Assembly (NCBI RefSeq): GCF_023586365.1
Contig: NZ_CP097759.1
Span: 62,001-126,000 of the forward strand
DNA from: Blochmannia endosymbiont of Camponotus sp.
GTDB taxonomy: Bacteria > Pseudomonadota > Gammaproteobacteria > Enterobacterales > Enterobacteriaceae
Direction: 5' to 3'
DNA length: 64,000 nt
This document shows positions 1 to 64,000 of the stretch, in pieces. The notes beneath the pieces were generated by a model. It saw nothing but the letters and a program-made list of their open reading frames with translations, did not search any database and was not told the origin of the DNA. The translations under genes were made by a program, and so were the position numbers. The number at the start of each line of letters is the position of its first letter. Positions within the stretch are counted from its first letter, which is position 1.

Positions 1-569
1 TACGTAAACGTCGTATTGAAGACCATATGAGAGCTATTGTGCATCTTCTTAGTCTCGATTTAGAACATGATAGTTTATTAAATACTCCTAAACGTATAGC
101 TAAGATGTATATAGAAGAAATTTTTTCAGGTTTAGATTATTCAAATTTTCCTAAAATTGCAATTATTCAAAATACAATGCAAATCAATGAAATGATCACA
201 GTAAGGGGTATTAATATCACTAGCACTTGTGAGCATCATTTTATTGTTTTTAATGGCAAAGTGACTATTTCTTATATTCCAGAAAAAAATGTGATTGGTT
301 TGTCAAAAATAAATAGGATAGTACGATTTTTTTCTAAAAGACCTCAATTACAGGAACGATTAACAAAACAAATTTTTTTAGCGTTGCAAACCTTACTTAA
401 TACAAATAATGTGGCAATATTTATTGATGCAGTGCATTATTGTGTCAAAGCTAGGGGTATTCATGATGTTAGTAGTACTACGACTACTACTGCATTAGGG
501 GGGTTATTTGAATCTAATACGAATATTAGAAAAGAATTTCTGCATGCAATTATGTATTGTAACCATTGA
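1..569 (+). CDS. folE: GTP cyclohydrolase I (5' end outside window)
   Basis: Converts GTP to 7,8-dihydroneopterin triphosphate, the first step of tetrahydrofolate synthesis, in the cytoplasm. The reading frame is open from base 3, before the first ATG at 27, and the residues before that ATG (RKRRIEDHM) align with E. coli FolE around residue 36. The gene therefore starts upstream of the window and about 35 residues are missing. The zinc-site motifs STCEHHF and HYCVKARG and the C-terminal [10 protein letters not shown] segment are all present. The protein ends at the family's normal C-terminus. With pabB in this window it points to a retained folate pathway. No frameshift is seen in the visible part. 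Confidence 0.95.
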
Positions 570-1547
570 TTTATTTTTATTTAAAATTTAATAAAGTTAT
601 TATATATAACATAGAATATGAATTCTAAAATATAGCAATTTGCTTATAATATGTATTTAAGTATTTGTAATAGATAAATATCGAAGTATAACAAATTATA
701 CTTCGATATGAAATATTTCATGCTTATGTGAATAGATATTAGAGTCGTTTTAGGGATTTGTTTTTATCAATATAAAATTGTAACTGTATATCTGAATATA
801 TATTTAAGTAGAAAATCATTTATGTAGTTTTTTATTAAATAAATTGATCTAAGAATTTATTTTTTATGATTAAGCGTTTAAAAAAAAGATCATAAAAATT
901 GAAATTTCAGTGCACTTGATTTTATCTCTGTTAATTCATAATATGATTTATATGTCTATATGTATATTATGTTTGGACTCGCTCAGTTTGATTGCAATGT
1001 AGTGGAGTGGGGGAGTGTTGTCTTGAGAGGTTATATTTTAAATGGAAACATGAATGAGTATAGAGTTAAAAACAAAAATTTTTTAAATTATATAAAAACA
1101 TTGATATGGATGTTGTATGTAAGTAAAATAAATTCTATCAAGTAATAGCCCTGTAAATGAAAGGAATGATTATAATAAAATTTTTTAATATTTAATTTTT
1201 TATTGTCATTAATTTGATAATAATTGTCGTCTACAAGACGACATATGTTAATATAGCGTTGTTTCATTTTAAAATACTTTAATAGAATTAATAGTATTAA
1301 TTGTTGTTGTATCTTAATGATATTAAGAAATGTTTTCATTTATTTGAATTAAGATATTAAATATAATATTAAATTAATGTATACTGCATCTTTTTAGGTG
1401 ATGTTTTTCTAAAACAAGAGTCTATGTATGTCTTCATTTTTGATAATAAATTCACGTATAGTTTTCATTGTGTAGCATATGAACTAATATAGTTGGTTTG
1501 TTTTGATGTTATTGTCTTTATATTAAATAGTGATTTGGGCTGTGTAT
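570..1547. other. Non-coding gap folE-metG
   Basis: This 978-bp AT-rich stretch lies between the 3' ends of two convergent genes. It holds a 13-bp perfect hairpin near folE (listed separately) and only short ORFs of low complexity with no recognisable homology or ribosome-binding site. It is probably the eroded remains of lost genes, but I recognise no gene fragment. Confidence 0.6.
678..709. terminator. Hairpin downstream of folE
   Basis: A perfect 13-bp inverted repeat with arms at 678-690 and 697-709 and a 6-nt loop, about 110 nt after the folE stop codon. There is no T-run after it, so it is not a classical intrinsic terminator. The position suggests transcript 3'-end formation or stabilisation. 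Confidence 0.4.
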
Positions 1548-3218
1548 TTATACATTATTGTTATTCGGAACGTGCTCATGTAATTGAGATGTGTTTGTTA
1601 TGGATGCAATTTGGTCGGGATGGATTCGAGAAAAAATTATTTTGAATTCATTAATTCTATGATTTGATAAAGGCACAGAAAGACTGTCCCATGTAAGACG
1701 AGTATTGAGAAAGCATTCACTATAATTGGCTAATTTAGGCAAGACAGGTTTCAAATAGATCATCAGCACACGAAACAATTGAATACCCATAGAATAAATA
1801 GATAATGCCTCTTGTCTGCGGTCTGGTTTTTTTGCGATGTGCCACGGAGCATATTTATCTATGTAACGATTAGCTTCATCTGCTAATTTCATAATTTCAC
1901 GCATTGCGTAATTAAAATCTCTTTTTTGAAATAATTTCCCTATAGCATGTCTGGATTCAATAAACATATTGTATATAACTGGATTTGTTAATGTATTCGA
2001 TAATTGGCCATTATAATATTGATGTATAAAACCAGAATTTCTAGATGCTAAATTTAATACTTTATTAATAATATCTGAATTTACTCTAGTAATGAAATCC
2101 GATAAATTTAAATCTATGTCGTTAGTATGAGATGAAAGTTTCGTAGCATAATAATATCTTAAATAATCTGGGTTTAAATATGATAAATAAGTACTTACGT
2201 TGATGCAAGTCCCTTTAGATTTTGATATTTTAGATCCGTTTAAGGTAACATGTCCATGAACAAATATATTAGTTGGTTTACGAAATTGACTGCCTGACAA
2301 AATAGCCGGCCAAAATAGACAATGAAAGTAAATGATATCTTTACCTATGAAATGATATAAGTCTGTTTTGGAATTCGAGCTCCAAAAATCGTTAAAAGAT
2401 ATATTTTTGTTTTTTTTGCATAAGTTTTTAAAGGTACCCATATATCCAATAGGGGCATCCATCCACACATAAAAATATTTTTCTGAAGAATTAGGAATCT
2501 TAAATCCAAAATAAGGAGCGTCTCTAGAAATATCCCATTGTTTTAAACCTAATTTAAACCATTCTTCTACTTTGTTGGCTACTTCTTTTTGTATACTTCC
2601 TGATCGGATCCATGTACGTAATGTATCAGTAAAAGCTGGTAAATCAAAAAAGAGATGTTTGGACTTGCGTATTATCGGGGATGTTCCAGAAATAACTGAT
2701 TTTGGGTTTATAAGTTCTAAAGAGGTATAAATAGTACCACATGTTTCACAATTATCTCCATATTGATTATCTGCTTTGCATTTTGGACATGTACCTTTAA
2801 CAAATCGATCTGGCAAAAACATATTTTTTTTGGAATCATATAATTGAGAAATAAATTTAGATTTGATGAATCCACGTGCTTTTAATCGAAAGTAAATGTC
2901 ATATAGTAATTCACGAGTTTCTTCGCTGTGAGTAGAATAATAGTTATCATAGCTAATTCCGAATTTGTAGCAATCTTGTTGATGTTCTTGTCGTATTTGA
3001 GCAATCATTTGTTCTGGCGCTATGTTCATGTGTTGTGATTTTAACATAATGGCAGTTCCATGCGCATCATCTGCACAAATAAAGTATACGCAATTGCCTT
3101 GCATGCGTTGATAACGAACCCAGATATCTGCTTGTATATGTTCTAACATGTGTCCAATATGAAGAGAACCGTTAGCGTAAGGCAGGGCACAAGTAACTAG
3201 CATTTTTTTTGCAGTCAT
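1548..3218 (-). CDS. metG: Methionyl-tRNA synthetase, short form
   Basis: Charges tRNA-Met and initiator tRNA with methionine using ATP, in the cytoplasm. The class I signature HIGH is at residues 20-23 and the KISKS form of the KMSKS loop at 330-334. A zinc knuckle has Cys144, 147, 157 and 160. The anticodon-binding helical domain follows. At 556 aa it is about 120 residues shorter than E. coli MetG (677 aa) and ends soon after the anticodon-binding domain. The C-terminal tRNA-binding and dimerisation domain is therefore absent, and the enzyme probably works as a monomer. The start is supported by the N-terminal match [17 protein letters not shown]. It is divergent from gnd and separated from it by 568 bp of non-coding DNA. 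Confidence 0.96.
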
Positions 3219-3786
3219 AATAGTTTTAGTTGGGCTTAAAAATTTAAATATATTGTATGACGATATATATTGTAGATAATGAAAACGTAATGGTTTTTCA
3301 TGATTACATCACGAGTGTATAGTATATATTATATTTATATATATTACAATAATTAAAATTGTATTTGGTTTTTTAATAGTTTTTTTTGATGTTTTAATGT
3401 TGTTGTAATAGTAGTTGTATGTTTAATAAAAATTCTATTTTATAATTTATCACGCGTTTTAAATTTAATATAGCACGGGCGTAATAATAGTTTGTATTAT
3501 GATGTATAAAATACATATATGTATACGGTCGCGTCTGTAGGATATTTTTAAATAAATTATTCACAATTATTCACAATTGGATTTGTTAATTACGATTTTA
3601 TAACATTGTTATAAGCTTATTGTTATTTTTGCGTTGTGTATTCATGTTTAAATATTGTTTAAAACTTTTTATTTTTATATTGGAGTATTTATGTATAATA
3701 TTTTTATATTATGAACCAGATACAAATTAGTTATTATTTAACTATTATTAAAATATATAACATACTTATACCATAGAGGAGTAGAC
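3219..3786. promoter_or_regulatory. Divergent intergenic region metG-gnd
   Basis: 568 bp between divergent genes, so it must hold both promoters, though these cannot be pinned down in such AT-rich DNA. A clear Shine-Dalgarno GAGGAG lies just before the gnd ATG. Two 9-mers TTATTCACA, at 3557-3565 and 3567-3575, match the DnaA-box consensus TTATNCACA and are spaced 10 nt apart. No gene remnant is recognised. Confidence 0.5.
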
Positions 3787-5196
3787 ATGTTTAAACAACA
3801 AAAGATTGGTATTATCGGTATGGGTGTTATGGGTCGAAATTTAGCGTTAAACATCGAAAGCAAAGGTTATTATGTTGTCATTTACAATCGTTCTAAGGAT
3901 AAAACCGATGCAGTTATTACTACTAATCCAAAAAAAAATATTATCCCATGTTATTCAATAGAAGAGTTCGTGCTATCCTTAAATAAACCTCGTTTTATAT
4001 TTTTAATGATTACATCAGGAACGCATATCGATAATATTATAAAAATATTATCCCCTTATATGAATTCGGGAGATATTTTAATTGATGGAGGTAATTCATT
4101 TTATAAAGATACTATGCGTCGTAATCTTGAGTTATCAAAAAAAGGGATAAATTTTATTGGAACTGGTATTTCTGGGGGAGAAGAAGGGGCTTTAAAGGGG
4201 CCATCGATTATGCCCGGAGGGCATATTGATGCATACAAAATGGTTGAGCCGGTTTTTAAAAAAATTGCTGCTCGCGTTAATGATGAAACTTGTGTTGCAT
4301 ATATAGGACCAAATGGATCTGGTCATTATGTCAAGATGATACATAATGGCATAGAGTACGGAGATATGCAAATAATTGCTGAAATATATTTTTTTATAAA
4401 AAATATATTTCATTTAACTCATGAAGCATTAGGAGAAATTTTTAATCAATGGAATCAAGGCGAATTAAATAGCTATCTTATTGAAATAACAAGTCGCATC
4501 TTCATTAGAAAAGATGCTAATCATGGTTGTATTCTTGATTCTATACTAGATGTGGCTGGAAATAAAGGTACTGGAGCATGGGCCAGTCAAGATGCAATTG
4601 ATTTAGGAATACCGTTAAGTATGATTACTGAATCAGTGTTTGCTCGTTATATATCTGTACTTAAAAAACAACGTCTCGAAGCATCAAAAATATTGTTAGG
4701 ACCTAATAGAAGAAATTGTTTTGAGAGTAAATGTTTATATCTAGAAAAGGCGCGAAAAGCATTGTATCTTAGTAAGATTATTTTATATGCGCAAGGTTTC
4801 TATCAATTGAAAATCGCGTCTGATAAGTATCATTGGGATTTAAATTACAAACAAATTGCTCAAATTTTTCGTGAGGGATGTATAATTAGATCAAAATTTT
4901 TACAAAAAATCATTGATATTTATTCCCAAACTCCGGATGTCACTAATTTATTGTTATCTCCGTATTGTATCAATATCGCGAATGATTATCAACAAATGTT
5001 GAGAGAGGTGGTAGTGTGCGCCATTAAATACGGTATTCCAATGCCTGCGTTATCTGCTGCTATAGCTTATTATGATAGTTATCGCAGTAATGTGTTACCT
5101 GCAAATCTTATTCAAGCTCAAAGAGATTGTTTCGGAGCACATACTTATACGTGTTTTAATAAAAAAGGTACGTTTCACACTGATTGGTTAAAATAA
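3787..5196 (+). CDS. gnd: 6-phosphogluconate dehydrogenase (decarboxylating)
   Basis: Oxidatively decarboxylates 6-phosphogluconate to ribulose 5-phosphate, yielding NADPH. It is the third step of the oxidative pentose-phosphate pathway. The 469-aa length equals the family norm. The Rossmann motif GMGVMG is at 11-16, the signature GISGGEEGA at 127-135, and the catalytic Lys183 with HN at 186-187 and Glu190. The ATG is preceded by a good Shine-Dalgarno (GAGGAG). It sits downstream of the his operon in convergent orientation, matching E. coli gnd-hisI neighbourhood with the O-antigen genes between them removed. It works with zwf of this window. Confidence 0.97.
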
Positions 5197-5447
5197 ATAT
5201 AAGGAGAATATTGTTTTAATATTAATTAAATAATTTAAATAACACCCAATATCCCACATATAATGGGATATTGGGACATCAAAATTTATTAATTTTTATT
5301 CATTTAGGACGGTTTATTGTTGCATGTATAATAAATTAATTGGTATTCCTGTAAATATATTAATATTGGATTGTATATATCATTACTAATAAAAACGAAT
5401 AATTGTTTGGTTGTCATTATGTTATTTTATGTAAATAATGTTATTGT
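5197..5447. other. Convergent gap gnd-hisI
   Basis: A short AT-rich spacer between two convergent genes. Its only recognisable content is the 12-bp hairpin listed separately. Confidence 0.5.
5245..5275. terminator. Bidirectional terminator-like hairpin gnd/hisI
   Basis: A perfect 12-bp stem with arms CCCAATATCCCA (5245-5256) and TGGGATATTGGG (5264-5275) and a 7-nt loop. It lies between the convergent gnd and his operon ends. It is relatively GC-rich for this genome. There is no strong T-run on either side. Confidence 0.6.
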
Positions 5448-6089
5448 TTATTGGTTTAATTTGTTGTCATTATTTCGAATTTTTAGTTCCTGGATGATTG
5501 CATTAAAACTTAATGATTTATGTTGTAATAGGACTAATAAATGATAAATTAAATCCGATGCTTCATTAATGAGTTCTTTTGTATTGTAGCAAGAAATTGC
5601 TGCAAGGGCTGTTTCTAGACCTTCTTCTCCAACTTTTTGAGCAATACGTTTGACGCCACTAGCATACAAACGAGATGTATAGGATGTATTAATGAGATGG
5701 GATGGTATATTTTTTTTTGAGGATATAATATTTTCTAATTGATGAAGAAAACTTAATTCTATTATCCCAGGATGGAAACAGCTACTAGTATTGTTGTGAC
5801 AAGTAGGTCCGTGAGGCAAAGCGAAAATTAATAACGCATCCTGATCACAATCTGAATACCAATTGATTAATTTTAATATATTTCCGGATTTTTCTCCTTT
5901 AGTCCATAATCTGTTTTTACTGCGTGAAAAAAAAGTAACATGCTTAGTTTGTTCTGTTTTTATCATTGATTCTTTATTCATATGTCCTAGCATCAATACT
6001 TCTCCTGATTCAGCATGTTGTATGATAGCGGGTATTAGACCGTGATTTTTAGTCCAATTTAATTGCTGATGCTGATTTTTAATTAGCAT
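5448..6089 (-). CDS. hisI: Phosphoribosyl-AMP cyclohydrolase / phosphoribosyl-ATP pyrophosphatase
   Basis: Bifunctional HisIE enzyme carrying steps 2 and 3 of histidine synthesis: PR-ATP to PR-AMP, then opening of the adenine ring. The N-terminal cyclohydrolase domain (about residues 1-115) shows the SDCDQDALL and [12 protein letters not shown] metal-binding motifs. The C-terminal MazG-like pyrophosphatase domain shows the [10 protein letters not shown] and [13 protein letters not shown] motifs. The 213-aa length is close to E. coli HisI (203 aa). It is the last gene of the his operon and its start overlaps the hisF end by 7 nt, indicating translational coupling. It contains an in-frame run of nine A. 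Confidence 0.96.
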
Positions 6090-6859
6090 AATCTAATTTT
6101 TATTCCTTCTTTATCTAAAAATTGTTTTAATTTATGAATGTCAATAATTTGGTTATGAAATACTGAAGCTGCTAACGCCCCGTCTACATCGGCATCACGA
6201 AAAGCTTCTAAGAAATGTTGATAAGTACCAGCTCCTCCAGAAGCTATAAGTGGTACTTTACAATGTTTTCTAATATTTCGTAATTGATCTAAATCATAAC
6301 CATTTTTCATTCCATCTTGATTCATCATGTTTAATACTATTTCTCCAGCTCCATATTCTTGTACTTTTTTAACCCAATCCAATGTTTGCCATGTTGTGAT
6401 TTTTGAACGAGCACTGTCCCCAGTATAGCATTTGACCTGATAAATTTTTTTTTTAGGATTATGCCAAGTATCGATGCTAACTACAACGCACTGTGTACCT
6501 AAATGGTCAGCTAATTCTTGGATTAGCATTGGGTTGATTAAAGCAGGAGAATTAATTGAAATTTTGTCTGCTCCAGATGCAAGAATTTGCTTAGCTTGCT
6601 TTAATGTGCTTATGCCTCCAGCGACACAGAATGGTATATTTATTACTTTAGCAACCTGAGAAATCCATCTCTTATTCACTACTTGATCATTAGGTGATGC
6701 TGTGATGTCATAAAATACTAACTCATCGGCTCCTGATTTTGCATATCTATTGGCTAAGTCTAAGATATCTCCTACAATTTTGTGGTCTTTAAATTGTACT
6801 CCTTTGATTACTTTGTTGTCAGCTACATCGAGACAAGGAATTATTCGTTTTGCCAACAT
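6083..6859 (-). CDS. hisF: Imidazole glycerol phosphate synthase, cyclase subunit
   Basis: A TIM-barrel cyclase that joins ammonia from HisH to PRFAR, forming imidazole glycerol phosphate and AICAR. The 258-aa length equals the family norm. The N-terminus [12 protein letters not shown] carries the catalytic Asp at residue 11, and the second catalytic Asp lies in the central [14 protein letters not shown] segment. Phosphate-binding loops (VAGGIS, IASGGAG) are present. It overlaps hisA by 19 nt and hisI by 7 nt. An in-frame 10-A tract (T10 on the plus strand at 6445-6454) makes it a candidate for transcriptional slippage. Its partner HisH is frameshifted in this genome, so HisF may depend partly on rescued HisH. 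Confidence 0.97.
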
Positions 6860-7581
6860 GATATAGCCTCATCGATAGTAAATGTATTTTCTAAAAAAGC
6901 ACGACCAATGATGATTCCTGCTACCCCAGAAGAACGTAATTTAGATATTTCTGTTAATTTATTAACACCTCCAGAGGATTGAAACGCTATTCGTGGCCAA
7001 GAATGGCATATTGATCGATATAAAGATATATTGCTGCCTAACAAAGTTCCATCTTTGGAGATATCTGTACAAATAACATGTTTTAAGCCTACAGTATAAT
7101 ATTCTTCTATTATTTGTTCTAATTGCAAATCAGTTTCTTTTTGCCATCCGTAAATAGCAACTTTTCGATTTTCTTCGGAGTAAACGTGTATATCTACCGC
7201 TAAAACTAAAGTATTTGGATCAAAATATTCAAACCATTTTTTTACTATCTTTGGTTGTGTAACTGCTATAGAACCTAATACTATACGTGTTGCTCCTGAT
7301 TCTAACAGAATTTCTACATCTGTAGCGTTACGTATACCTCCTCCTATTTGTATCTTCGATAGAGGAGTAGCTTCTTTTATTAATTGACTAATTAATAAAC
7401 TTTGTTTTTTTGATGGATTTTTTGCTCCATCTAGATCAACTAGGTGTATAATTTTTGCTCCTTGTTGTATGTATTTTTTCAATAATGATATAGGTTCTCC
7501 GTAATTAGTTTGCATACAATAAGATCCTTGATACAGTCTAACTATATTTCCGTTAATAATATCTAGTGCGGGAATAATCAC
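6841..7581 (-). CDS. hisA: Phosphoribosylformimino-5-aminoimidazole carboxamide ribotide isomerase
   Basis: Isomerises ProFAR to PRFAR, the fourth step of histidine synthesis. It is a TIM barrel related to HisF. The 246-aa length matches E. coli (245 aa). The N-terminus [19 protein letters not shown] has the catalytic Asp7, and the second half carries the [10 protein letters not shown] segment. It starts 3 nt after the end of hisH and overlaps hisF by 19 nt, which is the usual enterobacterial arrangement. Confidence 0.96.
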
Positions 7582-7584
7582 AAA

Positions 7585-8174
7585 TTATATCTCCAAAAAA
7601 TTTTTTACTAATTGTTGTCCAGGCATTCCTGATTTTTCTGGATGAAATTGTACACCAAAAAAATTTTTATATTTTATAACTGAACTAAATAATTGTCCGT
7701 AATTTGTTTGAGAAATTGTTACAGAACATATTTCTATGAAATAACTATGTGCAAAATAAAAATAATCATTCTCTTTTATACCATAAAATAAAAAATGTTT
7801 TTTAGGAATAGTAATAGTGTTCCATCCCATATGTGGCAGAGGAAAACCGTGGTATTGCATACGTTTAACAGGTGTATGAATAATGTTTAAAGTGTTTACA
7901 CCATTATTTTCAGAACTTATGGATCCAAATAACTGCATTCCTAAACAAATACCTAATATTGGTTTAGTACAATTTTGTATCAATGTAATTAGATTTTTTT
8001 TTTTAATTGTTTCATCGCGGATAAAGCAGCGCCTACTCCTGGTAAAAACAGTTTGTCCGCTTGAGATATAACATCAGCGCTGTCACTTATTATTGGATTG
8101 TGTCCTAGTCTATGCAGCATGGTTTTTACAGATAATAAATTAGAGCAGTTGGTGTCTATAATAACTATATTCAT
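7585..8174 (-). CDS. hisH: Imidazole glycerol phosphate synthase, glutaminase subunit, split by a poly(A) frameshift
   Basis: Supplies ammonia from glutamine to HisF. The frame is broken. Codons from 8174 to 7989 encode the N-terminus ([16 protein letters not shown] to KQLKKKI, then a stop). The rest, including the nucleophile motif GICLGMQ, the PHMGWN segment and FHPEKSG, continues in another frame to 7585. The break is at eleven consecutive A (T11 on the plus strand, 7994-8004); adding one A, or removing two, restores one frame that aligns end to end with E. coli HisH (196 aa). Both halves are well conserved, so the gene is probably functional through RNA polymerase slippage, as published for poly(A) tracts in Buchnera and Blochmannia. 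The start ATG overlaps the hisB stop (ATGA). Confidence 0.93.
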
Positions 8175-9241
8175 AGCAATGTTCCTTTAGAGCTTGGTAT
8201 GTTATTATTGTCTATGTAAATGGCTTGACGTAATGATCGCCCGAAAGATTTAAATAAACTCTCTGCTTTATGATGATCATTTTTGCCAGTTGCTTGTAAA
8301 TGCAAAGCACAACCCATTTTTGAAGATAATGAACGAAAAAAATGTTCTATCATTTCAGTGCTGAGATCTCCTATTTTTTGAAAAGTATAACTAGCTTCAT
8401 AGCAAAAGTATGTTCGCCCAGAAAGATCTAATACACATTGCGCAATACTTTCATCCATAGGTAAGGTAAACCCAAATCTTCCAATGCCACATTTGTTGCC
8501 TAATGCAGTGTTTAAAGCTTCTCCTAGTGTTAAAGCTGTATCTTCTACAGTATGATGATCATCTACATGTAAATCGCCTTTTGCTGTAATATTCATACAG
8601 AATCCAGCATGCACAGCTATTTGCTGTAACATATGATTGAAAAAATTAATTCCAGTATTAATGTAACTTTTATTATTTTGATCTAACCATATCGCGATAT
8701 CTATATTAGTTTCTTCGGTGATGCGATGAATATGCGCTGATCTGTGACGTTGCGTTAAATAGTTTTTAATTTTTTTCCAGCCAAAATCAGTACGATTATA
8801 TTGTATTCCTTGAATATCCATATTAGTTGCTAAAATCATATCAGTATTTCGATCTCCGATAACATAACTATTATATTTATTTAATTTGTTATCGATTAGC
8901 CAAGAATTTACTAATTCAGTTTTTGGTTTGCGACAACTACATTGTTCTTCAGGAACATGAGGGCAAATCAGTATTTGATTGAATTCAATACCTTGAGATT
9001 GAAATATTTGAATCATTAGATGATGTAGTGTATCAAATTTTTCTCTAGGAAATGAAGCACTTCCTAATCCATTTTGATTAGTAACTATAACAAATTCAAA
9101 GCCTATATTTTTCAATGCTATGAGAGCAGGAATCACATATGGTTCCAATGAGAATTTGTCTAACGAATCAATTTGAAAATTGTCTTTTGGTTCACTAATT
9201 AAGGTTCCATCACGATCTATAAATAAAACTTTATGATGCAT
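8171..9241 (-). CDS. hisB: Histidinol-phosphatase / imidazoleglycerol-phosphate dehydratase
   Basis: A bifunctional enzyme of steps 6 and 8. The N-terminal HAD phosphatase domain (about 1-165) has the nucleophile motif DRDGT with Asp9 and Asp11 and a zinc loop [14 protein letters not shown]. The C-terminal dehydratase domain carries the metal-binding [14 protein letters not shown] and the later [13 protein letters not shown]. The 356-aa length matches E. coli (355 aa). It lies 16 nt after hisC and overlaps hisH by 4 nt. No disruption is seen. Confidence 0.97.
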
Positions 9242-9257
9242 GAGCGCTCCTATTTAT

Positions 9258-10334
9258 CTATATAGATAATGGTACAACATGTAATTTTTTTAAAACAGAA
9301 ATTACGTGTTTGCATTCATTATATGTGCCGACAGTGATACGCAAGCAATTAACTAATCCTGGTTGATTGCTTTGATCTCTTAAAACTATGCCTTGATGCA
9401 ATAATGTCTTAAAAACCTGATATTTTGGATTGAATTTAACCAACACATAATTAGCGTTACTATTAAATACTTTTTGAACACAAGAACATTGTTTTAAGCC
9501 TGTAATTAATATGTGTCGGTTTGTATTGATTGTAGCTATTCTATTTTGAGTGTATTGTATACTTGCAGGGGTTAGAGCTTGTTCTGCGATGTCAATTACT
9601 GGAGTAGACAATGGGTATGGTGCTATCACTTTTGCTAATAATTTAATAATTTCTGGATTAGCTAAAGTGAAGCCACACCGCAATCCTGCTAACGCGAAAG
9701 CTTTAGATAAAGTTCTTAAGATAACTAGATGAGGATACATTGATAGCCAACGTACTAGGCTTGCGTCCGGGCAAAAATCAATATATGCTTCATCGGTTAC
9801 TAATAACGCTCGATTTTGAATAATTTTTAATAACTTTTTTAAACTATTTAAATGAATAATATTACCAGTAGGGTTGTTTGGGTTACAAATATAAATTAAT
9901 TTAACATTGTTTAGTTGTGATTCAATGGATGCTAAATCAAGTTGCCAGTTTTTCTTTTTAGGTATAATCCGATAATTAATTCCTAAAATTTCTGCAGTAG
10001 TTTTGTACATACCGTATGTTGGTGGGCAAAATATAATAACGTCTTTTCCAGGATTACAAAAAACTTTCATTAATAATTCAATACTTTCATCGGCTCCTCT
10101 CGATACTAAAATTTGATCAGATTGAACTCCAGCATAATAAGCATAATTGTTGATCACTTCATGTGGTTGACAAGTAGGATATCTATGAATTTTTCTGTGA
10201 CGAAATTGATAGTCGGGAGCGATTGGAAATTCATTAGCGTTCAGCCATATGTTACCTGAATGTGTGAATTTTCTAGCAGATTGATAAGGTTTAAGAGTTA
10301 ATATATTATTCCTAGCCAAGTAACGAACGTTCAT
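9258..10334 (-). CDS. hisC: Histidinol-phosphate aminotransferase
   Basis: A PLP-dependent class II aminotransferase that converts imidazole acetol phosphate to histidinol phosphate with glutamate as donor. It is 358 aa (E. coli 356). The Schiff-base lysine lies in RTLSKAFALAGLRCG, and NPNNPTGN and DEAYIDF are the usual cofactor-binding motifs. Its start overlaps the hisD end by 23 nt. In reduced genomes it often also serves aromatic amino acid transamination, but nothing here shows that directly. Confidence 0.96.
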   Translation of the reverse strand: MNVRYLARNNILTLKPYQSARKFTHSGNIWLNANEFPIAPDYQFRHRKIHRYPTCQPHEVINNYAYYAGVQSDQILVSRGADESIELLMKVFCNPGKDVIIFCPPTYGMYKTTAEILGINYRIIPKKKNWQLDLASIESQLNNVKLIYICNPNNPTGNIIHLNSLKKLLKIIQNRALLVTDEAYIDFCPDASLVRWLSMYPHLVILRTLSKAFALAGLRCGFTLANPEIIKLLAKVIAPYPLSTPVIDIAEQALTPASIQYTQNRIATINTNRHILITGLKQCSCVQKVFNSNANYVLVKFNPKYQVFKTLLHQGIVLRDQSNQPGLVNCLRITVGTYNECKHVISVLKKLHVVPLSI

Positions 10335-11643
10335 TTTGTTCCTTGATATAATTTATACGATGTGTTATAGCATATTCATGAGCTTTTAATTGTTCGATTT
10401 GTGTTAATGTTGTAATGGTTGATGATAGCTGTAATAATCCATTTTGGGTTAATTGTTGTACTGACATTCTTTTTTGAAAATCTGTCACTCCTAGCCCAGA
10501 TGTGGTAACTGCGCGCCCGTATGTAGGTAAGACGTGATTAGGTCCACTTGCATAATCTCCAGCAGTTTCCGGAGACCAATTTCCAAGGAATATTGATCCA
10601 GCATTTATGATATAATGCAAATAATCTGATGCATTTTCAATTTGGATAATTAAATGCTCTGGAGCGTAGCTATTACTTATAGAAAAACATTCCATTAAAT
10701 TGTTAGTAATAATCATGCGACTGTTCAATAATACATTCTGAATTATATCATTGCGTGGTAGTATTTTTAATTGTTTATGTAACTCTTGTTTTGTTTGCTC
10801 TGCAAGGTGTGCATAGGGTGTTATAAGTATTATGTGTGAATCAGGTCCGTGCTCTGACTGTGACAAAAGGTCTGCTGCGATAAAAATAGGATTAGCCGTA
10901 TTGTCTGCAATAATTAATATTTCGGAAGGCCCAGCTAGCATATCAATAGCAGCTCCATTTGGAGTAAGGTTAATTTGTCGTTTTGCTTCGGTAACCCATA
11001 TATTACCTGGTCCAAATATCTTATCTACTTTCGGAATAGACTCAGTACCAAATCCCATAGCGGCTATAGCTTGACTACCTCCTACTTGATAAATTTCGTC
11101 GATACCGCAAAGTTGTGCGGTATATATAATTATGTCTGGAATTGGTGGGGGTGAACATAATATTACGCGTTTACATTTCGCAATACGAGCTGGGATACCT
11201 AACATCATTACTGTTGACAATAGTGGTGCAGTTCCTCCTGGTACATATAGCCCAACAATATTTAATGGCCGAATAATTTGTTGGCAATATACACCTGGAA
11301 AAGTTTCTACGATTACCTCTGAATAACATTGTGCTTGATGAAACCGTGTTATATTGGTCATGGCGGTATGTATTGCTTGTTTTATTTCATTAGACAAGTT
11401 ACGTCCCGAATTCATGATAATTTCCGTTGGAATTTGTAATTGTTTAATTTGTACGTTGTCAAAATCAAAATTAAATTTAAATAAAGCACGATCGCCTTCG
11501 TTATAAACTTTTGTGAGTATATTTTTAACATCTATATAAATATCGTTTAATTTATTATTTATTGGACGGGTAAGAAGTGTGTTTTGTTCAGATTTGGAAC
11601 AATCATGCCAATAAATAGATATAGGATGTTCATGAGAAATCAT
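10312..11643 (-). CDS. hisD: Histidinol dehydrogenase
   Basis: Catalyses the last two steps, histidinol to histidinal to histidine, with two NAD+ and a zinc ion. It is 443 aa (E. coli 434). Motifs include the YVPGG loop, the nucleotide-site segment KIFGPGNIWVTEAK, the zinc and catalytic region SQSEHGPDS, and FLGNWSPETAGDYASGPNHVLPT. It follows hisG with a 4-nt gap and overlaps hisC by 23 nt. The frame is intact along the whole length. Confidence 0.97.
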   Translation of the reverse strand: MISHEHPISIYWHDCSKSEQNTLLTRPINNKLNDIYIDVKNILTKVYNEGDRALFKFNFDFDNVQIKQLQIPTEIIMNSGRNLSNEIKQAIHTAMTNITRFHQAQCYSEVIVETFPGVYCQQIIRPLNIVGLYVPGGTAPLLSTVMMLGIPARIAKCKRVILCSPPPIPDIIIYTAQLCGIDEIYQVGGSQAIAAMGFGTESIPKVDKIFGPGNIWVTEAKRQINLTPNGAAIDMLAGPSEILIIADNTANPIFIAADLLSQSEHGPDSHIILITPYAHLAEQTKQELHKQLKILPRNDIIQNVLLNSRMIITNNLMECFSISNSYAPEHLIIQIENASDYLHYIINAGSIFLGNWSPETAGDYASGPNHVLPTYGRAVTTSGLGVTDFQKRMSVQQLTQNGLLQLSSTITTLTQIEQLKAHEYAITHRINYIKEQNERSLLG

Positions 11644-11647
11644 AATA

Positions 11648-12547
11648 TTATTCCATCATTTTTTCTATTGGTAATACTAAAATAGAACTAGCTCCAAGAT
11701 TTTTTAAATTTTCCATTGTTTCCCAAAATAATGTTTCATTACTTACCATGTATATTGCTACACGATGTTGATTGCCTGCTAATGGTAATACTGTTGGGCT
11801 TTCTGCTCCAGGCAGTAAATTAATAATTTCCTCTAGTTGTTCAGCAGGAGCATGCAGCATGATGTACTTAGACCCCCTGGCCTGGATTACTCCTTGAATA
11901 CGAATTATTAATTTGTTTATCAGTGATTGTTTTATGTTGGACAATTCTCCAGATCGTTGAATAAGACATGCTCTAGATCGATAGATTACTTCTACTTCGT
12001 GTAATCCATTAGCTTCTAATGTAGCTCCGGTAGACACTAGATCACAAATTGCATCTGCTAATCCAGCGCGTGGCGCTACTTCTACTGAACCATTTAACAA
12101 ACAAGATTTAAAATGAATACCTAATTTATCTAAATATTGTTTCAGAAGATGTGGGTATGAAGTGGCAATCCGTTTGTCTTGTAAGGATTTTGGACCGTTC
12201 CATGGCTCATCTATGGGTAAGGCCATAGATAGCCGACAATCTCCAAAATCTAATCGAAGTAACATAATGTAACAGGGATTATCTCCTTGCGATCGCCTCG
12301 TTAATAATGCTTCTTCTAATACATTTTCTCCGATAATACCTAAATCTACTATGCCGTCCATAACTAAACCAGGAATATCATCATCTCGTACTCTCATTAT
12401 ATCGATAGCCATGTTTTCCGCAAACGCTAGTAGACGTTGTTGTTGTAAATTAATTTTAATTCCACATTGTTCAAGAAGTTGTTGGGATTCTTTGCTCAAT
12501 CTTCCTGATTTTTGAATTGCTATTCGTAACCGTGATCTATCCAGCAT
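11648..12547 (-). CDS. hisG: ATP phosphoribosyltransferase
   Basis: The first and committed step, joining ATP and PRPP to PR-ATP, normally feedback-inhibited by histidine. It is 299 aa, the same as E. coli, in the long form with a C-terminal regulatory ACT-like domain (about 225-299). The N-terminus [21 protein letters not shown] aligns at the E. coli start, and AAGGT lies 8 nt before the ATG. The PRPP-binding region [14 protein letters not shown] is present. It is the first structural gene of the operon. Because the regulatory domain is kept, allosteric control may remain even though the leader attenuator has decayed. Confidence 0.97.
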
Positions 12548-13060
12548 GATATTTTACCTTATGTCAACAATTTTTCATTACTAAATACTTTTTTAAAGTT
12601 CTTGCAACAGAAGTACCTTTGATATTATTAATAAACAAAATATTAAAAATGATTTCTATTGTTAAATGTATTTGAAGGATTTAGTCAGGGTCATGATGAT
12701 AAATTAACATATGAAGTACAGTCTTCCTATTGAAAATTTTTTTATTACCTTAATATTTTAACGAATATAATTAAATTTGTATAGGGTTGAATGTTATAAA
12801 GTTATTTTATATATATACATATATAATTAATGTTTTAATTAAATTAAAAATGATTTTTAAATATTAATGCGCATAGTTGAAAAGTAATTATGTAAAAATA
12901 TAAATATGTAGTTGCATATTGCATATGGTTGCATGATATATATGTATTATAGTGTATATTGTTAGTATAAATTATATGATTTTTTTTGCAAATTGTTTCA
13001 TATATTTTAGATTAGATTAAAGTGTACTGCGTTACGTGTATATGAAAAAAAATTAATTTT
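12548..13060. promoter_or_regulatory. his operon leader and promoter region
   Basis: 513 bp between hisG and the end of sbcB, which is transcribed in the same direction. It carries a relict leader-peptide ORF (12681-12710). Between that ORF and hisG I find no GC-rich terminator stem followed by a T-run, so the attenuator seems lost. The rest is very AT-rich, with TATA-like stretches too common to assign a promoter. Confidence 0.55.
12681..12710 (-). CDS. hisL: Relict his operon leader peptide
   Basis: A nine-codon ORF encoding MLIYHHDPD and a stop, 133 nt upstream of hisG. The E. coli leader peptide ends in a run of seven His followed by Pro-Asp-stop, about 145 nt upstream of hisG. Here the codons CAT CAT and the terminal CCT GAC TAA are preserved, and a few bases after the stop (TCCTTCA) also resemble the E. 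coli leader. AGGAAG lies about 12 nt before the ATG. With only two His codons and no visible terminator it is unlikely to attenuate strongly. Homology is inferred from position and the short match; chance resemblance cannot be excluded. Confidence 0.5.
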   Translation of the reverse strand: MLIYHHDPD

Positions 13061-14563
13061 TTAATGAAAATTGAAATAAGCTGTATAAAGATATTGATAA
13101 TATTTTTGTAATGAATGTAAAAGTGTAATTTTTTGATCGTTGTACTTATAGATCGACATAAGTTGATTTAGTTTATCGTTATAAGATTTTGATTGGTCTG
13201 TATTAAATAATTTATTTTTTTTATAGTTTAACCATTTTTTTTGTTCTTGGTGATTTAAAGTATTAGGAAAATTTCGGGCTCTATAGTAGAATAAGAGTGG
13301 TTTTAAACGAGTATCAACGTAGTCAGTGCATAAATTTTTCAACTCTTTTGAATGAGTTCTACGGATACTTTCAATTATTTTGCGATCAGAATTATTGAAA
13401 AATTTGTGATATAGTTGATTGTCTACATGAAGATTATTATGTAGGTTTTGTTGATTTATGTAAGATTCTATAATGGTATATAGTGTGTTTATTTTATTAC
13501 GTAAATGGACGCTATTTTCATGAATTCTAATTAAATTTGAGTTTTTTAAACAGTATTGATAGTGGGCGGAGAGCTGTACGGTATAAGTAGTGTTAATGTT
13601 GTTTTTTTCAAAAAAGTTTATTGGTATTAAAGTGGGGCACGCATTTAAACGAATCAATCGTAGGGGTATTTTTTTAAAAATATCATATATCGTGATGTGA
13701 TTAGAGTATAACTTTTGGTATATCGTATTGATATTTAAATTAATTAAAGTATCCATATTACCATTTAAATCACATGCTATTAAAATGTTAGGGTTTATGG
13801 GATGTCGAGCGATTGGAGCTATATAAGTTATAAAATTTTTATATTTATTATTTATTTTATTCATTATAAATATCAGAGGGTTCATGGTATCTAGATCGAT
13901 TATTTTTTGTAATTGATATTTGGTGCGATGATCAAATAGAAATTGAAATAATTGTGGCTGGGCTTTTTTTATTAATTTTGTTAATTCTAAAGTAGCGTAT
14001 ACATCTGACATAGCGTCGTGTGCGCTGAGATGTTCTATAGCATTTGCTTGTGTTAAATCCTTTAGACGAAAGCTGGGTTTATTTTGAGTGTTCAATGGCC
14101 ATGTAATGCCATCTGGGCATAGTGAATAACAGGCACGTAGTATATGTAATAAGTCCCATCGGGAATTTCCTTGTTGATAAGCCCACAAGTAGGGGTCATG
14201 AAAATTTCTGTAAAAAATGTTTCTACTAAATTCATCGTCAAAATGAATATTATTGTATCCAAGAATACAAGTTTTAGGGATACAAAATAATTGATAAATA
14301 CGACGGGCGAACTCAGATTCAATCAATCCATGACGCAAAGTATCTTGAGGAACGATGCCTGTAATGAGGACAGATTGTGGATCGGGGAGATAGTCATTTG
14401 ATAAGCGACAAAAAAAAACTTCTTCTTTTTCTATAGGTTTTAATGCGTTATCTGTACGAATTCCGGCGAATTGTGCTGGTCTATCTAAGGCTGGATTGAT
14501 GCCAAAAGTTTCATAATCATAAATAAAAAAACTAGGTTGTGTAATATTAGAACGTATTAGCAT
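13061..14563 (-). CDS. sbcB: Exodeoxyribonuclease I
   Basis: A 3'-5' single-strand DNA exonuclease (DnaQ-like fold) used in recombination and mismatch repair. At 500 aa it is slightly longer than E. coli ExoI (475 aa). The N-terminal exonuclease motifs are FIYDYETFG (catalytic Asp and Glu), GYNNIHFDDEFSRNIFYRNF, and NAIEHLSAHDAMSDVYAT with the late catalytic His and Asp. The C-terminal FYYRARNFPNTLNHQEQKKW matches the family end. The middle is more diverged and Asn/Lys/Ile-rich, as expected from AT bias. It sits upstream of the his operon as in E. coli. Confidence 0.95.
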   Translation of the reverse strand: MLIRSNITQPSFFIYDYETFGINPALDRPAQFAGIRTDNALKPIEKEEVFFCRLSNDYLPDPQSVLITGIVPQDTLRHGLIESEFARRIYQLFCIPKTCILGYNNIHFDDEFSRNIFYRNFHDPYLWAYQQGNSRWDLLHILRACYSLCPDGITWPLNTQNKPSFRLKDLTQANAIEHLSAHDAMSDVYATLELTKLIKKAQPQLFQFLFDHRTKYQLQKIIDLDTMNPLIFIMNKINNKYKNFITYIAPIARHPINPNILIACDLNGNMDTLINLNINTIYQKLYSNHITIYDIFKKIPLRLIRLNACPTLIPINFFEKNNINTTYTVQLSAHYQYCLKNSNLIRIHENSVHLRNKINTLYTIIESYINQQNLHNNLHVDNQLYHKFFNNSDRKIIESIRRTHSKELKNLCTDYVDTRLKPLLFYYRARNFPNTLNHQEQKKWLNYKKNKLFNTDQSKSYNDKLNQLMSIYKYNDQKITLLHSLQKYYQYLYTAYFNFH

Positions 14564-14836
14564 AATGATGTGAGTTGTCTTGATTGAATAATCATCAAAT
14601 GATTTATTAATATTATAATAATTTAATTTGGATTTGATTACATATATGTATGTATTATATATGGGTGTTTTAATTTATTATTGTTAGTAATAGTTTAATT
14701 ATGAATATTCATGATAATGTTATGACATTATATGATACTAATAATGTTTGTTACATCAATTTTTATTTTGATTTAATTAGGGTTGTGAAGTTTTCAATAT
14801 AAGGGTTTTTGCAATAAATATAAATGGGATATAATT
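14564..14836. promoter_or_regulatory. Divergent spacer sbcB-tmaR
   Basis: An AT-rich gap of 273 bp between two divergent genes, so it must contain both promoters. I can assign no individual site. The region just before the tmaR ATG lacks a strong Shine-Dalgarno. Confidence 0.4.
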
Positions 14837-15160
14837 ATGAGAGATAATGTTAATCAATCATTTTATGATGTATTAGAGTTTGTGCGTATATTCCGTCGTA
14901 AAAATAAACTGCAACGAGAAATTGTTGATAATGAAAAAAAAATTCGTGATAATCAAAAAAGAGTGTTATTGTTGGGTGATTTAAGTGATTATATTAAGTC
15001 TGAAACTTCTATAGAAGGGATACAAGTTATTATTGCTAATATGCGTAATGATTATGAAGATCGAGTGGATGAATATATTATAAAAAATGCAGAGTTATCA
15101 AAAGAACGTCGTGAGTTGTCAAAAAAATTAAAAAATTTTAAAGAATCTACAATTGATTAG
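14837..15160 (+). CDS. tmaR: PTS system regulator TmaR (YeeX family)
   Basis: A 107-aa coiled-coil protein nearly collinear with E. coli YeeX/TmaR (109 aa): [40 protein letters not shown] and [20 protein letters not shown] are diagnostic. In E. coli TmaR clusters at a cell pole and sequesters PTS enzyme I, tuning sugar uptake. Here it is plausible as a partner of the mannose PTS encoded at 33-36 kb, which is inference. An in-frame run of nine A is present near residue 35. The position next to sbcB and the his operon agrees with the E. coli map. Confidence 0.94.
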
Positions 15161-15734
15161 ATTTGATGATTGTTGGTTTTCAAAAATATTTATTTTTCCG
15201 TTACATAGAAAATGTGTGCAATATTTAAATACACAAATAAGCAAGGTACTTCATTTTATAAATGAAGTACCAGAGATAATGAGTTTATAAAAAAAACAAA
15301 AGCATTATTGTTTCTTATTTATGATCATGGAATATGAAATATCATATTTATAATGCGAGTAATTTTAAATAATTTATGTAGCATGAAAAATTATTATATG
15401 TAATATTTTAAATGTGTCATTACGTATTGTATTTATAATATTATTGTAATTTAACAAAAATATAATATGGTGATCGTTAATTTAAAATTACATTTTTATG
15501 TAATATTGAATGTTGATTAAAGTATTTGTAAATATTAATTGTTTTGATACAAAATGTTACTCTGTGTTTTTGGTTGGGTTTATGTTGATTCAGGTACAGT
15601 ATATTTTAGAGTGTTTTTTATTTGCATTATATCCCGCAGATATACGTATTCCAATGTTATAAGAAGGATGTAACTTATATTAAATATGAGTTGTTTATGG
15701 TATTATAGATTTTATATTTATCATTTTGATAGTT
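15161..15734. other. Non-coding gap tmaR-gutQ
   Basis: 574 bp of AT-rich DNA holding the tmaR hairpin at 15245-15271 and, towards its end, the gutQ promoter. No gene remnant is recognised. Confidence 0.5.
15245..15271 (+). terminator. Hairpin downstream of tmaR
   Basis: A perfect 12-bp stem (arms 15245-15256 and 15260-15271, GGTACTTCATTT and its complement) with a 3-nt loop, 84 nt after the tmaR stop codon. There is no T-run right after it. It is the likely transcript end of tmaR. Confidence 0.5.
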
Positions 15735-16712
15735 ATGGTAATAATTAATGATGCACTGTTATTGGAATATGCTAAAGAAACTTTAGAGATCGAAATTAAC
15801 GAAGCTCAAAGAATGTTAGATAGGTTGGACGAGAGTATTGTGTTTGCTTGCCGTATATTGCTAGATTGCACAGGAAAGGTTGCTGTTTCTGGTATAGGTA
15901 AATCCGGCCATATTGGAAAAAAAATTGCTGCTTCTTTAGCTAGCACGGGTACTCCAGCTTTTTTTGTTCATCCCGCAGAAGCTTTGCACGGTGATTTAGG
16001 CATGATTGGAACACAAGATGTAGTAATGTTTATTTCTTATTCAGGTCGTGCTTGTGAAATCATTACTTTAATGCCGTTATTAGCGGATAGCGGTATTCCC
16101 GTGATCGCATTTACTGGAGATGTTACCTCTCCTTTAGCTCAAGGAGCTACATGTGTTCTTAATATAAAAATACAAAGAGAAGCCTGTCCTATGGAGCTTT
16201 CTCCAACTTCAAGCGCGGTTAATACTTTAATGATGGGCGATGCGTTAACAATGGCGCTTATGAGACACAGGGGTTTTAGTTTAGAACAATTTGCTCGATC
16301 TCATCCAGGAGGTAGATTAGGAGCTCAATTGCTAAATTGTGTACATCATTTGATGCGTACTGGAGAGCATATTTCGAAAGTTTTTTGGAAAGTTACAGTA
16401 ATGGATGCTATGTTTGAGTTAAGTCGTACTGGGCTTGGATTAACTGCTGTGTGTGATAACCACAATCGTGTTATAGGAGTATTCACTGATGGAGATTTAA
16501 GGCGTTGGATAGTACAAGGTAAATCTCTTGATGATCCTGTCGATATTGCTATGACTAAGCCTGGATATTGGATTCCGAAAGAATGGCGCGCAAGCGTAGC
16601 ATTAAAAGCTTTGCATCATCGGAAAATTACCGCGGCACCAGTCGTGGATAAATTAGGAAGGTTAGTTGGATCAATTAACATGCACGATTTACATCAAGCT
16701 GGAATAGAGTAA
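15735..16712 (+). CDS. gutQ: D-arabinose 5-phosphate isomerase
   Basis: Interconverts ribulose 5-phosphate and arabinose 5-phosphate, the precursor of Kdo for lipopolysaccharide. The N-terminal SIS domain has SGIGKSGHIGKKIAASLAST, FFVHPAEALHGDLGM and FISYSG; the C-terminal half has two CBS domains (from about residue 205). The wording of these motifs and VHHLMR, SRTGLGL and KITAAPVVD resemble E. coli GutQ more than KdsD. There is no sorbitol operon around it, so it probably serves Kdo synthesis. I chose the ATG at 15735, which fits the family N-terminus; a TTG at 15726 in the same frame is less likely. No clear Shine-Dalgarno is visible. Confidence 0.9.
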   Translation: MVIINDALLLEYAKETLEIEINEAQRMLDRLDESIVFACRILLDCTGKVAVSGIGKSGHIGKKIAASLASTGTPAFFVHPAEALHGDLGMIGTQDVVMFISYSGRACEIITLMPLLADSGIPVIAFTGDVTSPLAQGATCVLNIKIQREACPMELSPTSSAVNTLMMGDALTMALMRHRGFSLEQFARSHPGGRLGAQLLNCVHHLMRTGEHISKVFWKVTVMDAMFELSRTGLGLTAVCDNHNRVIGVFTDGDLRRWIVQGKSLDDPVDIAMTKPGYWIPKEWRASVALKALHHRKITAAPVVDKLGRLVGSINMHDLHQAGIE

Positions 16713-16789
16713 TTATTTAATTATATCTGTAATGTATATAAAATAATACTTATGAGGTTAAGTAAAAATGTTTCCTTAATTTTATTATT

Positions 16790-16865
16790 TGGCTCCTCTG
16801 ACTGGGCTCGAACCAGTGACATACGGATTAACAGTCCGCTGTTCTACCAACTGAACTACAGAGGA
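16790..16865 (-). tRNA. tRNA-Asn (GTT)
   Basis: A complete 76-nt cloverleaf read on the minus strand: acceptor TCCTCTG pairing with CAGAGGA, anticodon loop CTGTTAA with anticodon GTT, T-arm CTGGTTCGAGCCCAG, and encoded CCA. It is almost identical to E. coli tRNA-Asn. Confidence 0.98.
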
Positions 16866-17153
16866 ACCAATACACAACCGTGTTATTTTATAGGAATATG
16901 AAAAACAATACAAGTACTTAATGGCGATCAATGTAGTTAATCAGGTATTATAATGTATGAAAATAGTATTTTTTATATCAACATATATGTAATTTCATCC
17001 GATGATATATGGATTGTATGTTGATTCCTTTCTTATCCATACGGACACAATAATGGATTTGTATGATTATATATTTACGTATAATAGTGTTTTAAAGGAT
17101 TATTATTTTATATTAAAGAACATGTGATATTTGAGATAATTTTTTTTAAATAG

Positions 17154-17243
17154 GGAGAGATGCCGGAGTGGTTGAACGGAGCGGTTTCGAAAACCGTTTT
17201 AAAGAGATAATATCTTTCAAGGGTTCGAATCCCTTTCTCTCCG
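17154..17243 (+). tRNA. tRNA-Ser (CGA)
   Basis: A class II tRNA of 90 nt with acceptor GGAGAGA pairing with TCTCTCC, anticodon loop TTCGAAA (anticodon CGA, reading UCG), a long variable arm, and T-arm AGGGTTCGAATCCCT. It matches E. coli serU. The bases after the discriminator G are TCA, not CCA, so the 3' end must be made by the CCA-adding enzyme. Confidence 0.97.
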
Positions 17244-17246
17244 TCA

Positions 17247-17691
17247 TGTTTGAGCATATAAAATGTTGTATTGTATGATATTTTAAATGTTGTAATCATA
17301 GAACAATATGCAAATATTATATTTGTGAAGCGTTTCGTGTTTTTAAGTATGATGTTTGTGTCATTGGGATCGTTGAATAATTGATGATGATGTTTTATAA
17401 GTATCCAATGATTGTTGATGTGAATGTGTATATGCGATTGTTATCATTGTATTTTAATTATATTAAAGTGGTTTATATTGTGATGTTTTTTGAGATGATA
17501 TGTAAAAGTATTTATTTACGTGTGATTCCTATGTATAAATACATAGGAATCACACGTAAATAAATAAAGTGATATACTGATCAGTATAATTTAATAATTG
17601 TTTTTTTGTTTTAAAAGTATAACGGTATAGTCATGACATCTTAAAAATACTGAAGATAAGATCATACTGTGAATGTGAATGTACATGATTA
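17247..17691. other. Gap between two convergent serine tRNA genes
   Basis: 445 bp with no gene. Its main content is the 28-bp perfect hairpin at 17509-17566. The short ORF reading into the hairpin is produced by its sequence and is not a credible gene. Confidence 0.5.
17509..17566. terminator. 28-bp perfect hairpin between convergent tRNA genes
   Basis: Arms at 17509-17536 and 17539-17566 are exact reverse complements, leaving two bases between them. It lies between tRNA-Ser(CGA) on the plus strand and tRNA-Ser(GGA) on the minus strand. A bidirectional transcription end is the simplest reading, although no T-run follows either side and the stem is far longer than an ordinary terminator. Confidence 0.55.
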
Positions 17692-17784
17692 TGGCGGTGA
17701 GGAAGGGATTTGAACCCTTGATACACAAGTTATATGTATACATGCTTTCCAGGCATGCTCCTTAAGCCACTCGGACACCTCACC
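17692..17784 (-). tRNA. tRNA-Ser (GGA)
   Basis: A 93-nt class II tRNA on the minus strand with acceptor GGTGAGG pairing with CCTCACC, anticodon loop CTGGAAA (anticodon GGA, reading UCC and UCU), a long variable arm, T-arm AGGGTTCAAATCCCT, and encoded CCA. It matches E. coli tRNA-Ser(GGA). Confidence 0.97.
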
Positions 17785-17996
17785 ATATCACAAAAGAAAA
17801 AGAAATAATAAAAAATAGTTATAAAGTCTGATTTGTTTGATTGAAGTCAAATATGATTAATCAAATTATCGATTAAATTGAGTAATGTTAATTGTATGCA
17901 TGTGTCTGCGTTTAGGTATGAAAAAATATCTGCATTCATATCAAGTTCCAGTAATTAGTAGGTAGTGGTGAATTCGTATTATTGTTTTATCGTTAA

Positions 17997-19220
17997 TCAC
18001 AGTTTACGTTTCTTATCATGATGATTACTAAGTAAAGATTGAAAAGAATAATATTTAAATTGACAATATAATCCTAATAACGTAATCAGGCCTATTATAC
18101 TTAAAATGATCCAAGGTAATTGCATAAAATTTTGTGCTTTCCCAATATCATATAACCATCCACTGCCACTATATCCTACAGTACCTCCTAAAGCTAGACT
18201 TAATTTGCTAAAACCTATGTAACTACTACGTGCTTTATAGTCCGTTAATAGCGCTCCCAAAGTTTCTCTTGCAGGTTCGGCAATAATAGATCCTATGTAG
18301 AATAAGCTAATTAGAATTAATAAAGTATGTAAGTTTTTGACTAATCCAATAGGAAATAAACTAATTATCATAGTTATTAATCCTACCATCAAGCGTGTTT
18401 CTAATTTGAAATATTTTTCGCTCCACCAAGTTATAGGCATGATTAATAATAAAGATAAAATTGCTTCTATGATATACATCCATTTGATATATGATAATTG
18501 ACCGGATACTTCATGAATGCGAATGGGTAACATTAACATTACTTGAGCTGATAAAATGTAATAACCAGTTAATGTGAAGACATAAATTACAAATCGTTGA
18601 TTATTAAGTACTTTTTTTATTCCTTCTAATAATGAAGCATGGGAACTAGAAATTTTGTATGCAGGTAACCGCCAAGCATTAAACACTCCGGCGATAAAAA
18701 ATAATATTGCTCCGGTAAAACATACTAATTTGAAGTTATATTGCAATAACCATGTACCTAGCACAATTCCGATGATGGCGCACATACTGTCTTCTAGCAT
18801 TAATACAGAATAAAACCTCCCTAATTCCCATGGACGTACTAATTTGATTACTAATGCAGTACGTGGCGGATCAAATAACGTGCCACCTAATGCCGATAAC
18901 ATACATGATAAACATAGTAGCATGGGGGTGTTTGCAACGCTCATTATAATAAACCCTAAAGTACGAATGAATAACCCAGATACAATCATAGGCTTAGCTC
19001 CTAATTTGTCAGCAAAAGCGCCACTAAAAATGCCTAGTCCTTGCTGAATAAATTGTCTTAGTCCTAAAGCAAATCCTACTAAAAAAGCACCCCATCCTAG
19101 TTGCTCGACAAAATATATTGAAATCAGTGGAAAAACAACATAAAACCCTACAACTACAAACATGTTATCTATAATTAAAAAATATTTACCCAATCTTCTA
19201 GCTTTAGATATTGTATACAT
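17997..19220 (-). CDS. mdtH: Multidrug efflux MFS transporter MdtH
   Basis: An inner-membrane major facilitator superfamily protein of 407 aa (E. coli MdtH 402) with about twelve hydrophobic segments. Diagnostic blocks are [47 protein letters not shown] and [15 protein letters not shown], all shared with E. coli MdtH. In E. coli it gives modest fluoroquinolone resistance when overexpressed; its role in an endosymbiont is unknown and may be general export. It is divergent from murJ, as expected from the E. coli map with rimJ, yceH and mviM removed between them. Confidence 0.93.
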
Positions 19221-19825
19221 GAGTCACCGTTTATATATTTTCGTATACATTATTATTTATTGTATGCACGAAAATTATTTTAAAATGATTATAATTTTTT
19301 AATTTTTAAGTATAGTGAAAATTAATATGTATCTTCTATTTTCTATAAGATATTTACATATAATAATTATTGGTATTGTTTACAGTTTATTTTTTGTATA
19401 TGTTATTTTAGGCATAAAATTTTAAAAAAATAGGAGTAACTATATTTATTGAAGATTAAAAAAATTATATGTATATATTTATGTATAACCAATTTTTTTT
19501 AGAAAAATCAAAGAAGTATTTTAAGTGATCATCTTTTAAAATATGTGAAATAAGAAATATGATTTTTGTCATTGGTTATTTTTTCATGAGTACTATGTTT
19601 TATACGTATTAGCATGCATATACTATATCAGAGATATGTAATAATTGTAATTATATGTGAACTGTATTAGTATTTCAAATATATGATTTTTAAAAGATTT
19701 TTAAATGTTCTTCTGGAAATAATTTTAAAAATTGTACATAAAATTGGAGCAATTATTATAAGTTATAAGAAAATAGTGTTTTGTGTTGTTGTGTTAATAC
19801 TAAATACTAAAAATTTTTTAATACG
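19221..19825. promoter_or_regulatory. Divergent gap mdtH-murJ
   Basis: 605 bp between divergent genes, where E. coli has rimJ, yceH and mviM. No fragment of those genes is recognisable. Promoters for both sides must lie here but cannot be assigned. Confidence 0.45.
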
Positions 19826-21373
19826 ATGAACCTGTTAAAGTCTTTGACCGCGATAAGTTTTATAACTATTTTATCTCGTATTTTGGGTTTTATTAGAGAT
19901 ACTATCATGGCTCGAATGTTTGGAGTCAGTATTATGACAGATGCATTCTTTATTGCTTTTAAGTTGCCTAATTTATTAAGACGTATTTTTGCTGAAGGAG
20001 CATTTTATCAAGTTTTTCTTCCTATATTATCAGAATATCAATGTCGAGAAAGTAAAGAAGAAATACGATTGTTTATTTCTAGAGTATCTGCCTTGTTAAT
20101 AGTTACTGTAACAGTTGTAGTATTCATTGGTTTGTTGATAGCGCCTTGGATTATTATGGTTATTGCTCCAGGTTTTAATAGTTCTTCAGAAAAATTTATT
20201 ATGACTATTGAGATGTTTCGAGTGATGCTTCCTTATATTTTATTAGTATCATTGACATCATTAATGGGGGCGATTTTGAATGCTTGTAATTTTTTTGTAG
20301 TTCCAGCGTTCACTCCTATTTTTTTAAATATTAGCATGATAAGTTATATGTTATTTACAGGATATTCATATTTTTATATTCCTATTATGGGATTGGCTTG
20401 GTCAGTAATTGTAGGGGGAGTATTACAGTGTCTTTATTGTTTGTTATTTTTAAAAAAAATTAATATGTTAGTTACCCCAAAAATGCAATTTTATGATAAT
20501 AGGGTATATAGAATATGCCGATCCATGGTGCCTGCTGTGATTGCGGTTTCAAGTAGTCAAGTATCATTAATTATTAATACTGTTTTTGCGTCTTTTTTAA
20601 GAGATGGTTCTGTTTCTTGGATGTATTATGCTGATAGGTTAATGGAATTACCTATTGGAGTTTTTGGTGTGACATTAAGCACTATTTTAGTGCCGTATTT
20701 ATCTCGTTTTATTTCTAGGAAAAATTATGGAGATTATTTTTATTTAATGAATTGGGGTATGAGGTTATGTTTTATATTCAGTTTACCTAGCGCTCTTATT
20801 TTGGGTGTTTTGTCTGAACCGTTAGTAATAACGTTGTTTAAGTATGGAAAATTTTTAGAATTTGATGTGTTAATGACACAATATTCTGTAATTGCGTATG
20901 CAATCGGTTTGCCTGGGTTAATTTTTACCAAAGTATTGACATCTGGTTTTTATGCTCTCCGTGATATTAAAACCCCAGTGTATATAGTTATTATTGTGCT
21001 TTTTTTTACTCAATTTATAAATTTGGTATGCATTAATACATTAAAGCATGTTGTTTTTTCTTTTTCTGTCAGTTTGGGTGCATGGCTAAATGCAGGGTTG
21101 TTGTATTGGAAATTTAAAAAAAAATATTTATTCCAATTGCAAGCTGGATGGTTATGTTTTTGTTGCCAATTAATGATTGCTCTTTTTGTAATGTATATAG
21201 TATGCATAGGATTATTAACGTATGTATCTAGTTGGGATCAAGGAAATATCGTATATAGATTAATTAAAATGATAGGGGTTTTGATATTAGTTAGCAGTAG
21301 TTATGGTATAACGTTATGGGGTGTAGGCATGCGTCTAAAAGATTTTATTTTTTTGAGTAAAGATTTATATTGA
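19826..21373 (+). CDS. murJ: Lipid II flippase MurJ
   Basis: Flips lipid-linked peptidoglycan precursor across the inner membrane. It is 515 aa (E. coli 511) and strongly hydrophobic, with about 14 membrane segments (MATE/MVF fold). Conserved blocks are MNLLKSLTAISFITILSRIL, RDTIMARMFG, DAFFIAFKLPNLLRRIFAEGAF and ASFLRDGSVSWMYYADRLME, including the functional arginines of the central cavity. It is convergent with argS, with only 23 bp between stop codons. Its presence supports a functional cell wall. Confidence 0.96.
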   Translation: MNLLKSLTAISFITILSRILGFIRDTIMARMFGVSIMTDAFFIAFKLPNLLRRIFAEGAFYQVFLPILSEYQCRESKEEIRLFISRVSALLIVTVTVVVFIGLLIAPWIIMVIAPGFNSSSEKFIMTIEMFRVMLPYILLVSLTSLMGAILNACNFFVVPAFTPIFLNISMISYMLFTGYSYFYIPIMGLAWSVIVGGVLQCLYCLLFLKKINMLVTPKMQFYDNRVYRICRSMVPAVIAVSSSQVSLIINTVFASFLRDGSVSWMYYADRLMELPIGVFGVTLSTILVPYLSRFISRKNYGDYFYLMNWGMRLCFIFSLPSALILGVLSEPLVITLFKYGKFLEFDVLMTQYSVIAYAIGLPGLIFTKVLTSGFYALRDIKTPVYIVIIVLFFTQFINLVCINTLKHVVFSFSVSLGAWLNAGLLYWKFKKKYLFQLQAGWLCFCCQLMIALFVMYIVCIGLLTYVSSWDQGNIVYRLIKMIGVLILVSSSYGITLWGVGMRLKDFIFLSKDLY

Positions 21374-21396
21374 TGTAATACAAGATATATTCATTA

Positions 21397-23142
21397 TCAC
21401 ATATGTCTTACCGTTTTAATTCCCAATAAATTTAATCCTTTTTTTAAAATACGACCAGTAATTAATGCTAATTTTAATCTACTATATTTTGTATGTGTAT
21501 TATGCGCTTTGATAATGGGACAATTTTCATAAAAGGAGGAAAATAATACGGATAATTTATATAAATAAGAACATAGCATGTGAGGAGTTCCTTGATTTGA
21601 TACTGCAACAATCGTTTCTTCAAATTGAAGTAAACAAATTGCTAACAACATTTCTTCTTCAGTTTCTAATTGAATATTATTTTTTTTTAATTGAAAATTA
21701 GGTTGTTTAGATCGTTTAAAAATAGAAAAAATCCTGGTACATGCATATTGTACATAAGGCGCCGTATTTCCTTCGAAGTTTAACATGTTATTCCAATCAA
21801 ATATATAATCTGTAGTACGATTTTTTGATAGCTCAGAATATTTAATAGCGCCTATACTAATAATATGTGCTAGTTTATTGATTTCAGTATATTTTAAATT
21901 AGGGTTTTTGTTTGATATTAAACAACGAGCGCGTTCTAAAGCTTCATCTAATAATGTTTTTAATTTCAGTGCGTTTCCAGATCGTGTTTTAAATGGCTTA
22001 CCGTCTTTCCCAAGTAACATACCACACATATGGTGTTCTAATAATACTGATTTTCCTATATAACCTGCTTTATCAGCAATTTCCCATGCTTGTATTAGAT
22101 GTTGTTTTTGCCGAGAATCAATATAGTAAATAATTCTATCGGCATGTAGTACCTTGCAACGATATTTTATGCAAGCAATATCAGTAGTGCTGTATAAATA
22201 AGCTCCGTCTTTTTTTTGAACAATGACCCCAAAAGGAGTACCGTGTTTGTTATGATGCTTCTCGAGAAGTACCACAGTAGCTCCATTACTTGTGACGGCT
22301 AAGCCTTTATTTTTTAAATCTGACACAATGTTAGGAAGCATATCATTATAAAAACTTTCTCCTATAATGTCGCTTTTTTTTAAGTTAATATTTAATCGTA
22401 CGTATATGTTTTGATTGCTTAAAATGGAAATTTCTACTAGACGTTTCCATATTTGACGATAATATCGATCGCCTTTTTGCAGTTTTAGAACGTAACTTCG
22501 AGATAATTCAGCAAAATCAGGATCAATATCATATTTTTTTTTAGCTTCTCGGTAAAAATGTTCTAACGTAGATAATTGTATAGTTTCATTTAGTAAACAT
22601 TCAGTTTGTGTGTTTTTCTCTATATAGGCGATCAGCATACCGAATTGAGTACCCCAATCCCCTATGTGGTTGACTCGAATGACATGATGCCCTAAAAAAG
22701 ATAAGATGCGTGCAATACTATCTCCGATAACAGTTGAACGCAAATGCCCAACATGCATTTCTTTTGCAACATTTGGTCCAGAATAGTCAATAACAATAGT
22801 TTTTGATGTAGCTGGAGTAATACCTAAATGAGATGCGGAAAAAATATTATTAATTTGATTGGATATCCATGTTGGATTTAAAAATATATTAATAAATCCT
22901 GGTTTTTCAAGTTTTATTGTATGAGCAACATCATTTAAATTAATAAATTTTATGAATTTTTTAGCGAGTTCTTCCACAGGTATATTTAATTTATTAGAGA
23001 TAGCTATTAATCCATTAATTTGATAGTTCCCAAATTTTCTTTTTGTTGATTGTTGTACTTGTATCAGATGAAAAAAGGATTCATTTGTAATTGCACGTAA
23101 AGCTTGATGAATTTTTTTTAATAAAAATTTTTGAATATTCAT
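21397..23142 (-). CDS. argS: Arginyl-tRNA synthetase
   Basis: A class I synthetase of 581 aa (E. coli 577). The N-terminal additional domain is followed by the signature SGPNVAKEMHVGHLRSTVIGD (HVGH form), the central catalytic domain, and a C-terminal DALR anticodon-binding domain ending LLGIKTVRHM. As usual for ArgRS the KMSKS motif is degenerate (FKTRSGNALKL region). It contains in-frame runs of nine A but no break. It is divergent from aspS across 634 bp that hold two large palindromes. Confidence 0.96.
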   Translation of the reverse strand: MNIQKFLLKKIHQALRAITNESFFHLIQVQQSTKRKFGNYQINGLIAISNKLNIPVEELAKKFIKFINLNDVAHTIKLEKPGFINIFLNPTWISNQINNIFSASHLGITPATSKTIVIDYSGPNVAKEMHVGHLRSTVIGDSIARILSFLGHHVIRVNHIGDWGTQFGMLIAYIEKNTQTECLLNETIQLSTLEHFYREAKKKYDIDPDFAELSRSYVLKLQKGDRYYRQIWKRLVEISILSNQNIYVRLNINLKKSDIIGESFYNDMLPNIVSDLKNKGLAVTSNGATVVLLEKHHNKHGTPFGVIVQKKDGAYLYSTTDIACIKYRCKVLHADRIIYYIDSRQKQHLIQAWEIADKAGYIGKSVLLEHHMCGMLLGKDGKPFKTRSGNALKLKTLLDEALERARCLISNKNPNLKYTEINKLAHIISIGAIKYSELSKNRTTDYIFDWNNMLNFEGNTAPYVQYACTRIFSIFKRSKQPNFQLKKNNIQLETEEEMLLAICLLQFEETIVAVSNQGTPHMLCSYLYKLSVLFSSFYENCPIIKAHNTHTKYSRLKLALITGRILKKGLNLLGIKTVRHM

Positions 23143-23356
23143 ATAAAGGTTTTAAAAATGTATTATTTTCTATATTAGAAATGTAATTGATTTGTTTTGA
23201 TATAAAGCAAAACTATATTTTGTAATTGTATAAATATTTTAAAGTTATTTTGTATTTGTCTGATATATTCATGTTGTGTTTATAACACTTAGATTATTGA
23301 ATTATTATTGGTAATTATGTAGTTTTTTATGTGATTTTTTTCAAGACAAATAGTAA

Positions 23357-23400
23357 CAATTACATGTGAAATAAAATATATTTTATTTCACATGTAATTG
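23357..23400. repeat. Perfect 44-nt palindrome A
   Basis: Positions 23357-23378 are the exact reverse complement of 23379-23400, with no spacer. As RNA it would fold to a hairpin of about 20 bp from either strand. It lies about 215 nt upstream of argS, away from any gene end. Confidence 0.9.
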
Positions 23401-23438
23401 AAGTTTTAATTTTATTTGTAATAAAAATATCATAAATA

Positions 23439-23482
23439 AAAACCATATACAAGGATACATATGTATCCTTGTATATGGTTTT
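23439..23482. repeat. Perfect 44-nt palindrome B
   Basis: Positions 23439-23460 are the exact reverse complement of 23461-23482, centred on CATATG. It has the same total length as palindrome A but an unrelated sequence; 38 nt separate the two. It lies about 295 nt upstream of the aspS start. Confidence 0.9.
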
Positions 23483-23776
23483 GTTGTGTGTTATTTATTT
23501 TAAATGATTAAGTGTTATAATATTATTTAAATAAAATATAAGGTAAATTTAAATTACGGTTAATTTAAACAAATTTTAGTGTAGTGTAGAAACAGGTTCT
23601 ATAATATTTTTTTCAGATTATTCACATTATGTAGAAATAGTTTTTGTTTTTATGAATTTTTGAAAACAAAAGCGTATGTGTTTTTATAAGTTATAATATA
23701 CATGTGTTTAATTGATATGTAATTTTCTGTAAAATAGGTATTATCTAATTCGATATTCATGATTAGAGGTATTTGT

Positions 23777-25501
23777 ATGCGTACTGCATATTGCGGTCAA
23801 TTAAATTTGGCTCATGTGGGTTTAGAGGTTACATTATGCGGGTGGATCAATAAATATCGTAATTTTGGTGGGTTAATTTTTATTGATTTGCGTGATAGAG
23901 AAGGATATGTACAGGTTTGTTTTGATGTGAATCACAACAAAGAAGTGTGTATATCTGCTACTAAATTGAAACAAGAATTTTGTATACAGTTAATAGGTAT
24001 GGTTCGTGCACGTCCTAAAAACCAAATTAATAGCAATATATCTACTGGTGCTATTGAAGTAATAGCGAAAAAATTTTCTATTCTTAATATTTCTGATCCA
24101 TTACCATTGGATATCAGTAAAAATAATATTGAAGAAAATAGATTAAAGTATCGCTATCTTGATTTAAGACGTTCTATTATGTTTTATCGAATAAAAACTC
24201 GATCGCGTATTATGTCAATTGTTCATCGTTTTATGGAATTAGAGGGATTTTTGAATATTGAAACGCCGATGTTAACAAAAGTTACTCCAGAGGGTTCTCG
24301 TGATTATATTGTTCCTAGTAGATTACACACGGGTAAAAATTATGCTTTACCTCAATCACCTCAAATATTTAAACAATTGTTAATGGTTTCTGGTTTTGAT
24401 AGATATTATCAGATTACTAAATGTTTTCGGGATGAAGATTCACGTGCAAATCGTCAGCCAGAGTTTACTCAAATAGATATTGAAACTTCTTTTATGACAA
24501 CACAAAAAATACGAGAACTTATGGAAATTTTTATTCGTATTATTTGGCGTGAAATTTTAAACGTAGAATTGGGAGTATTTTCTCAGTTTACATATTCTGA
24601 AGTGATGCAACGTTTTGGATCTGATTCTCCAGATTTAAGAAATCCAATAGAAATGTTTGATGTATCATATTTATTTAAGTCAACACAAAATAGGTTGTCA
24701 TTTATTAGAGCAAATAATATTGATGTTGAGGTAATAGCTATGAAGGTACCTAATGGTAGACAACTAACACAAAGACAAATCGATGAGTATATTGATTATT
24801 CTAAAAAATGTGGTTTGAAGGAATTAATGTGGGTTAAGGTTCAATTTAGTGAAAATGATATTACTAAAAAAGAAATTCAAGGATCAGTTACTAATTTTAT
24901 AGATAATTTAACTTTAGATATTATTCTAAATAAAATTAATATTAAAAATAATGACATTTTGTTTTTTGGGTTTAATGATAATAAAAACCAATCTATCACA
25001 AAAATGTTAAGTTCTTTAAGATTAAAATTAGGTAATGATCTGTGTTTAATTAAGAAAGATTCTTGGGCTCCGTTGTGGATAATAGATTTCCCGATGTTTA
25101 AAAAAAACAGCCATGGGGAATATATATCTATGCATCATATGTTTACTTCTCCAAAAAATTGTGACGTTCAAATGTTAAAGAAAGATCCGTTATTAGTCAT
25201 TTCAGAAGCTTATGATATGGTGATTAATGGTTGCGAGATTGGTAGTGGATCAGCGCGTATTCATTCATTTGATATACAACAAGCAGTATTTAATATTTTA
25301 GGTATTACTAAAAACGATCAGAAAAAAAAATTTGGGTATTTCATGGATGCATTAAAATATGGAGCGCCTCCACATGCTGGTTTAGCATTTGGATTGGATC
25401 GGATAGCTATGTTACTAACTGGATCTAAGAGCATTCGGGAGGTGATTGCGTTTCCTAAAACTACAGCATCAGTAGATATAATGGCTAATGCACCTGATTA
25501 A
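23777..25501 (+). CDS. aspS: Aspartyl-tRNA synthetase
   Basis: A class II synthetase. The N-terminal OB-fold anticodon domain begins [18 protein letters not shown]; motif 1 lies around [16 protein letters not shown], motif 2 at [20 protein letters not shown], and motif 3 at [13 protein letters not shown]. The GAD insert domain typical of bacterial AspRS is present but diverged. I start at the ATG at 23777 because it aligns with the E. coli start and has AGAGGT upstream; an in-frame ATG at 23759 would add six residues. The 574-aa protein stops right after the [13 protein letters not shown] block, so the last 15-20 residues of the E. coli protein (590 aa) are trimmed. Confidence 0.95.
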
Positions 25502-25789
25502 TTTATGCATCAAGTAGGGGTGTTTGGTATTGTAGTATTTATGTGAGTAGATTTTTTTATATTATAAAAAATATTTAAGAAGGTTATTGTAGATATTTTA
25601 AAAAATAAAAGTAATCAATAGATTGTTATGTGTAACTATTTGTTACAAGATACATAAGTAATGTGATTGTTTTATTGAGAGACAGCGTTAGAATTAAAGT
25701 CATTTGTATTTTTTTCTGTAATAATTTCTTTTAATTTTGGTTAGAATGATTCTCTTTTTGTTGGAGATCGTAATATAGGCTATTAATTA

Positions 25790-27148
25790 GTGCATAGTAT
25801 TATTGTTAGTGCTATTAAGTTATTATATCGTTATATGTATAAGCATTATTTTGTAATGTTATTTGTGTTTCTATTAATGGTTATGATTGTAACGGTTTGC
25901 GAAGTTTTTATTTCATGTACGTTAAATAAAAATAAAAAAAATTCTAATAAAGCACTTCTTATTCAGAACCGTGAGTTTCATCAATTTGAAATTATGAAAA
26001 ATGGAAAATTCTTCAATAGTGTCATAGTTCGTTCTAATATTTTGAAGAAACACTGGTATTTTAATAAATCATCACAAGAAATAAACATGTATAACTATAC
26101 AGTATCTCAGAATGAGATATTGAGTAAAATTTTAATAAAATATAGCAGCAATGGTATCGATGCTTCTGAAATTACTCTTTTACTACAACAGTATCCAGAA
26201 TTAAGACAGATAAAAATGGGGCAAATACTTTCTTGGATAATAATTACAAAAAAAAAATTACAATGTTTAGTTTGGGATATTTTTCCGCAGGAAATTCGTG
26301 TCTACAATCGTATGGATGCTAGTTTTACAGAAGGAATTATTAAATTTGTAAATCAATTAAATGATGGGTTATCTCCTTCAATTTTATTTATAGGTAAATT
26401 AAGCGGAACATTTATTGATAGTGCTCGTTCTTTAGGTATAGAGGAAAATTGCATTATGGATATAATTAATGCATTACAATATCAATTAGATTTTCACAAA
26501 CTACATCAGGGAGATAAATTTTCTGTGTTAATATCGATAATGATGAATGATGACCATAGTATTAAAAGCACATTACTTGGAGCGAGATTGTATACTGCTG
26601 GTAAAGATTACTATGTATTTCGTGCAAATAACGGTAAATTGTATGATCGTGAAGCTGTGAGATTAGGAAGTAATTTTATACGATTTCCTACATTAAAACC
26701 ATTTCGTGTGTCTTCTAATTTTAATTTAAATAGATTAAATCCTGTGACTGGTCAAGTGTCTCCTCATTCTGGAGTTGATTTTGCCGTACCAATAGGTACT
26801 CCTGTTGTATCTGTAGGGGATGGAGAAGTTATCGTCAGCGCATATAGCAAAATTGCTGGTAATTATGTGGCAATTAGGCACAATTGCCATTGTATCACTC
26901 GATATATGCATTTAAAAAAGTTATTAGTTAAACCTGGACAAAGAGTTAAATTAGGCGACAGCATAGCGCTATCCGGAAATACAGGTCGATCGACAGGACC
27001 TCATTTACATTTTGAAATATGGATCAATCATCGTCCCGTAAACCCATTGACTACTACATTATTAAATATTGAGAAGCTATCAGGCCCTGAACGTACGATA
27101 TATTTAAATCAAGTAAAAGAAATTCTTTCTCAATTACGTTTTGATTAG
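25790..27148 (+). CDS. mepM: Murein DD-endopeptidase MepM
   Basis: A zinc M23 peptidase that cuts meso-DAP-D-Ala crosslinks so that new peptidoglycan can be inserted. One N-terminal membrane anchor (about residues 18-40) leads to a LysM-like and OapA-like region (about 95-245), then the LytM domain with the zinc motifs HSGVDFA and GPHLHFEIW. It is 452 aa against 440 in E. coli. The start is GTG at 25790, chosen because the N-terminus aligns in length with E. coli; an ATG 15 codons in is an alternative. An in-frame 10-A tract lies at 26248-26257. In E. coli this gene neighbours lpxM and pykA; lpxM is absent here. Confidence 0.94.
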   Translation: MHSIIVSAIKLLYRYMYKHYFVMLFVFLLMVMIVTVCEVFISCTLNKNKKNSNKALLIQNREFHQFEIMKNGKFFNSVIVRSNILKKHWYFNKSSQEINMYNYTVSQNEILSKILIKYSSNGIDASEITLLLQQYPELRQIKMGQILSWIIITKKKLQCLVWDIFPQEIRVYNRMDASFTEGIIKFVNQLNDGLSPSILFIGKLSGTFIDSARSLGIEENCIMDIINALQYQLDFHKLHQGDKFSVLISIMMNDDHSIKSTLLGARLYTAGKDYYVFRANNGKLYDREAVRLGSNFIRFPTLKPFRVSSNFNLNRLNPVTGQVSPHSGVDFAVPIGTPVVSVGDGEVIVSAYSKIAGNYVAIRHNCHCITRYMHLKKLLVKPGQRVKLGDSIALSGNTGRSTGPHLHFEIWINHRPVNPLTTTLLNIEKLSGPERTIYLNQVKEILSQLRFD

Positions 27149-27213
27149 ATGTATTTAATTGTATAATTTTTTAATAATATAGTTTTTATTTGGTTTCTTT
27201 TTTAAGATAGTTT

Positions 27214-27236
27214 ACTCGCATGCATGCGAGTTTTTT
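27214..27236 (+). terminator. Rho-independent terminator of mepM
   Basis: The palindrome ACTCGCATG/CATGCGAGT (27214-27231) is followed directly by a T-run to 27236, 66 nt after the mepM stop. It is the most classical intrinsic terminator in the window. Confidence 0.8.
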
Positions 27237-27314
27237 AAGTAATATTACATATCATATACGTGATGATATCATGAATTTTTCATGTAATTGCAAAAATATT
27301 TCAATCAATGATAA

Positions 27315-28763
27315 TTATTCTACTTGTAGAATGTGACTAATATTAATTACATCACACTTATTGTATATATCATTTTGTATCACAACCACTAATTCACCAG
27401 ATAGCAGAAGTCCTTTGTCGCGTAACAAATTACTAGCATACTTGGCGTCTATCACGTTATTCCCTATTCTATTAAAATAAATAGGAATAACTCCTTTGTA
27501 GAGAGTAACTATATTTAAAGTGCGTTTGTGTTGGGATAGCGCAAAAATAGGTAATTTTGAATTGATACGAGACATCAATAACGTAGTACTTTCAAATTCA
27601 GTCAAAGCAATAACAGCGCTTACTCCTGTTAGATGATTAGCAGTGTACATTGCCGATATAGCGATAGCTTCTTCGATATCATTAAATTTTTTTTTTTGGC
27701 TGATGTCTGATAAAAAATTGATGTTTGAATTTTTTTCGGCACCTAAACATACATTAGCCATAGCTGTTACAGTTTCAGATGGATATTGACCTGTAGCGGT
27801 TTCAGCGGATAACATAACTGCGTCAGTGCCATCCAATACTGCATTGGCTACGTCCATTACTTCTGCGCGAGTAGGCATAGAATTATAAATCATAGATTCC
27901 ATCATTTGAGTTGCGGTAATGACTGCGCGATTAAGAGCACGTGCTCTTTGTATTATTTTTTTTTGTACACCCACTAGTTCTGGTTCTCCAATTTCTACTC
28001 CTAAATCTCCTCGGGCTACCATGACTGCGTCTGATGCGTGGATGATATCGTCTATTGTTTCGTCGGATGCAACTACTTCTGCGCGTTCTATTTTAGAAAT
28101 AATTTTTGCATGACTGCCGGCATCGACAATTAATTTTCGTGCACAATTTAAATCTATACTGCTACGGGGAAATGATATCGCTAGGTAGTCAACTCCAATT
28201 TGAGCCGCGGTAATAATATCAATTTTGTCCTTGTCTGTTAAGACTTTTGCTGAAAGCCCCCCTCCTAATTTGTTTAAGCCTTTGTTGTTGTATAATATAC
28301 CTCCAATAATTACTTTAGTATATATTTTAGTATTATGGATTGTTACAACTTTTAACTGAATTCTTCCATCATCTAATAGAAGTAAATCCTCTGGGTGTAC
28401 GTCTTGCGCGAGTTCTTCGTAATCAACGCCTACGCATTTGTGATCACCTGTATTGTTGTTCGTCATCATGGCATTAATTAACAAGTTATCTCCAGATTTT
28501 AAATATATTTTGTTTCCTTGAAAAGTTGAGATACGGATTTTAGGTCCTTGTAAATCTCCGAGAATAGCAATGTATGTACTTAGTTTGGAGGCTATTTTCC
28601 GTACTTTTTCTGCTCGGACAAAGTGTTCTTGTGTTTTTCCATGAGAAAAATTTAGTCGTACGATATTTGCTCCTGAGATAATTATTTTTTCAAGGTTGTT
28701 ACCTTTATCTGTAGCAGGACCTAAAGTAGCGATAATTTTAGTTCTTCTCAATTGTTGAGACAT
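27315..28763 (-). CDS. pykA: Pyruvate kinase II
   Basis: Converts phosphoenolpyruvate and ADP to pyruvate and ATP, the last step of glycolysis. It is 482 aa (E. coli PykA 480), with the N-terminus [19 protein letters not shown], active-site blocks [30 protein letters not shown] and the loop [11 protein letters not shown]. The start SQQLRRTK resembles PykA, not PykF. An in-frame tract of eleven A (T11 on the plus strand, 27687-27697, encoding QKKKF) has the same length as the one that breaks hisH, so some transcripts are expected to be frameshifted. No second pyruvate kinase is in this window. Confidence 0.97.
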
Positions 28764-29433
28764 AATAGTTCCTTATGCAACTTAAATGTAAATAACCAAT
28801 ATTAAAAAATGGTGATCATTAATTATGTCATTAATGTATTATAATTTATGTTTATTTTATATTAAATTTTAATATACTATATAATAATGTATATTTTATA
28901 TATAAAATATTTGTTCTTGATATTTATAAAATAATTAATTAATTTTTTTGGAAATATTAGCAACGTTAATGTAGTAGCGTTTAAGATTATGAATATTAAT
29001 TGATAATCTATCGATTAGATAAATACATAGATAACTACAGTTGTAGTGGGTATTATTTTTTAATATAAAATAAACTATTCAATTATGTACAAACTTATGA
29101 TACGTTAATTCAGGGATTATAAAATATGTATTATTATATATTTTATTAATCTTTAGGCATATCTAATTTTTAGATATATAGTTTGATTATATATCTTAAA
29201 AAGCATAAAAATGCTCTAAAACCATTGTGAAAATATAAAGACAATTAATATTAATATTACAAATGATGCCTAATTTTTTTTACGGATTATTACTTTTATA
29301 AACCCAAATTTAATTAAGGCTACTTATTATTGTATTTTTGATTAAATATAACAAGCTTGTACTTGTTATATGGCCTACCTATATATGATGGATATTAAAA
29401 ACTTATATTCATCTAACATATCAGAGAACAAAT
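28764..29433. promoter_or_regulatory. Divergent region pykA-zwf, hexR lost
   Basis: 670 bp where E. coli carries hexR between zwf and pykA. No HexR reading frame or fragment is recognisable. Two hairpins lie on the zwf side: a 14-bp stem with one bulge at 29167-29202, and a 10-bp perfect stem at 29346-29371 (ATATAACAAG and its complement), 62 nt before the zwf ATG. Confidence 0.5.
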
Positions 29434-30918
29434 ATGAGATCAACATCTATTACTCAAGCATGTAATTTAATTATTTTTGGAGCTAAAGGTGATTTGGCAC
29501 GTAGAAAATTGTTTCCATCATTATATCAATTGGAAAAAATAGGCGCTATTCATCCTGACACACGTATTATAGGAGTAGGTCGTGCAGAATGGAGTCTTGT
29601 TATGTATATCGAAGTTATATATGTTGCTTTAAAAACATTTATGTCGGATCCCATTGACGAATCGCTATGGCATGTGTTCAGAGCACGACTTGATTTTTGT
29701 AATTTAGATGTATATCAAACTGAACGATTTGTTTTGTTGTTAGATAAGCTAAAAAGTATAGATATGGTAACAGTGAATTATCTTGCTATGCCTCCTGATA
29801 CATTTGGTGTTATATGCAAAGGGTTAAGCACTATTGGATTAAATAAACAATCAAATCGTGTAGTTATAGAAAAACCGTTGGGTACTAATTTAGCTTCTGC
29901 TCGTATTATTAATGCGCAGATATCAGAATATTTTGAAGAAAATCAAATTTATCGTATTGATCATTATTTAGGAAAAGAAACGGTTTTGAATTTGTTGGCA
30001 TTGCGTTTCGCAAATTATTTGTTTTCTTCGAATTGGGATAATAATACTATTGATCACGTGCAAATCACTGTGGCGGAAGAAGTAGGTATTGAAGGTCGTT
30101 GGAAATATTTTGATTCGGTAGGGCAAATGCGTGATATGATACAAAGTCATTTATTACAGATTTTGACTATCATAGCAATGTCGCCTCCAACTAATTTAAG
30201 CGCTGATTGTATTCGAGATGAAAAAGTTAAAGTACTTCATTCATTAAGGAAAATTAATTGCAATAACGTACATGATGTTACGGTGCGTGGACAATATACG
30301 TCTGGTTTTATTCAAGGGAAACCAGTTCCTGGTTATTTAGAAGAAGAAGGGGCTAATAAAAGCAGTAATACTGAAACATTTGTATCTATTTGTGTCAACA
30401 TAGATGATTGGCGTTGGACTGGTGTTCCATTTTATCTACGTACCGGGAAAAGGTTACCTATTAAATGTTCTGAAATTGTAATTTTTTTTAAAAAACCAAT
30501 GATTAATTTATTTCCTGATTCATATAAAGATCTGCCTAATAATAAGTTGACTATTCGATTACAGCCAGATGAAGGGATAGATGTTCAGATTTTGAATAAA
30601 GTACCTGGATTAGGTCATAAACATCGATTACATACTACTAAATTAAATTTAAGTTTTTATAAAGATTTTTGCCCAGAACATGTAGTTGATGCATACGAAC
30701 GATTATTGTTAGAGACTATGCGCGGTATCCAAGTATTATTTGTTCGTTGTGATGAAATAGAAGGTGCTTGGAAATGGGTTGATTCTATTGTGCAAGCTTG
30801 GGAATTGGAAAATGACGCCCCTAAGCTTTATCAAGCTGGTACTTGGGGCCCTACAGATTCTGTGACTATGATTGCTAAAGATGGTCGTTTTTGGAATGAA
30901 TATAAATTTCATACGTAA
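29434..30918 (+). CDS. zwf: Glucose-6-phosphate 1-dehydrogenase
   Basis: Oxidises glucose 6-phosphate to 6-phosphogluconolactone with NADP+, the entry to the oxidative pentose-phosphate pathway. It is 494 aa (E. coli 491). The nucleotide-binding fingerprint GAKGDLARRK is at about 16-25, EKPLG at 146-150, and the active-site signature RIDHYLGKE at 174-182. It supplies 6-phosphogluconate for gnd of this window. The stop codon is part of an 8-bp inverted repeat (30916-30923 with 30938-30945) that may help end the transcript. Confidence 0.97.
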   Translation: MRSTSITQACNLIIFGAKGDLARRKLFPSLYQLEKIGAIHPDTRIIGVGRAEWSLVMYIEVIYVALKTFMSDPIDESLWHVFRARLDFCNLDVYQTERFVLLLDKLKSIDMVTVNYLAMPPDTFGVICKGLSTIGLNKQSNRVVIEKPLGTNLASARIINAQISEYFEENQIYRIDHYLGKETVLNLLALRFANYLFSSNWDNNTIDHVQITVAEEVGIEGRWKYFDSVGQMRDMIQSHLLQILTIIAMSPPTNLSADCIRDEKVKVLHSLRKINCNNVHDVTVRGQYTSGFIQGKPVPGYLEEEGANKSSNTETFVSICVNIDDWRWTGVPFYLRTGKRLPIKCSEIVIFFKKPMINLFPDSYKDLPNNKLTIRLQPDEGIDVQILNKVPGLGHKHRLHTTKLNLSFYKDFCPEHVVDAYERLLLETMRGIQVLFVRCDEIEGAWKWVDSIVQAWELENDAPKLYQAGTWGPTDSVTMIAKDGRFWNEYKFHT

Positions 30919-31148
30919 TGATTTTATACATTATAGTAATCATTAATTTGTTTATTTTAATTAATAGAAGTTTAAAATTTTTTATTTTAAAAAACATTTA
31001 TGATAATTGGGTGTTCTTAATTGTTTAAAAAATTAATATCGAAGTGTTTTTATTGCATATAAAAGATTCTTAAAAAATTGAAATTATCTATATCATTGGA
31101 TATTGTGTAAATATTTAGGTCTTTTTATTAAATAGGAAGATGGTTTTT

Positions 31149-32078
31149 ATGATGCGTATTATATTGCTTTTAATTACTAATTTATCAGTAATAATATTAT
31201 TTGGTAGTATATTGAGCTTGTTGGGATGTAGGTCCTCTACTACATTTGAATTAATGAGAATGGCTGGAATATTTGGTTTCGGAGGCGCGGTTATTTCGCT
31301 ATTGTTATCTAAATCTATAGCTTTATCTGCAGTTCATGGCGTGATTATTAGTAAAGCATCTAATGATGTAGAACATTTATTGTTAAAAATAATACACGAT
31401 CAGGCTAAGAAATTAGATATTGGTGCGCCACAGTTGGCTATTTACGATTCTATAGATATGAATGCTTTTGCTACGGGAGCAACAAGAAATTCGGCATTAA
31501 TAGCCGTTAGTACTGGTCTTTTAAAAAATATGAATCAAGAGTCAATTAAGGCTGTTGTTGCTCATGAAATGAATCATATTGCTTCCGGAGATATGATTAC
31601 TATGACCCTTATTCAAGGTATAATTAATACTTTTGTGATTTTTGTGTCGCGTAGTCTTGCCGCGATGATATTTTATTGGACTTCATTTGCAAATGATCAA
31701 CATGATGAGCAGATTGATATCCCTAGCAGCAATTATTGTGATATAAATAATTCTATAGCATATATTATTGTATCAACGATTTTAGAGATTGTGTTCGGTA
31801 TATTTGCTAGTATCATCGTGTTTTGGTTTTCACGTCATCGTGAATTTTATGCGGATGCGGGTGCCGCTAAATTAGTAGGATGTAGAAACGTTATTGCTGC
31901 TTTACAAGAATTAAAAAATAGTCATGAACTTAACACGTCTAATAGTATTACTACTTTGTATATTAATAGTGTAAAAAAAAGTATATTAAGTAATTTATTC
32001 GCATCTCATCCTTCTTTAGATAAGCGGATAGAAGCATTACAACATGGTATTTATTTAAATAAGTCGTCTTATTTTTAA
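31149..32078 (+). CDS. htpX: Membrane zinc metalloprotease HtpX
   Basis: An inner-membrane M48 protease involved in membrane protein quality control together with FtsH. Two N-terminal membrane segments (about 4-24 and 38-56), the zinc site HEMNH at residues 139-143, and two further hydrophobic segments flank the catalytic region; FSRHREFYADAGAAKLVG carries the third zinc ligand. I start at the second ATG (31149): it gives MMRIILLLITNL as in E. coli, puts HExxH at the E. coli positions, and lies 9 nt after AGGAAG. The upstream in-frame ATG at 31140 has no room for a ribosome-binding site. The length is 309 aa against 293 in E. coli. Confidence 0.95.
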   Translation: MMRIILLLITNLSVIILFGSILSLLGCRSSTTFELMRMAGIFGFGGAVISLLLSKSIALSAVHGVIISKASNDVEHLLLKIIHDQAKKLDIGAPQLAIYDSIDMNAFATGATRNSALIAVSTGLLKNMNQESIKAVVAHEMNHIASGDMITMTLIQGIINTFVIFVSRSLAAMIFYWTSFANDQHDEQIDIPSSNYCDINNSIAYIIVSTILEIVFGIFASIIVFWFSRHREFYADAGAAKLVGCRNVIAALQELKNSHELNTSNSITTLYINSVKKSILSNLFASHPSLDKRIEALQHGIYLNKSSYF

Positions 32079-32692
32079 ATAAGTAACTTTGATTAAAGAT
32101 GAAAATCATTGTTTTTATGAGTTTATGTAAAGGGTTGTGTGTTGTATGATTTACAAAGTAAAAAATAAATGCTATCTTACTTGTAGCACTTAGTATGAGC
32201 GTAACGTTTTTATAGAAATATTTATTTTAATTTAATTATGTTCTAAAATAACGAAAAAATTTGTTTTGTTTTTAGGTTTTATGTGGTAGAAATGGTAGTG
32301 TAGATTAGTTCTTTATTTATATGTAAAATCTTTTAGATATTGTTATTAATTGAATAAATTGGTTTACATCATAGTGATGTGTGTTGGATTGCATCGTTAC
32401 TTCAGTATGTTTTTTGAATTATTCTTGTTAGTGATGATCGTGAAGATATAAATGAAAGATGTTTTATATATTATTAGTAGGATCATTTAATCATAGGATT
32501 AGGTGATGAAATGTCAGGTAAACCGAGATATGCTTCCGTATATAAGTAGTATTTTGATAACTTCAGTAAAGAAGTGTTATGTATGAATAATATAATTTCC
32601 TCTTATTTGAATGTTTCGCGAGAATAATAACTCTGGTTTGTCTTTTAATCGCTGTTACGGCAAATGTAAACACTCTAAAGGAAATACGTAAG
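32079..32692. promoter_or_regulatory. Long region upstream of cspC
   Basis: 614 bp between htpX and cspC, both on the plus strand. In E. coli this interval holds yobF, yebO, mgrB and kdgR; none is recognisable here. A 26-codon ORF at 32506-32586 shows no convincing match to YobF. A good AAAGGA ribosome-binding site lies before cspC. A long cold-shock 5' leader is possible but not shown. Confidence 0.4.
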
Positions 32693-32902
32693 ATGGCAAA
32701 AATTAAAGGTCAAGTAAAATGGTTTAATGAATCTAAAGGTTTTGGTTTTATTACACCGTCAGATGGTAGTAAAGATGTATTTGTACATTTTTCTGCCATT
32801 CAAGGAAATGGATTTAAAACTTTGTCTGAGGGACAAAGTGTAGAATTTGAAATTCAAGATGGACATAAAGGTCCGTCTGCTGTAAACGTGACGGCTTTAT
32901 AA
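32693..32902 (+). CDS. cspC: Cold-shock-like protein CspC
   Basis: A 69-aa single cold-shock domain that binds single-stranded RNA and DNA; in E. coli it is constitutive and acts as an RNA chaperone. The RNP1 motif KGFGFITP and RNP2 motif VFVHFSAI are intact. Almost every residue matches E. coli CspC ([19 protein letters not shown]), making it one of the most conserved proteins here. The ATG follows AAAGGAAATACGTAAG. Confidence 0.97.
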
Positions 32903-33219
32903 TCTGTTGATTGTGATGTATGTGTATTTATATGAAATAAGGGTATTTTGAAAATAAACAGCGAGTATCATAGTACAAATTTACTGTTGATGTGAAATAC
33001 ATAGTATACATAGTGCTTTTTTAAAGTTTAAAAATATGTGCAGGTATATGAGAGAAGATGTGGTACTAATGTGTTAATTTAGTAATTTTGGTAAAGATCT
33101 TAAAATAATGGATGATGGTTACTGCTGTGATAGTAATTTAGAGCTACAAAAAAATAAGAGAACCTAAAAAGTAAAAGTATTTAGGTTCTCTTATTTTTTT
33201 GTAGCTCTAAATTACTTGT
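32903..33219. other. Convergent gap cspC-manZ
   Basis: 317 bp without a gene between convergent cspC and manZ. The manZ side is taken up by the 37-bp hairpin. Confidence 0.5.
33132..33216. terminator. 37-bp perfect hairpin after manZ
   Basis: Arms at 33132-33168 and 33180-33216 are exact reverse complements with an 11-nt loop. The outer end is only 3 nt past the manZ stop codon, and cspC converges from the other side. Each arm contains a run of seven A or T. A bidirectional end of the manXYZ and cspC transcripts is most likely; the length also suggests a substrate for RNase III. Confidence 0.65.
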
Positions 33220-34086
33220 TTAAAGCCCTAATAGTCCTGTGCGGTACCCAACAATCCCGACCCCAAAAAATCCTATAATAATCCATAGTGCATTTATTTT
33301 TTTATTCAGTAACCACATGCAACCAAACGTTAACAATAAAGGAACAAATCCAGGCATGAGCTGATCTAAAATATTTTGTACAGTTGTGACTACTGTATTT
33401 CCATCATTATCAGTAATTTTAGAAAGTACGCATGGTATGTTTATATGTGTCCATTTGTTAACTAATGCTCCCATAACAAATAAACCTAAAATGGAAGAAC
33501 CTTCTGTCAATTTTTGCAAAACCCCTCCTTCCATATCGTTAACAATGCTGATTCCTTTTTTATAACCATACGTGATGCCATAATAACGAGTAGCTAGTCT
33601 TGCTGTGTTGAACAAAACAAAAAATAGACACGGACCTAATAAATTCCCTCCTATGGCGATTCCTGCTCCTAGGGCAGCAAATACCGGTCTAGCGGTTCCC
33701 CAAAATATTGGATCACCTACTCCGGCTAAAGGCCCCATTAGTCCTACTTTTAAACCATTGATAGAAGCGTTATCTATAGTAGTAGCACCATTAGCCTTTT
33801 GTTCCTCCATGGCCATAGTGACTCCTAATATAGGGGCAGCGACATATGGGTGTGTATTGAAAAATTCTAAATGTCGTTTAATTGCTTCTTTTTGATCTTT
33901 ACTATTTTTTGGGTATAAACGTCGGATTACTGGAATCATAGAAAAACAAAATCCTAATGCTTGCATACGTTCAAAATTCCAAGATCCTTGAAAAATATTA
34001 GAACGAATAAAAACTGCGCGTATATCATTTTTTTTTAATTTTATTGTTTTTGTTTTAGTATAGATTTTTTGAGGATTATTAATCAT
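33220..34086 (-). CDS. manZ: Mannose PTS enzyme IID component
   Basis: A membrane subunit of the mannose/glucose phosphotransferase permease, working with ManY. It is 288 aa (E. coli ManZ 283 to 286). Conserved blocks include SNIFQGSWNFERMQALGF, HLEFFNTHPYVAAPILGV, GLKVGLMGPLAGVGDP and the C-terminal ALWIIIGFFGVGIVGYRTGLL. The N-terminus contains an in-frame run of nine A. It is the last gene of manXYZ and ends 3 nt before a 37-bp hairpin. Confidence 0.96.
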   Translation of the reverse strand: MINNPQKIYTKTKTIKLKKNDIRAVFIRSNIFQGSWNFERMQALGFCFSMIPVIRRLYPKNSKDQKEAIKRHLEFFNTHPYVAAPILGVTMAMEEQKANGATTIDNASINGLKVGLMGPLAGVGDPIFWGTARPVFAALGAGIAIGGNLLGPCLFFVLFNTARLATRYYGITYGYKKGISIVNDMEGGVLQKLTEGSSILGLFVMGALVNKWTHINIPCVLSKITDNDGNTVVTTVQNILDQLMPGFVPLLLTFGCMWLLNKKINALWIIIGFFGVGIVGYRTGLLGL

Positions 34087-34112
34087 TATAATTACCTATT
34101 AATCTAGTCTTA

Positions 34113-34922
34113 TTAATCTAGTTCATCATCAAGTTTACTTGGAGACTGAACAGTTGGGTTAGTTATATTTTGTTTGTTAACTTGATTATAACGTGGAGAC
34201 AATTGGATGTACAGGATGGCCATAATTATACCAATGATACCCAATGCGACTAAATTGAAATCAGTAAAGGCTGTAATAACAAATCCTAGAAAAAAAAACG
34301 GCATTAAATATCCCGCGCGCATCATATTTATGACCATAGCATAACCAACTACAACAATAATACCTCCAGCAATATTTAGACCGTTAGTTATCACTTCTGG
34401 AATAGCATGGAGCATAGAGTGCACTGTTTCAGTTCCAACAGAAACTCCGACAATAGTAGCTGGAATTGAAACCCGCATAGCTTGTAACATGAGAGCTGTA
34501 ATATGAATCCAACTTAAAATTTTTATATTACAGTGTTCAGCTGCTTTATCAGCGGCGTGTTGGAATGCTACAGTAATAGTGCGTACAATAATGGTCAATA
34601 CTTGTCCGGTAGCAGCTAATGGAATTGCTAAAGCGATTCCAGCCCCGATAGATTGCTGTCCCATAATGACTAAAATAGTAGAAATAATTGAAGCTAAAGC
34701 AGTATCGGGTGCTACAGCAGCTCCTATATTCATCCATCCTAGTGCTATCATTTCTAGTGTGCCGCCAATAATGATCCCAGTTTTTATATCTCCTAAAATT
34801 AATCCAGTTAGCGTACATGCTATTAATGGTCTATGACACTGAAATTCGTCGAGTATTGAGCCCATTCCTATAATACAAGATGTAATAAACAATAAAATAA
34901 TTTGAAGTGCGTTAATTTCCAT
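34113..34922 (-). CDS. manY: Mannose PTS enzyme IIC component
   Basis: The sugar-translocating membrane subunit of the mannose PTS. It is 269 aa (E. coli 266) and highly hydrophobic, starting MEINALQIILLFITSCIIGM, with the family segment GIIIGGTLEMIALGWMNIGAA. Together with ManZ it forms the channel; ManX donates the phosphate. It lies 26 nt upstream of manZ and 75 nt downstream of manX. The hydrophilic C-terminal tail (after about residue 245) is poorly conserved. Confidence 0.96.
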   Translation of the reverse strand: MEINALQIILLFITSCIIGMGSILDEFQCHRPLIACTLTGLILGDIKTGIIIGGTLEMIALGWMNIGAAVAPDTALASIISTILVIMGQQSIGAGIALAIPLAATGQVLTIIVRTITVAFQHAADKAAEHCNIKILSWIHITALMLQAMRVSIPATIVGVSVGTETVHSMLHAIPEVITNGLNIAGGIIVVVGYAMVINMMRAGYLMPFFFLGFVITAFTDFNLVALGIIGIIMAILYIQLSPRYNQVNKQNITNPTVQSPSKLDDELD

Positions 34923-34997
34923 TTCATTTCCTGAATATATGAAAATAAAATATAGTGTTTACATGAATTTATTAAATAAAATTGTATATTTAATTAA

Positions 34998-35972
34998 TTA
35001 GGAATTATTTATTTTTTTTATTAATTGCATCATTTTTAATGATGGATCTGATGGCACTTTACGTACTTCTAATTCAATGCCATATTGATTAAGTTTTTTA
35101 AAAGCTTCAATATCTGTGTTATTTACTGATATAGCATTATTTATTTGTTTTTTATCTTTATAAAAAGCCATTCCCCCAATATTTACTGAATTGATAGGAA
35201 CGCCGCCTTCAAAAAGACGCAAAACATCTGTAGGGTTAGTGAATAACATGATAACTTTATCTCCGGAGTATTTAGGATTATTGTATACACGTATAGCTTT
35301 ATTGATATCTAGAACATGCGCAGTTATTCCAGGGGGGGTTACTTGAGTTAGTAAAGTTTTTCGGATCATGTCTTTAGATACTTCGTCGTTTACTACTATG
35401 ATACGTTGAATATTGTATTCTTTAGCCCAACGAGTTACTACCTGTCCATGAATCAATCTATCATCAATACGTGCTAAGCAAATGATCATATGGTTTTTGT
35501 TATTTTTATCTGATAATTCAGGTGCGGTGGGGTGTTTAGTGATATCTTTTTCATCGTATAAATGATTATGAGCTAAGGAGTATTTTACTGATTTTATACT
35601 TTCACTACCAGATTTTAATGCGATTTGTACTAGTTCTTGAAAGGAGTGGATATTATCGCGCGCCATAAAAACTTCAATTAACATAGGGATGTTCATTCCT
35701 GTAACAATATCATATTTTTCTTTATTTAACACGATACTATGAGCGGCATTAAACGGGCTTCCTCCCCAGGTGTCCACTAAAAATAATACCCCTGCGCTTT
35801 TATTAAGATTTGATAGATGTACATGATATTTTTCAATTAATATTTTAGTGTTGTCTTCGGGCAATAAATCAACCCACGCAACATTTTGTTGTTTTCCTAT
35901 GATCATTTCAGTGGTTTCAATCAATTTTTTAGATACAGAACCGTGAGCTCCTAATATTATAGCAATAGTCAC
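34998..35972 (-). CDS. manX: Mannose PTS enzyme IIAB component
   Basis: The cytoplasmic phosphocarrier of the mannose PTS. The IIA domain (about 1-130) has phosphorylated His10 in GAHG, a variable linker (about 131-160) follows, and the IIB domain carries His175 in ARIDDRLIHGQV, the same numbering as E. coli ManX (323 aa; here 324). The E. coli Ala/Pro-rich linker is replaced by an Asn/Lys-rich one. The start codon is GTG with GAGGA upstream. A 19-bp bulged hairpin sits 27 nt before the start. In E. coli this leader is the target of the SgrS small RNA; no SgrS is visible here. Confidence 0.95.
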   Translation of the reverse strand: MTIAIILGAHGSVSKKLIETTEMIIGKQQNVAWVDLLPEDNTKILIEKYHVHLSNLNKSAGVLFLVDTWGGSPFNAAHSIVLNKEKYDIVTGMNIPMLIEVFMARDNIHSFQELVQIALKSGSESIKSVKYSLAHNHLYDEKDITKHPTAPELSDKNNKNHMIICLARIDDRLIHGQVVTRWAKEYNIQRIIVVNDEVSKDMIRKTLLTQVTPPGITAHVLDINKAIRVYNNPKYSGDKVIMLFTNPTDVLRLFEGGVPINSVNIGGMAFYKDKKQINNAISVNNTDIEAFKKLNQYGIELEVRKVPSDPSLKMMQLIKKINNS

Positions 35973-36511
35973 TACTTTTTCCTCTTTTGAGTATTTTTAA
36001 CAATTCCTCATTATTTTAAGTATTAAAATAATAGGAATTGTTTTCAATGTTATCGTACATAGGTTAACATTGTTTTGATATTTAAAAATAAAAAATATAC
36101 TACTATAATGGTTTAGGTTATTTTTAATTTTTGTTTCAACCAATAGAAAGTATAGAATTAAAATAAACTTAATGTACTTCAAAAAAAATAACCGAGTGTA
36201 TTATACTGTCTTTTTTGTCGTAATGATACATTATATTTAATGTTAGAATATTTATTTTCAATAATTTGAAGAGATATTTTATGCATTACCATAATAATGG
36301 TCTTATTATGTAAGTGATATCCACATAATTTTGTGGTTAAATATATATATATATATTTAATTTTTTATCAACACCCTCCTCTACACAAACTTGTATTTTG
36401 ATCGTGTTTACTTTATTGCTGACAACTTCACTATGTAATCAGATATTTTAATATGTTTAATATAAATATGCCATGAGACGATTTGTTATCTAATGTTCAA
36501 TGGAGATTATC
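35973..36511. promoter_or_regulatory. Divergent region manX-yoaE
   Basis: 539 bp between divergent genes. The manX side holds the leader hairpin at 35999-36042; the yoaE side has a GGAG ribosome-binding site 6 nt before its ATG. Promoters cannot be assigned individually. Confidence 0.45.
35999..36042 (-). promoter_or_regulatory. Leader hairpin of manXYZ
   Basis: A 19-bp stem (35999-36018 with 36024-36042) with a single bulged base at 36009 and a 5-nt loop, placed 27 nt upstream of the manX GTG and just before its Shine-Dalgarno. Its position in the untranslated leader suggests control of stability or translation. This function is inferred from position only. Confidence 0.5.
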
Positions 36512-38065
36512 ATGGAATTTTTAACAGACATATCAATGTGGATAGGATTCTTAACTTTAGTAATTTTAGAAATTGTACTTGGCGTCGATAATTTGGTTTT
36601 TATTGCTATTTTAACAGACAGACTTCCAAAAAAACAACGTGAACGTGCATGTATTATCGGGTTAACATTAGCATTAATAATGCGTATCGCATTATTATCT
36701 TTGATCTCATGGTTTGTTACTCTCACAAAACCATTGTGCAAGATTGCTACTTTTTCATTTTCTGGAAGAGATTTAATTTTATTATTTGGGGGTATTTTTC
36801 TTTTATTTAAAGCAACTACTGAATTACATCAACAACTAGAACATAAAGTACATAATCACACTAGTCGTGGATATGCTAGTTTTTGGGTAGTAGTAATACA
36901 AATTGTAGTTTTTGATGCTATTTTTTCTCTTGATGCAGTAATAACAGCTGTCGGTACAGTAGAGAATTTAACAATAATGATAATAGCAGTTGTTATAGCA
37001 GTAGTAATAATGTCGCTATCATCTCGTTTATTAACTAATTTCATTAATAGTCATCAAACTGTAGTAGTTTTATGTCTGAGTTTTTTATTAATTATTGGTT
37101 TGAGTTTAATTGCAGAGGGAATTGGATTTTATATACCAAAAGGTTATTTATATGTTGCTATTGGATTTTCGGTGTTAATTGAATTATTTAATCAAATTGC
37201 TCATTGTAATTCTATGAAGGGTCAATCAACTAAATCAATGCGTGAACGCACAGCAGAAGCAATTATGAGGTTAATGGGTAATACAGCTCAATGGAACTTT
37301 GATACAGAGAAAAATTCTTCAGTTCTTTTATCAAAAACACATTTTGCTGAAGAGGAGCGCCATATGATTACTGGAGTATTATCGTTAGCTTCACGCACCT
37401 TACGAAGTATAATGACTCCTCGAAATGAAATTTCGTGGTTAGATTCTCAAAAACCAGTGCAAGAGTTATATTCTACATTAATGAATACTCCTCATAATAT
37501 GTTTCCAGTATGTAATGGTGAATTGGATCAATTAATAGGAATTGTTCGTGCTAAAGATTTAATGGCAGCTATTGCTAATGGAGAACGGTTAGAAACACAT
37601 GCTTCAGAAAATTTGCCCATTGTAGTTCCAGAAACTTTGGATGTATTAAATTTATTGAAAGAATTGCGGCGTGCAAAAGGAAGTATGGTTGTTGTATCTA
37701 ACGAATTTGGTATTATTCAAGGATTAATAACTCCTTTGGATGTATTAGAGGCTATAGCTGGTGAATTTCCTGATGAAGATGAAACACCAGAAATTGAAAT
37801 AATTAATAATGGGACAGGTTGGTTAGCAAAAGGTAGTATGGATTTACATGCATTACAACAGGCATTACAGGCTTATGATTTGGTGCATGTTTGTGATCAT
37901 GTAGCTTCTTTAGCTGGTTTGTTGTTATCCCGTTGCGACCGTATACCAAAAGAGGGCGATGTGTTAACAATTAATAGATGGCGTTTTATAATTCGAAAAA
38001 TGATAGAGTATCGCATTGAATTAGTAGAAATAGAATGCCTTTTATTTTTTAATGATACACACTAA
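36512..38065 (+). CDS. yoaE: TerC-family membrane protein with CBS and CorC/HlyC domains
   Basis: A 517-aa inner-membrane protein collinear with E. coli YoaE (518 aa). The N-terminal TerC domain has about seven membrane segments with the acidic motifs [16 protein letters not shown] and [14 protein letters not shown], typical of proposed metal-ion transporters. Two CBS domains (about 300-420) and a C-terminal CorC/HlyC domain follow. The substrate is not established; manganese or other metals are suspected for the family. The start at 36512 (MEFLTD) matches E. coli and has GGAG 6 nt upstream; an in-frame ATG at 36500 would overlap that site. It lies next to manX as in E. coli. Confidence 0.92.
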
Positions 38066-38128
38066 TAAATAGTATTGTTAATATATACATATGTATATAT
38101 AATATTAAAAATTGTTGATTTAAAGTAG

Positions 38129-39517
38129 TTATTTTAAATAAAATTTTTTTAGTAGCGGTAGTAATAAAGTAGAGACTTTGTCTTTCATTTCTTGATATTC
38201 TATTTCTTCATCGCTGTCGAAGATAATACCGCTCCCTACCGAACAAAATAGATGTTGTCTTTCAGCTAATATTGTTCTGATAGCAATACTGGTATCCATA
38301 TTACCACAACAACTTAAGTATCCAATACTGCCAGACCAAACGTTCCGGCGTTGTGGTTCAAGTTGTTCAATTAATTGCATAACTTGAACCTTTGGGGCTC
38401 CAATTATAGATCCTCCTGGAAAACATGCACGTAATAAATCACAAGCAGAAAAATTATTAGACAGTTCTCCTGTAATGGTGCTGATCATATGATGCACCCC
38501 TGGAAATGATTGAATATCAAATAGTTTAGACACACGAATACTACCTGGAACAGCTACTTTTCCAATGTCATTTCTTAATAAGTCAACAATCATTAAATTT
38601 TCTGATTGATTTTTTGTAGATTCAGATAATTTAATAATTTGGTGATAATCATCTTGTACGTTTTTTAATCTAGGCAATGTACCTTTAATAGGTTGGGTTT
38701 TGATTTTTGTATTATGTAATCTCAGAAAACGTTCTGGAGATAAGCTGAGTATACTCAATTTGTTTGGTAGTCGAATAAAAGCCGAAAAAGGTGCGTGATT
38801 ATAATGTAACAGGTAACGAAATGCTATCCATTCATCTCCTATATATGGAGCAAAGAAACGCTGAGAAAGACATACTTGGTAGCAATTTCCTGAAATTATA
38901 TGTTTTTGGATAGTACGAAATTTTTGTGCATATTCGGATCGACTAATGTTACTTTTCCATGGTTGTATGAGATTAAATGATGTATTGGAAACATGATTGT
39001 TATATATATGTTGTTGTTTATATATCCAGGTTAATATTTGATTGGGATCATCATGAGTAACAAGATAATTTTTACAAAGTTTATGATCTGCAATGATCGC
39101 CCAGCGATACAAACCTATTGCCATATCTGGGAACGAAAGATCTTGTTCTGCTAATTTTGGAAGTGATTCAATACATCTTGCGAGATCATATCCAAATACA
39201 CCTAAAAATCCACCTTGAAATGGTAATTGAAAATTATTTTCCGGTTTCATATTCATGATATGAATATATTTTTTTAATAAGATAAATGGATCTGTATTAT
39301 TAATTTGATGATTTTTACCATAAGAAATTGTAGTGATATTTTTGTGCGTTATTAATGTTAGTGTTGGATCAGTAACTAATATATCAAAACGACTATCTGG
39401 GTGTTTATTATTATGACCAGAATACAATAACATAGACCATGGTGTGTTAGATAAAGGCTCAAAAAGATTCAGTATAGTTTGAGGATGATAGGGTAATTCT
39501 ATAAGATGGATGCCCAT
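38129..39517 (-). CDS. pabB: Aminodeoxychorismate synthase component I
   Basis: Converts chorismate and ammonia to 4-amino-4-deoxychorismate, the precursor of p-aminobenzoate for folate. It is 462 aa (E. coli 453), with the chorismate-binding fold: N-terminal SRFDILVTDP and LPFQGGFLGVFGYDLAR, and the catalytic half with QPIKGTLPR (Lys typical of PabB, where TrpE has PIAGT), LMIVDLLRNDIG and the FPGGSIIGAPK block. The glutamine amidotransferase partner PabA is not in this window; TrpG at 61253-61867 could serve both enzymes, as in some bacteria, but this is inference. Confidence 0.94.
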   Translation of the reverse strand: MGIHLIELPYHPQTILNLFEPLSNTPWSMLLYSGHNNKHPDSRFDILVTDPTLTLITHKNITTISYGKNHQINNTDPFILLKKYIHIMNMKPENNFQLPFQGGFLGVFGYDLARCIESLPKLAEQDLSFPDMAIGLYRWAIIADHKLCKNYLVTHDDPNQILTWIYKQQHIYNNHVSNTSFNLIQPWKSNISRSEYAQKFRTIQKHIISGNCYQVCLSQRFFAPYIGDEWIAFRYLLHYNHAPFSAFIRLPNKLSILSLSPERFLRLHNTKIKTQPIKGTLPRLKNVQDDYHQIIKLSESTKNQSENLMIVDLLRNDIGKVAVPGSIRVSKLFDIQSFPGVHHMISTITGELSNNFSACDLLRACFPGGSIIGAPKVQVMQLIEQLEPQRRNVWSGSIGYLSCCGNMDTSIAIRTILAERQHLFCSVGSGIIFDSDEEIEYQEMKDKVSTLLLPLLKKFYLK

Positions 39518-39881
39518 GTAAAATAGATGTTTCCTGTATGATTTTAAAATATATATAATTATATATATTTTATTTGATCGTTATTACCTGTAGAAAATGA
39601 AGAATATTTAAAATTTATGCTGTTGCATGTATCGGATTTAATTATTGTATATGCATTTTATTTTAGAACACTTTAAAAATCACATGATTAATATATTTAT
39701 ACTACTGTGTTAAAATACTCGATTGTTATATCATCGGTATGATGAAAATATTAATATAATTTTTAGTTTTAATCATTGTAGTTTGTTTAATAAAATTTTA
39801 TATTTTACTATAAGTATTACATATATCATGTAATATAGTTATAACTTTATTTTTATATAATCTCGTTTTTATTTGCGTGAT
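39518..39881. promoter_or_regulatory. Divergent gap pabB-tsaB
   Basis: 364 bp of AT-rich DNA between divergent genes, with no recognisable gene remnant. It must hold both promoters; none can be assigned with confidence. Confidence 0.4.
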
Positions 39882-40610
39882 ATGGCCACTCGAATTTTAG
39901 CTTTCGATACTACCACTGAATTGTGTTCTGTTGCTATGATGATCGATCATAGCATATATGATCATAAAATTGTAGCCCCAAGGAGTCATTCAGAAAATAT
40001 ATTGCCTATGATTAATCAATTATTAATAGAAGTGGGTGTTACATTGCAATCCCTTGATTGCATTGTATTCAATAGAGGACCGGGTAGTTTTTCGGGGATA
40101 CGTATTGGGATAAGTGTCGCACAAGGCTTAGCGTTAGGAGCAGATTTACCGTTAGTAGAGGTATCTGCTTTGGAAGTATTAGCGCAAGGGGCTTGGCGTA
40201 TTTTTTCTGCTAAACAAGTTATATCTACTATTGATGCGCGTATGGGTGAGTTGTATTGGGCTTGTTACCATAGAATAAGTGATGATAGTTGTTGGATACG
40301 TAGCGATAATGAGTCTATTATAAGGCCGGAAATAATTATAAAAAAATTAATATATTCTAGTTTCCAAAAACTACAGGGCAACTGGGCGCTTGTAGGAACA
40401 GGTTGGAATAACTATCCAATGTTGAAGTGTATAAGAGTGCCTGGTGTGATTAGCTTAAAGAAGAGTATTATGTCGCCCGAAGCACAGGACATGTTGCCTT
40501 TAGGGATATGTAGTTGGAAAAATAAAATATTCATTCATCCAAATCAGGCGAAACCTGTTTATTTACGTAATGTAGTAGCTGTAAAGCCAGATGATATTCT
40601 AGTTTTGTAG
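39882..40610 (+). CDS. tsaB: tRNA threonylcarbamoyladenosine biosynthesis protein TsaB
   Basis: Part of the TsaBCDE machinery that makes the t6A37 modification on ANN-decoding tRNAs; TsaB is the scaffold dimerising with TsaD. It has the ASKHA fold with RILAFDTTTELCSVA, a SHSENILPM helix, and FNRGPGSFSGIRIGISVAQGLALG. The chosen start is the ATG at 39882; a TTG three codons earlier is in frame. The resulting 242 aa compare with 231 in E. coli, with a somewhat diverged C-terminus. It is convergent with the min operon. Confidence 0.94.
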   Translation: MATRILAFDTTTELCSVAMMIDHSIYDHKIVAPRSHSENILPMINQLLIEVGVTLQSLDCIVFNRGPGSFSGIRIGISVAQGLALGADLPLVEVSALEVLAQGAWRIFSAKQVISTIDARMGELYWACYHRISDDSCWIRSDNESIIRPEIIIKKLIYSSFQKLQGNWALVGTGWNNYPMLKCIRVPGVISLKKSIMSPEAQDMLPLGICSWKNKIFIHPNQAKPVYLRNVVAVKPDDILVL

Positions 40611-40950
40611 TAATGCTGATCGATGACTAATAATATTTAGACGTCGTATATTTTAATATTTTTATGGTCAGTGTATATATATGTATTGTATTTTAGCATT
40701 GTAATATGGTTATGTATAGAATTGTTTTGTAACATTAAGGTATGGTTGTGTTTTTTACTGTAATTTGGATTTTTGCAGTAAAAGTGTTTATTGGATATTG
40801 ACTAATAAAAATAAGGAGATATTACAATTTTGTTGTAATTTTATTTTGTTTTTATATGTTAATGTAATCTCTCTTATTCTGAGAGAACATTGTTATGTAA
40901 AATAGTATTGATGAATTTTTTAATTGTAAATTAGTATTAATTGTACGATT
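40611..40950. other. Convergent gap tsaB-minE
   Basis: 340 bp between convergent genes. It contains a 7-bp stem (40821-40827 with 40833-40839, ATTACAA/TTGTAAT) followed by a T-rich tract on the plus strand, a reasonable weak terminator for tsaB, and a second 6-bp stem near 40869-40887. Confidence 0.4.
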
Positions 40951-41214
40951 TTATTGTGTTTCTTCGTTAAAAAAAATTATCTTACATTTTAAAATAGATG
41001 TATTGTTGTCTTTTTTTTCTAATTGGATTGAAAGTATTTGAGGGTTATGTATGTATTTACTTGTTGTTTGGACTAAATCTTTTTTTAATTGAGGTAAATA
41101 ATATGGAGTAAAATTATTTCTAATGTTATGTTCAGAAATAATTTCTTGTAATCTTTTTTTAGCGATGTCGGCCGGTGTTTTTTTTCTAAAAAAAAAGAAA
41201 TTTACTAATACCAT
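40951..41214 (-). CDS. minE: Cell division topological specificity factor MinE
   Basis: Drives pole-to-pole oscillation of MinD by stimulating its ATPase, keeping division at midcell. It is 87 aa (E. coli 88). The N-terminal membrane-targeting segment is VNFFFFRKK, the MinD-interaction helix is ADIAKKRLQEIISEH, and the C-terminal dimerisation domain begins at YLPQLKKDLVQ. It ends the minCDE operon, 7 nt after minD. It contains A9 and T8 homopolymers within its first 12 codons. Confidence 0.95.
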   Translation of the reverse strand: MVLVNFFFFRKKTPADIAKKRLQEIISEHNIRNNFTPYYLPQLKKDLVQTTSKYIHNPQILSIQLEKKDNNTSILKCKIIFFNEETQ

Positions 41215-41221
41215 AATAGTA

Positions 41222-42034
41222 TTATCTCTTGAAAAATCGTTTAAAAAAATTAATTTTTTTTTCCTTAATAAATCTAAAAGGACATGGGTTGCCTAATAAA
41301 CGATCTACTGTATCTGAATAGGCTTGTCCTGCATGAGATTTTGAATTCAAAATAATTGGTTCACCTTGATTAGATGCTTTTAATACTGATTTATCTTCTG
41401 GTATAACGCCTAATAAAGGAATTCGTAATATCTCTATTACATCTTCTAAACTAAGCATATCCCCTCGTCGAACGCGGCTAGGATTATATCGAGTGAGTAA
41501 TAGGTGTTCTTTGATTGTTTCTATACCATTTTCGGAACGTTTAGACTGAGATGCTAAAATACCCAGCATGCGATCCGAATCATGTACTGATGAAATTTCT
41601 GGATTGGTCGCGACAATTGCTTCGTCTGCAAAATATAGAGCTGTTAAAGCTCCGCTATCAATACCTGCAGGAGAATCACATATTATAAACTCAAAGTTCA
41701 TTTTATTAAGATTATTTAATATTTCTTCTACTCCAGCCCGATTTAAAGAATTTTTATCACGTGTTTGTGAAGCAGGTAGAATATATAAATAATCAGTGTG
41801 TTTATCTTTAATTAATGCTTGGTGTAAAGTGGCTTCACCTTGAATAACATTAATAAAATCATACACTACTCTACGTTCGCATCCCATAACTAAATCAAGA
41901 TTACGTAATCCAATATCGAAATCAATGACAGCGGTTTTTTTACCTTTACGTGCTAGTCCAGTAGCAAGAGCTGCGCTTGATGTTGTTTTACCTACTCCTC
42001 CTTTTCCTGAAGTAATAACTATTATTCGTGTCAT
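41222..42034 (-). CDS. minD: Septum site-determining ATPase MinD
   Basis: A membrane-associated Walker-type ATPase that recruits MinC to the poles. It has the deviant P-loop GKGGVGKTT near the N-terminus, VIDFDIGLRNLDL, ICDSPAGIDSGAL, and a C-terminal amphipathic membrane-targeting helix ending NFFKRFFKR. I start at the ATG at 42034 (MTRIIVITSGKGG), with AAGGAT upstream; a TTG two codons earlier is in frame but would crowd that site. The 270-aa length equals E. coli. It lies between minC and minE. Confidence 0.96.
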   Translation of the reverse strand: MTRIIVITSGKGGVGKTTSSAALATGLARKGKKTAVIDFDIGLRNLDLVMGCERRVVYDFINVIQGEATLHQALIKDKHTDYLYILPASQTRDKNSLNRAGVEEILNNLNKMNFEFIICDSPAGIDSGALTALYFADEAIVATNPEISSVHDSDRMLGILASQSKRSENGIETIKEHLLLTRYNPSRVRRGDMLSLEDVIEILRIPLLGVIPEDKSVLKASNQGEPIILNSKSHAGQAYSDTVDRLLGNPCPFRFIKEKKINFFKRFFKR

Positions 42035-42059
42035 AAACAAATCCTTATTGCAGGATACA

Positions 42060-42740
42060 TTATAAATTTTGAATGATAAGCATGTCGTTTTTTAAACTGA
42101 GTCTTACCGATTTACCTGAAAATTCTTTTGGAATTTGATCGCTTAACCAATAACGCCCTCCAATAGATACTAGTTCAGGAGATAAATGAGTACAAAAAAT
42201 TTGGGATTCTTTACTACCAGATGCACCGGCTAATGCTCTTCCTCTCATTGTACCATAAATATGGATATTTCCGTCGGCAATAATTTCAGCTCCAGCACTA
42301 ACATTTGCAATAACAATTAGATCTCTGTTGCGAGCGTATATTTTTTGTCCAGAACGTATTGGTGTATTGATTAGTTGTGTTTTAGAGATTATTGGAATGT
42401 TTTTTTGTAAGCATTCTGAAAAATATTTATGTTTTACAGAGGTTCCTTGTGTAAGAATAGGTATTCCACTACGAATGATTATTTCTTTTAGTTTGTTATC
42501 ATGACAACAACATACTCCAACTATAAATAATCCAGCATCGGATATTGTGCGATACAGAGCATCCCAATTATTACAATAATTAAGGTTACCAACGTTTACG
42601 ACAACTGGGGTGTTTTTTAATAAAAAAAAGGGAGCTTTTTCTATTTTTTCTTCTAATGATCGACGAATCACTCCTATACACGTACTATAGACATGCATCA
42701 CCAATAATGTAAAATTACTCCCTGTTATGCTAATGGACAC
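42060..42740 (-). CDS. minC: Septum site-determining protein MinC
   Basis: Inhibits FtsZ assembly at the poles when recruited by MinD. It is 226 aa (E. coli 231). The N-terminal FtsZ-interacting domain (about 1-100) is diverged; the C-terminal beta-helix domain is well kept (RSGQKIYARNRDLIV, VSAGAEIIADGNIHIYGTMRGRALAGA, CTHLSPELVSIGGRYWLSDQIP). The start codon is GTG. It is first in minCDE; upstream there is a 691-bp gap before dsbB. Confidence 0.95.
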   Translation of the reverse strand: MSISITGSNFTLLVMHVYSTCIGVIRRSLEEKIEKAPFFLLKNTPVVVNVGNLNYCNNWDALYRTISDAGLFIVGVCCCHDNKLKEIIIRSGIPILTQGTSVKHKYFSECLQKNIPIISKTQLINTPIRSGQKIYARNRDLIVIANVSAGAEIIADGNIHIYGTMRGRALAGASGSKESQIFCTHLSPELVSIGGRYWLSDQIPKEFSGKSVRLSLKNDMLIIQNL

Positions 42741-43431
42741 ATTGATCTTTCACAATTTAGATACACATGCATATGCTTATATGCAACATGATTATTTGTA
42801 CGAATGTATATTTATTATGCATTTTATGAATATATATATATTAATTTTTAAATTATAGAATATTATTACGCCTATAGTAGAATAGGCGAAGCGGTAATAC
42901 ATCAATTAAAAATTAATTAATGATCATACATAGTTAAATAACTACTGCATTATAATGTATTTTATCGGTGTAGTAAATATGATATATTTAAAATTGTACG
43001 ATATTAACGGTAATGGTTGTTTATTTTCATAAATTACCATACGGACTATATTCCTTGTGAACATGAGAGTAGGGATAATATATTGTAATAGCATATTGGT
43101 TAATATAATTTTAAAATTAGATATTAATGTATATATATATTTTATAAAAAATTTTAAAACCATAAGAAATACTGGCAATAATATTATTTCAGAGGGTGTA
43201 TATTATAGAGTATTATGCACTTGAGTTGGTTTTTTAACAATATTTTTAAATAAATATATGTTAAAATCAATCAGTATATTTTGTATTGATTTTTTTTCAG
43301 TATGCACCCAATTAAGGTAATGGGTGGTTGCAACAAAGATCGATGATAATGTATATTTTGTGTTTTATGTATAAATAAGTGATATATGTGCTGAAATGTA
43401 AAAAAAAATGGGTATAAATTTTATTTACATT
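42741..43431. promoter_or_regulatory. Region upstream of minC
   Basis: 691 bp between dsbB and minC, both on the minus strand. A GC-rich nested hairpin lies at 42864-42897: inner 7-bp stem CGCCTAT (42869-42875) with ATAGGCG (42882-42888) inside an ATTAC/GTAAT stem. The ORF of 78 codons here is low complexity with no homology and is not annotated. Confidence 0.45.
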
Positions 43432-43959
43432 CTATTTATTATTATATTTTTGGAGATCAATAATTTGTGATAGTGATACGAGTATCGCTATCATTAAGTA
43501 ATTAGCAAAAATTATAAGCATCCATTGAGATATTTCTAATGATAAAAAATACCATTTATATTCAGAGCAATCACCATCAGCATCAAACATACCAGGCCAC
43601 CACTTATTTAAAGGTAACCAATGAGGAAATTGGACAAACAGATCACACGTGAGAAATGGGGATGGATGTAATTGAATATCAGTATATTCTTTAGCGAATA
43701 ACAATCCTTTCCAGGCGCTGTATATCCAAATTGGGATAGAAAAAAATCTTAAAGGAGTAAACGACGGAGCAATTGCTCCAACCAATCCAGCAATCCCTAT
43801 ACCCCATAAAGCGCATCTTTGGTAAACACACAACACGCAAGGTTTTATTAAAACAATGTGTTGTAAATATAAGGCCATTAACTCTAAAATAACAACGGTG
43901 AATACTAATAAAATCCAGCTCTTTCTAGTTTTAGAGTAAATATTAAAAAAATGCAACAT
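43432..43959 (-). CDS. dsbB: Disulfide bond formation protein DsbB
   Basis: An inner-membrane quinone reductase that reoxidises periplasmic DsbA. It has 175 aa (E. coli 176), four membrane segments, the redox pair CVLC (Cys41 and Cys44) and the second pair Cys105 (FLTCD) and Cys131 (GDCSE), all at positions matching E. coli. Its retention implies oxidative folding of envelope proteins and a DsbA elsewhere in the genome. Confidence 0.95.
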   Translation of the reverse strand: MLHFFNIYSKTRKSWILLVFTVVILELMALYLQHIVLIKPCVLCVYQRCALWGIGIAGLVGAIAPSFTPLRFFSIPIWIYSAWKGLLFAKEYTDIQLHPSPFLTCDLFVQFPHWLPLNKWWPGMFDADGDCSEYKWYFLSLEISQWMLIIFANYLMIAILVSLSQIIDLQKYNNK

Positions 43960-44472
43960 AAATAATTACCTAAAATTAAAACAATTCAAATTGATGTATT
44001 TTAATATTTTTTAAAAAATAAAAAATTTGATATCATCAAATCTGTTGTATATTAAAATTATTGTATATGATATGTGTATAATTATGTATACGTTTTAATT
44101 TTATTAAAACTATCAAATTAGAAACAATGAGACAAGTATAACAATTTAATTCACATTTATTTTCGGGAAATACCTTAGAATATTAATGTTTATAATTTTT
44201 TTCCAATGAAAGTTAATCGGATAAGTTTAGATTTATAGATATTGTAAATGATAATATTATACATTATACATAATATGTATTAATAGAATTTTTATAGTTC
44301 TCATATTTTATTAATCCTTATTTATATTTCAACTATCCCACTGATAAGAGATGTTCTTTGAGCTGTTGCCAAGATAACATCTCTTATTTGACAGTCATTA
44401 AATTATTTTTATTTGATTCTCATCATTCATTAGTTTATCTACGTAATAGATTAAAATATTTATTGGATAATA
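43960..44472. other. Gap dsbB-gapA with hairpin
   Basis: 513 bp between two minus-strand genes. It includes a 12-bp inverted repeat (44344-44355, ATAAGAGATGTT, with 44376-44387) around a 20-nt loop, 86 nt after the gapA stop, which could end the gapA transcript. There is no T-run. No gene remnant is recognised. Confidence 0.45.
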
Positions 44473-45819
<1,347 letters not shown>

Positions 45820-47697
45820 TTATAATTGTTCTGAATAATTTAAATCAAGAGCATAGCAATTTTTTGGATCATTCCATGAAAATTGCAGGATGTTAGAGTT
45901 ATTTATTTTTATATTATTATTAAAATTAGTTAATGAAACGTAATGATTAAATAAATTTATAATTATAGTCTGAATAACTTTATTAGCTTGTTGTATTAAA
46001 ACATCCATCCAATTTAATTTATCTTCGTACCAATTAAGTTGATATTCTTTTAAGTGAGCTAATTCAATAGCTTTATTTATTGCGTCATCTAAATCTCCTA
46101 TATTGTCAATTAATCCATTTTTTATTGCATCGTAACCAAGCCATACATGGCCTTGAGCAATTTTATGGATATCCTCTGTAGTTTTACAGCGATATTCAGC
46201 CACCGTGTTAATAAAATAATGATAGCTGGTATTTACATAAAGTTGCATCATGTTTATATATTCAGTGGGTAGTGGGGTAGTTATTGAAATATTTGATATA
46301 GGGGATGTATTTACTCCGTCACTATGAATACCGATGGTGTCAAGAGATTTTTCAAATGTATTAATAATACCAAATATACCGATAGAACCCGTAATAGTGC
46401 TGTTACTCGCAATAATAACATTGGCTGGCGTTGATATCCAATATCCACCAGATGCTGCTATGCTACCCATAGAAACCACTACTGGTTTGCCAGAATCTCT
46501 GACAGATATTAATTCTAATCTAATTAATTCAGAAGCATTCACGCTGCCACCGGGGCTATTGACGCGTACTACTATTGCTTTTATTTCAGGATCAAACCGA
46601 GCGCTGCGGATTTTATGAGCTATAGTATCACCGCCAATTGAACCTGGTATATCAGGTCCATCCACGATAGGACCATTAATACATATTATTGCTATTTGGT
46701 TGTTTTGTTTTATAGGAGCGACAAGATTATAATCATACATGCTAATGGCATTAAATGAAGTGCCTTGTTTATTAGATCCAAATATTTTTTTCATCGTATT
46801 TTCTATAACAGAATGGGATGCGATTTCGTCGATCCATTTGTTTTTTAGCGCATAAGCGGCAGTATCGCCTTGCATTTGATGCAATTCATTTAGTATATTG
46901 TTAATTCCTGGAAAAATTTCCTGTGTTGTCATGTTGCGATTAATAGATATTATTTTTAGATATTGATTCCATAAACAATTTATTAATTTTGTTTCTTCAT
47001 GTCGTACATGATCAGACATTTGATCTTGAATAAATGGTTCAACGGCAGATTTGTACGTACCTACTCTAAAAATATGAGTATTAATTTTTAAATTATCTAA
47101 TAGAGATTTATAATATAACTTGTTGGTAGAAATTCCTCGCAAATCTACAAATCCATGTGGTGTGAGATAAATTTTGTTGGCATAACTAGCGAGCAAATAT
47201 TGCGATTGATTATAATAATCAGAAATAGCATAAATTGGTTTACCAGATTCTTTGAATTCACGTAATGCTTTACCAATATATTCTAATGATGTCTGATTGC
47301 TTCCATAAAAGTTTTTTAATGATAATATTAATCCAGTTATATGTGGATCATTTTTGGCTTGACGTAATATATTAATAATATCAAATAACGAGTTTTCTTT
47401 AGCATTTGATCTATTTGTATTTAATAAATGTTGACTGAATTTTTGAAATTTACTGTATGTCACTGGTTTATCTACAATAATGCCAGAAAGATCTAGAACT
47501 AACGCAGAGCACTTCGATAATGAGGTAGAAGAATCACGTAAATTTAAATATATTCCTACGCTAATCATAATGAAAATGATAAAAAATATATTTATTATTA
47601 TTGTTCGTATTAGATATAATGCACGTATGCTATATCTAAGTATTTTATAAATGATTTTCCATATATTCTGAATGAACGCTTTTATTGTTAAAAACAT
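45820..47697 (-). CDS. sppA: Signal peptide peptidase SppA (protease IV)
   Basis: A membrane-anchored serine-lysine protease that degrades cleaved signal peptides on the periplasmic side. It is 625 aa in the long double-domain form (E. coli 618). The N-terminal membrane segment is about residues 30-50. The general base Lys216 lies in GTYKSAVEPF and the nucleophile Ser416 in SIAASGGYW. Both halves of the tandem S49 domain are present. It lies between gapA and xthA; in E. coli the three are near each other on the map. Confidence 0.95.
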   Translation of the reverse strand: MFLTIKAFIQNIWKIIYKILRYSIRALYLIRTIIINIFFIIFIMISVGIYLNLRDSSTSLSKCSALVLDLSGIIVDKPVTYSKFQKFSQHLLNTNRSNAKENSLFDIINILRQAKNDPHITGLILSLKNFYGSNQTSLEYIGKALREFKESGKPIYAISDYYNQSQYLLASYANKIYLTPHGFVDLRGISTNKLYYKSLLDNLKINTHIFRVGTYKSAVEPFIQDQMSDHVRHEETKLINCLWNQYLKIISINRNMTTQEIFPGINNILNELHQMQGDTAAYALKNKWIDEIASHSVIENTMKKIFGSNKQGTSFNAISMYDYNLVAPIKQNNQIAIICINGPIVDGPDIPGSIGGDTIAHKIRSARFDPEIKAIVVRVNSPGGSVNASELIRLELISVRDSGKPVVVSMGSIAASGGYWISTPANVIIASNSTITGSIGIFGIINTFEKSLDTIGIHSDGVNTSPISNISITTPLPTEYINMMQLYVNTSYHYFINTVAEYRCKTTEDIHKIAQGHVWLGYDAIKNGLIDNIGDLDDAINKAIELAHLKEYQLNWYEDKLNWMDVLIQQANKVIQTIIINLFNHYVSLTNFNNNIKINNSNILQFSWNDPKNCYALDLNYSEQL

Positions 47698-47900
47698 TGT
47701 ATAATATCCACATGAACTTTACATTTTCACACTTAAACCAAATTGGGTATCACGCAATGCGCATAAATTAAATGAAAATTATGAAACTTTTATGATTTTA
47801 TTAATTTTACGTATATAAAATTAAAAATTTTCAGTGATATTATGTCATATCAGTAGTTAAGGTTTATATAAAATGGTTTTCCGTGTGAAGTAAGTATATA

Positions 47901-48707
47901 TTAAATATCAAAATCTACCCATACTGGAGCATGATCGGACGGTCGCTGCATTCTACGAATATTATAGCTTATCTCACTATTTTTGCAAAGATTGGCTAGA
48001 GGACGAGTTGCCAATATCAAATCAATACGCAAACCATTATTTTTGTAAAACCCACGGGATCTATAGCTGAACCAGGAATAACGTTCATCATTTTGAGGGT
48101 GCATATTTCGGTATATATCTACCAACCCCCAGCTCATCAAACGATTGATCCATATTCTTTCCTCTGGCAAGAAAGAACATCGTCCTGATGCGATCCAATG
48201 TTTTTTATTTTTTTCACCAATACCAACATCAAAATCTGTAGGACTAATGTTCATGTCGCCCATAATCAGCAATAATGAATGACTTTGGTAGGTATGTTCT
48301 AGGTAGTTTTGAAAATTTTTATAAAATTTTTTTTTGTACGTAAATTTTTCTGGATGATTTTTATTTTCTCCTTGAGGAAAATAACCGTTAATAATAGTCA
48401 ATGTTCCGATTGATGTCATAATATCAGCCATAATTATCCGTTTTTGAGATAAATTATCATCATCAGTCAGTCCGCGAGTAACAGTTAAAGGAATTTGACG
48501 TAGAAACAATGCAACACCATGATATTTTTTTTGACCATAATAATATACGTGATAACCATGTTGCAGTATTTCTTTTATAGGGAAAAAATCATCATGTACT
48601 TTAGTTTCTTGTAACCCAATTACATCAGGTTTCAATTGCAAGATAATTGCGTTTAATTGATGCATACGAGCACGTAATCCATTGATGTTAAAAGAAACAA
48701 ATTTCAT
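47901..48707 (-). CDS. xthA: Exodeoxyribonuclease III
   Basis: The major AP endonuclease and 3'-phosphodiesterase of base excision repair. It is 268 aa, the same length as E. coli. Motifs: [10 protein letters not shown], the metal-binding Glu in [15 protein letters not shown], the [11 protein letters not shown] loop and the C-terminal catalytic [10 protein letters not shown]. The last part of the protein ([20 protein letters not shown]) is unchanged. It is one of few DNA-repair genes in the window beside sbcB. Confidence 0.97.
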
Positions 48708-50665
48708 ATTATGACGATCCGTATTTATTTCCGATGATAATTTATAGGTGTTATTAACTTAGTAAAATAAAAGCATTAACAATAATTAACTATTATACTT
48801 TGTAAGTATATGATAGCACATGTAAGTAAATACTATTTGTTACACCTATTTAATTATTAATCAGTTTAGTATATTTAATTTTTTAAAGATAATAGTTGGA
48901 ACTTCAAAGCTGCAGGTCATTATATATGAATGTTTCTATATAATACAATGGATTAATAAATTAAAATATTTCTTGTGTTTTGAATAACCTGTTTAGGTAT
49001 GGGTATATTTACGAGTGTGATAAGATCATGAGTATATTGAAATCAATTATTATGGTTCTAATTTTGTTATATGTTTATTGCTGGACGATCAATGAATTTA
49101 ACTAGTAGTCGGAGATTACAATTATTATTGCAATAGTTTATAAAATGCGTTCTTTAATAATCTGTAGCTTTGTTCTAATTTTATGCAATAGAATATTTGC
49201 ATATAATGGTTAATTATTTAAACTAAAATCATGTTAATTTAGAATGGGTTTGTTATCAATTTTTTTATAAGGTTGCTTAAGAATAATTAAAAAATAATTT
49301 AACGTATTTGAAATAGTATTTCAAAAAAAATTAAATTTATAGCTTTTTCCAAAAACTTATTTTGATCCTCTTATCAGGGAAGTGGTCTTATATAAGATAG
49401 ATGTATTAAATAATATTATGGAATACCCATGATTTTTGTATAAATTTATTTTTTTCAGTAATGTAAAATTCTGTTGAAACAATTGAAAATTTATGTATTG
49501 CATAATTGCAAATCAAGTCTATGGTTTTAAATAGTTGTTAATATGTTTTATGTTGATGCTATAGTAATGCCGACAGGTGTGTTGTGTCTTTTATATGCAA
49601 GTAGGATATGCCATAAAAATTTATAATCACAAAAATTTTAAAAAATATGTTCGAGTGGTATCATTGAATGTTAGTGAGTATAATGATTTTATAATTTGAA
49701 TTTTTATTGACATATATATAACAAGTATAGTGATCTTCCGAATGTACATGATACTAGGATATTGTTAATATTTATAATATTATAAAATTTTTTCTATTAA
49801 GCATTTAAAACATATATTATTTGGTACAATAAACTACAATATTATATTAAATTACAATATATTATGATGTGATGCTGGGGTTTTTATTTTTAATTATTTT
49901 AGCAACTCCAAAAACAGTATAGATCATAAGTATATGTACTTTTTGGTACGTGTTTATAGGTATGCATTTTTTAATGAAGAATTAATTTTTAATAAATTGT
50001 CCATGAAATAAATTACCATCTAATATTTTAAGTTCAGAGGGTATGAAGGCAATAATAACTGCCATTTATATAAGTAACCATGTTTAATAATCGTGATATT
50101 TATTCTAATGAAATTTTCAATTTTACAGTCGATGTCAATATAGTTGTTGTTATTTTTTAAGATTTATATTTTTTATATGAATATAAAATACCAGTAAGTA
50201 TAGCTTATTGGTTATAATTGATGTTGTAGACTATACATAAAATATACAGAGATATTTTGAAATACAATTAAATAGATGCATTTATATGTATGCAAAATAT
50301 TACAATAATTTAATACAGTAATAATTTGTTCGGGTAATAATGGGTTTAAATTGGAGATGGATATTATTAAAATTACTGCAAATTTATTTACTTTTACTAA
50401 ACGGAGTAGTAACGGAGAACTAGAATTTATAAAAAACAAATAAATATACAATAGATTTATTAATCTAGTTAAATATATTTGTGTTTTATAAAAAGTAATT
50501 ATGATTGTTATATGTGATACTATGGAATTTATAATGTTAATTTAAATGATCGTAAACAGTGTCATATTAAATTATGCATATGATGATCACGGACAAAGAG
50601 CTTGAAAATATTATCCAGAATCTCTTTGTTTAAGATGAAATAAATAAGCATTATTTATGTATTAA
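48708..50665. other. Gene desert xthA-hns (about 2 kb)
   Basis: The longest non-coding stretch in the window, 1958 bp. No ORF with recognisable homology and no tRNA signature (T-arm GGTTCGAAT or its complement) was found on either strand. The only notable structure near hns is an 8-bp stem at 50593-50600 with 50622-50629 (ACAAAGAG/CTCTTTGT), a possible hns transcript end. It is likely the remains of several deleted genes, or it holds an unrecognised RNA. Confidence 0.55.
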
Positions 50666-51076
50666 TTATAGTAGAAAATCTTCTAATGTTTTCTTTTTTT
50701 CATCGATAGCTTTTTTGATAATTGAGGGAGTACGCCCTTGTCCGGTCCAAGTTTTAATTTCGCCATATTTGTTAATGTATTGATACTTTGCTGGGCGAGC
50801 TGCACGTTTATTTTTGTGAAAAAGTTTAGTATTAGAACTTATATTTTGTAATAGTTCATTAGGATCTATTCCGTCAGCTATGAGCATATCGCGATATTGT
50901 TGTAATTTTCGAGAATGTTTTTCTATTTCAGCTTGAGCTTGATTATTTTCTTCTCGGCGTTCATTAACAACTACTTCTAATTTTTCTAACATTTCTTCTA
51001 AGGTATCAAGGGTGCACGCTTTAGCTTGCGCTCGTAAAGTGCGTATATTATTAAGAGCTTTTAGTGTGTCGTTCAT
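50666..51076 (-). CDS. hns: Nucleoid-associated protein H-NS
   Basis: A DNA-binding global repressor that binds curved AT-rich DNA. It has 136 aa (E. coli 137). The N-terminal coiled-coil oligomerisation domain (about 1-65; [20 protein letters not shown]) is nearly identical to E. coli, the linker is altered, and the C-terminal DNA-binding loop TWTGQGRTP is intact. Retention is notable in an AT-rich genome where most sites would resemble H-NS targets. It is divergent from tdk, as in E. coli. Confidence 0.96.
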
Positions 51077-51698
51077 CGAATTAATCTCAAAATGTGATAA
51101 ATAACAGTCTATTATAAGGATAGAGCGCTAATTTATTTTCCGCAAGACCTAGGATGTTTAATTTATCAATAATCTTATTATATTTTGTGTTAATTGATAA
51201 TTATATATATAGTGCCATAAGTATCAGTGAGTATGATTTATATTTTTCCTATTAAAAATATTTAATTAATTTTAATTAAATGGATTTATGTATTATTTAT
51301 AATAATATTTAATATTATTTAATGTTTAAGTATTGTTGATTCAAATTAGAAATTATTTATTTACTTATAAAATTTTTGAATATAAATAATATCTTTTTAT
51401 TAATTTAAATGATTTTTTTGTAAATATATAGATTGTATGTTAAGTGTAGACTGTTTTATTTACCTGAATCGTTATTTTTAATATAAAATAAAAAATAGTG
51501 TTATATGATATTGTAAAAGTGTTTATCTCGGATAAAATAAAAAAATTTGTTTTATTACACATTAATTTAGTACATAAAAATAAATGTTTTTTATAAGTTT
51601 ATATATTAAATAATTTTTAAACCTAATATTATCATAATTTAAATTATATTTATGTTGTTAGTAGTAAAATACTATAAGTCGAATAGGGTGTTAGCTGT
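51077..51698. promoter_or_regulatory. Divergent region hns-tdk
   Basis: 622 bp of very AT-rich DNA between divergent genes; E. coli also has a long hns-tdk spacer. Promoters and possibly H-NS autoregulatory sites would lie here, but none can be read with confidence. Confidence 0.45.
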
Positions 51699-52310
51699 AT
51701 GGCACAATTATATTTTTATTATTCTGCAATGAATGCTGGAAAAACTACCGCATTATTACAGTCTTCTTATAATTATCAAGAACGAGGAATGCACACGGTG
51801 TTATATACTGCTGACATGAATTCTCGAGATAATAGATATAAACAAATTAAATCTCGTATTGGATTATATGCTTCTGCCAGAGCGTTTAACATTAAAACTA
51901 ATTTTTTTGATCAAATAGTAACTGTACATCAAAAAGATATCATACATTGTGTGTTAGTGGATGAGTGTCATTTTCTCAATCGTAATCAAGTGATTGATTT
52001 AAGCAAAATAGTTGATATGTTAAATATTCCAGTGCTATGTTATGGACTACGTACCGATTTTAGAGCTGATTTATTTTCAGGTAGTCTATGGTTATTAGCA
52101 TGGGCAGATAAATTAATCGAATTAAAAACTATTTGTTATTGTGGACGAAAAGCTAATAGAGTTCTTAGAATTGATGATCAAGGTTTAGTAATTCGAGATG
52201 GAAATCAAATACTGGTTGGTGGTAATAATCGTTATATTTCAGTGTGTCGTAAACATTTTGTAGAACAATTAGAGTCACCATTATCTTTAATAAAACACAC
52301 ATATATATAA
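51699..52310 (+). CDS. tdk: Thymidine kinase
   Basis: Phosphorylates thymidine to dTMP (salvage). It is 203 aa (E. coli 205), with the P-loop SAMNAGKT near residue 9, the VLVDECHFL segment, and a structural zinc site with CYCGRKA and VCRKHF near the C-terminus. The product is intact. It suggests uptake of thymidine from host or recycling of DNA. Confidence 0.96.
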
Positions 52311-52768
52311 ATAGATAATAGTTTATTGAAGTTATGCGTATGTTACTTTCTTTTAAATAAGATGCATTTTTATATATAATAAATTTTTTATATTTAAGTT
52401 TTATATTGATATACAATATTATTGTATTTTGGATTTATTTTTATCAATCATATGGATTTGATTTATATTTTATATATCACAATTTTCAGTTACATGTAAT
52501 AATGATAAAATACTGTGCAATGTCGTCATGAACTTGACGTCAGGTGTTAGATATATTATATGGAATATATTTTTTATTTTAAACGTCTATAAGAATTTTA
52601 TTCTTATGTAAATCAAATTGATATATGAGAATATGTTTAATTATGATAAAGGAACTTTACGGATATCTTAATTAAAATTAAGAGTATCTTGTTTAATGGA
52701 TGTAGTATAGGGATGTGTTATATTTATTTTTGAGTTATTTTGTTGAAACTAAAAATTAAAAAAATTCC
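52311..52768. other. Convergent gap tdk-clsA
   Basis: 458 bp between convergent genes. It has an 8-bp hairpin at 52589-52607 (ATAAGAAT, loop TTT) and an imperfect inverted repeat near 52659-52690, either of which may end the two transcripts. No gene remnant is recognised. Confidence 0.4.
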
Positions 52769-54238
52769 TTACAACAGAGGACTTAAGAAATAAAATAAAC
52801 GCTCAACAATACGTTCCCAATAAGGGCGGTTGGCCCATTTTTGAGGGTCGATTATTTTAGAGTGTGCAATGTAGTTTTCATGTGTTTTTTCTAGTTCATT
52901 ACTAAAATCTTTACTATCAATTACTAATGTGATTTCAAAGTTTAGCCATAAACTGCGTATATCTAGGTTTACGGTTCCTATTAGGCTTAATTGTTGATCG
53001 ACTAATACACTTTTTACGTGTAGTAATCCATTTTGGAATTGATGTATTAAAACTCCGGCTTTTAATAATTCGCTAAAAAACGCTCTACTAGCCCAGTTTA
53101 CTAATATAGAGTCGTTGTTTTGAGGAATAATAATATGTACTTCTACTCCCCGTTGTGCTGCTGTACAAATGGCATGTAATAAATCATCACTAGGTACCAA
53201 ATATGGAGTAGTAATAATAAGCTTTTTACGTGCTTCATATAATGATATTAGTAGTGCTTGATGAATTATTCCCTCGGGGCATCCTGGTCCAGAGGGAATA
53301 ATTTGAATAGTATGTCCTGTTGATATTAGTTTATGATCTGTTACTATGTGAGTGTTGAATAACAATGGGGACAATACGTGTTGTCCTGTTTCAATTTCCC
53401 AATCAGAAGAAAATATTATGCTCATGGCTGAAGCGGCAGGCCCGTCTATACGCACCATAATGTCGATCCATTGTCCAATTCCTATGTTTTTTTTAAACAA
53501 CTGTGGATCTACCATATTCATACTGCCAGTATAAGCAATATGATCATCAATTAATATCATTTTTCGGTGTTGTCGCAGATCCATACGACGTAAAAAGACG
53601 CGCAACAAATTAACATGTAGCGCTTCTACAATTTTCACTCCAGCTTGTCGCATTATATTAGGATATGAACTATTGAAAAAATTGGCGCATCCGGCTGAAT
53701 CTAATATAATTCGACATCGGACGCCTCTTTTAGCTGCTATAATTAATTTTTTTATAACATGATCTACTAATCCCCCGGATTCCCAAATATAAAATACCAT
53801 ATCAATGCTGTGTTGAGCTAATTCAATATCTTTAATTAAAGATATGATGGTATCGTCAGTTTTTTTAAATAACTGTATTTGATTACCCTTTAAAGCGCCT
53901 ATTCCTTGACGATGTTCGCAAAGCTTAAATAATGAAGCAGCGATTACGCTGTGTTCAGTGGAAAATATATGTTTATAAGTTTTTAGTATTTGTATACGAC
54001 GCATGGTAGATGACCATGCTATTTTACTTCTAGTAGATCGTTGTTTACCAAGGTTAGATTCTCCAAATAATAGATATGTAATGATACCTATTAAAGGCAA
54101 AACATAAATTACTAATAACCATGCCATAGACGATGGCACCGCTCGGCGTTTTATTAAAACTCGAAATGTAACTAGTACGATTAATAACCAATAACTACAT
54201 AAGAAAATACAATTAAATATAGCATGAATCACAATCAT
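52769..54238 (-). CDS. clsA: Cardiolipin synthase A
   Basis: Joins two phosphatidylglycerols into cardiolipin and glycerol at the inner membrane. It is 489 aa (E. coli ClsA 486). Two N-terminal membrane segments (about 4-26 and 38-58) precede two phospholipase D domains with HKD motifs: His224/Lys226/Asp231 (HRKMILIDD) and His407/Lys409/Asp414 (HVKSVLVD). Both catalytic sets are intact. It is upstream of tonB in divergent orientation, which follows the E. coli cls-tonB neighbourhood with kch and yciI removed. Confidence 0.95.
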
Positions 54239-54744
54239 GATTACATAAATCCTATTGAGTTGTTTATAGGATATCTTAAATAAAGACTATAGATTATTAT
54301 TGAATATTTATTTTATGACAAATTTTATAATCGTACAAAAAGTGTAGATATATAATGATCAGATATTAATTTTTAAAATATATTAATTAATGTTAATTAT
54401 TATTTGATAGTATCAATTTCATTGTTATATGCTATACATTATAAACAGTATATGATAAGCGCAAAGTACTTCTTATATTTTGAGCAAATAAATGAATTTG
54501 TGTATTCATTATATAAATTAGTAATTATTATGCGATGCAATACATATCATCGATTACTCATACTCGAATAGTATAAGTAATTAACGAAAAACTGATGTAT
54601 GTGTTTAGTTAAATTATTTAATTTTAAACAATTAGAATTGATGCATAACTATTTGTTGTAGTATCTATCCATGTATTTAAAATATTAAGGAGAGTAATTT
54701 CAAATAATTCTTAGTATAAAGATAATAAAATATTCAAAATTATA
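54239..54744. promoter_or_regulatory. Divergent region clsA-tonB
   Basis: 506 bp of AT-rich DNA between divergent genes, occupying the place of E. coli kch, yciI and neighbours. An AAGGAGA lies near 54688 but has no start codon close behind it. No gene remnant is recognised. Confidence 0.4.
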
Positions 54745-55476
54745 ATGAAATATGAGTTTTTTTTAAAAAAAATAAAAGATTTGGTTATAGATCTGTTCCA
54801 ACGTATTTGGCGCAAATTGCATATGTCAATTTATTTTTATTGTTTTGTGTCATGTGTAGTACATGCATTTGTGATGTATGTATTATTATATCATTGTTAT
54901 TATTTTATCAATCAGTCTATTTGCGCGCAAAGATCTAAGATCATTACATTGTCATTACTGCAAACTAGTCAACTTTTTCATGAATCATTAGAAAAAAAAC
55001 AGTTATCGAACACACTTAAAACATGTCATAAGCAACAAAATTCAAAATCTATAATTCGGTCAGAAAAAAAAAATTTAGATAGTTCTAAATATAAATTAAA
55101 TGCTTATAAAAATGTTCCTTTGGTTGAAAAAAATAATGTTAATATTGGAGAACCTACAACACATTCTGTGCATTTGTCTAAAAAACCTCATGATAGGCCA
55201 CATATATCTTCTTGTATAATTAATCGTGTATATCCTGAATATCCTAATAGAGCGAGAATATTGAATATAGAAGGCAAAATTATTGTACAATATGATGTAA
55301 ATACTAAAGGCAAAGTTGATAACATATGCATATTATCAGCGGTTCCTCCTGGTATATTTGAAGAAAGTATTAGATCAGCTATGCGTCGTTGGGTATATGA
55401 GAGCAATAAACCAGAAAAAAAATTGATTATTATTTTCAAATTTTGTTTAAATTCTGTAAAAATGTTTGGTAATTAA
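54745..55476 (+). CDS. tonB: TonB energy-transducing protein, diverged
   Basis: Couples the inner-membrane proton gradient (through ExbB/ExbD) to outer-membrane receptors. It is 243 aa. The N-terminal membrane segment (about 28-55) keeps the Ser-x3-His pair (Ser36, His40) required in E. coli TonB. The C-terminal domain (about 160-235: VYPEYPNRARILNIEGKIIV, GKVDNICILSA, AMRRWVYE) is clear. The usual Pro-Glu and Pro-Lys repeat region that spans the periplasm is absent; the spacer is Lys/Asn/Ser-rich. An extra 20 or so residues precede the anchor; a start at Met27 is possible. An in-frame 10-A tract is at 55064-55073. Confidence 0.88.
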   Translation: MKYEFFLKKIKDLVIDLFQRIWRKLHMSIYFYCFVSCVVHAFVMYVLLYHCYYFINQSICAQRSKIITLSLLQTSQLFHESLEKKQLSNTLKTCHKQQNSKSIIRSEKKNLDSSKYKLNAYKNVPLVEKNNVNIGEPTTHSVHLSKKPHDRPHISSCIINRVYPEYPNRARILNIEGKIIVQYDVNTKGKVDNICILSAVPPGIFEESIRSAMRRWVYESNKPEKKLIIIFKFCLNSVKMFGN

Positions 55477-55648
55477 TATTATACATGGTTATTTTAATAA
55501 ATTGATTTTTCAAATTTATGTAAAATTAATGCTTTTAATCAATTGAATAATTACGATTTCGCGTTGTAATGCATATAGTTTCTTATTTTATATTAGTTAT
55601 TTTTTTAATATAAATATAAATAAAAAATTTTTAAGAAAATTAATAATT

Positions 55649-56386
55649 TCATATTGTTCTGATAATCATATATAAGCGATATAAATAAATTAAAATAATT
55701 ACAGATAATATATTGTTCGTACTGTTTATTAAAATCTTAACAATGAAGATCCAAGAATGGAAATAGTGGATATATATTAGTATAAATATAGTTTTCATTA
55801 GAAACCATAATAGTATTGGCGGTGTAGTTAAATAAATGTTGCGATAGCTTACTTTGATACTAAGGCGTATAGCTTCCATAATAGATATATTATTAGTGGT
55901 AATTATAATCGGAGTTAAGCTGATTATAATGGTTAATAGAATACCCGGAACAATTGCTATCATTAAACCCAGTTGTATACACAATGTAGTGTAAAAAATT
56001 AATAGCAATAATTTTGGAAACATTGGTATCGCTGACTTAATAATATTTATTATATTGAAAGATTGGTTATTTTTATCGGTAGTAGATAAAACATGTAACA
56101 TGGTTAGTATACTTCCGAATAAAAAAGTACTACTTAGAAGCTTAGAAATACTATTAGCGGCAGATAATTTTAATAAAATATACTGTTGATCTGATGATAA
56201 CTCTTTGATTATGTCCTGTAAGCTCCTATTAATAAAATTATGCATAAATATGAGATCTTCTGTGTTTGGTAATAAAATATAATCTAAGCTAGCTTGCATT
56301 AATGTTGTAGCGAATATTAATGTCGTAATATTAATGTAATAGTTGCGAATAAAACATAATACGTCTTGAGATACTTTGATTATCAT
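55649..56386 (-). CDS. yciC: Inner membrane protein YciC (UPF0259)
   Basis: A 245-aa polytopic membrane protein of unknown function, matching E. coli YciC (247 aa) in length and in the blocks LSSDQQYILLKLSAANSIS, PMFPKLLLLIFYTTL and the C-terminal LIYLYRLYMIIR. About six hydrophobic segments are visible. In E. coli it lies in the yciA-yciB-yciC group beside tonB; yciA and yciB are missing here. No function is assigned. Confidence 0.85.
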   Translation of the reverse strand: MIIKVSQDVLCFIRNYYINITTLIFATTLMQASLDYILLPNTEDLIFMHNFINRSLQDIIKELSSDQQYILLKLSAANSISKLLSSTFLFGSILTMLHVLSTTDKNNQSFNIINIIKSAIPMFPKLLLLIFYTTLCIQLGLMIAIVPGILLTIIISLTPIIITTNNISIMEAIRLSIKVSYRNIYLTTPPILLWFLMKTIFILIYIHYFHSWIFIVKILINSTNNILSVIILIYLYRLYMIIRTI

Positions 56387-56828
56387 AATTTTTCCAAAAA
56401 TATTTTTTTGAAAATAAAGATGTCATATTTCTTCGCAATTGAATTCGTGAAATATGATCAAATTATTTAATTTTAATTAAAATGTAATGTGATTCTATAA
56501 ATAATTATATTCAATCTATTGTTTAGGGAATATTTGCATTTGGTAATTTTCTGATAATATTTATAGTTTATAATAAACTGAATATTTTTGCGTCAATGTA
56601 TTGTCGATGTATTGTATGTGCGAGTATGTTTATAAATTTAACGCGTTTGCACATGGAGATTAATAAATATTGTAATAATATTTTGTATACCAAAGTAATA
56701 TTAAATCTAATATAATGTACTTTGGCGTTTTTATAAAGGATTTGCGTACTAGTTTTGATGATTATAATATATAAACCATTCGGTTTTTTGTTAAAAATAA
56801 GAATATAATGACACCTATTATTGCTAAT
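56387..56828. other. Gap yciC-trpA
   Basis: 442 bp between two minus-strand genes. It holds the trp operon end (hairpin at 56690-56725) and the yciC promoter. No gene remnant is recognised. Confidence 0.4.
56690..56725. terminator. Hairpin after trpA
   Basis: An outer 8-bp stem CCAAAGTA/TACTTTGG and an inner 6-bp stem with a 4-nt loop and one bulge, about 100 nt beyond the trpA stop. Five T follow on the plus strand, not the minus strand, so as a trp operon terminator it is only a candidate. Confidence 0.4.
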
Positions 56829-57659
56829 CTAATTTATGTTAGAACGCATGGATGTCTTCATAAGACGTACTAATTTCTCTATTTTCTTAAATGCTAGTTC
56901 TGTATTAGATATATTTTTTTCTATAATGCTTGCAATTTTAGAACCGGTAATGACCCCAGAAGTTCCTAACGATAACGATTCTTGAGCTTGAAGTGGTGTG
57001 TGTATTCCAAAACCTTGCAGTATAGGTAATTTCTTTTTTTGTTTTTGGATACATTTAATTATATTATATAATATAGTGTTATAAATTTTTTTTGTATTAA
57101 TATCAATTCCAGTTACTCCAGGACGGGATAGTAAATAGATGTATCCATGTCCGAGAGTGGTAATATTATGGATTAATTCTTCGGTAGCATTAGGTGGGCA
57201 AATAAAGATATGGGCTATTTTATGTTGTGTAGCAGCATTATAAAACGGTAGACTTTCTTCTACAGGAAGATCAGGAATTAATATGGAATCTATATCTAGT
57301 TTTGAGCAACATGAATAGAAATTATTTATTCCATTTTTAAAGACTAAATTTGCATAGATTAGCAATCCGATGGGTAAATTTGGATATTTATTACGAATAT
57401 TGTGTAGTATCATCACACAACGTGAAAAATTTATACCTGATTTGAAAGCACGTTCCATACTCTTTTGTATTATAGGTCCATCTGATATGGGATCAGAAAA
57501 TGGTATTCCTAATTCTAGCGCATCGGAACCCGAAGACACTAATATATCGATGATATGCATAAAAGCAATAGGATTGGGATATCCTACGGCAATAAACGGA
57601 ACAAATGCTCCTAATTTTTTCTGATTTAAATGTGTAAATAATTTTTCGTAACGATTCAT
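56829..57659 (-). CDS. trpA: Tryptophan synthase alpha chain
   Basis: Cleaves indole-glycerol phosphate to indole and glyceraldehyde 3-phosphate, passing indole to TrpB. It is 276 aa (E. coli 268). The TIM barrel has the catalytic Glu in DALELGIPFSDPISDGP and the catalytic Asp in LDIDSILIPDLPVEES. LLSRPGVTG and the phosphate-binding GSKIASII are present. It is the last gene of the operon and starts 2 nt after the trpB stop. Confidence 0.96.
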   Translation of the reverse strand: MNRYEKLFTHLNQKKLGAFVPFIAVGYPNPIAFMHIIDILVSSGSDALELGIPFSDPISDGPIIQKSMERAFKSGINFSRCVMILHNIRNKYPNLPIGLLIYANLVFKNGINNFYSCCSKLDIDSILIPDLPVEESLPFYNAATQHKIAHIFICPPNATEELIHNITTLGHGYIYLLSRPGVTGIDINTKKIYNTILYNIIKCIQKQKKKLPILQGFGIHTPLQAQESLSLGTSGVITGSKIASIIEKNISNTELAFKKIEKLVRLMKTSMRSNIN

Positions 57660-57661
57660 TG

Positions 57662-58852
57662 TTATGTATCTCGTTTTTTTTTTAATGCATTACAAACTGT
57701 AGAAATGTCTTTATCTCCACGTCCAGACAAATTAACTACTAAAATTTGTGCTTTATTTGGTTGTTTTTGAATTATTTTTAGTGCATGAGCTAAAGCATGA
57801 GCAGATTCTAGAGCTGGAATAATTCCTTCATGAATAGATAATTTCTTAAAAGCTGTTATGGCTTCTGTATCATTAACAGATACGTACTGTACCCGGCCAG
57901 TATTTTTTAGATAAACATGCTCTGGACCGACAGATGGGAAATCAAGACCAGCGGAAACAGAATAAGAGTTTTTTACTTGTCCTTCCGAAGATTGTAAAAT
58001 TAAACTTTTCATGCCGAAATAAATTCCTACACTTCCGTGTTGTAGAGCAGCGCCATGATATTCAGTGTCTATACCTAATCCTCCAGCTTCTACACCTAAT
58101 AACTGTACTGATGGTATATCGATAAAATCGGAAAATATGCCAATAGCATTAGATCCGCCTCCTACGCAAGCAATAATTGCATCTGGTAAGCATTGCTCAT
58201 ATTTTTGTATTTGTTTGTGTGTTTCTTTTCCAATAATACGTTGAAATTCTCTAACGATTGTGGGGAAAGGATGAGGCCCGGCAGCTGTACCAAGCATATA
58301 ATGAGTATATTCATAAGTTTTTGACCATTCACGCATGGCTTCGTTACAAGCATCTTTTAAAGTTTCAGATCCACGATGTACTGGAATAACTTTTGTGCCC
58401 ATTAATTGCATTCTCAAAACATTGAGTTTTTGACGTTTTATATCTTTAGATCCCATATAAATACGACATTTCAATCCTAAAAGAGATGCTGCAATGGAGA
58501 CGGCAACTCCATGTTGTCCGGCACCAGTTTCAGCGATTATTTCTGTTTTAGACATACGCTTTGCTAGTAAAGCTTGTCCTAATACTTGGTTGGTTTTATG
58601 AGATCCTCCATGTAATAAGTCTTCACGTTTTAAATACAGTTTAGTGCGAGTTCCTTTTGTTAAATTTCTACATAATGTTAAAGGAGTAGGGCGACCGGCG
58701 TAGTGATTTAAAAGATATTTGAGTTCTGTTTGGAAAGAAGCATCATCTTGAGCCGATATAAACGCTTCTTCTAATTGAGTCAGCGCTGGTATTAGAATTT
58801 GTGGTACATACATACCTCCAAATTCTCCAAAATAAGATTTTAATTTTATCAT
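57662..58852 (-). CDS. trpB: Tryptophan synthase beta chain
   Basis: A PLP enzyme that condenses indole and serine into tryptophan. It is 396 aa (E. coli 397). The PLP lysine lies in [15 protein letters not shown], the phosphate-binding glycines in [10 protein letters not shown], and the substrate loop in [11 protein letters not shown]. The C-terminus ends in an in-frame 10-A tract (T10 on the plus strand at 57674-57683, encoding LKKKR) just before the stop, so slippage would alter only the last residues and might extend towards trpA. Confidence 0.97.
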
Positions 58853-58894
58853 ATTGATTATTTTATTGTTTAATTATTTGGAATATATATTCCT

Positions 58895-60265
58895 TTAATA
58901 AGATCTGATTATTTGGAAGACTTTGATGAGTTTTTGGTGATTTTTAATACCTGGTCTAATTTCAACTCCAGAATTAAAATCTAAACCTAAACAACCTATG
59001 TACCCCGCTTTATTACAATTGTCTATTGTTAATCCTCCGGCTAAAATTATTCTATCTAATCGCATATTAGAAAGCAGTGACCAATCAAAAGTTTTTCCAC
59101 TGCCCCCTCCATTATCTGTTAAATAGCGATCCACGTTTAGTATATTACATTGCGGCAATGGTCTGTGGTTCATATTAATGCTTTTCCATATGTGACATGT
59201 CATAGGTAATCGTGTCCGCAAAACATTAATATAATCTTGATCTTCTACGCCATGAAGCTGAACTGCTGCTAGCCCTAATATGTTAACTATGGTAACAATG
59301 TAAGAAATTGTGGCATTACAAAATACACCAACATAACTCAAATGTTTTACGCAATAAACAATACGTTGCGCAATTGTGACATTTATGTAGCGAGGCGAAG
59401 TGGGAACAAAAATTAGTCCTCCATATATTGCACCTGATTTGTATGCAATATAAGCGTCTTTGACTTGAGTTAGTCCGCATATTTTGTTTTCTCCTAAAAT
59501 TAATTTTTTAATGGCTACATTAAGATTTGGTTGAGACATTAATATTGTGCCTATTAAAAATCCATTGACATATTGTCTAAGTTTTCTTATATGACAATAA
59601 TTGCTAATACCAGACTCGCTGATTACAGTGACAGTGTTAGGTATATCTTTGCTTAGAGTAATAGTGCGATTTAAATCAATAGACAAATCATTTAGATTAC
59701 GATTATTTATACCGATGACTTTAGCTCCTAAATATTTAGCACGCTTTAATTCATCTTCGTTTGCGATTTCTGTTAGTACCCCCATACACAATGTATGAGC
59801 TATTCTGACCAGTTTTTGATAGGTTGCATCATCTAAAATTGATAGCATTAGTAAAATAGCATCAGCTTTATGCAAGCGCGCAAAATAAATTTGCCATTCT
59901 GAAATAAAGAAATCTTTGCATAATATTGGTTGTTCTACGATGTTGCTCACTTGGTGTAAAATATTAAAATCTCCATGAAAGTATTTATTATCAGTTAATA
60001 CTGAAATTACTGAGGAGTAATTTTTATAAGTTTGTGCTATTTTGATAGGGTCGAAATCATTACAAATAATACCTTTAGAAGGAGACGCTTTCTTACATTC
60101 TAATATAAATATGGTTTGCTTTTTATTGTGGGACACAGCGCTATAAAAATCCCGATTGCTTGCTTGTGTTTTGCTTTTTAAAACATGTAATGAGTGTTGT
60201 TTTTTTTGATCAGCTATCCATGTTTTTTTATATGATAAAATTTTATCGAGTATCGTGTGTTTCAT
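58895..60265 (-). CDS. trpC: Indole-3-glycerol phosphate synthase / phosphoribosylanthranilate isomerase
   Basis: A bifunctional TrpC-TrpF fusion of 456 aa (E. coli 453 aa) carrying two consecutive steps. The N-terminal IGPS barrel (about 1-255) has FILECKKASPSKG, ILCKDFFISEWQI, GINNRNLNDLSIDL and VISESGI. The C-terminal PRAI barrel (about 258-456) has the catalytic Cys in KICGLTQVKDA, GLIFVPTSPR, AAVQLHG and a final LDFNSGVEIRPGIK. It overlaps the trpD end by 23 nt. The fused arrangement is typical of enterobacteria. Confidence 0.97.
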   Translation of the reverse strand: MKHTILDKILSYKKTWIADQKKQHSLHVLKSKTQASNRDFYSAVSHNKKQTIFILECKKASPSKGIICNDFDPIKIAQTYKNYSSVISVLTDNKYFHGDFNILHQVSNIVEQPILCKDFFISEWQIYFARLHKADAILLMLSILDDATYQKLVRIAHTLCMGVLTEIANEDELKRAKYLGAKVIGINNRNLNDLSIDLNRTITLSKDIPNTVTVISESGISNYCHIRKLRQYVNGFLIGTILMSQPNLNVAIKKLILGENKICGLTQVKDAYIAYKSGAIYGGLIFVPTSPRYINVTIAQRIVYCVKHLSYVGVFCNATISYIVTIVNILGLAAVQLHGVEDQDYINVLRTRLPMTCHIWKSINMNHRPLPQCNILNVDRYLTDNGGGSGKTFDWSLLSNMRLDRIILAGGLTIDNCNKAGYIGCLGLDFNSGVEIRPGIKNHQKLIKVFQIIRSY

Positions 60266-61268
60266 GATTTTGTATCTTAGTTTTTGATAAAGAAGTCAAA
60301 AGAGTGTAAGGTATACCATGATGCATTTTTTCTAAAGCTAGTTGCGCATTAGCGCGTAGATTGTTATATCCAAATAATTTTAATAATAATGCTACGTTGG
60401 CTGCTATTACAGCTAAATGCGCAGCTTTTCCTTTTCCTTTTAATATGTTGATCATGTATTCGTGGGCTTGTTTTTTCGAATAACAACGTAATATTTCTAT
60501 TGGATACGAGTCCAATCCAAAATCTGATGCTGTCAAAATATAATTCTTTATGATGTTATTGTGTAGTTCCGCTACATGAGTAGGGGAGTGTAATCCCACT
60601 TCATCAATCCCTCCACAATGTACTACGATCGCGTGATTATATTTAAGTAATTGTAATATTTGGATTATAGGTGATAGTAACTCTTTTTTGTATACACCAA
60701 TAAGTGTTAATGGAGGCTTGGATGGATTAATCAATGGGCCTACTATATTAAATAACGTAGGAATTTTTAATTGCTTACGTATGGGCATTATGCGATGTAG
60801 CACTGTATAGTATTGCGGGGCATATAAAAAGCATATACCTAATTCATCAAAGTTTTTACGCGCTTGTTGCGGATTGCTGATCATCAAATAATGTTGTTCT
60901 AGTAAGTCCATTGATCCCGTTAGATTAGATATACTACGGTTGCCATGTTTAATAATTTTTGCGCCGCAAGTTGAAGCTACAATAGCACTAGTTGTAGAAA
61001 TATTGATAGTATTACTATTGTCTCCCCCGGTACCTGTAATGTCTGCAAACAAGCTATTTGGACGGGGAAAAGGTTTAGCATGAGTTAATAATATATTTAC
61101 AGCGCCTACAATTTCTTCAAAGGTCTCTCCACGTATTTTCATACTAATAAGTGCCGATGCAATTTGTATTTCAGATAATTTTTCTTTTATTATGGAGCGT
61201 AATAATGCTTCACTTTGTTCTTGGTTAATATTTTTACCTTGATATAGAGTGTCTAAAATGGCTTGCAT
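60243..61268 (-). CDS. trpD: Anthranilate phosphoribosyltransferase
   Basis: Transfers the phosphoribosyl group of PRPP to anthranilate. The glycine-rich motif [16 protein letters not shown] and the [13 protein letters not shown] block are intact. I start at the ATG at 61268 ([11 protein letters not shown]), with AAGGA 9 nt upstream, giving 341 aa; in-frame starts further up would run deeper into trpG. In E. coli this domain is fused behind the glutaminase domain. Here the two are separate and overlap by 16 nt in different frames, so translation is probably coupled. Confidence 0.94.
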
Positions 61269-61867
61269 GTTATTTTTTCCTTGTATAAGCATATTGCCCA
61301 TGCGATAGTTTGCTGAATAAGTTGCGTTCCGTGAGTTGTTAAGATAGATTCGGGATGGAATTGAAACCCGCAAATCCGATCAGAGTCATTACGTACTGCC
61401 ATTGCTGTGTGTTTATTGTAATAAGCATTAATTTTTAAATTATTTGGTATATAACTACCTATTAATGAATGGTATCGTCCTACTAAAAAAGGGTTTGGTA
61501 TATTAGAAAACATAGCTGAATTGTCGTGATGTATCAAAGAAGATTTTCCATGAAAAATTTCTTTTGATTGCGATATACGTCCTCCATAAAATTCTACAAT
61601 GGCTTGATATCCTAGACAAATTCCGATGATTGGGATTTGTCTGTGTAATTGTGCTATCAATTTTGTCATGCATCCAGCTTTACTAGGAGATCCAGGACCT
61701 GGTGATAACATTAAAATTGGGTCTACCATATTCGATAGTGTATCAGTAATGATTGATGCAGGCAGTTGATTAGTATATATCAGTACTTGATGCCCATGAT
61801 TGCGTAACTGATCTACTAAATTATACGTAAATGAGTCAATGTTATCCAGTAATATTACGTTAACCAT
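61253..61867 (-). CDS. trpG: Anthranilate synthase glutamine amidotransferase component
   Basis: Releases ammonia from glutamine for TrpE. It is 204 aa, a class I amidotransferase with [27 protein letters not shown], the nucleophile Cys in [11 protein letters not shown], and the His and Glu of [11 protein letters not shown]. It corresponds to the N-terminal domain of E. coli TrpD. After [12 protein letters not shown], where the E. coli fusion continues into the transferase domain, this gene reads six unrelated residues and stops. It starts 2 nt after trpE and might also serve PabB. Confidence 0.95.
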
Positions 61868-61869
61868 TG

Positions 61870-63432
61870 TTAAAATAATTCCTTAGAACCATGTGCTGTA
61901 GAGATGGCATGTAAAACAGCACGTGCTTTGTTACGGCTTTCATCGGCTTCTGATTGAGGTATGGAGTCTATTACTATACCCGCCCCCGCTTGCACTGTAG
62001 CTATTTGATTTGTGACGTAGGCTGATCGAATGATGATACATGTGTCTAAATTTCCAGCACCAGTTAAGTATCCAATAGCGCCTCCGTAAGTATTACGACG
62101 TGTACCTTCTACCTCATAAATAAGTTGCATAGCTCTAATTTTTGGGGCTCCAGTTAATGTGCCCATATTCATGCATGCACGATAGGCATGTAGTACATCA
62201 AGATCATGACGCAACTCTCCTACTACTCTAGATACTAAATGCATAACGAAAGAGTATCTATCTACTTTTAATAAATCAGCTACATAACGGCTACCTGCTT
62301 TACAGACGCGCGCTAAATCATTTCTTGCTAAGTCTACTAACATGAGATGCTCTGATAATTCTTTATGATTTAAGCGCATTTCTAATTCTATACGGTTATC
62401 TGAATCTGTATCCAATGATCCATCAGTACGATAAGTTCTAGATCGCGTACCAGCGATGGGGTAAATTTCAATTTGTCGAGTATCTGCATTGTATTTTAAA
62501 GAACTTTCTGGAGAAGCTCCGAAAAGTGTAAATGCTACGTCTTGCATAAAAAACATGTAAGGACTAGGATTGTTAGTTTTTAGTACATGGTATGCCGCCA
62601 ATGGTGAAGGGCATGGAAGGAAAAATCGTCGTGAAGGGACAGCTTGTAATATTTCTCCTTGACGTATAGATCTTTGTATTTTACGTATAACTCGCTTATA
62701 TTTTTCGTCATTTGGCTCACAGCGTAGTGTCATATTGTGTATTTTTGTATAAGGAATAGATTGTGGTGTTTGGTTAATTTGGATTTTTAATTGATTCATC
62801 CTAGTTTGTAATCGATCTTTTTCTAAGATATTTGGACTAAATAAGGTAATTTGTAATGAAGCAGTGTATTTTTGATGATCAAACACCAATAATGTTTCGG
62901 CTAAATAGAAACAGTAATCTGGGCATTTATAAGTATTAATTAATTGAGGAAAATATTCAAAACAAGATATTAAATCGTAGGAAAATAAACCTCCTAAAAA
63001 TGTAGCTTTGGGGGTGTTGTGAAGAGGTTGTATTATTTTTAGTAATGAGCGTAGACAGTCAAATATTGAAATCGATCGTAGACATGTATCTTCGTCAGTT
63101 GTTGTCTGTGTTGTAGGAAATATAAATTTGATGCTGTCAGAAGTTTTATGAATTTTCACTGTTGTGGGCAACGTTTGCACTAGTAACGGGAGTAAACTTG
63201 CGCCATTTTTAGTTAAAGCTTGTACAGTAACGGTTGAGCCATAAGCGGTAATACGCAATGCGCTATCAATAATCATCATACTTTCTATGTTGTGTTTTTT
63301 ATTAATTTCTGCTGATTCTAATAATAATGTCGAATTACGTTTATTGCATAATTGATTAAAAATGGCTGCTGGATTGGAATGATAGCGCACTTGAATATTT
63401 AGACATTTCATCTGATTTTTTTGACATCTCAT
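61870..63432 (-). CDS. trpE: Anthranilate synthase component I
   Basis: Makes anthranilate from chorismate and TrpG-derived ammonia, the first committed step of tryptophan synthesis. It is 520 aa, the same as E. coli. The tryptophan feedback-inhibition motif LLES followed by ten residues and Ser is intact (residues 37-40 and Ser51). Catalytic blocks include [36 protein letters not shown] and [18 protein letters not shown]. It is the first gene of the operon. No leader peptide with tandem Trp codons is visible upstream, so control is probably by feedback inhibition alone. Confidence 0.97.
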
Positions 63433-64000
63433 TATTTTTTTAAATTTCCCAGTGATTTATTTATCAAAAACTTCATTTATATTAAGGGTCTAATTGCAAT
63501 ATTTTTAAGAATAGTAATATTTTAAATAATTGTTTAATTACTAGAAACGGTTTTAATGAGAGAATACTCATTTTATTGCGATGTGATTATATTTATTTTA
63601 TAGATACACGAATGTTAATGATATTAGTAATACTATTTTTTCTTTAAAATGTCAAATAGCAGTAATTGAAGGATAGTAAAAAACATTTTTTCATTGAATA
63701 CACTAATGTATATAATGTTGTTAATAGACGGATTATTAGTGAATAATCCGTCTATTATTATACATATCAAATGTATGGGTTTTTTATTTAAGGTATAATT
63801 ATTGTGACAAATATAAAATTATACTAAATTATAATAAAATATATATATTTTATTGGTTCTTATAGGTCTTGATGGTTTTATTTATAAAAGTGTTATTGCA
63901 TAATCAAGTATAATAGAATTTAATAAGTGTACTTAAATGATGCTATTAAAAATGTATGTTTATACGCACGCGAAATATATTGGAAATATATTTTTGTAGA
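63433..64000. promoter_or_regulatory. Region upstream of trpE
   Basis: 568 bp to the window end, without a recognisable gene. It should hold the trp promoter. No TGG-TGG leader ORF and no attenuator stem with a T-run were found, and no TrpR operator half-sites can be called. A 16-bp hairpin lies at 63722-63757. Confidence 0.5.
63722..63757. repeat. 16-bp perfect hairpin upstream of trpE
   Basis: Arms at 63722-63737 and 63742-63757 (TAATAGACGGATTATT and its complement) with a 4-nt loop, 290 nt before the trpE start. There is no T-run in either direction. It may end a transcript coming from beyond the window or mark the operon boundary. Confidence 0.5.

Follow-up and report, generated by a model that had tools for sequence, protein, structure and literature searches.

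The question raised by the hisH locus of this Blochmannia endosymbiont of Camponotus is whether a gene whose two halves lie in different reading frames, joined at a run of eleven A residues, is dead or still yields its product. The stretch of DNA analysed here (the window) is 64,000 nucleotides long and represents bases 62001-126000 of a genome of 790,497 bp; its relevant features are collected in Table 1. The original prediction, according to which the two halves of hisH are in different frames and meet at eleven A (T11 on the plus strand, 7994-8004), was correct in its coordinates, and its claim that both halves keep their motifs was likewise confirmed, since GICLGMQ and FHPEKSG are found in the translation and the two halves jointly span the family profile. 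Called mechanically as an open reading frame, the C-terminal part comprises 132 amino acids (7585-7983) in a frame other than that of the N-terminal part, while at the junction the reading is TTA AAA AAA AAA, one further codon, and then the stop.

Table 1. Features of the hisH locus and its neighbours, in positions of the window
Feature	Position	Strand	Remarks
hisH, whole	7585-8174	minus	between hisB and hisA; split into two frames
hisH 5' part, 61 codons and stop	7989..8174	minus	HisH profile positions 1 to 57-59
A11 run	7994..8004	minus	junction of both frames; T11 on plus strand
Stop codon TAA for the unslipped reading	7989..7991	minus	starts two bases past the run
hisH 3' frame, open from run to stop	7585..8004	minus	holds Cys and His/Glu motifs
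Raised synonymous conservation, codons 57-71	7963..8006	minus	run and about ten codons; exploratory
hisA	6841..7581	minus	GTG start; three bases from hisH stop
hisF, partner subunit of HisH	6083..6859	minus	named by translation and profile scan
hisI(E)	5448..6089	minus	last gene of the cluster; named by reading translation
hisB	8171..9241	minus	directly upstream of hisH; named by reading translation
hisC, hisD, hisG	9258..12547	minus	named by reading translations

Matched to the NCBIfam HisH profile (TIGR01855), the N-terminal part covers positions 1-57 (54.6 bits) and the C-terminal part positions 68-197 (144.9 bits), i.e. the latter lies above and the former, taken alone, below the whole-protein cut-off of 105.4 bits. 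In a six-frame search the matches extend to positions 1-59 and 56-197 of 198 (the match for the N-terminal part of the distant genome G003 contains stops, because it extends past the run). In each of the 14 Blochmannia genomes that make up the genus sample a single hisH locus exceeds the family cut-off and no hit elsewhere scores more than 27.6 bits, and in all 14 the motifs GICLGMQ and FHPEKS are identical, as judged by eye.

Within this sample the relatives carry species names that are tentative: G004 is taken as B. pennsylvanicus, G002 as B. floridanus, G012 as B. vafer, G005 as B. turneri and G006 as B. obliquus. On protein comparison (95.0% identity over 12,098 aligned residues) the window's genome is a close relative of, though not identical to, G004, which has 791,654 bp. 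The exact A11 run, the same frame shift and a stop two bases later were found in ten of the 14 genomes (G000, G001, G003, G004, G007, G008, G009, G010, G011 and G013), the early stop being TAA or TAG in every one, and the break is missing from those taken as B. floridanus, B. vafer, B. turneri and B. obliquus. It had been suggested that, were the DNA to come from a species other than B. pennsylvanicus, the broken state would prove to be conserved, and this orthologous break in ten genomes bears the suggestion out. A tree built from 35 genes of the window parts the four intact genomes from the ten split ones with support of 100, and the ten include G003, at only about 75% protein identity. The simplest history is a single origin of the break in the ancestor of the ten, but it may also have arisen repeatedly; a section heading in PMC4389277 describes B. 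obliquus as the earliest diverging Blochmannia lineage sequenced. In an outgroup check, 78 of 80 loci fetched together with a neighbouring hisC yielded both halves of hisH, which share one frame in 77 of these 78 (one of the 77 is B. floridanus itself; in the exception, L070, the C-terminal half is matched only in part), from which it follows that intact hisH is the ancestral state. In the genome taken as B. floridanus (locus L098) hisH has an A11 at the same place and yet is in frame, so that run length by itself is no guide to frame state.

The length of the run may nevertheless be compared with that of other homopolymers. An alignment of nine close genomes contains 63 sites where an A or T run reaches 9 or more in one or several genomes. 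The original prediction had proposed comparing tract length among relatives, and at hisH it is 11 in every split genome, i.e. in all nine of these and in G003; among the other 62 runs of at least 9 the only one of constant length is an A9, and of those of at least 10 none is constant (0 of 18). That A9, at 14934-14942, is the same length in all nine close genomes and is the sole other such run in the region. Non-coding runs, i.e. those outside the listed conserved open reading frames, are the fairer neutral yardstick, because selection holds coding runs in frame: none of the 15 non-coding runs of at least 9 keeps its length, and all 15 have indels that are not multiples of three in the run or within 6 columns of it. 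When the four closest genomes are considered separately, runs of at least 8 have kept their length in 0 of 28 non-coding cases as against 29 of 59 coding ones, while 10 of 28 coding runs of at least 9 are unchanged, implying that among these four the hisH run is unusual beside non-coding runs but not beside other coding ones. Were hisH dead, its run should show altered lengths. The absence of any synonymous interruption within the run is weakly unusual (0.06 unconditionally, 0.13 given the window's codons).

Two further observations concern coding runs elsewhere. Nine of at least 8 carry indels that are not multiples of three in some genome, though by eye these lie mostly near gene ends or are poorly aligned. 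A second T11 run, at 27687-27697 within a gene of 482 amino acids (27315-28763), preserves the frame throughout the nine close genomes, measuring 12 in G004 via a substitution and 8 in G011 via a 3-base deletion, and could serve as a natural in-frame control for slippage.

Selection on the two halves, a comparison of dN/dS likewise proposed in the original prediction, was estimated using a codon model written for the analysis and applied to 56 codons before the run and 135 after it. The second half proves to be as constrained as the first: over the ten split genomes omega is 0.102 for the N-terminal part and 0.101 for the C-terminal part (2dlnL against omega = 1 of 114.6 and 241.1 respectively), over nine genomes 0.094 and 0.102, and over the five closest genomes 0.109 and 0.100 (2dlnL 33.8 and 70.7). 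Controls were drawn from 47 conserved open reading frames of the same region, two of which represent the halves of hisH; of the remaining 45, stops or gaps in coverage eliminated 7, and 28 of the 38 usable ones were fitted, a later batch being restricted to frames of up to 400 amino acids. These 28 gave omega values of 0.010 to 0.295 with a median near 0.09, ten of them exceeding 0.102. For the four intact genomes the values (0.018 and 0.058) were set aside, as their trees were very long (18.9 and 7.1). The C-terminal frame stays open for 135-137 codons in all 14 genomes. Judged by these substitution patterns, both halves of hisH are under strong purifying selection, like an ordinary constrained gene, with neither the relaxed selection nor the further decay by which a pseudogene would be recognised.

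Taken together, selection on the second half, the unchanged run and the break common to ten genomes make rescue much likelier than a dead gene; the split is real and almost certainly functional, and the earlier argument against a dead gene has held up on these same three counts. It is very likely that hisH is a working gene with an old break in its A11 run, and that, by analogy with the published case, its full-length product arises mainly through slippage of RNA polymerase. The unslipped reading would end two bases past the run; polymerase slipping on A11 would cause a fraction of the mRNAs to gain or lose A residues; and those mRNAs that thereby acquired the right frame would give full-length HisH, the glutaminase subunit of imidazole glycerol phosphate synthase. 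That the full-length protein is made thus seems probable from the pattern of constraint, and polymerase slippage is its presumptive main route by analogy. Of the original prediction that slippage rescues hisH, the rescue is therefore upheld by selection, run length and the ten genomes, while the identification of the polymerase as the slipping machine is one by analogy. A passage in PMC1088944 counts against slippage in hisH, suggesting that AT-rich species that tolerate many A9 runs may have evolved its suppression.

An alternative is that the mRNA retains its A11 unaltered and the frame is restored by the ribosome, which would shift or slide on the run. There is an A AAA AAA slippery heptamer in frame within the hisH run, and the part of PMC4363877 concerned with sliding on poly(A) describes an E. 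coli cell-free system in which a three-lysine A11 insert slides robustly, and A9 or A10 inserts little; hisH resembles this closely in having exactly 11 A and three lysines, and is unlike it in that the reported work used cell-free reporters and gave a truncated product. Against this, no stimulatory RNA structure was detected in 141 bases of the window (z-score 0.15), folding of the ten genomes together showed compensatory changes in none of 12 pairs, and no conserved Shine-Dalgarno-like element was seen upstream of the run by eye in the 14-genome alignment. The lack of a stable downstream structure and of covariation makes a classical stimulated -1 site improbable, and in addition altered transcripts are reported, in the relevant part of PMC5009743, for the related published case. 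We therefore consider it unlikely that the ribosome is responsible and rank polymerase slippage first, with ribosome sliding as a possible contributor.

Far less probable is that hisH is a pseudogene and that HisF uses free ammonia. The frame is after all broken, and the accessible text of PMC12779916 (2025) calls hisH a pseudogene in several lineages; the break it refers to is assumed here to be the A11 break. Histidine synthesis without hisH at high ammonia, which that paper regards as likely to be feasible, is possible, yet it leaves unexplained the constraint on HisH, seen in both parts with the five closest genomes included, as well as the motifs unchanged throughout the genus sample and a run that stays constant while non-coding runs vary. 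There is thus a conflict in print, as far as these sources go, between rescue by slippage (Blochmannia papers of 2010 and 2015 and a review of 2016) and the pseudogene call of 2025, and the signature of selection across the ten genomes favours rescue.

It is harder still to believe that HisH consists of two polypeptides, the second made from an internal start: the window does have a TTG at 7983, but its next in-frame ATG falls past the catalytic Cys. An independent start at 7983 was rejected as a candidate, because 4 of the 10 split genomes have TTG at this codon and 6 have TTA. Error-prone though A11 runs are, a homopolymer mistake in assembly or sequencing is scarcely conceivable, given that ten genomes, one of them taken as B. 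pennsylvanicus, agree in both the A11 and the break.

The sequence just past the run shows extra nucleotide conservation, which is the sole new lead to have emerged here and, on sequence comparison, a weak one. The signals concerned are post hoc, having been found after the alignment had been viewed: across nine genomes the synonymous sites of codons 57-71 are more conserved than their codon types predict (z 3.02 for the best 15-codon window), a value reached by 3 of 38 control genes and by 3.5% of 5000 equally long segments drawn at random. Masking the run lowers the maximum there to 2.75 for 15 codons and gives 2.05 for 20 codons, while narrower windows (8 and 10 codons) place the highest peak in hisH at the end of the gene, beside hisA. 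A further signal found in this way is that nine of nine genomes retain CTA as the Leu codon following the run; in the control genes 3 of 142 such codons are retained. Retention of the early stop is not remarkable, since 365 of 727 comparable Leu columns retain the needed codon ending. A second peak of synonymous conservation, at 7591-7620 (codons 186-195), adjoins the GTG start of hisA and is probably the translation start region of that gene. It is conceivable, though rather doubtful, that the run and its flank form a maintained recoding element that sets the dose of HisH, with polymerase slippage and ribosome sliding both feeding the product; the features kept at nucleotide level would then be the A11, the stop that follows after two bases and some ten flanking codons.

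hisH appears to stand alone in the region in being split. The remaining seven his genes in the cluster could be aligned across the ten genomes without stops and at nearly full length. A first scan of the region revealed no split gene, but was blind to genes already split in the window and lacked a positive control; in a second, which used 100 usable open reading frames of 114 (from G002 and G012) to search the relatives, only hisH was found to be split. In that scan's own control, the two queries jointly recovered hisH in nine of the ten split genomes (8 and 6 when used singly) and missed it in G009, implying that its sensitivity is incomplete. Since G004 carries the hisH break, the other his genes are unbroken and neither scan revealed a second split gene, the slippage-rescued histidine gene of B. 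pennsylvanicus is one that we take to be hisH.

The phenomenon as such is already known and so, by elimination, is the hisH locus. In the review PMC5009743, as far as the portion consulted extends, transcriptional slippage is described as rescuing a B. pennsylvanicus histidine biosynthesis gene that carries a frameshift at poly(A) (Tamas et al. 2008), and 12-50% corrected transcripts are given across an ant-symbiont histidine gene and aphid-symbiont cell-wall genes, with Buchnera aphidicola and Blochmannia pennsylvanicus named. Whether the locus would be the same as the published one had been left conditional in the original prediction; by elimination it is, G004 having its hisH break at A11, but in a different genome of the same group (790,497 as against 791,654 bp, 95.0% identity) and here studied at the DNA level. 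In common with slippage-rescued genes, hisH has its break in a run of at least 9 A, a constrained part after the break, and a run kept beyond neutral runs. Two practical points follow: a pseudogene call made at a poly(A) run of an AT-rich symbiont may be mistaken, and models of the ant symbiosis should retain glutamine-dependent histidine synthesis unless shown otherwise. Wernegreen, Kauppinen and Degnan reportedly found in 2010 that ancient frameshifts in Blochmannia homopolymers are kept by selection, and hisH is like these in its long-kept break, conserved run and constrained protein; in comparison with them, the ten genomes described here reach as far as the distant G003.
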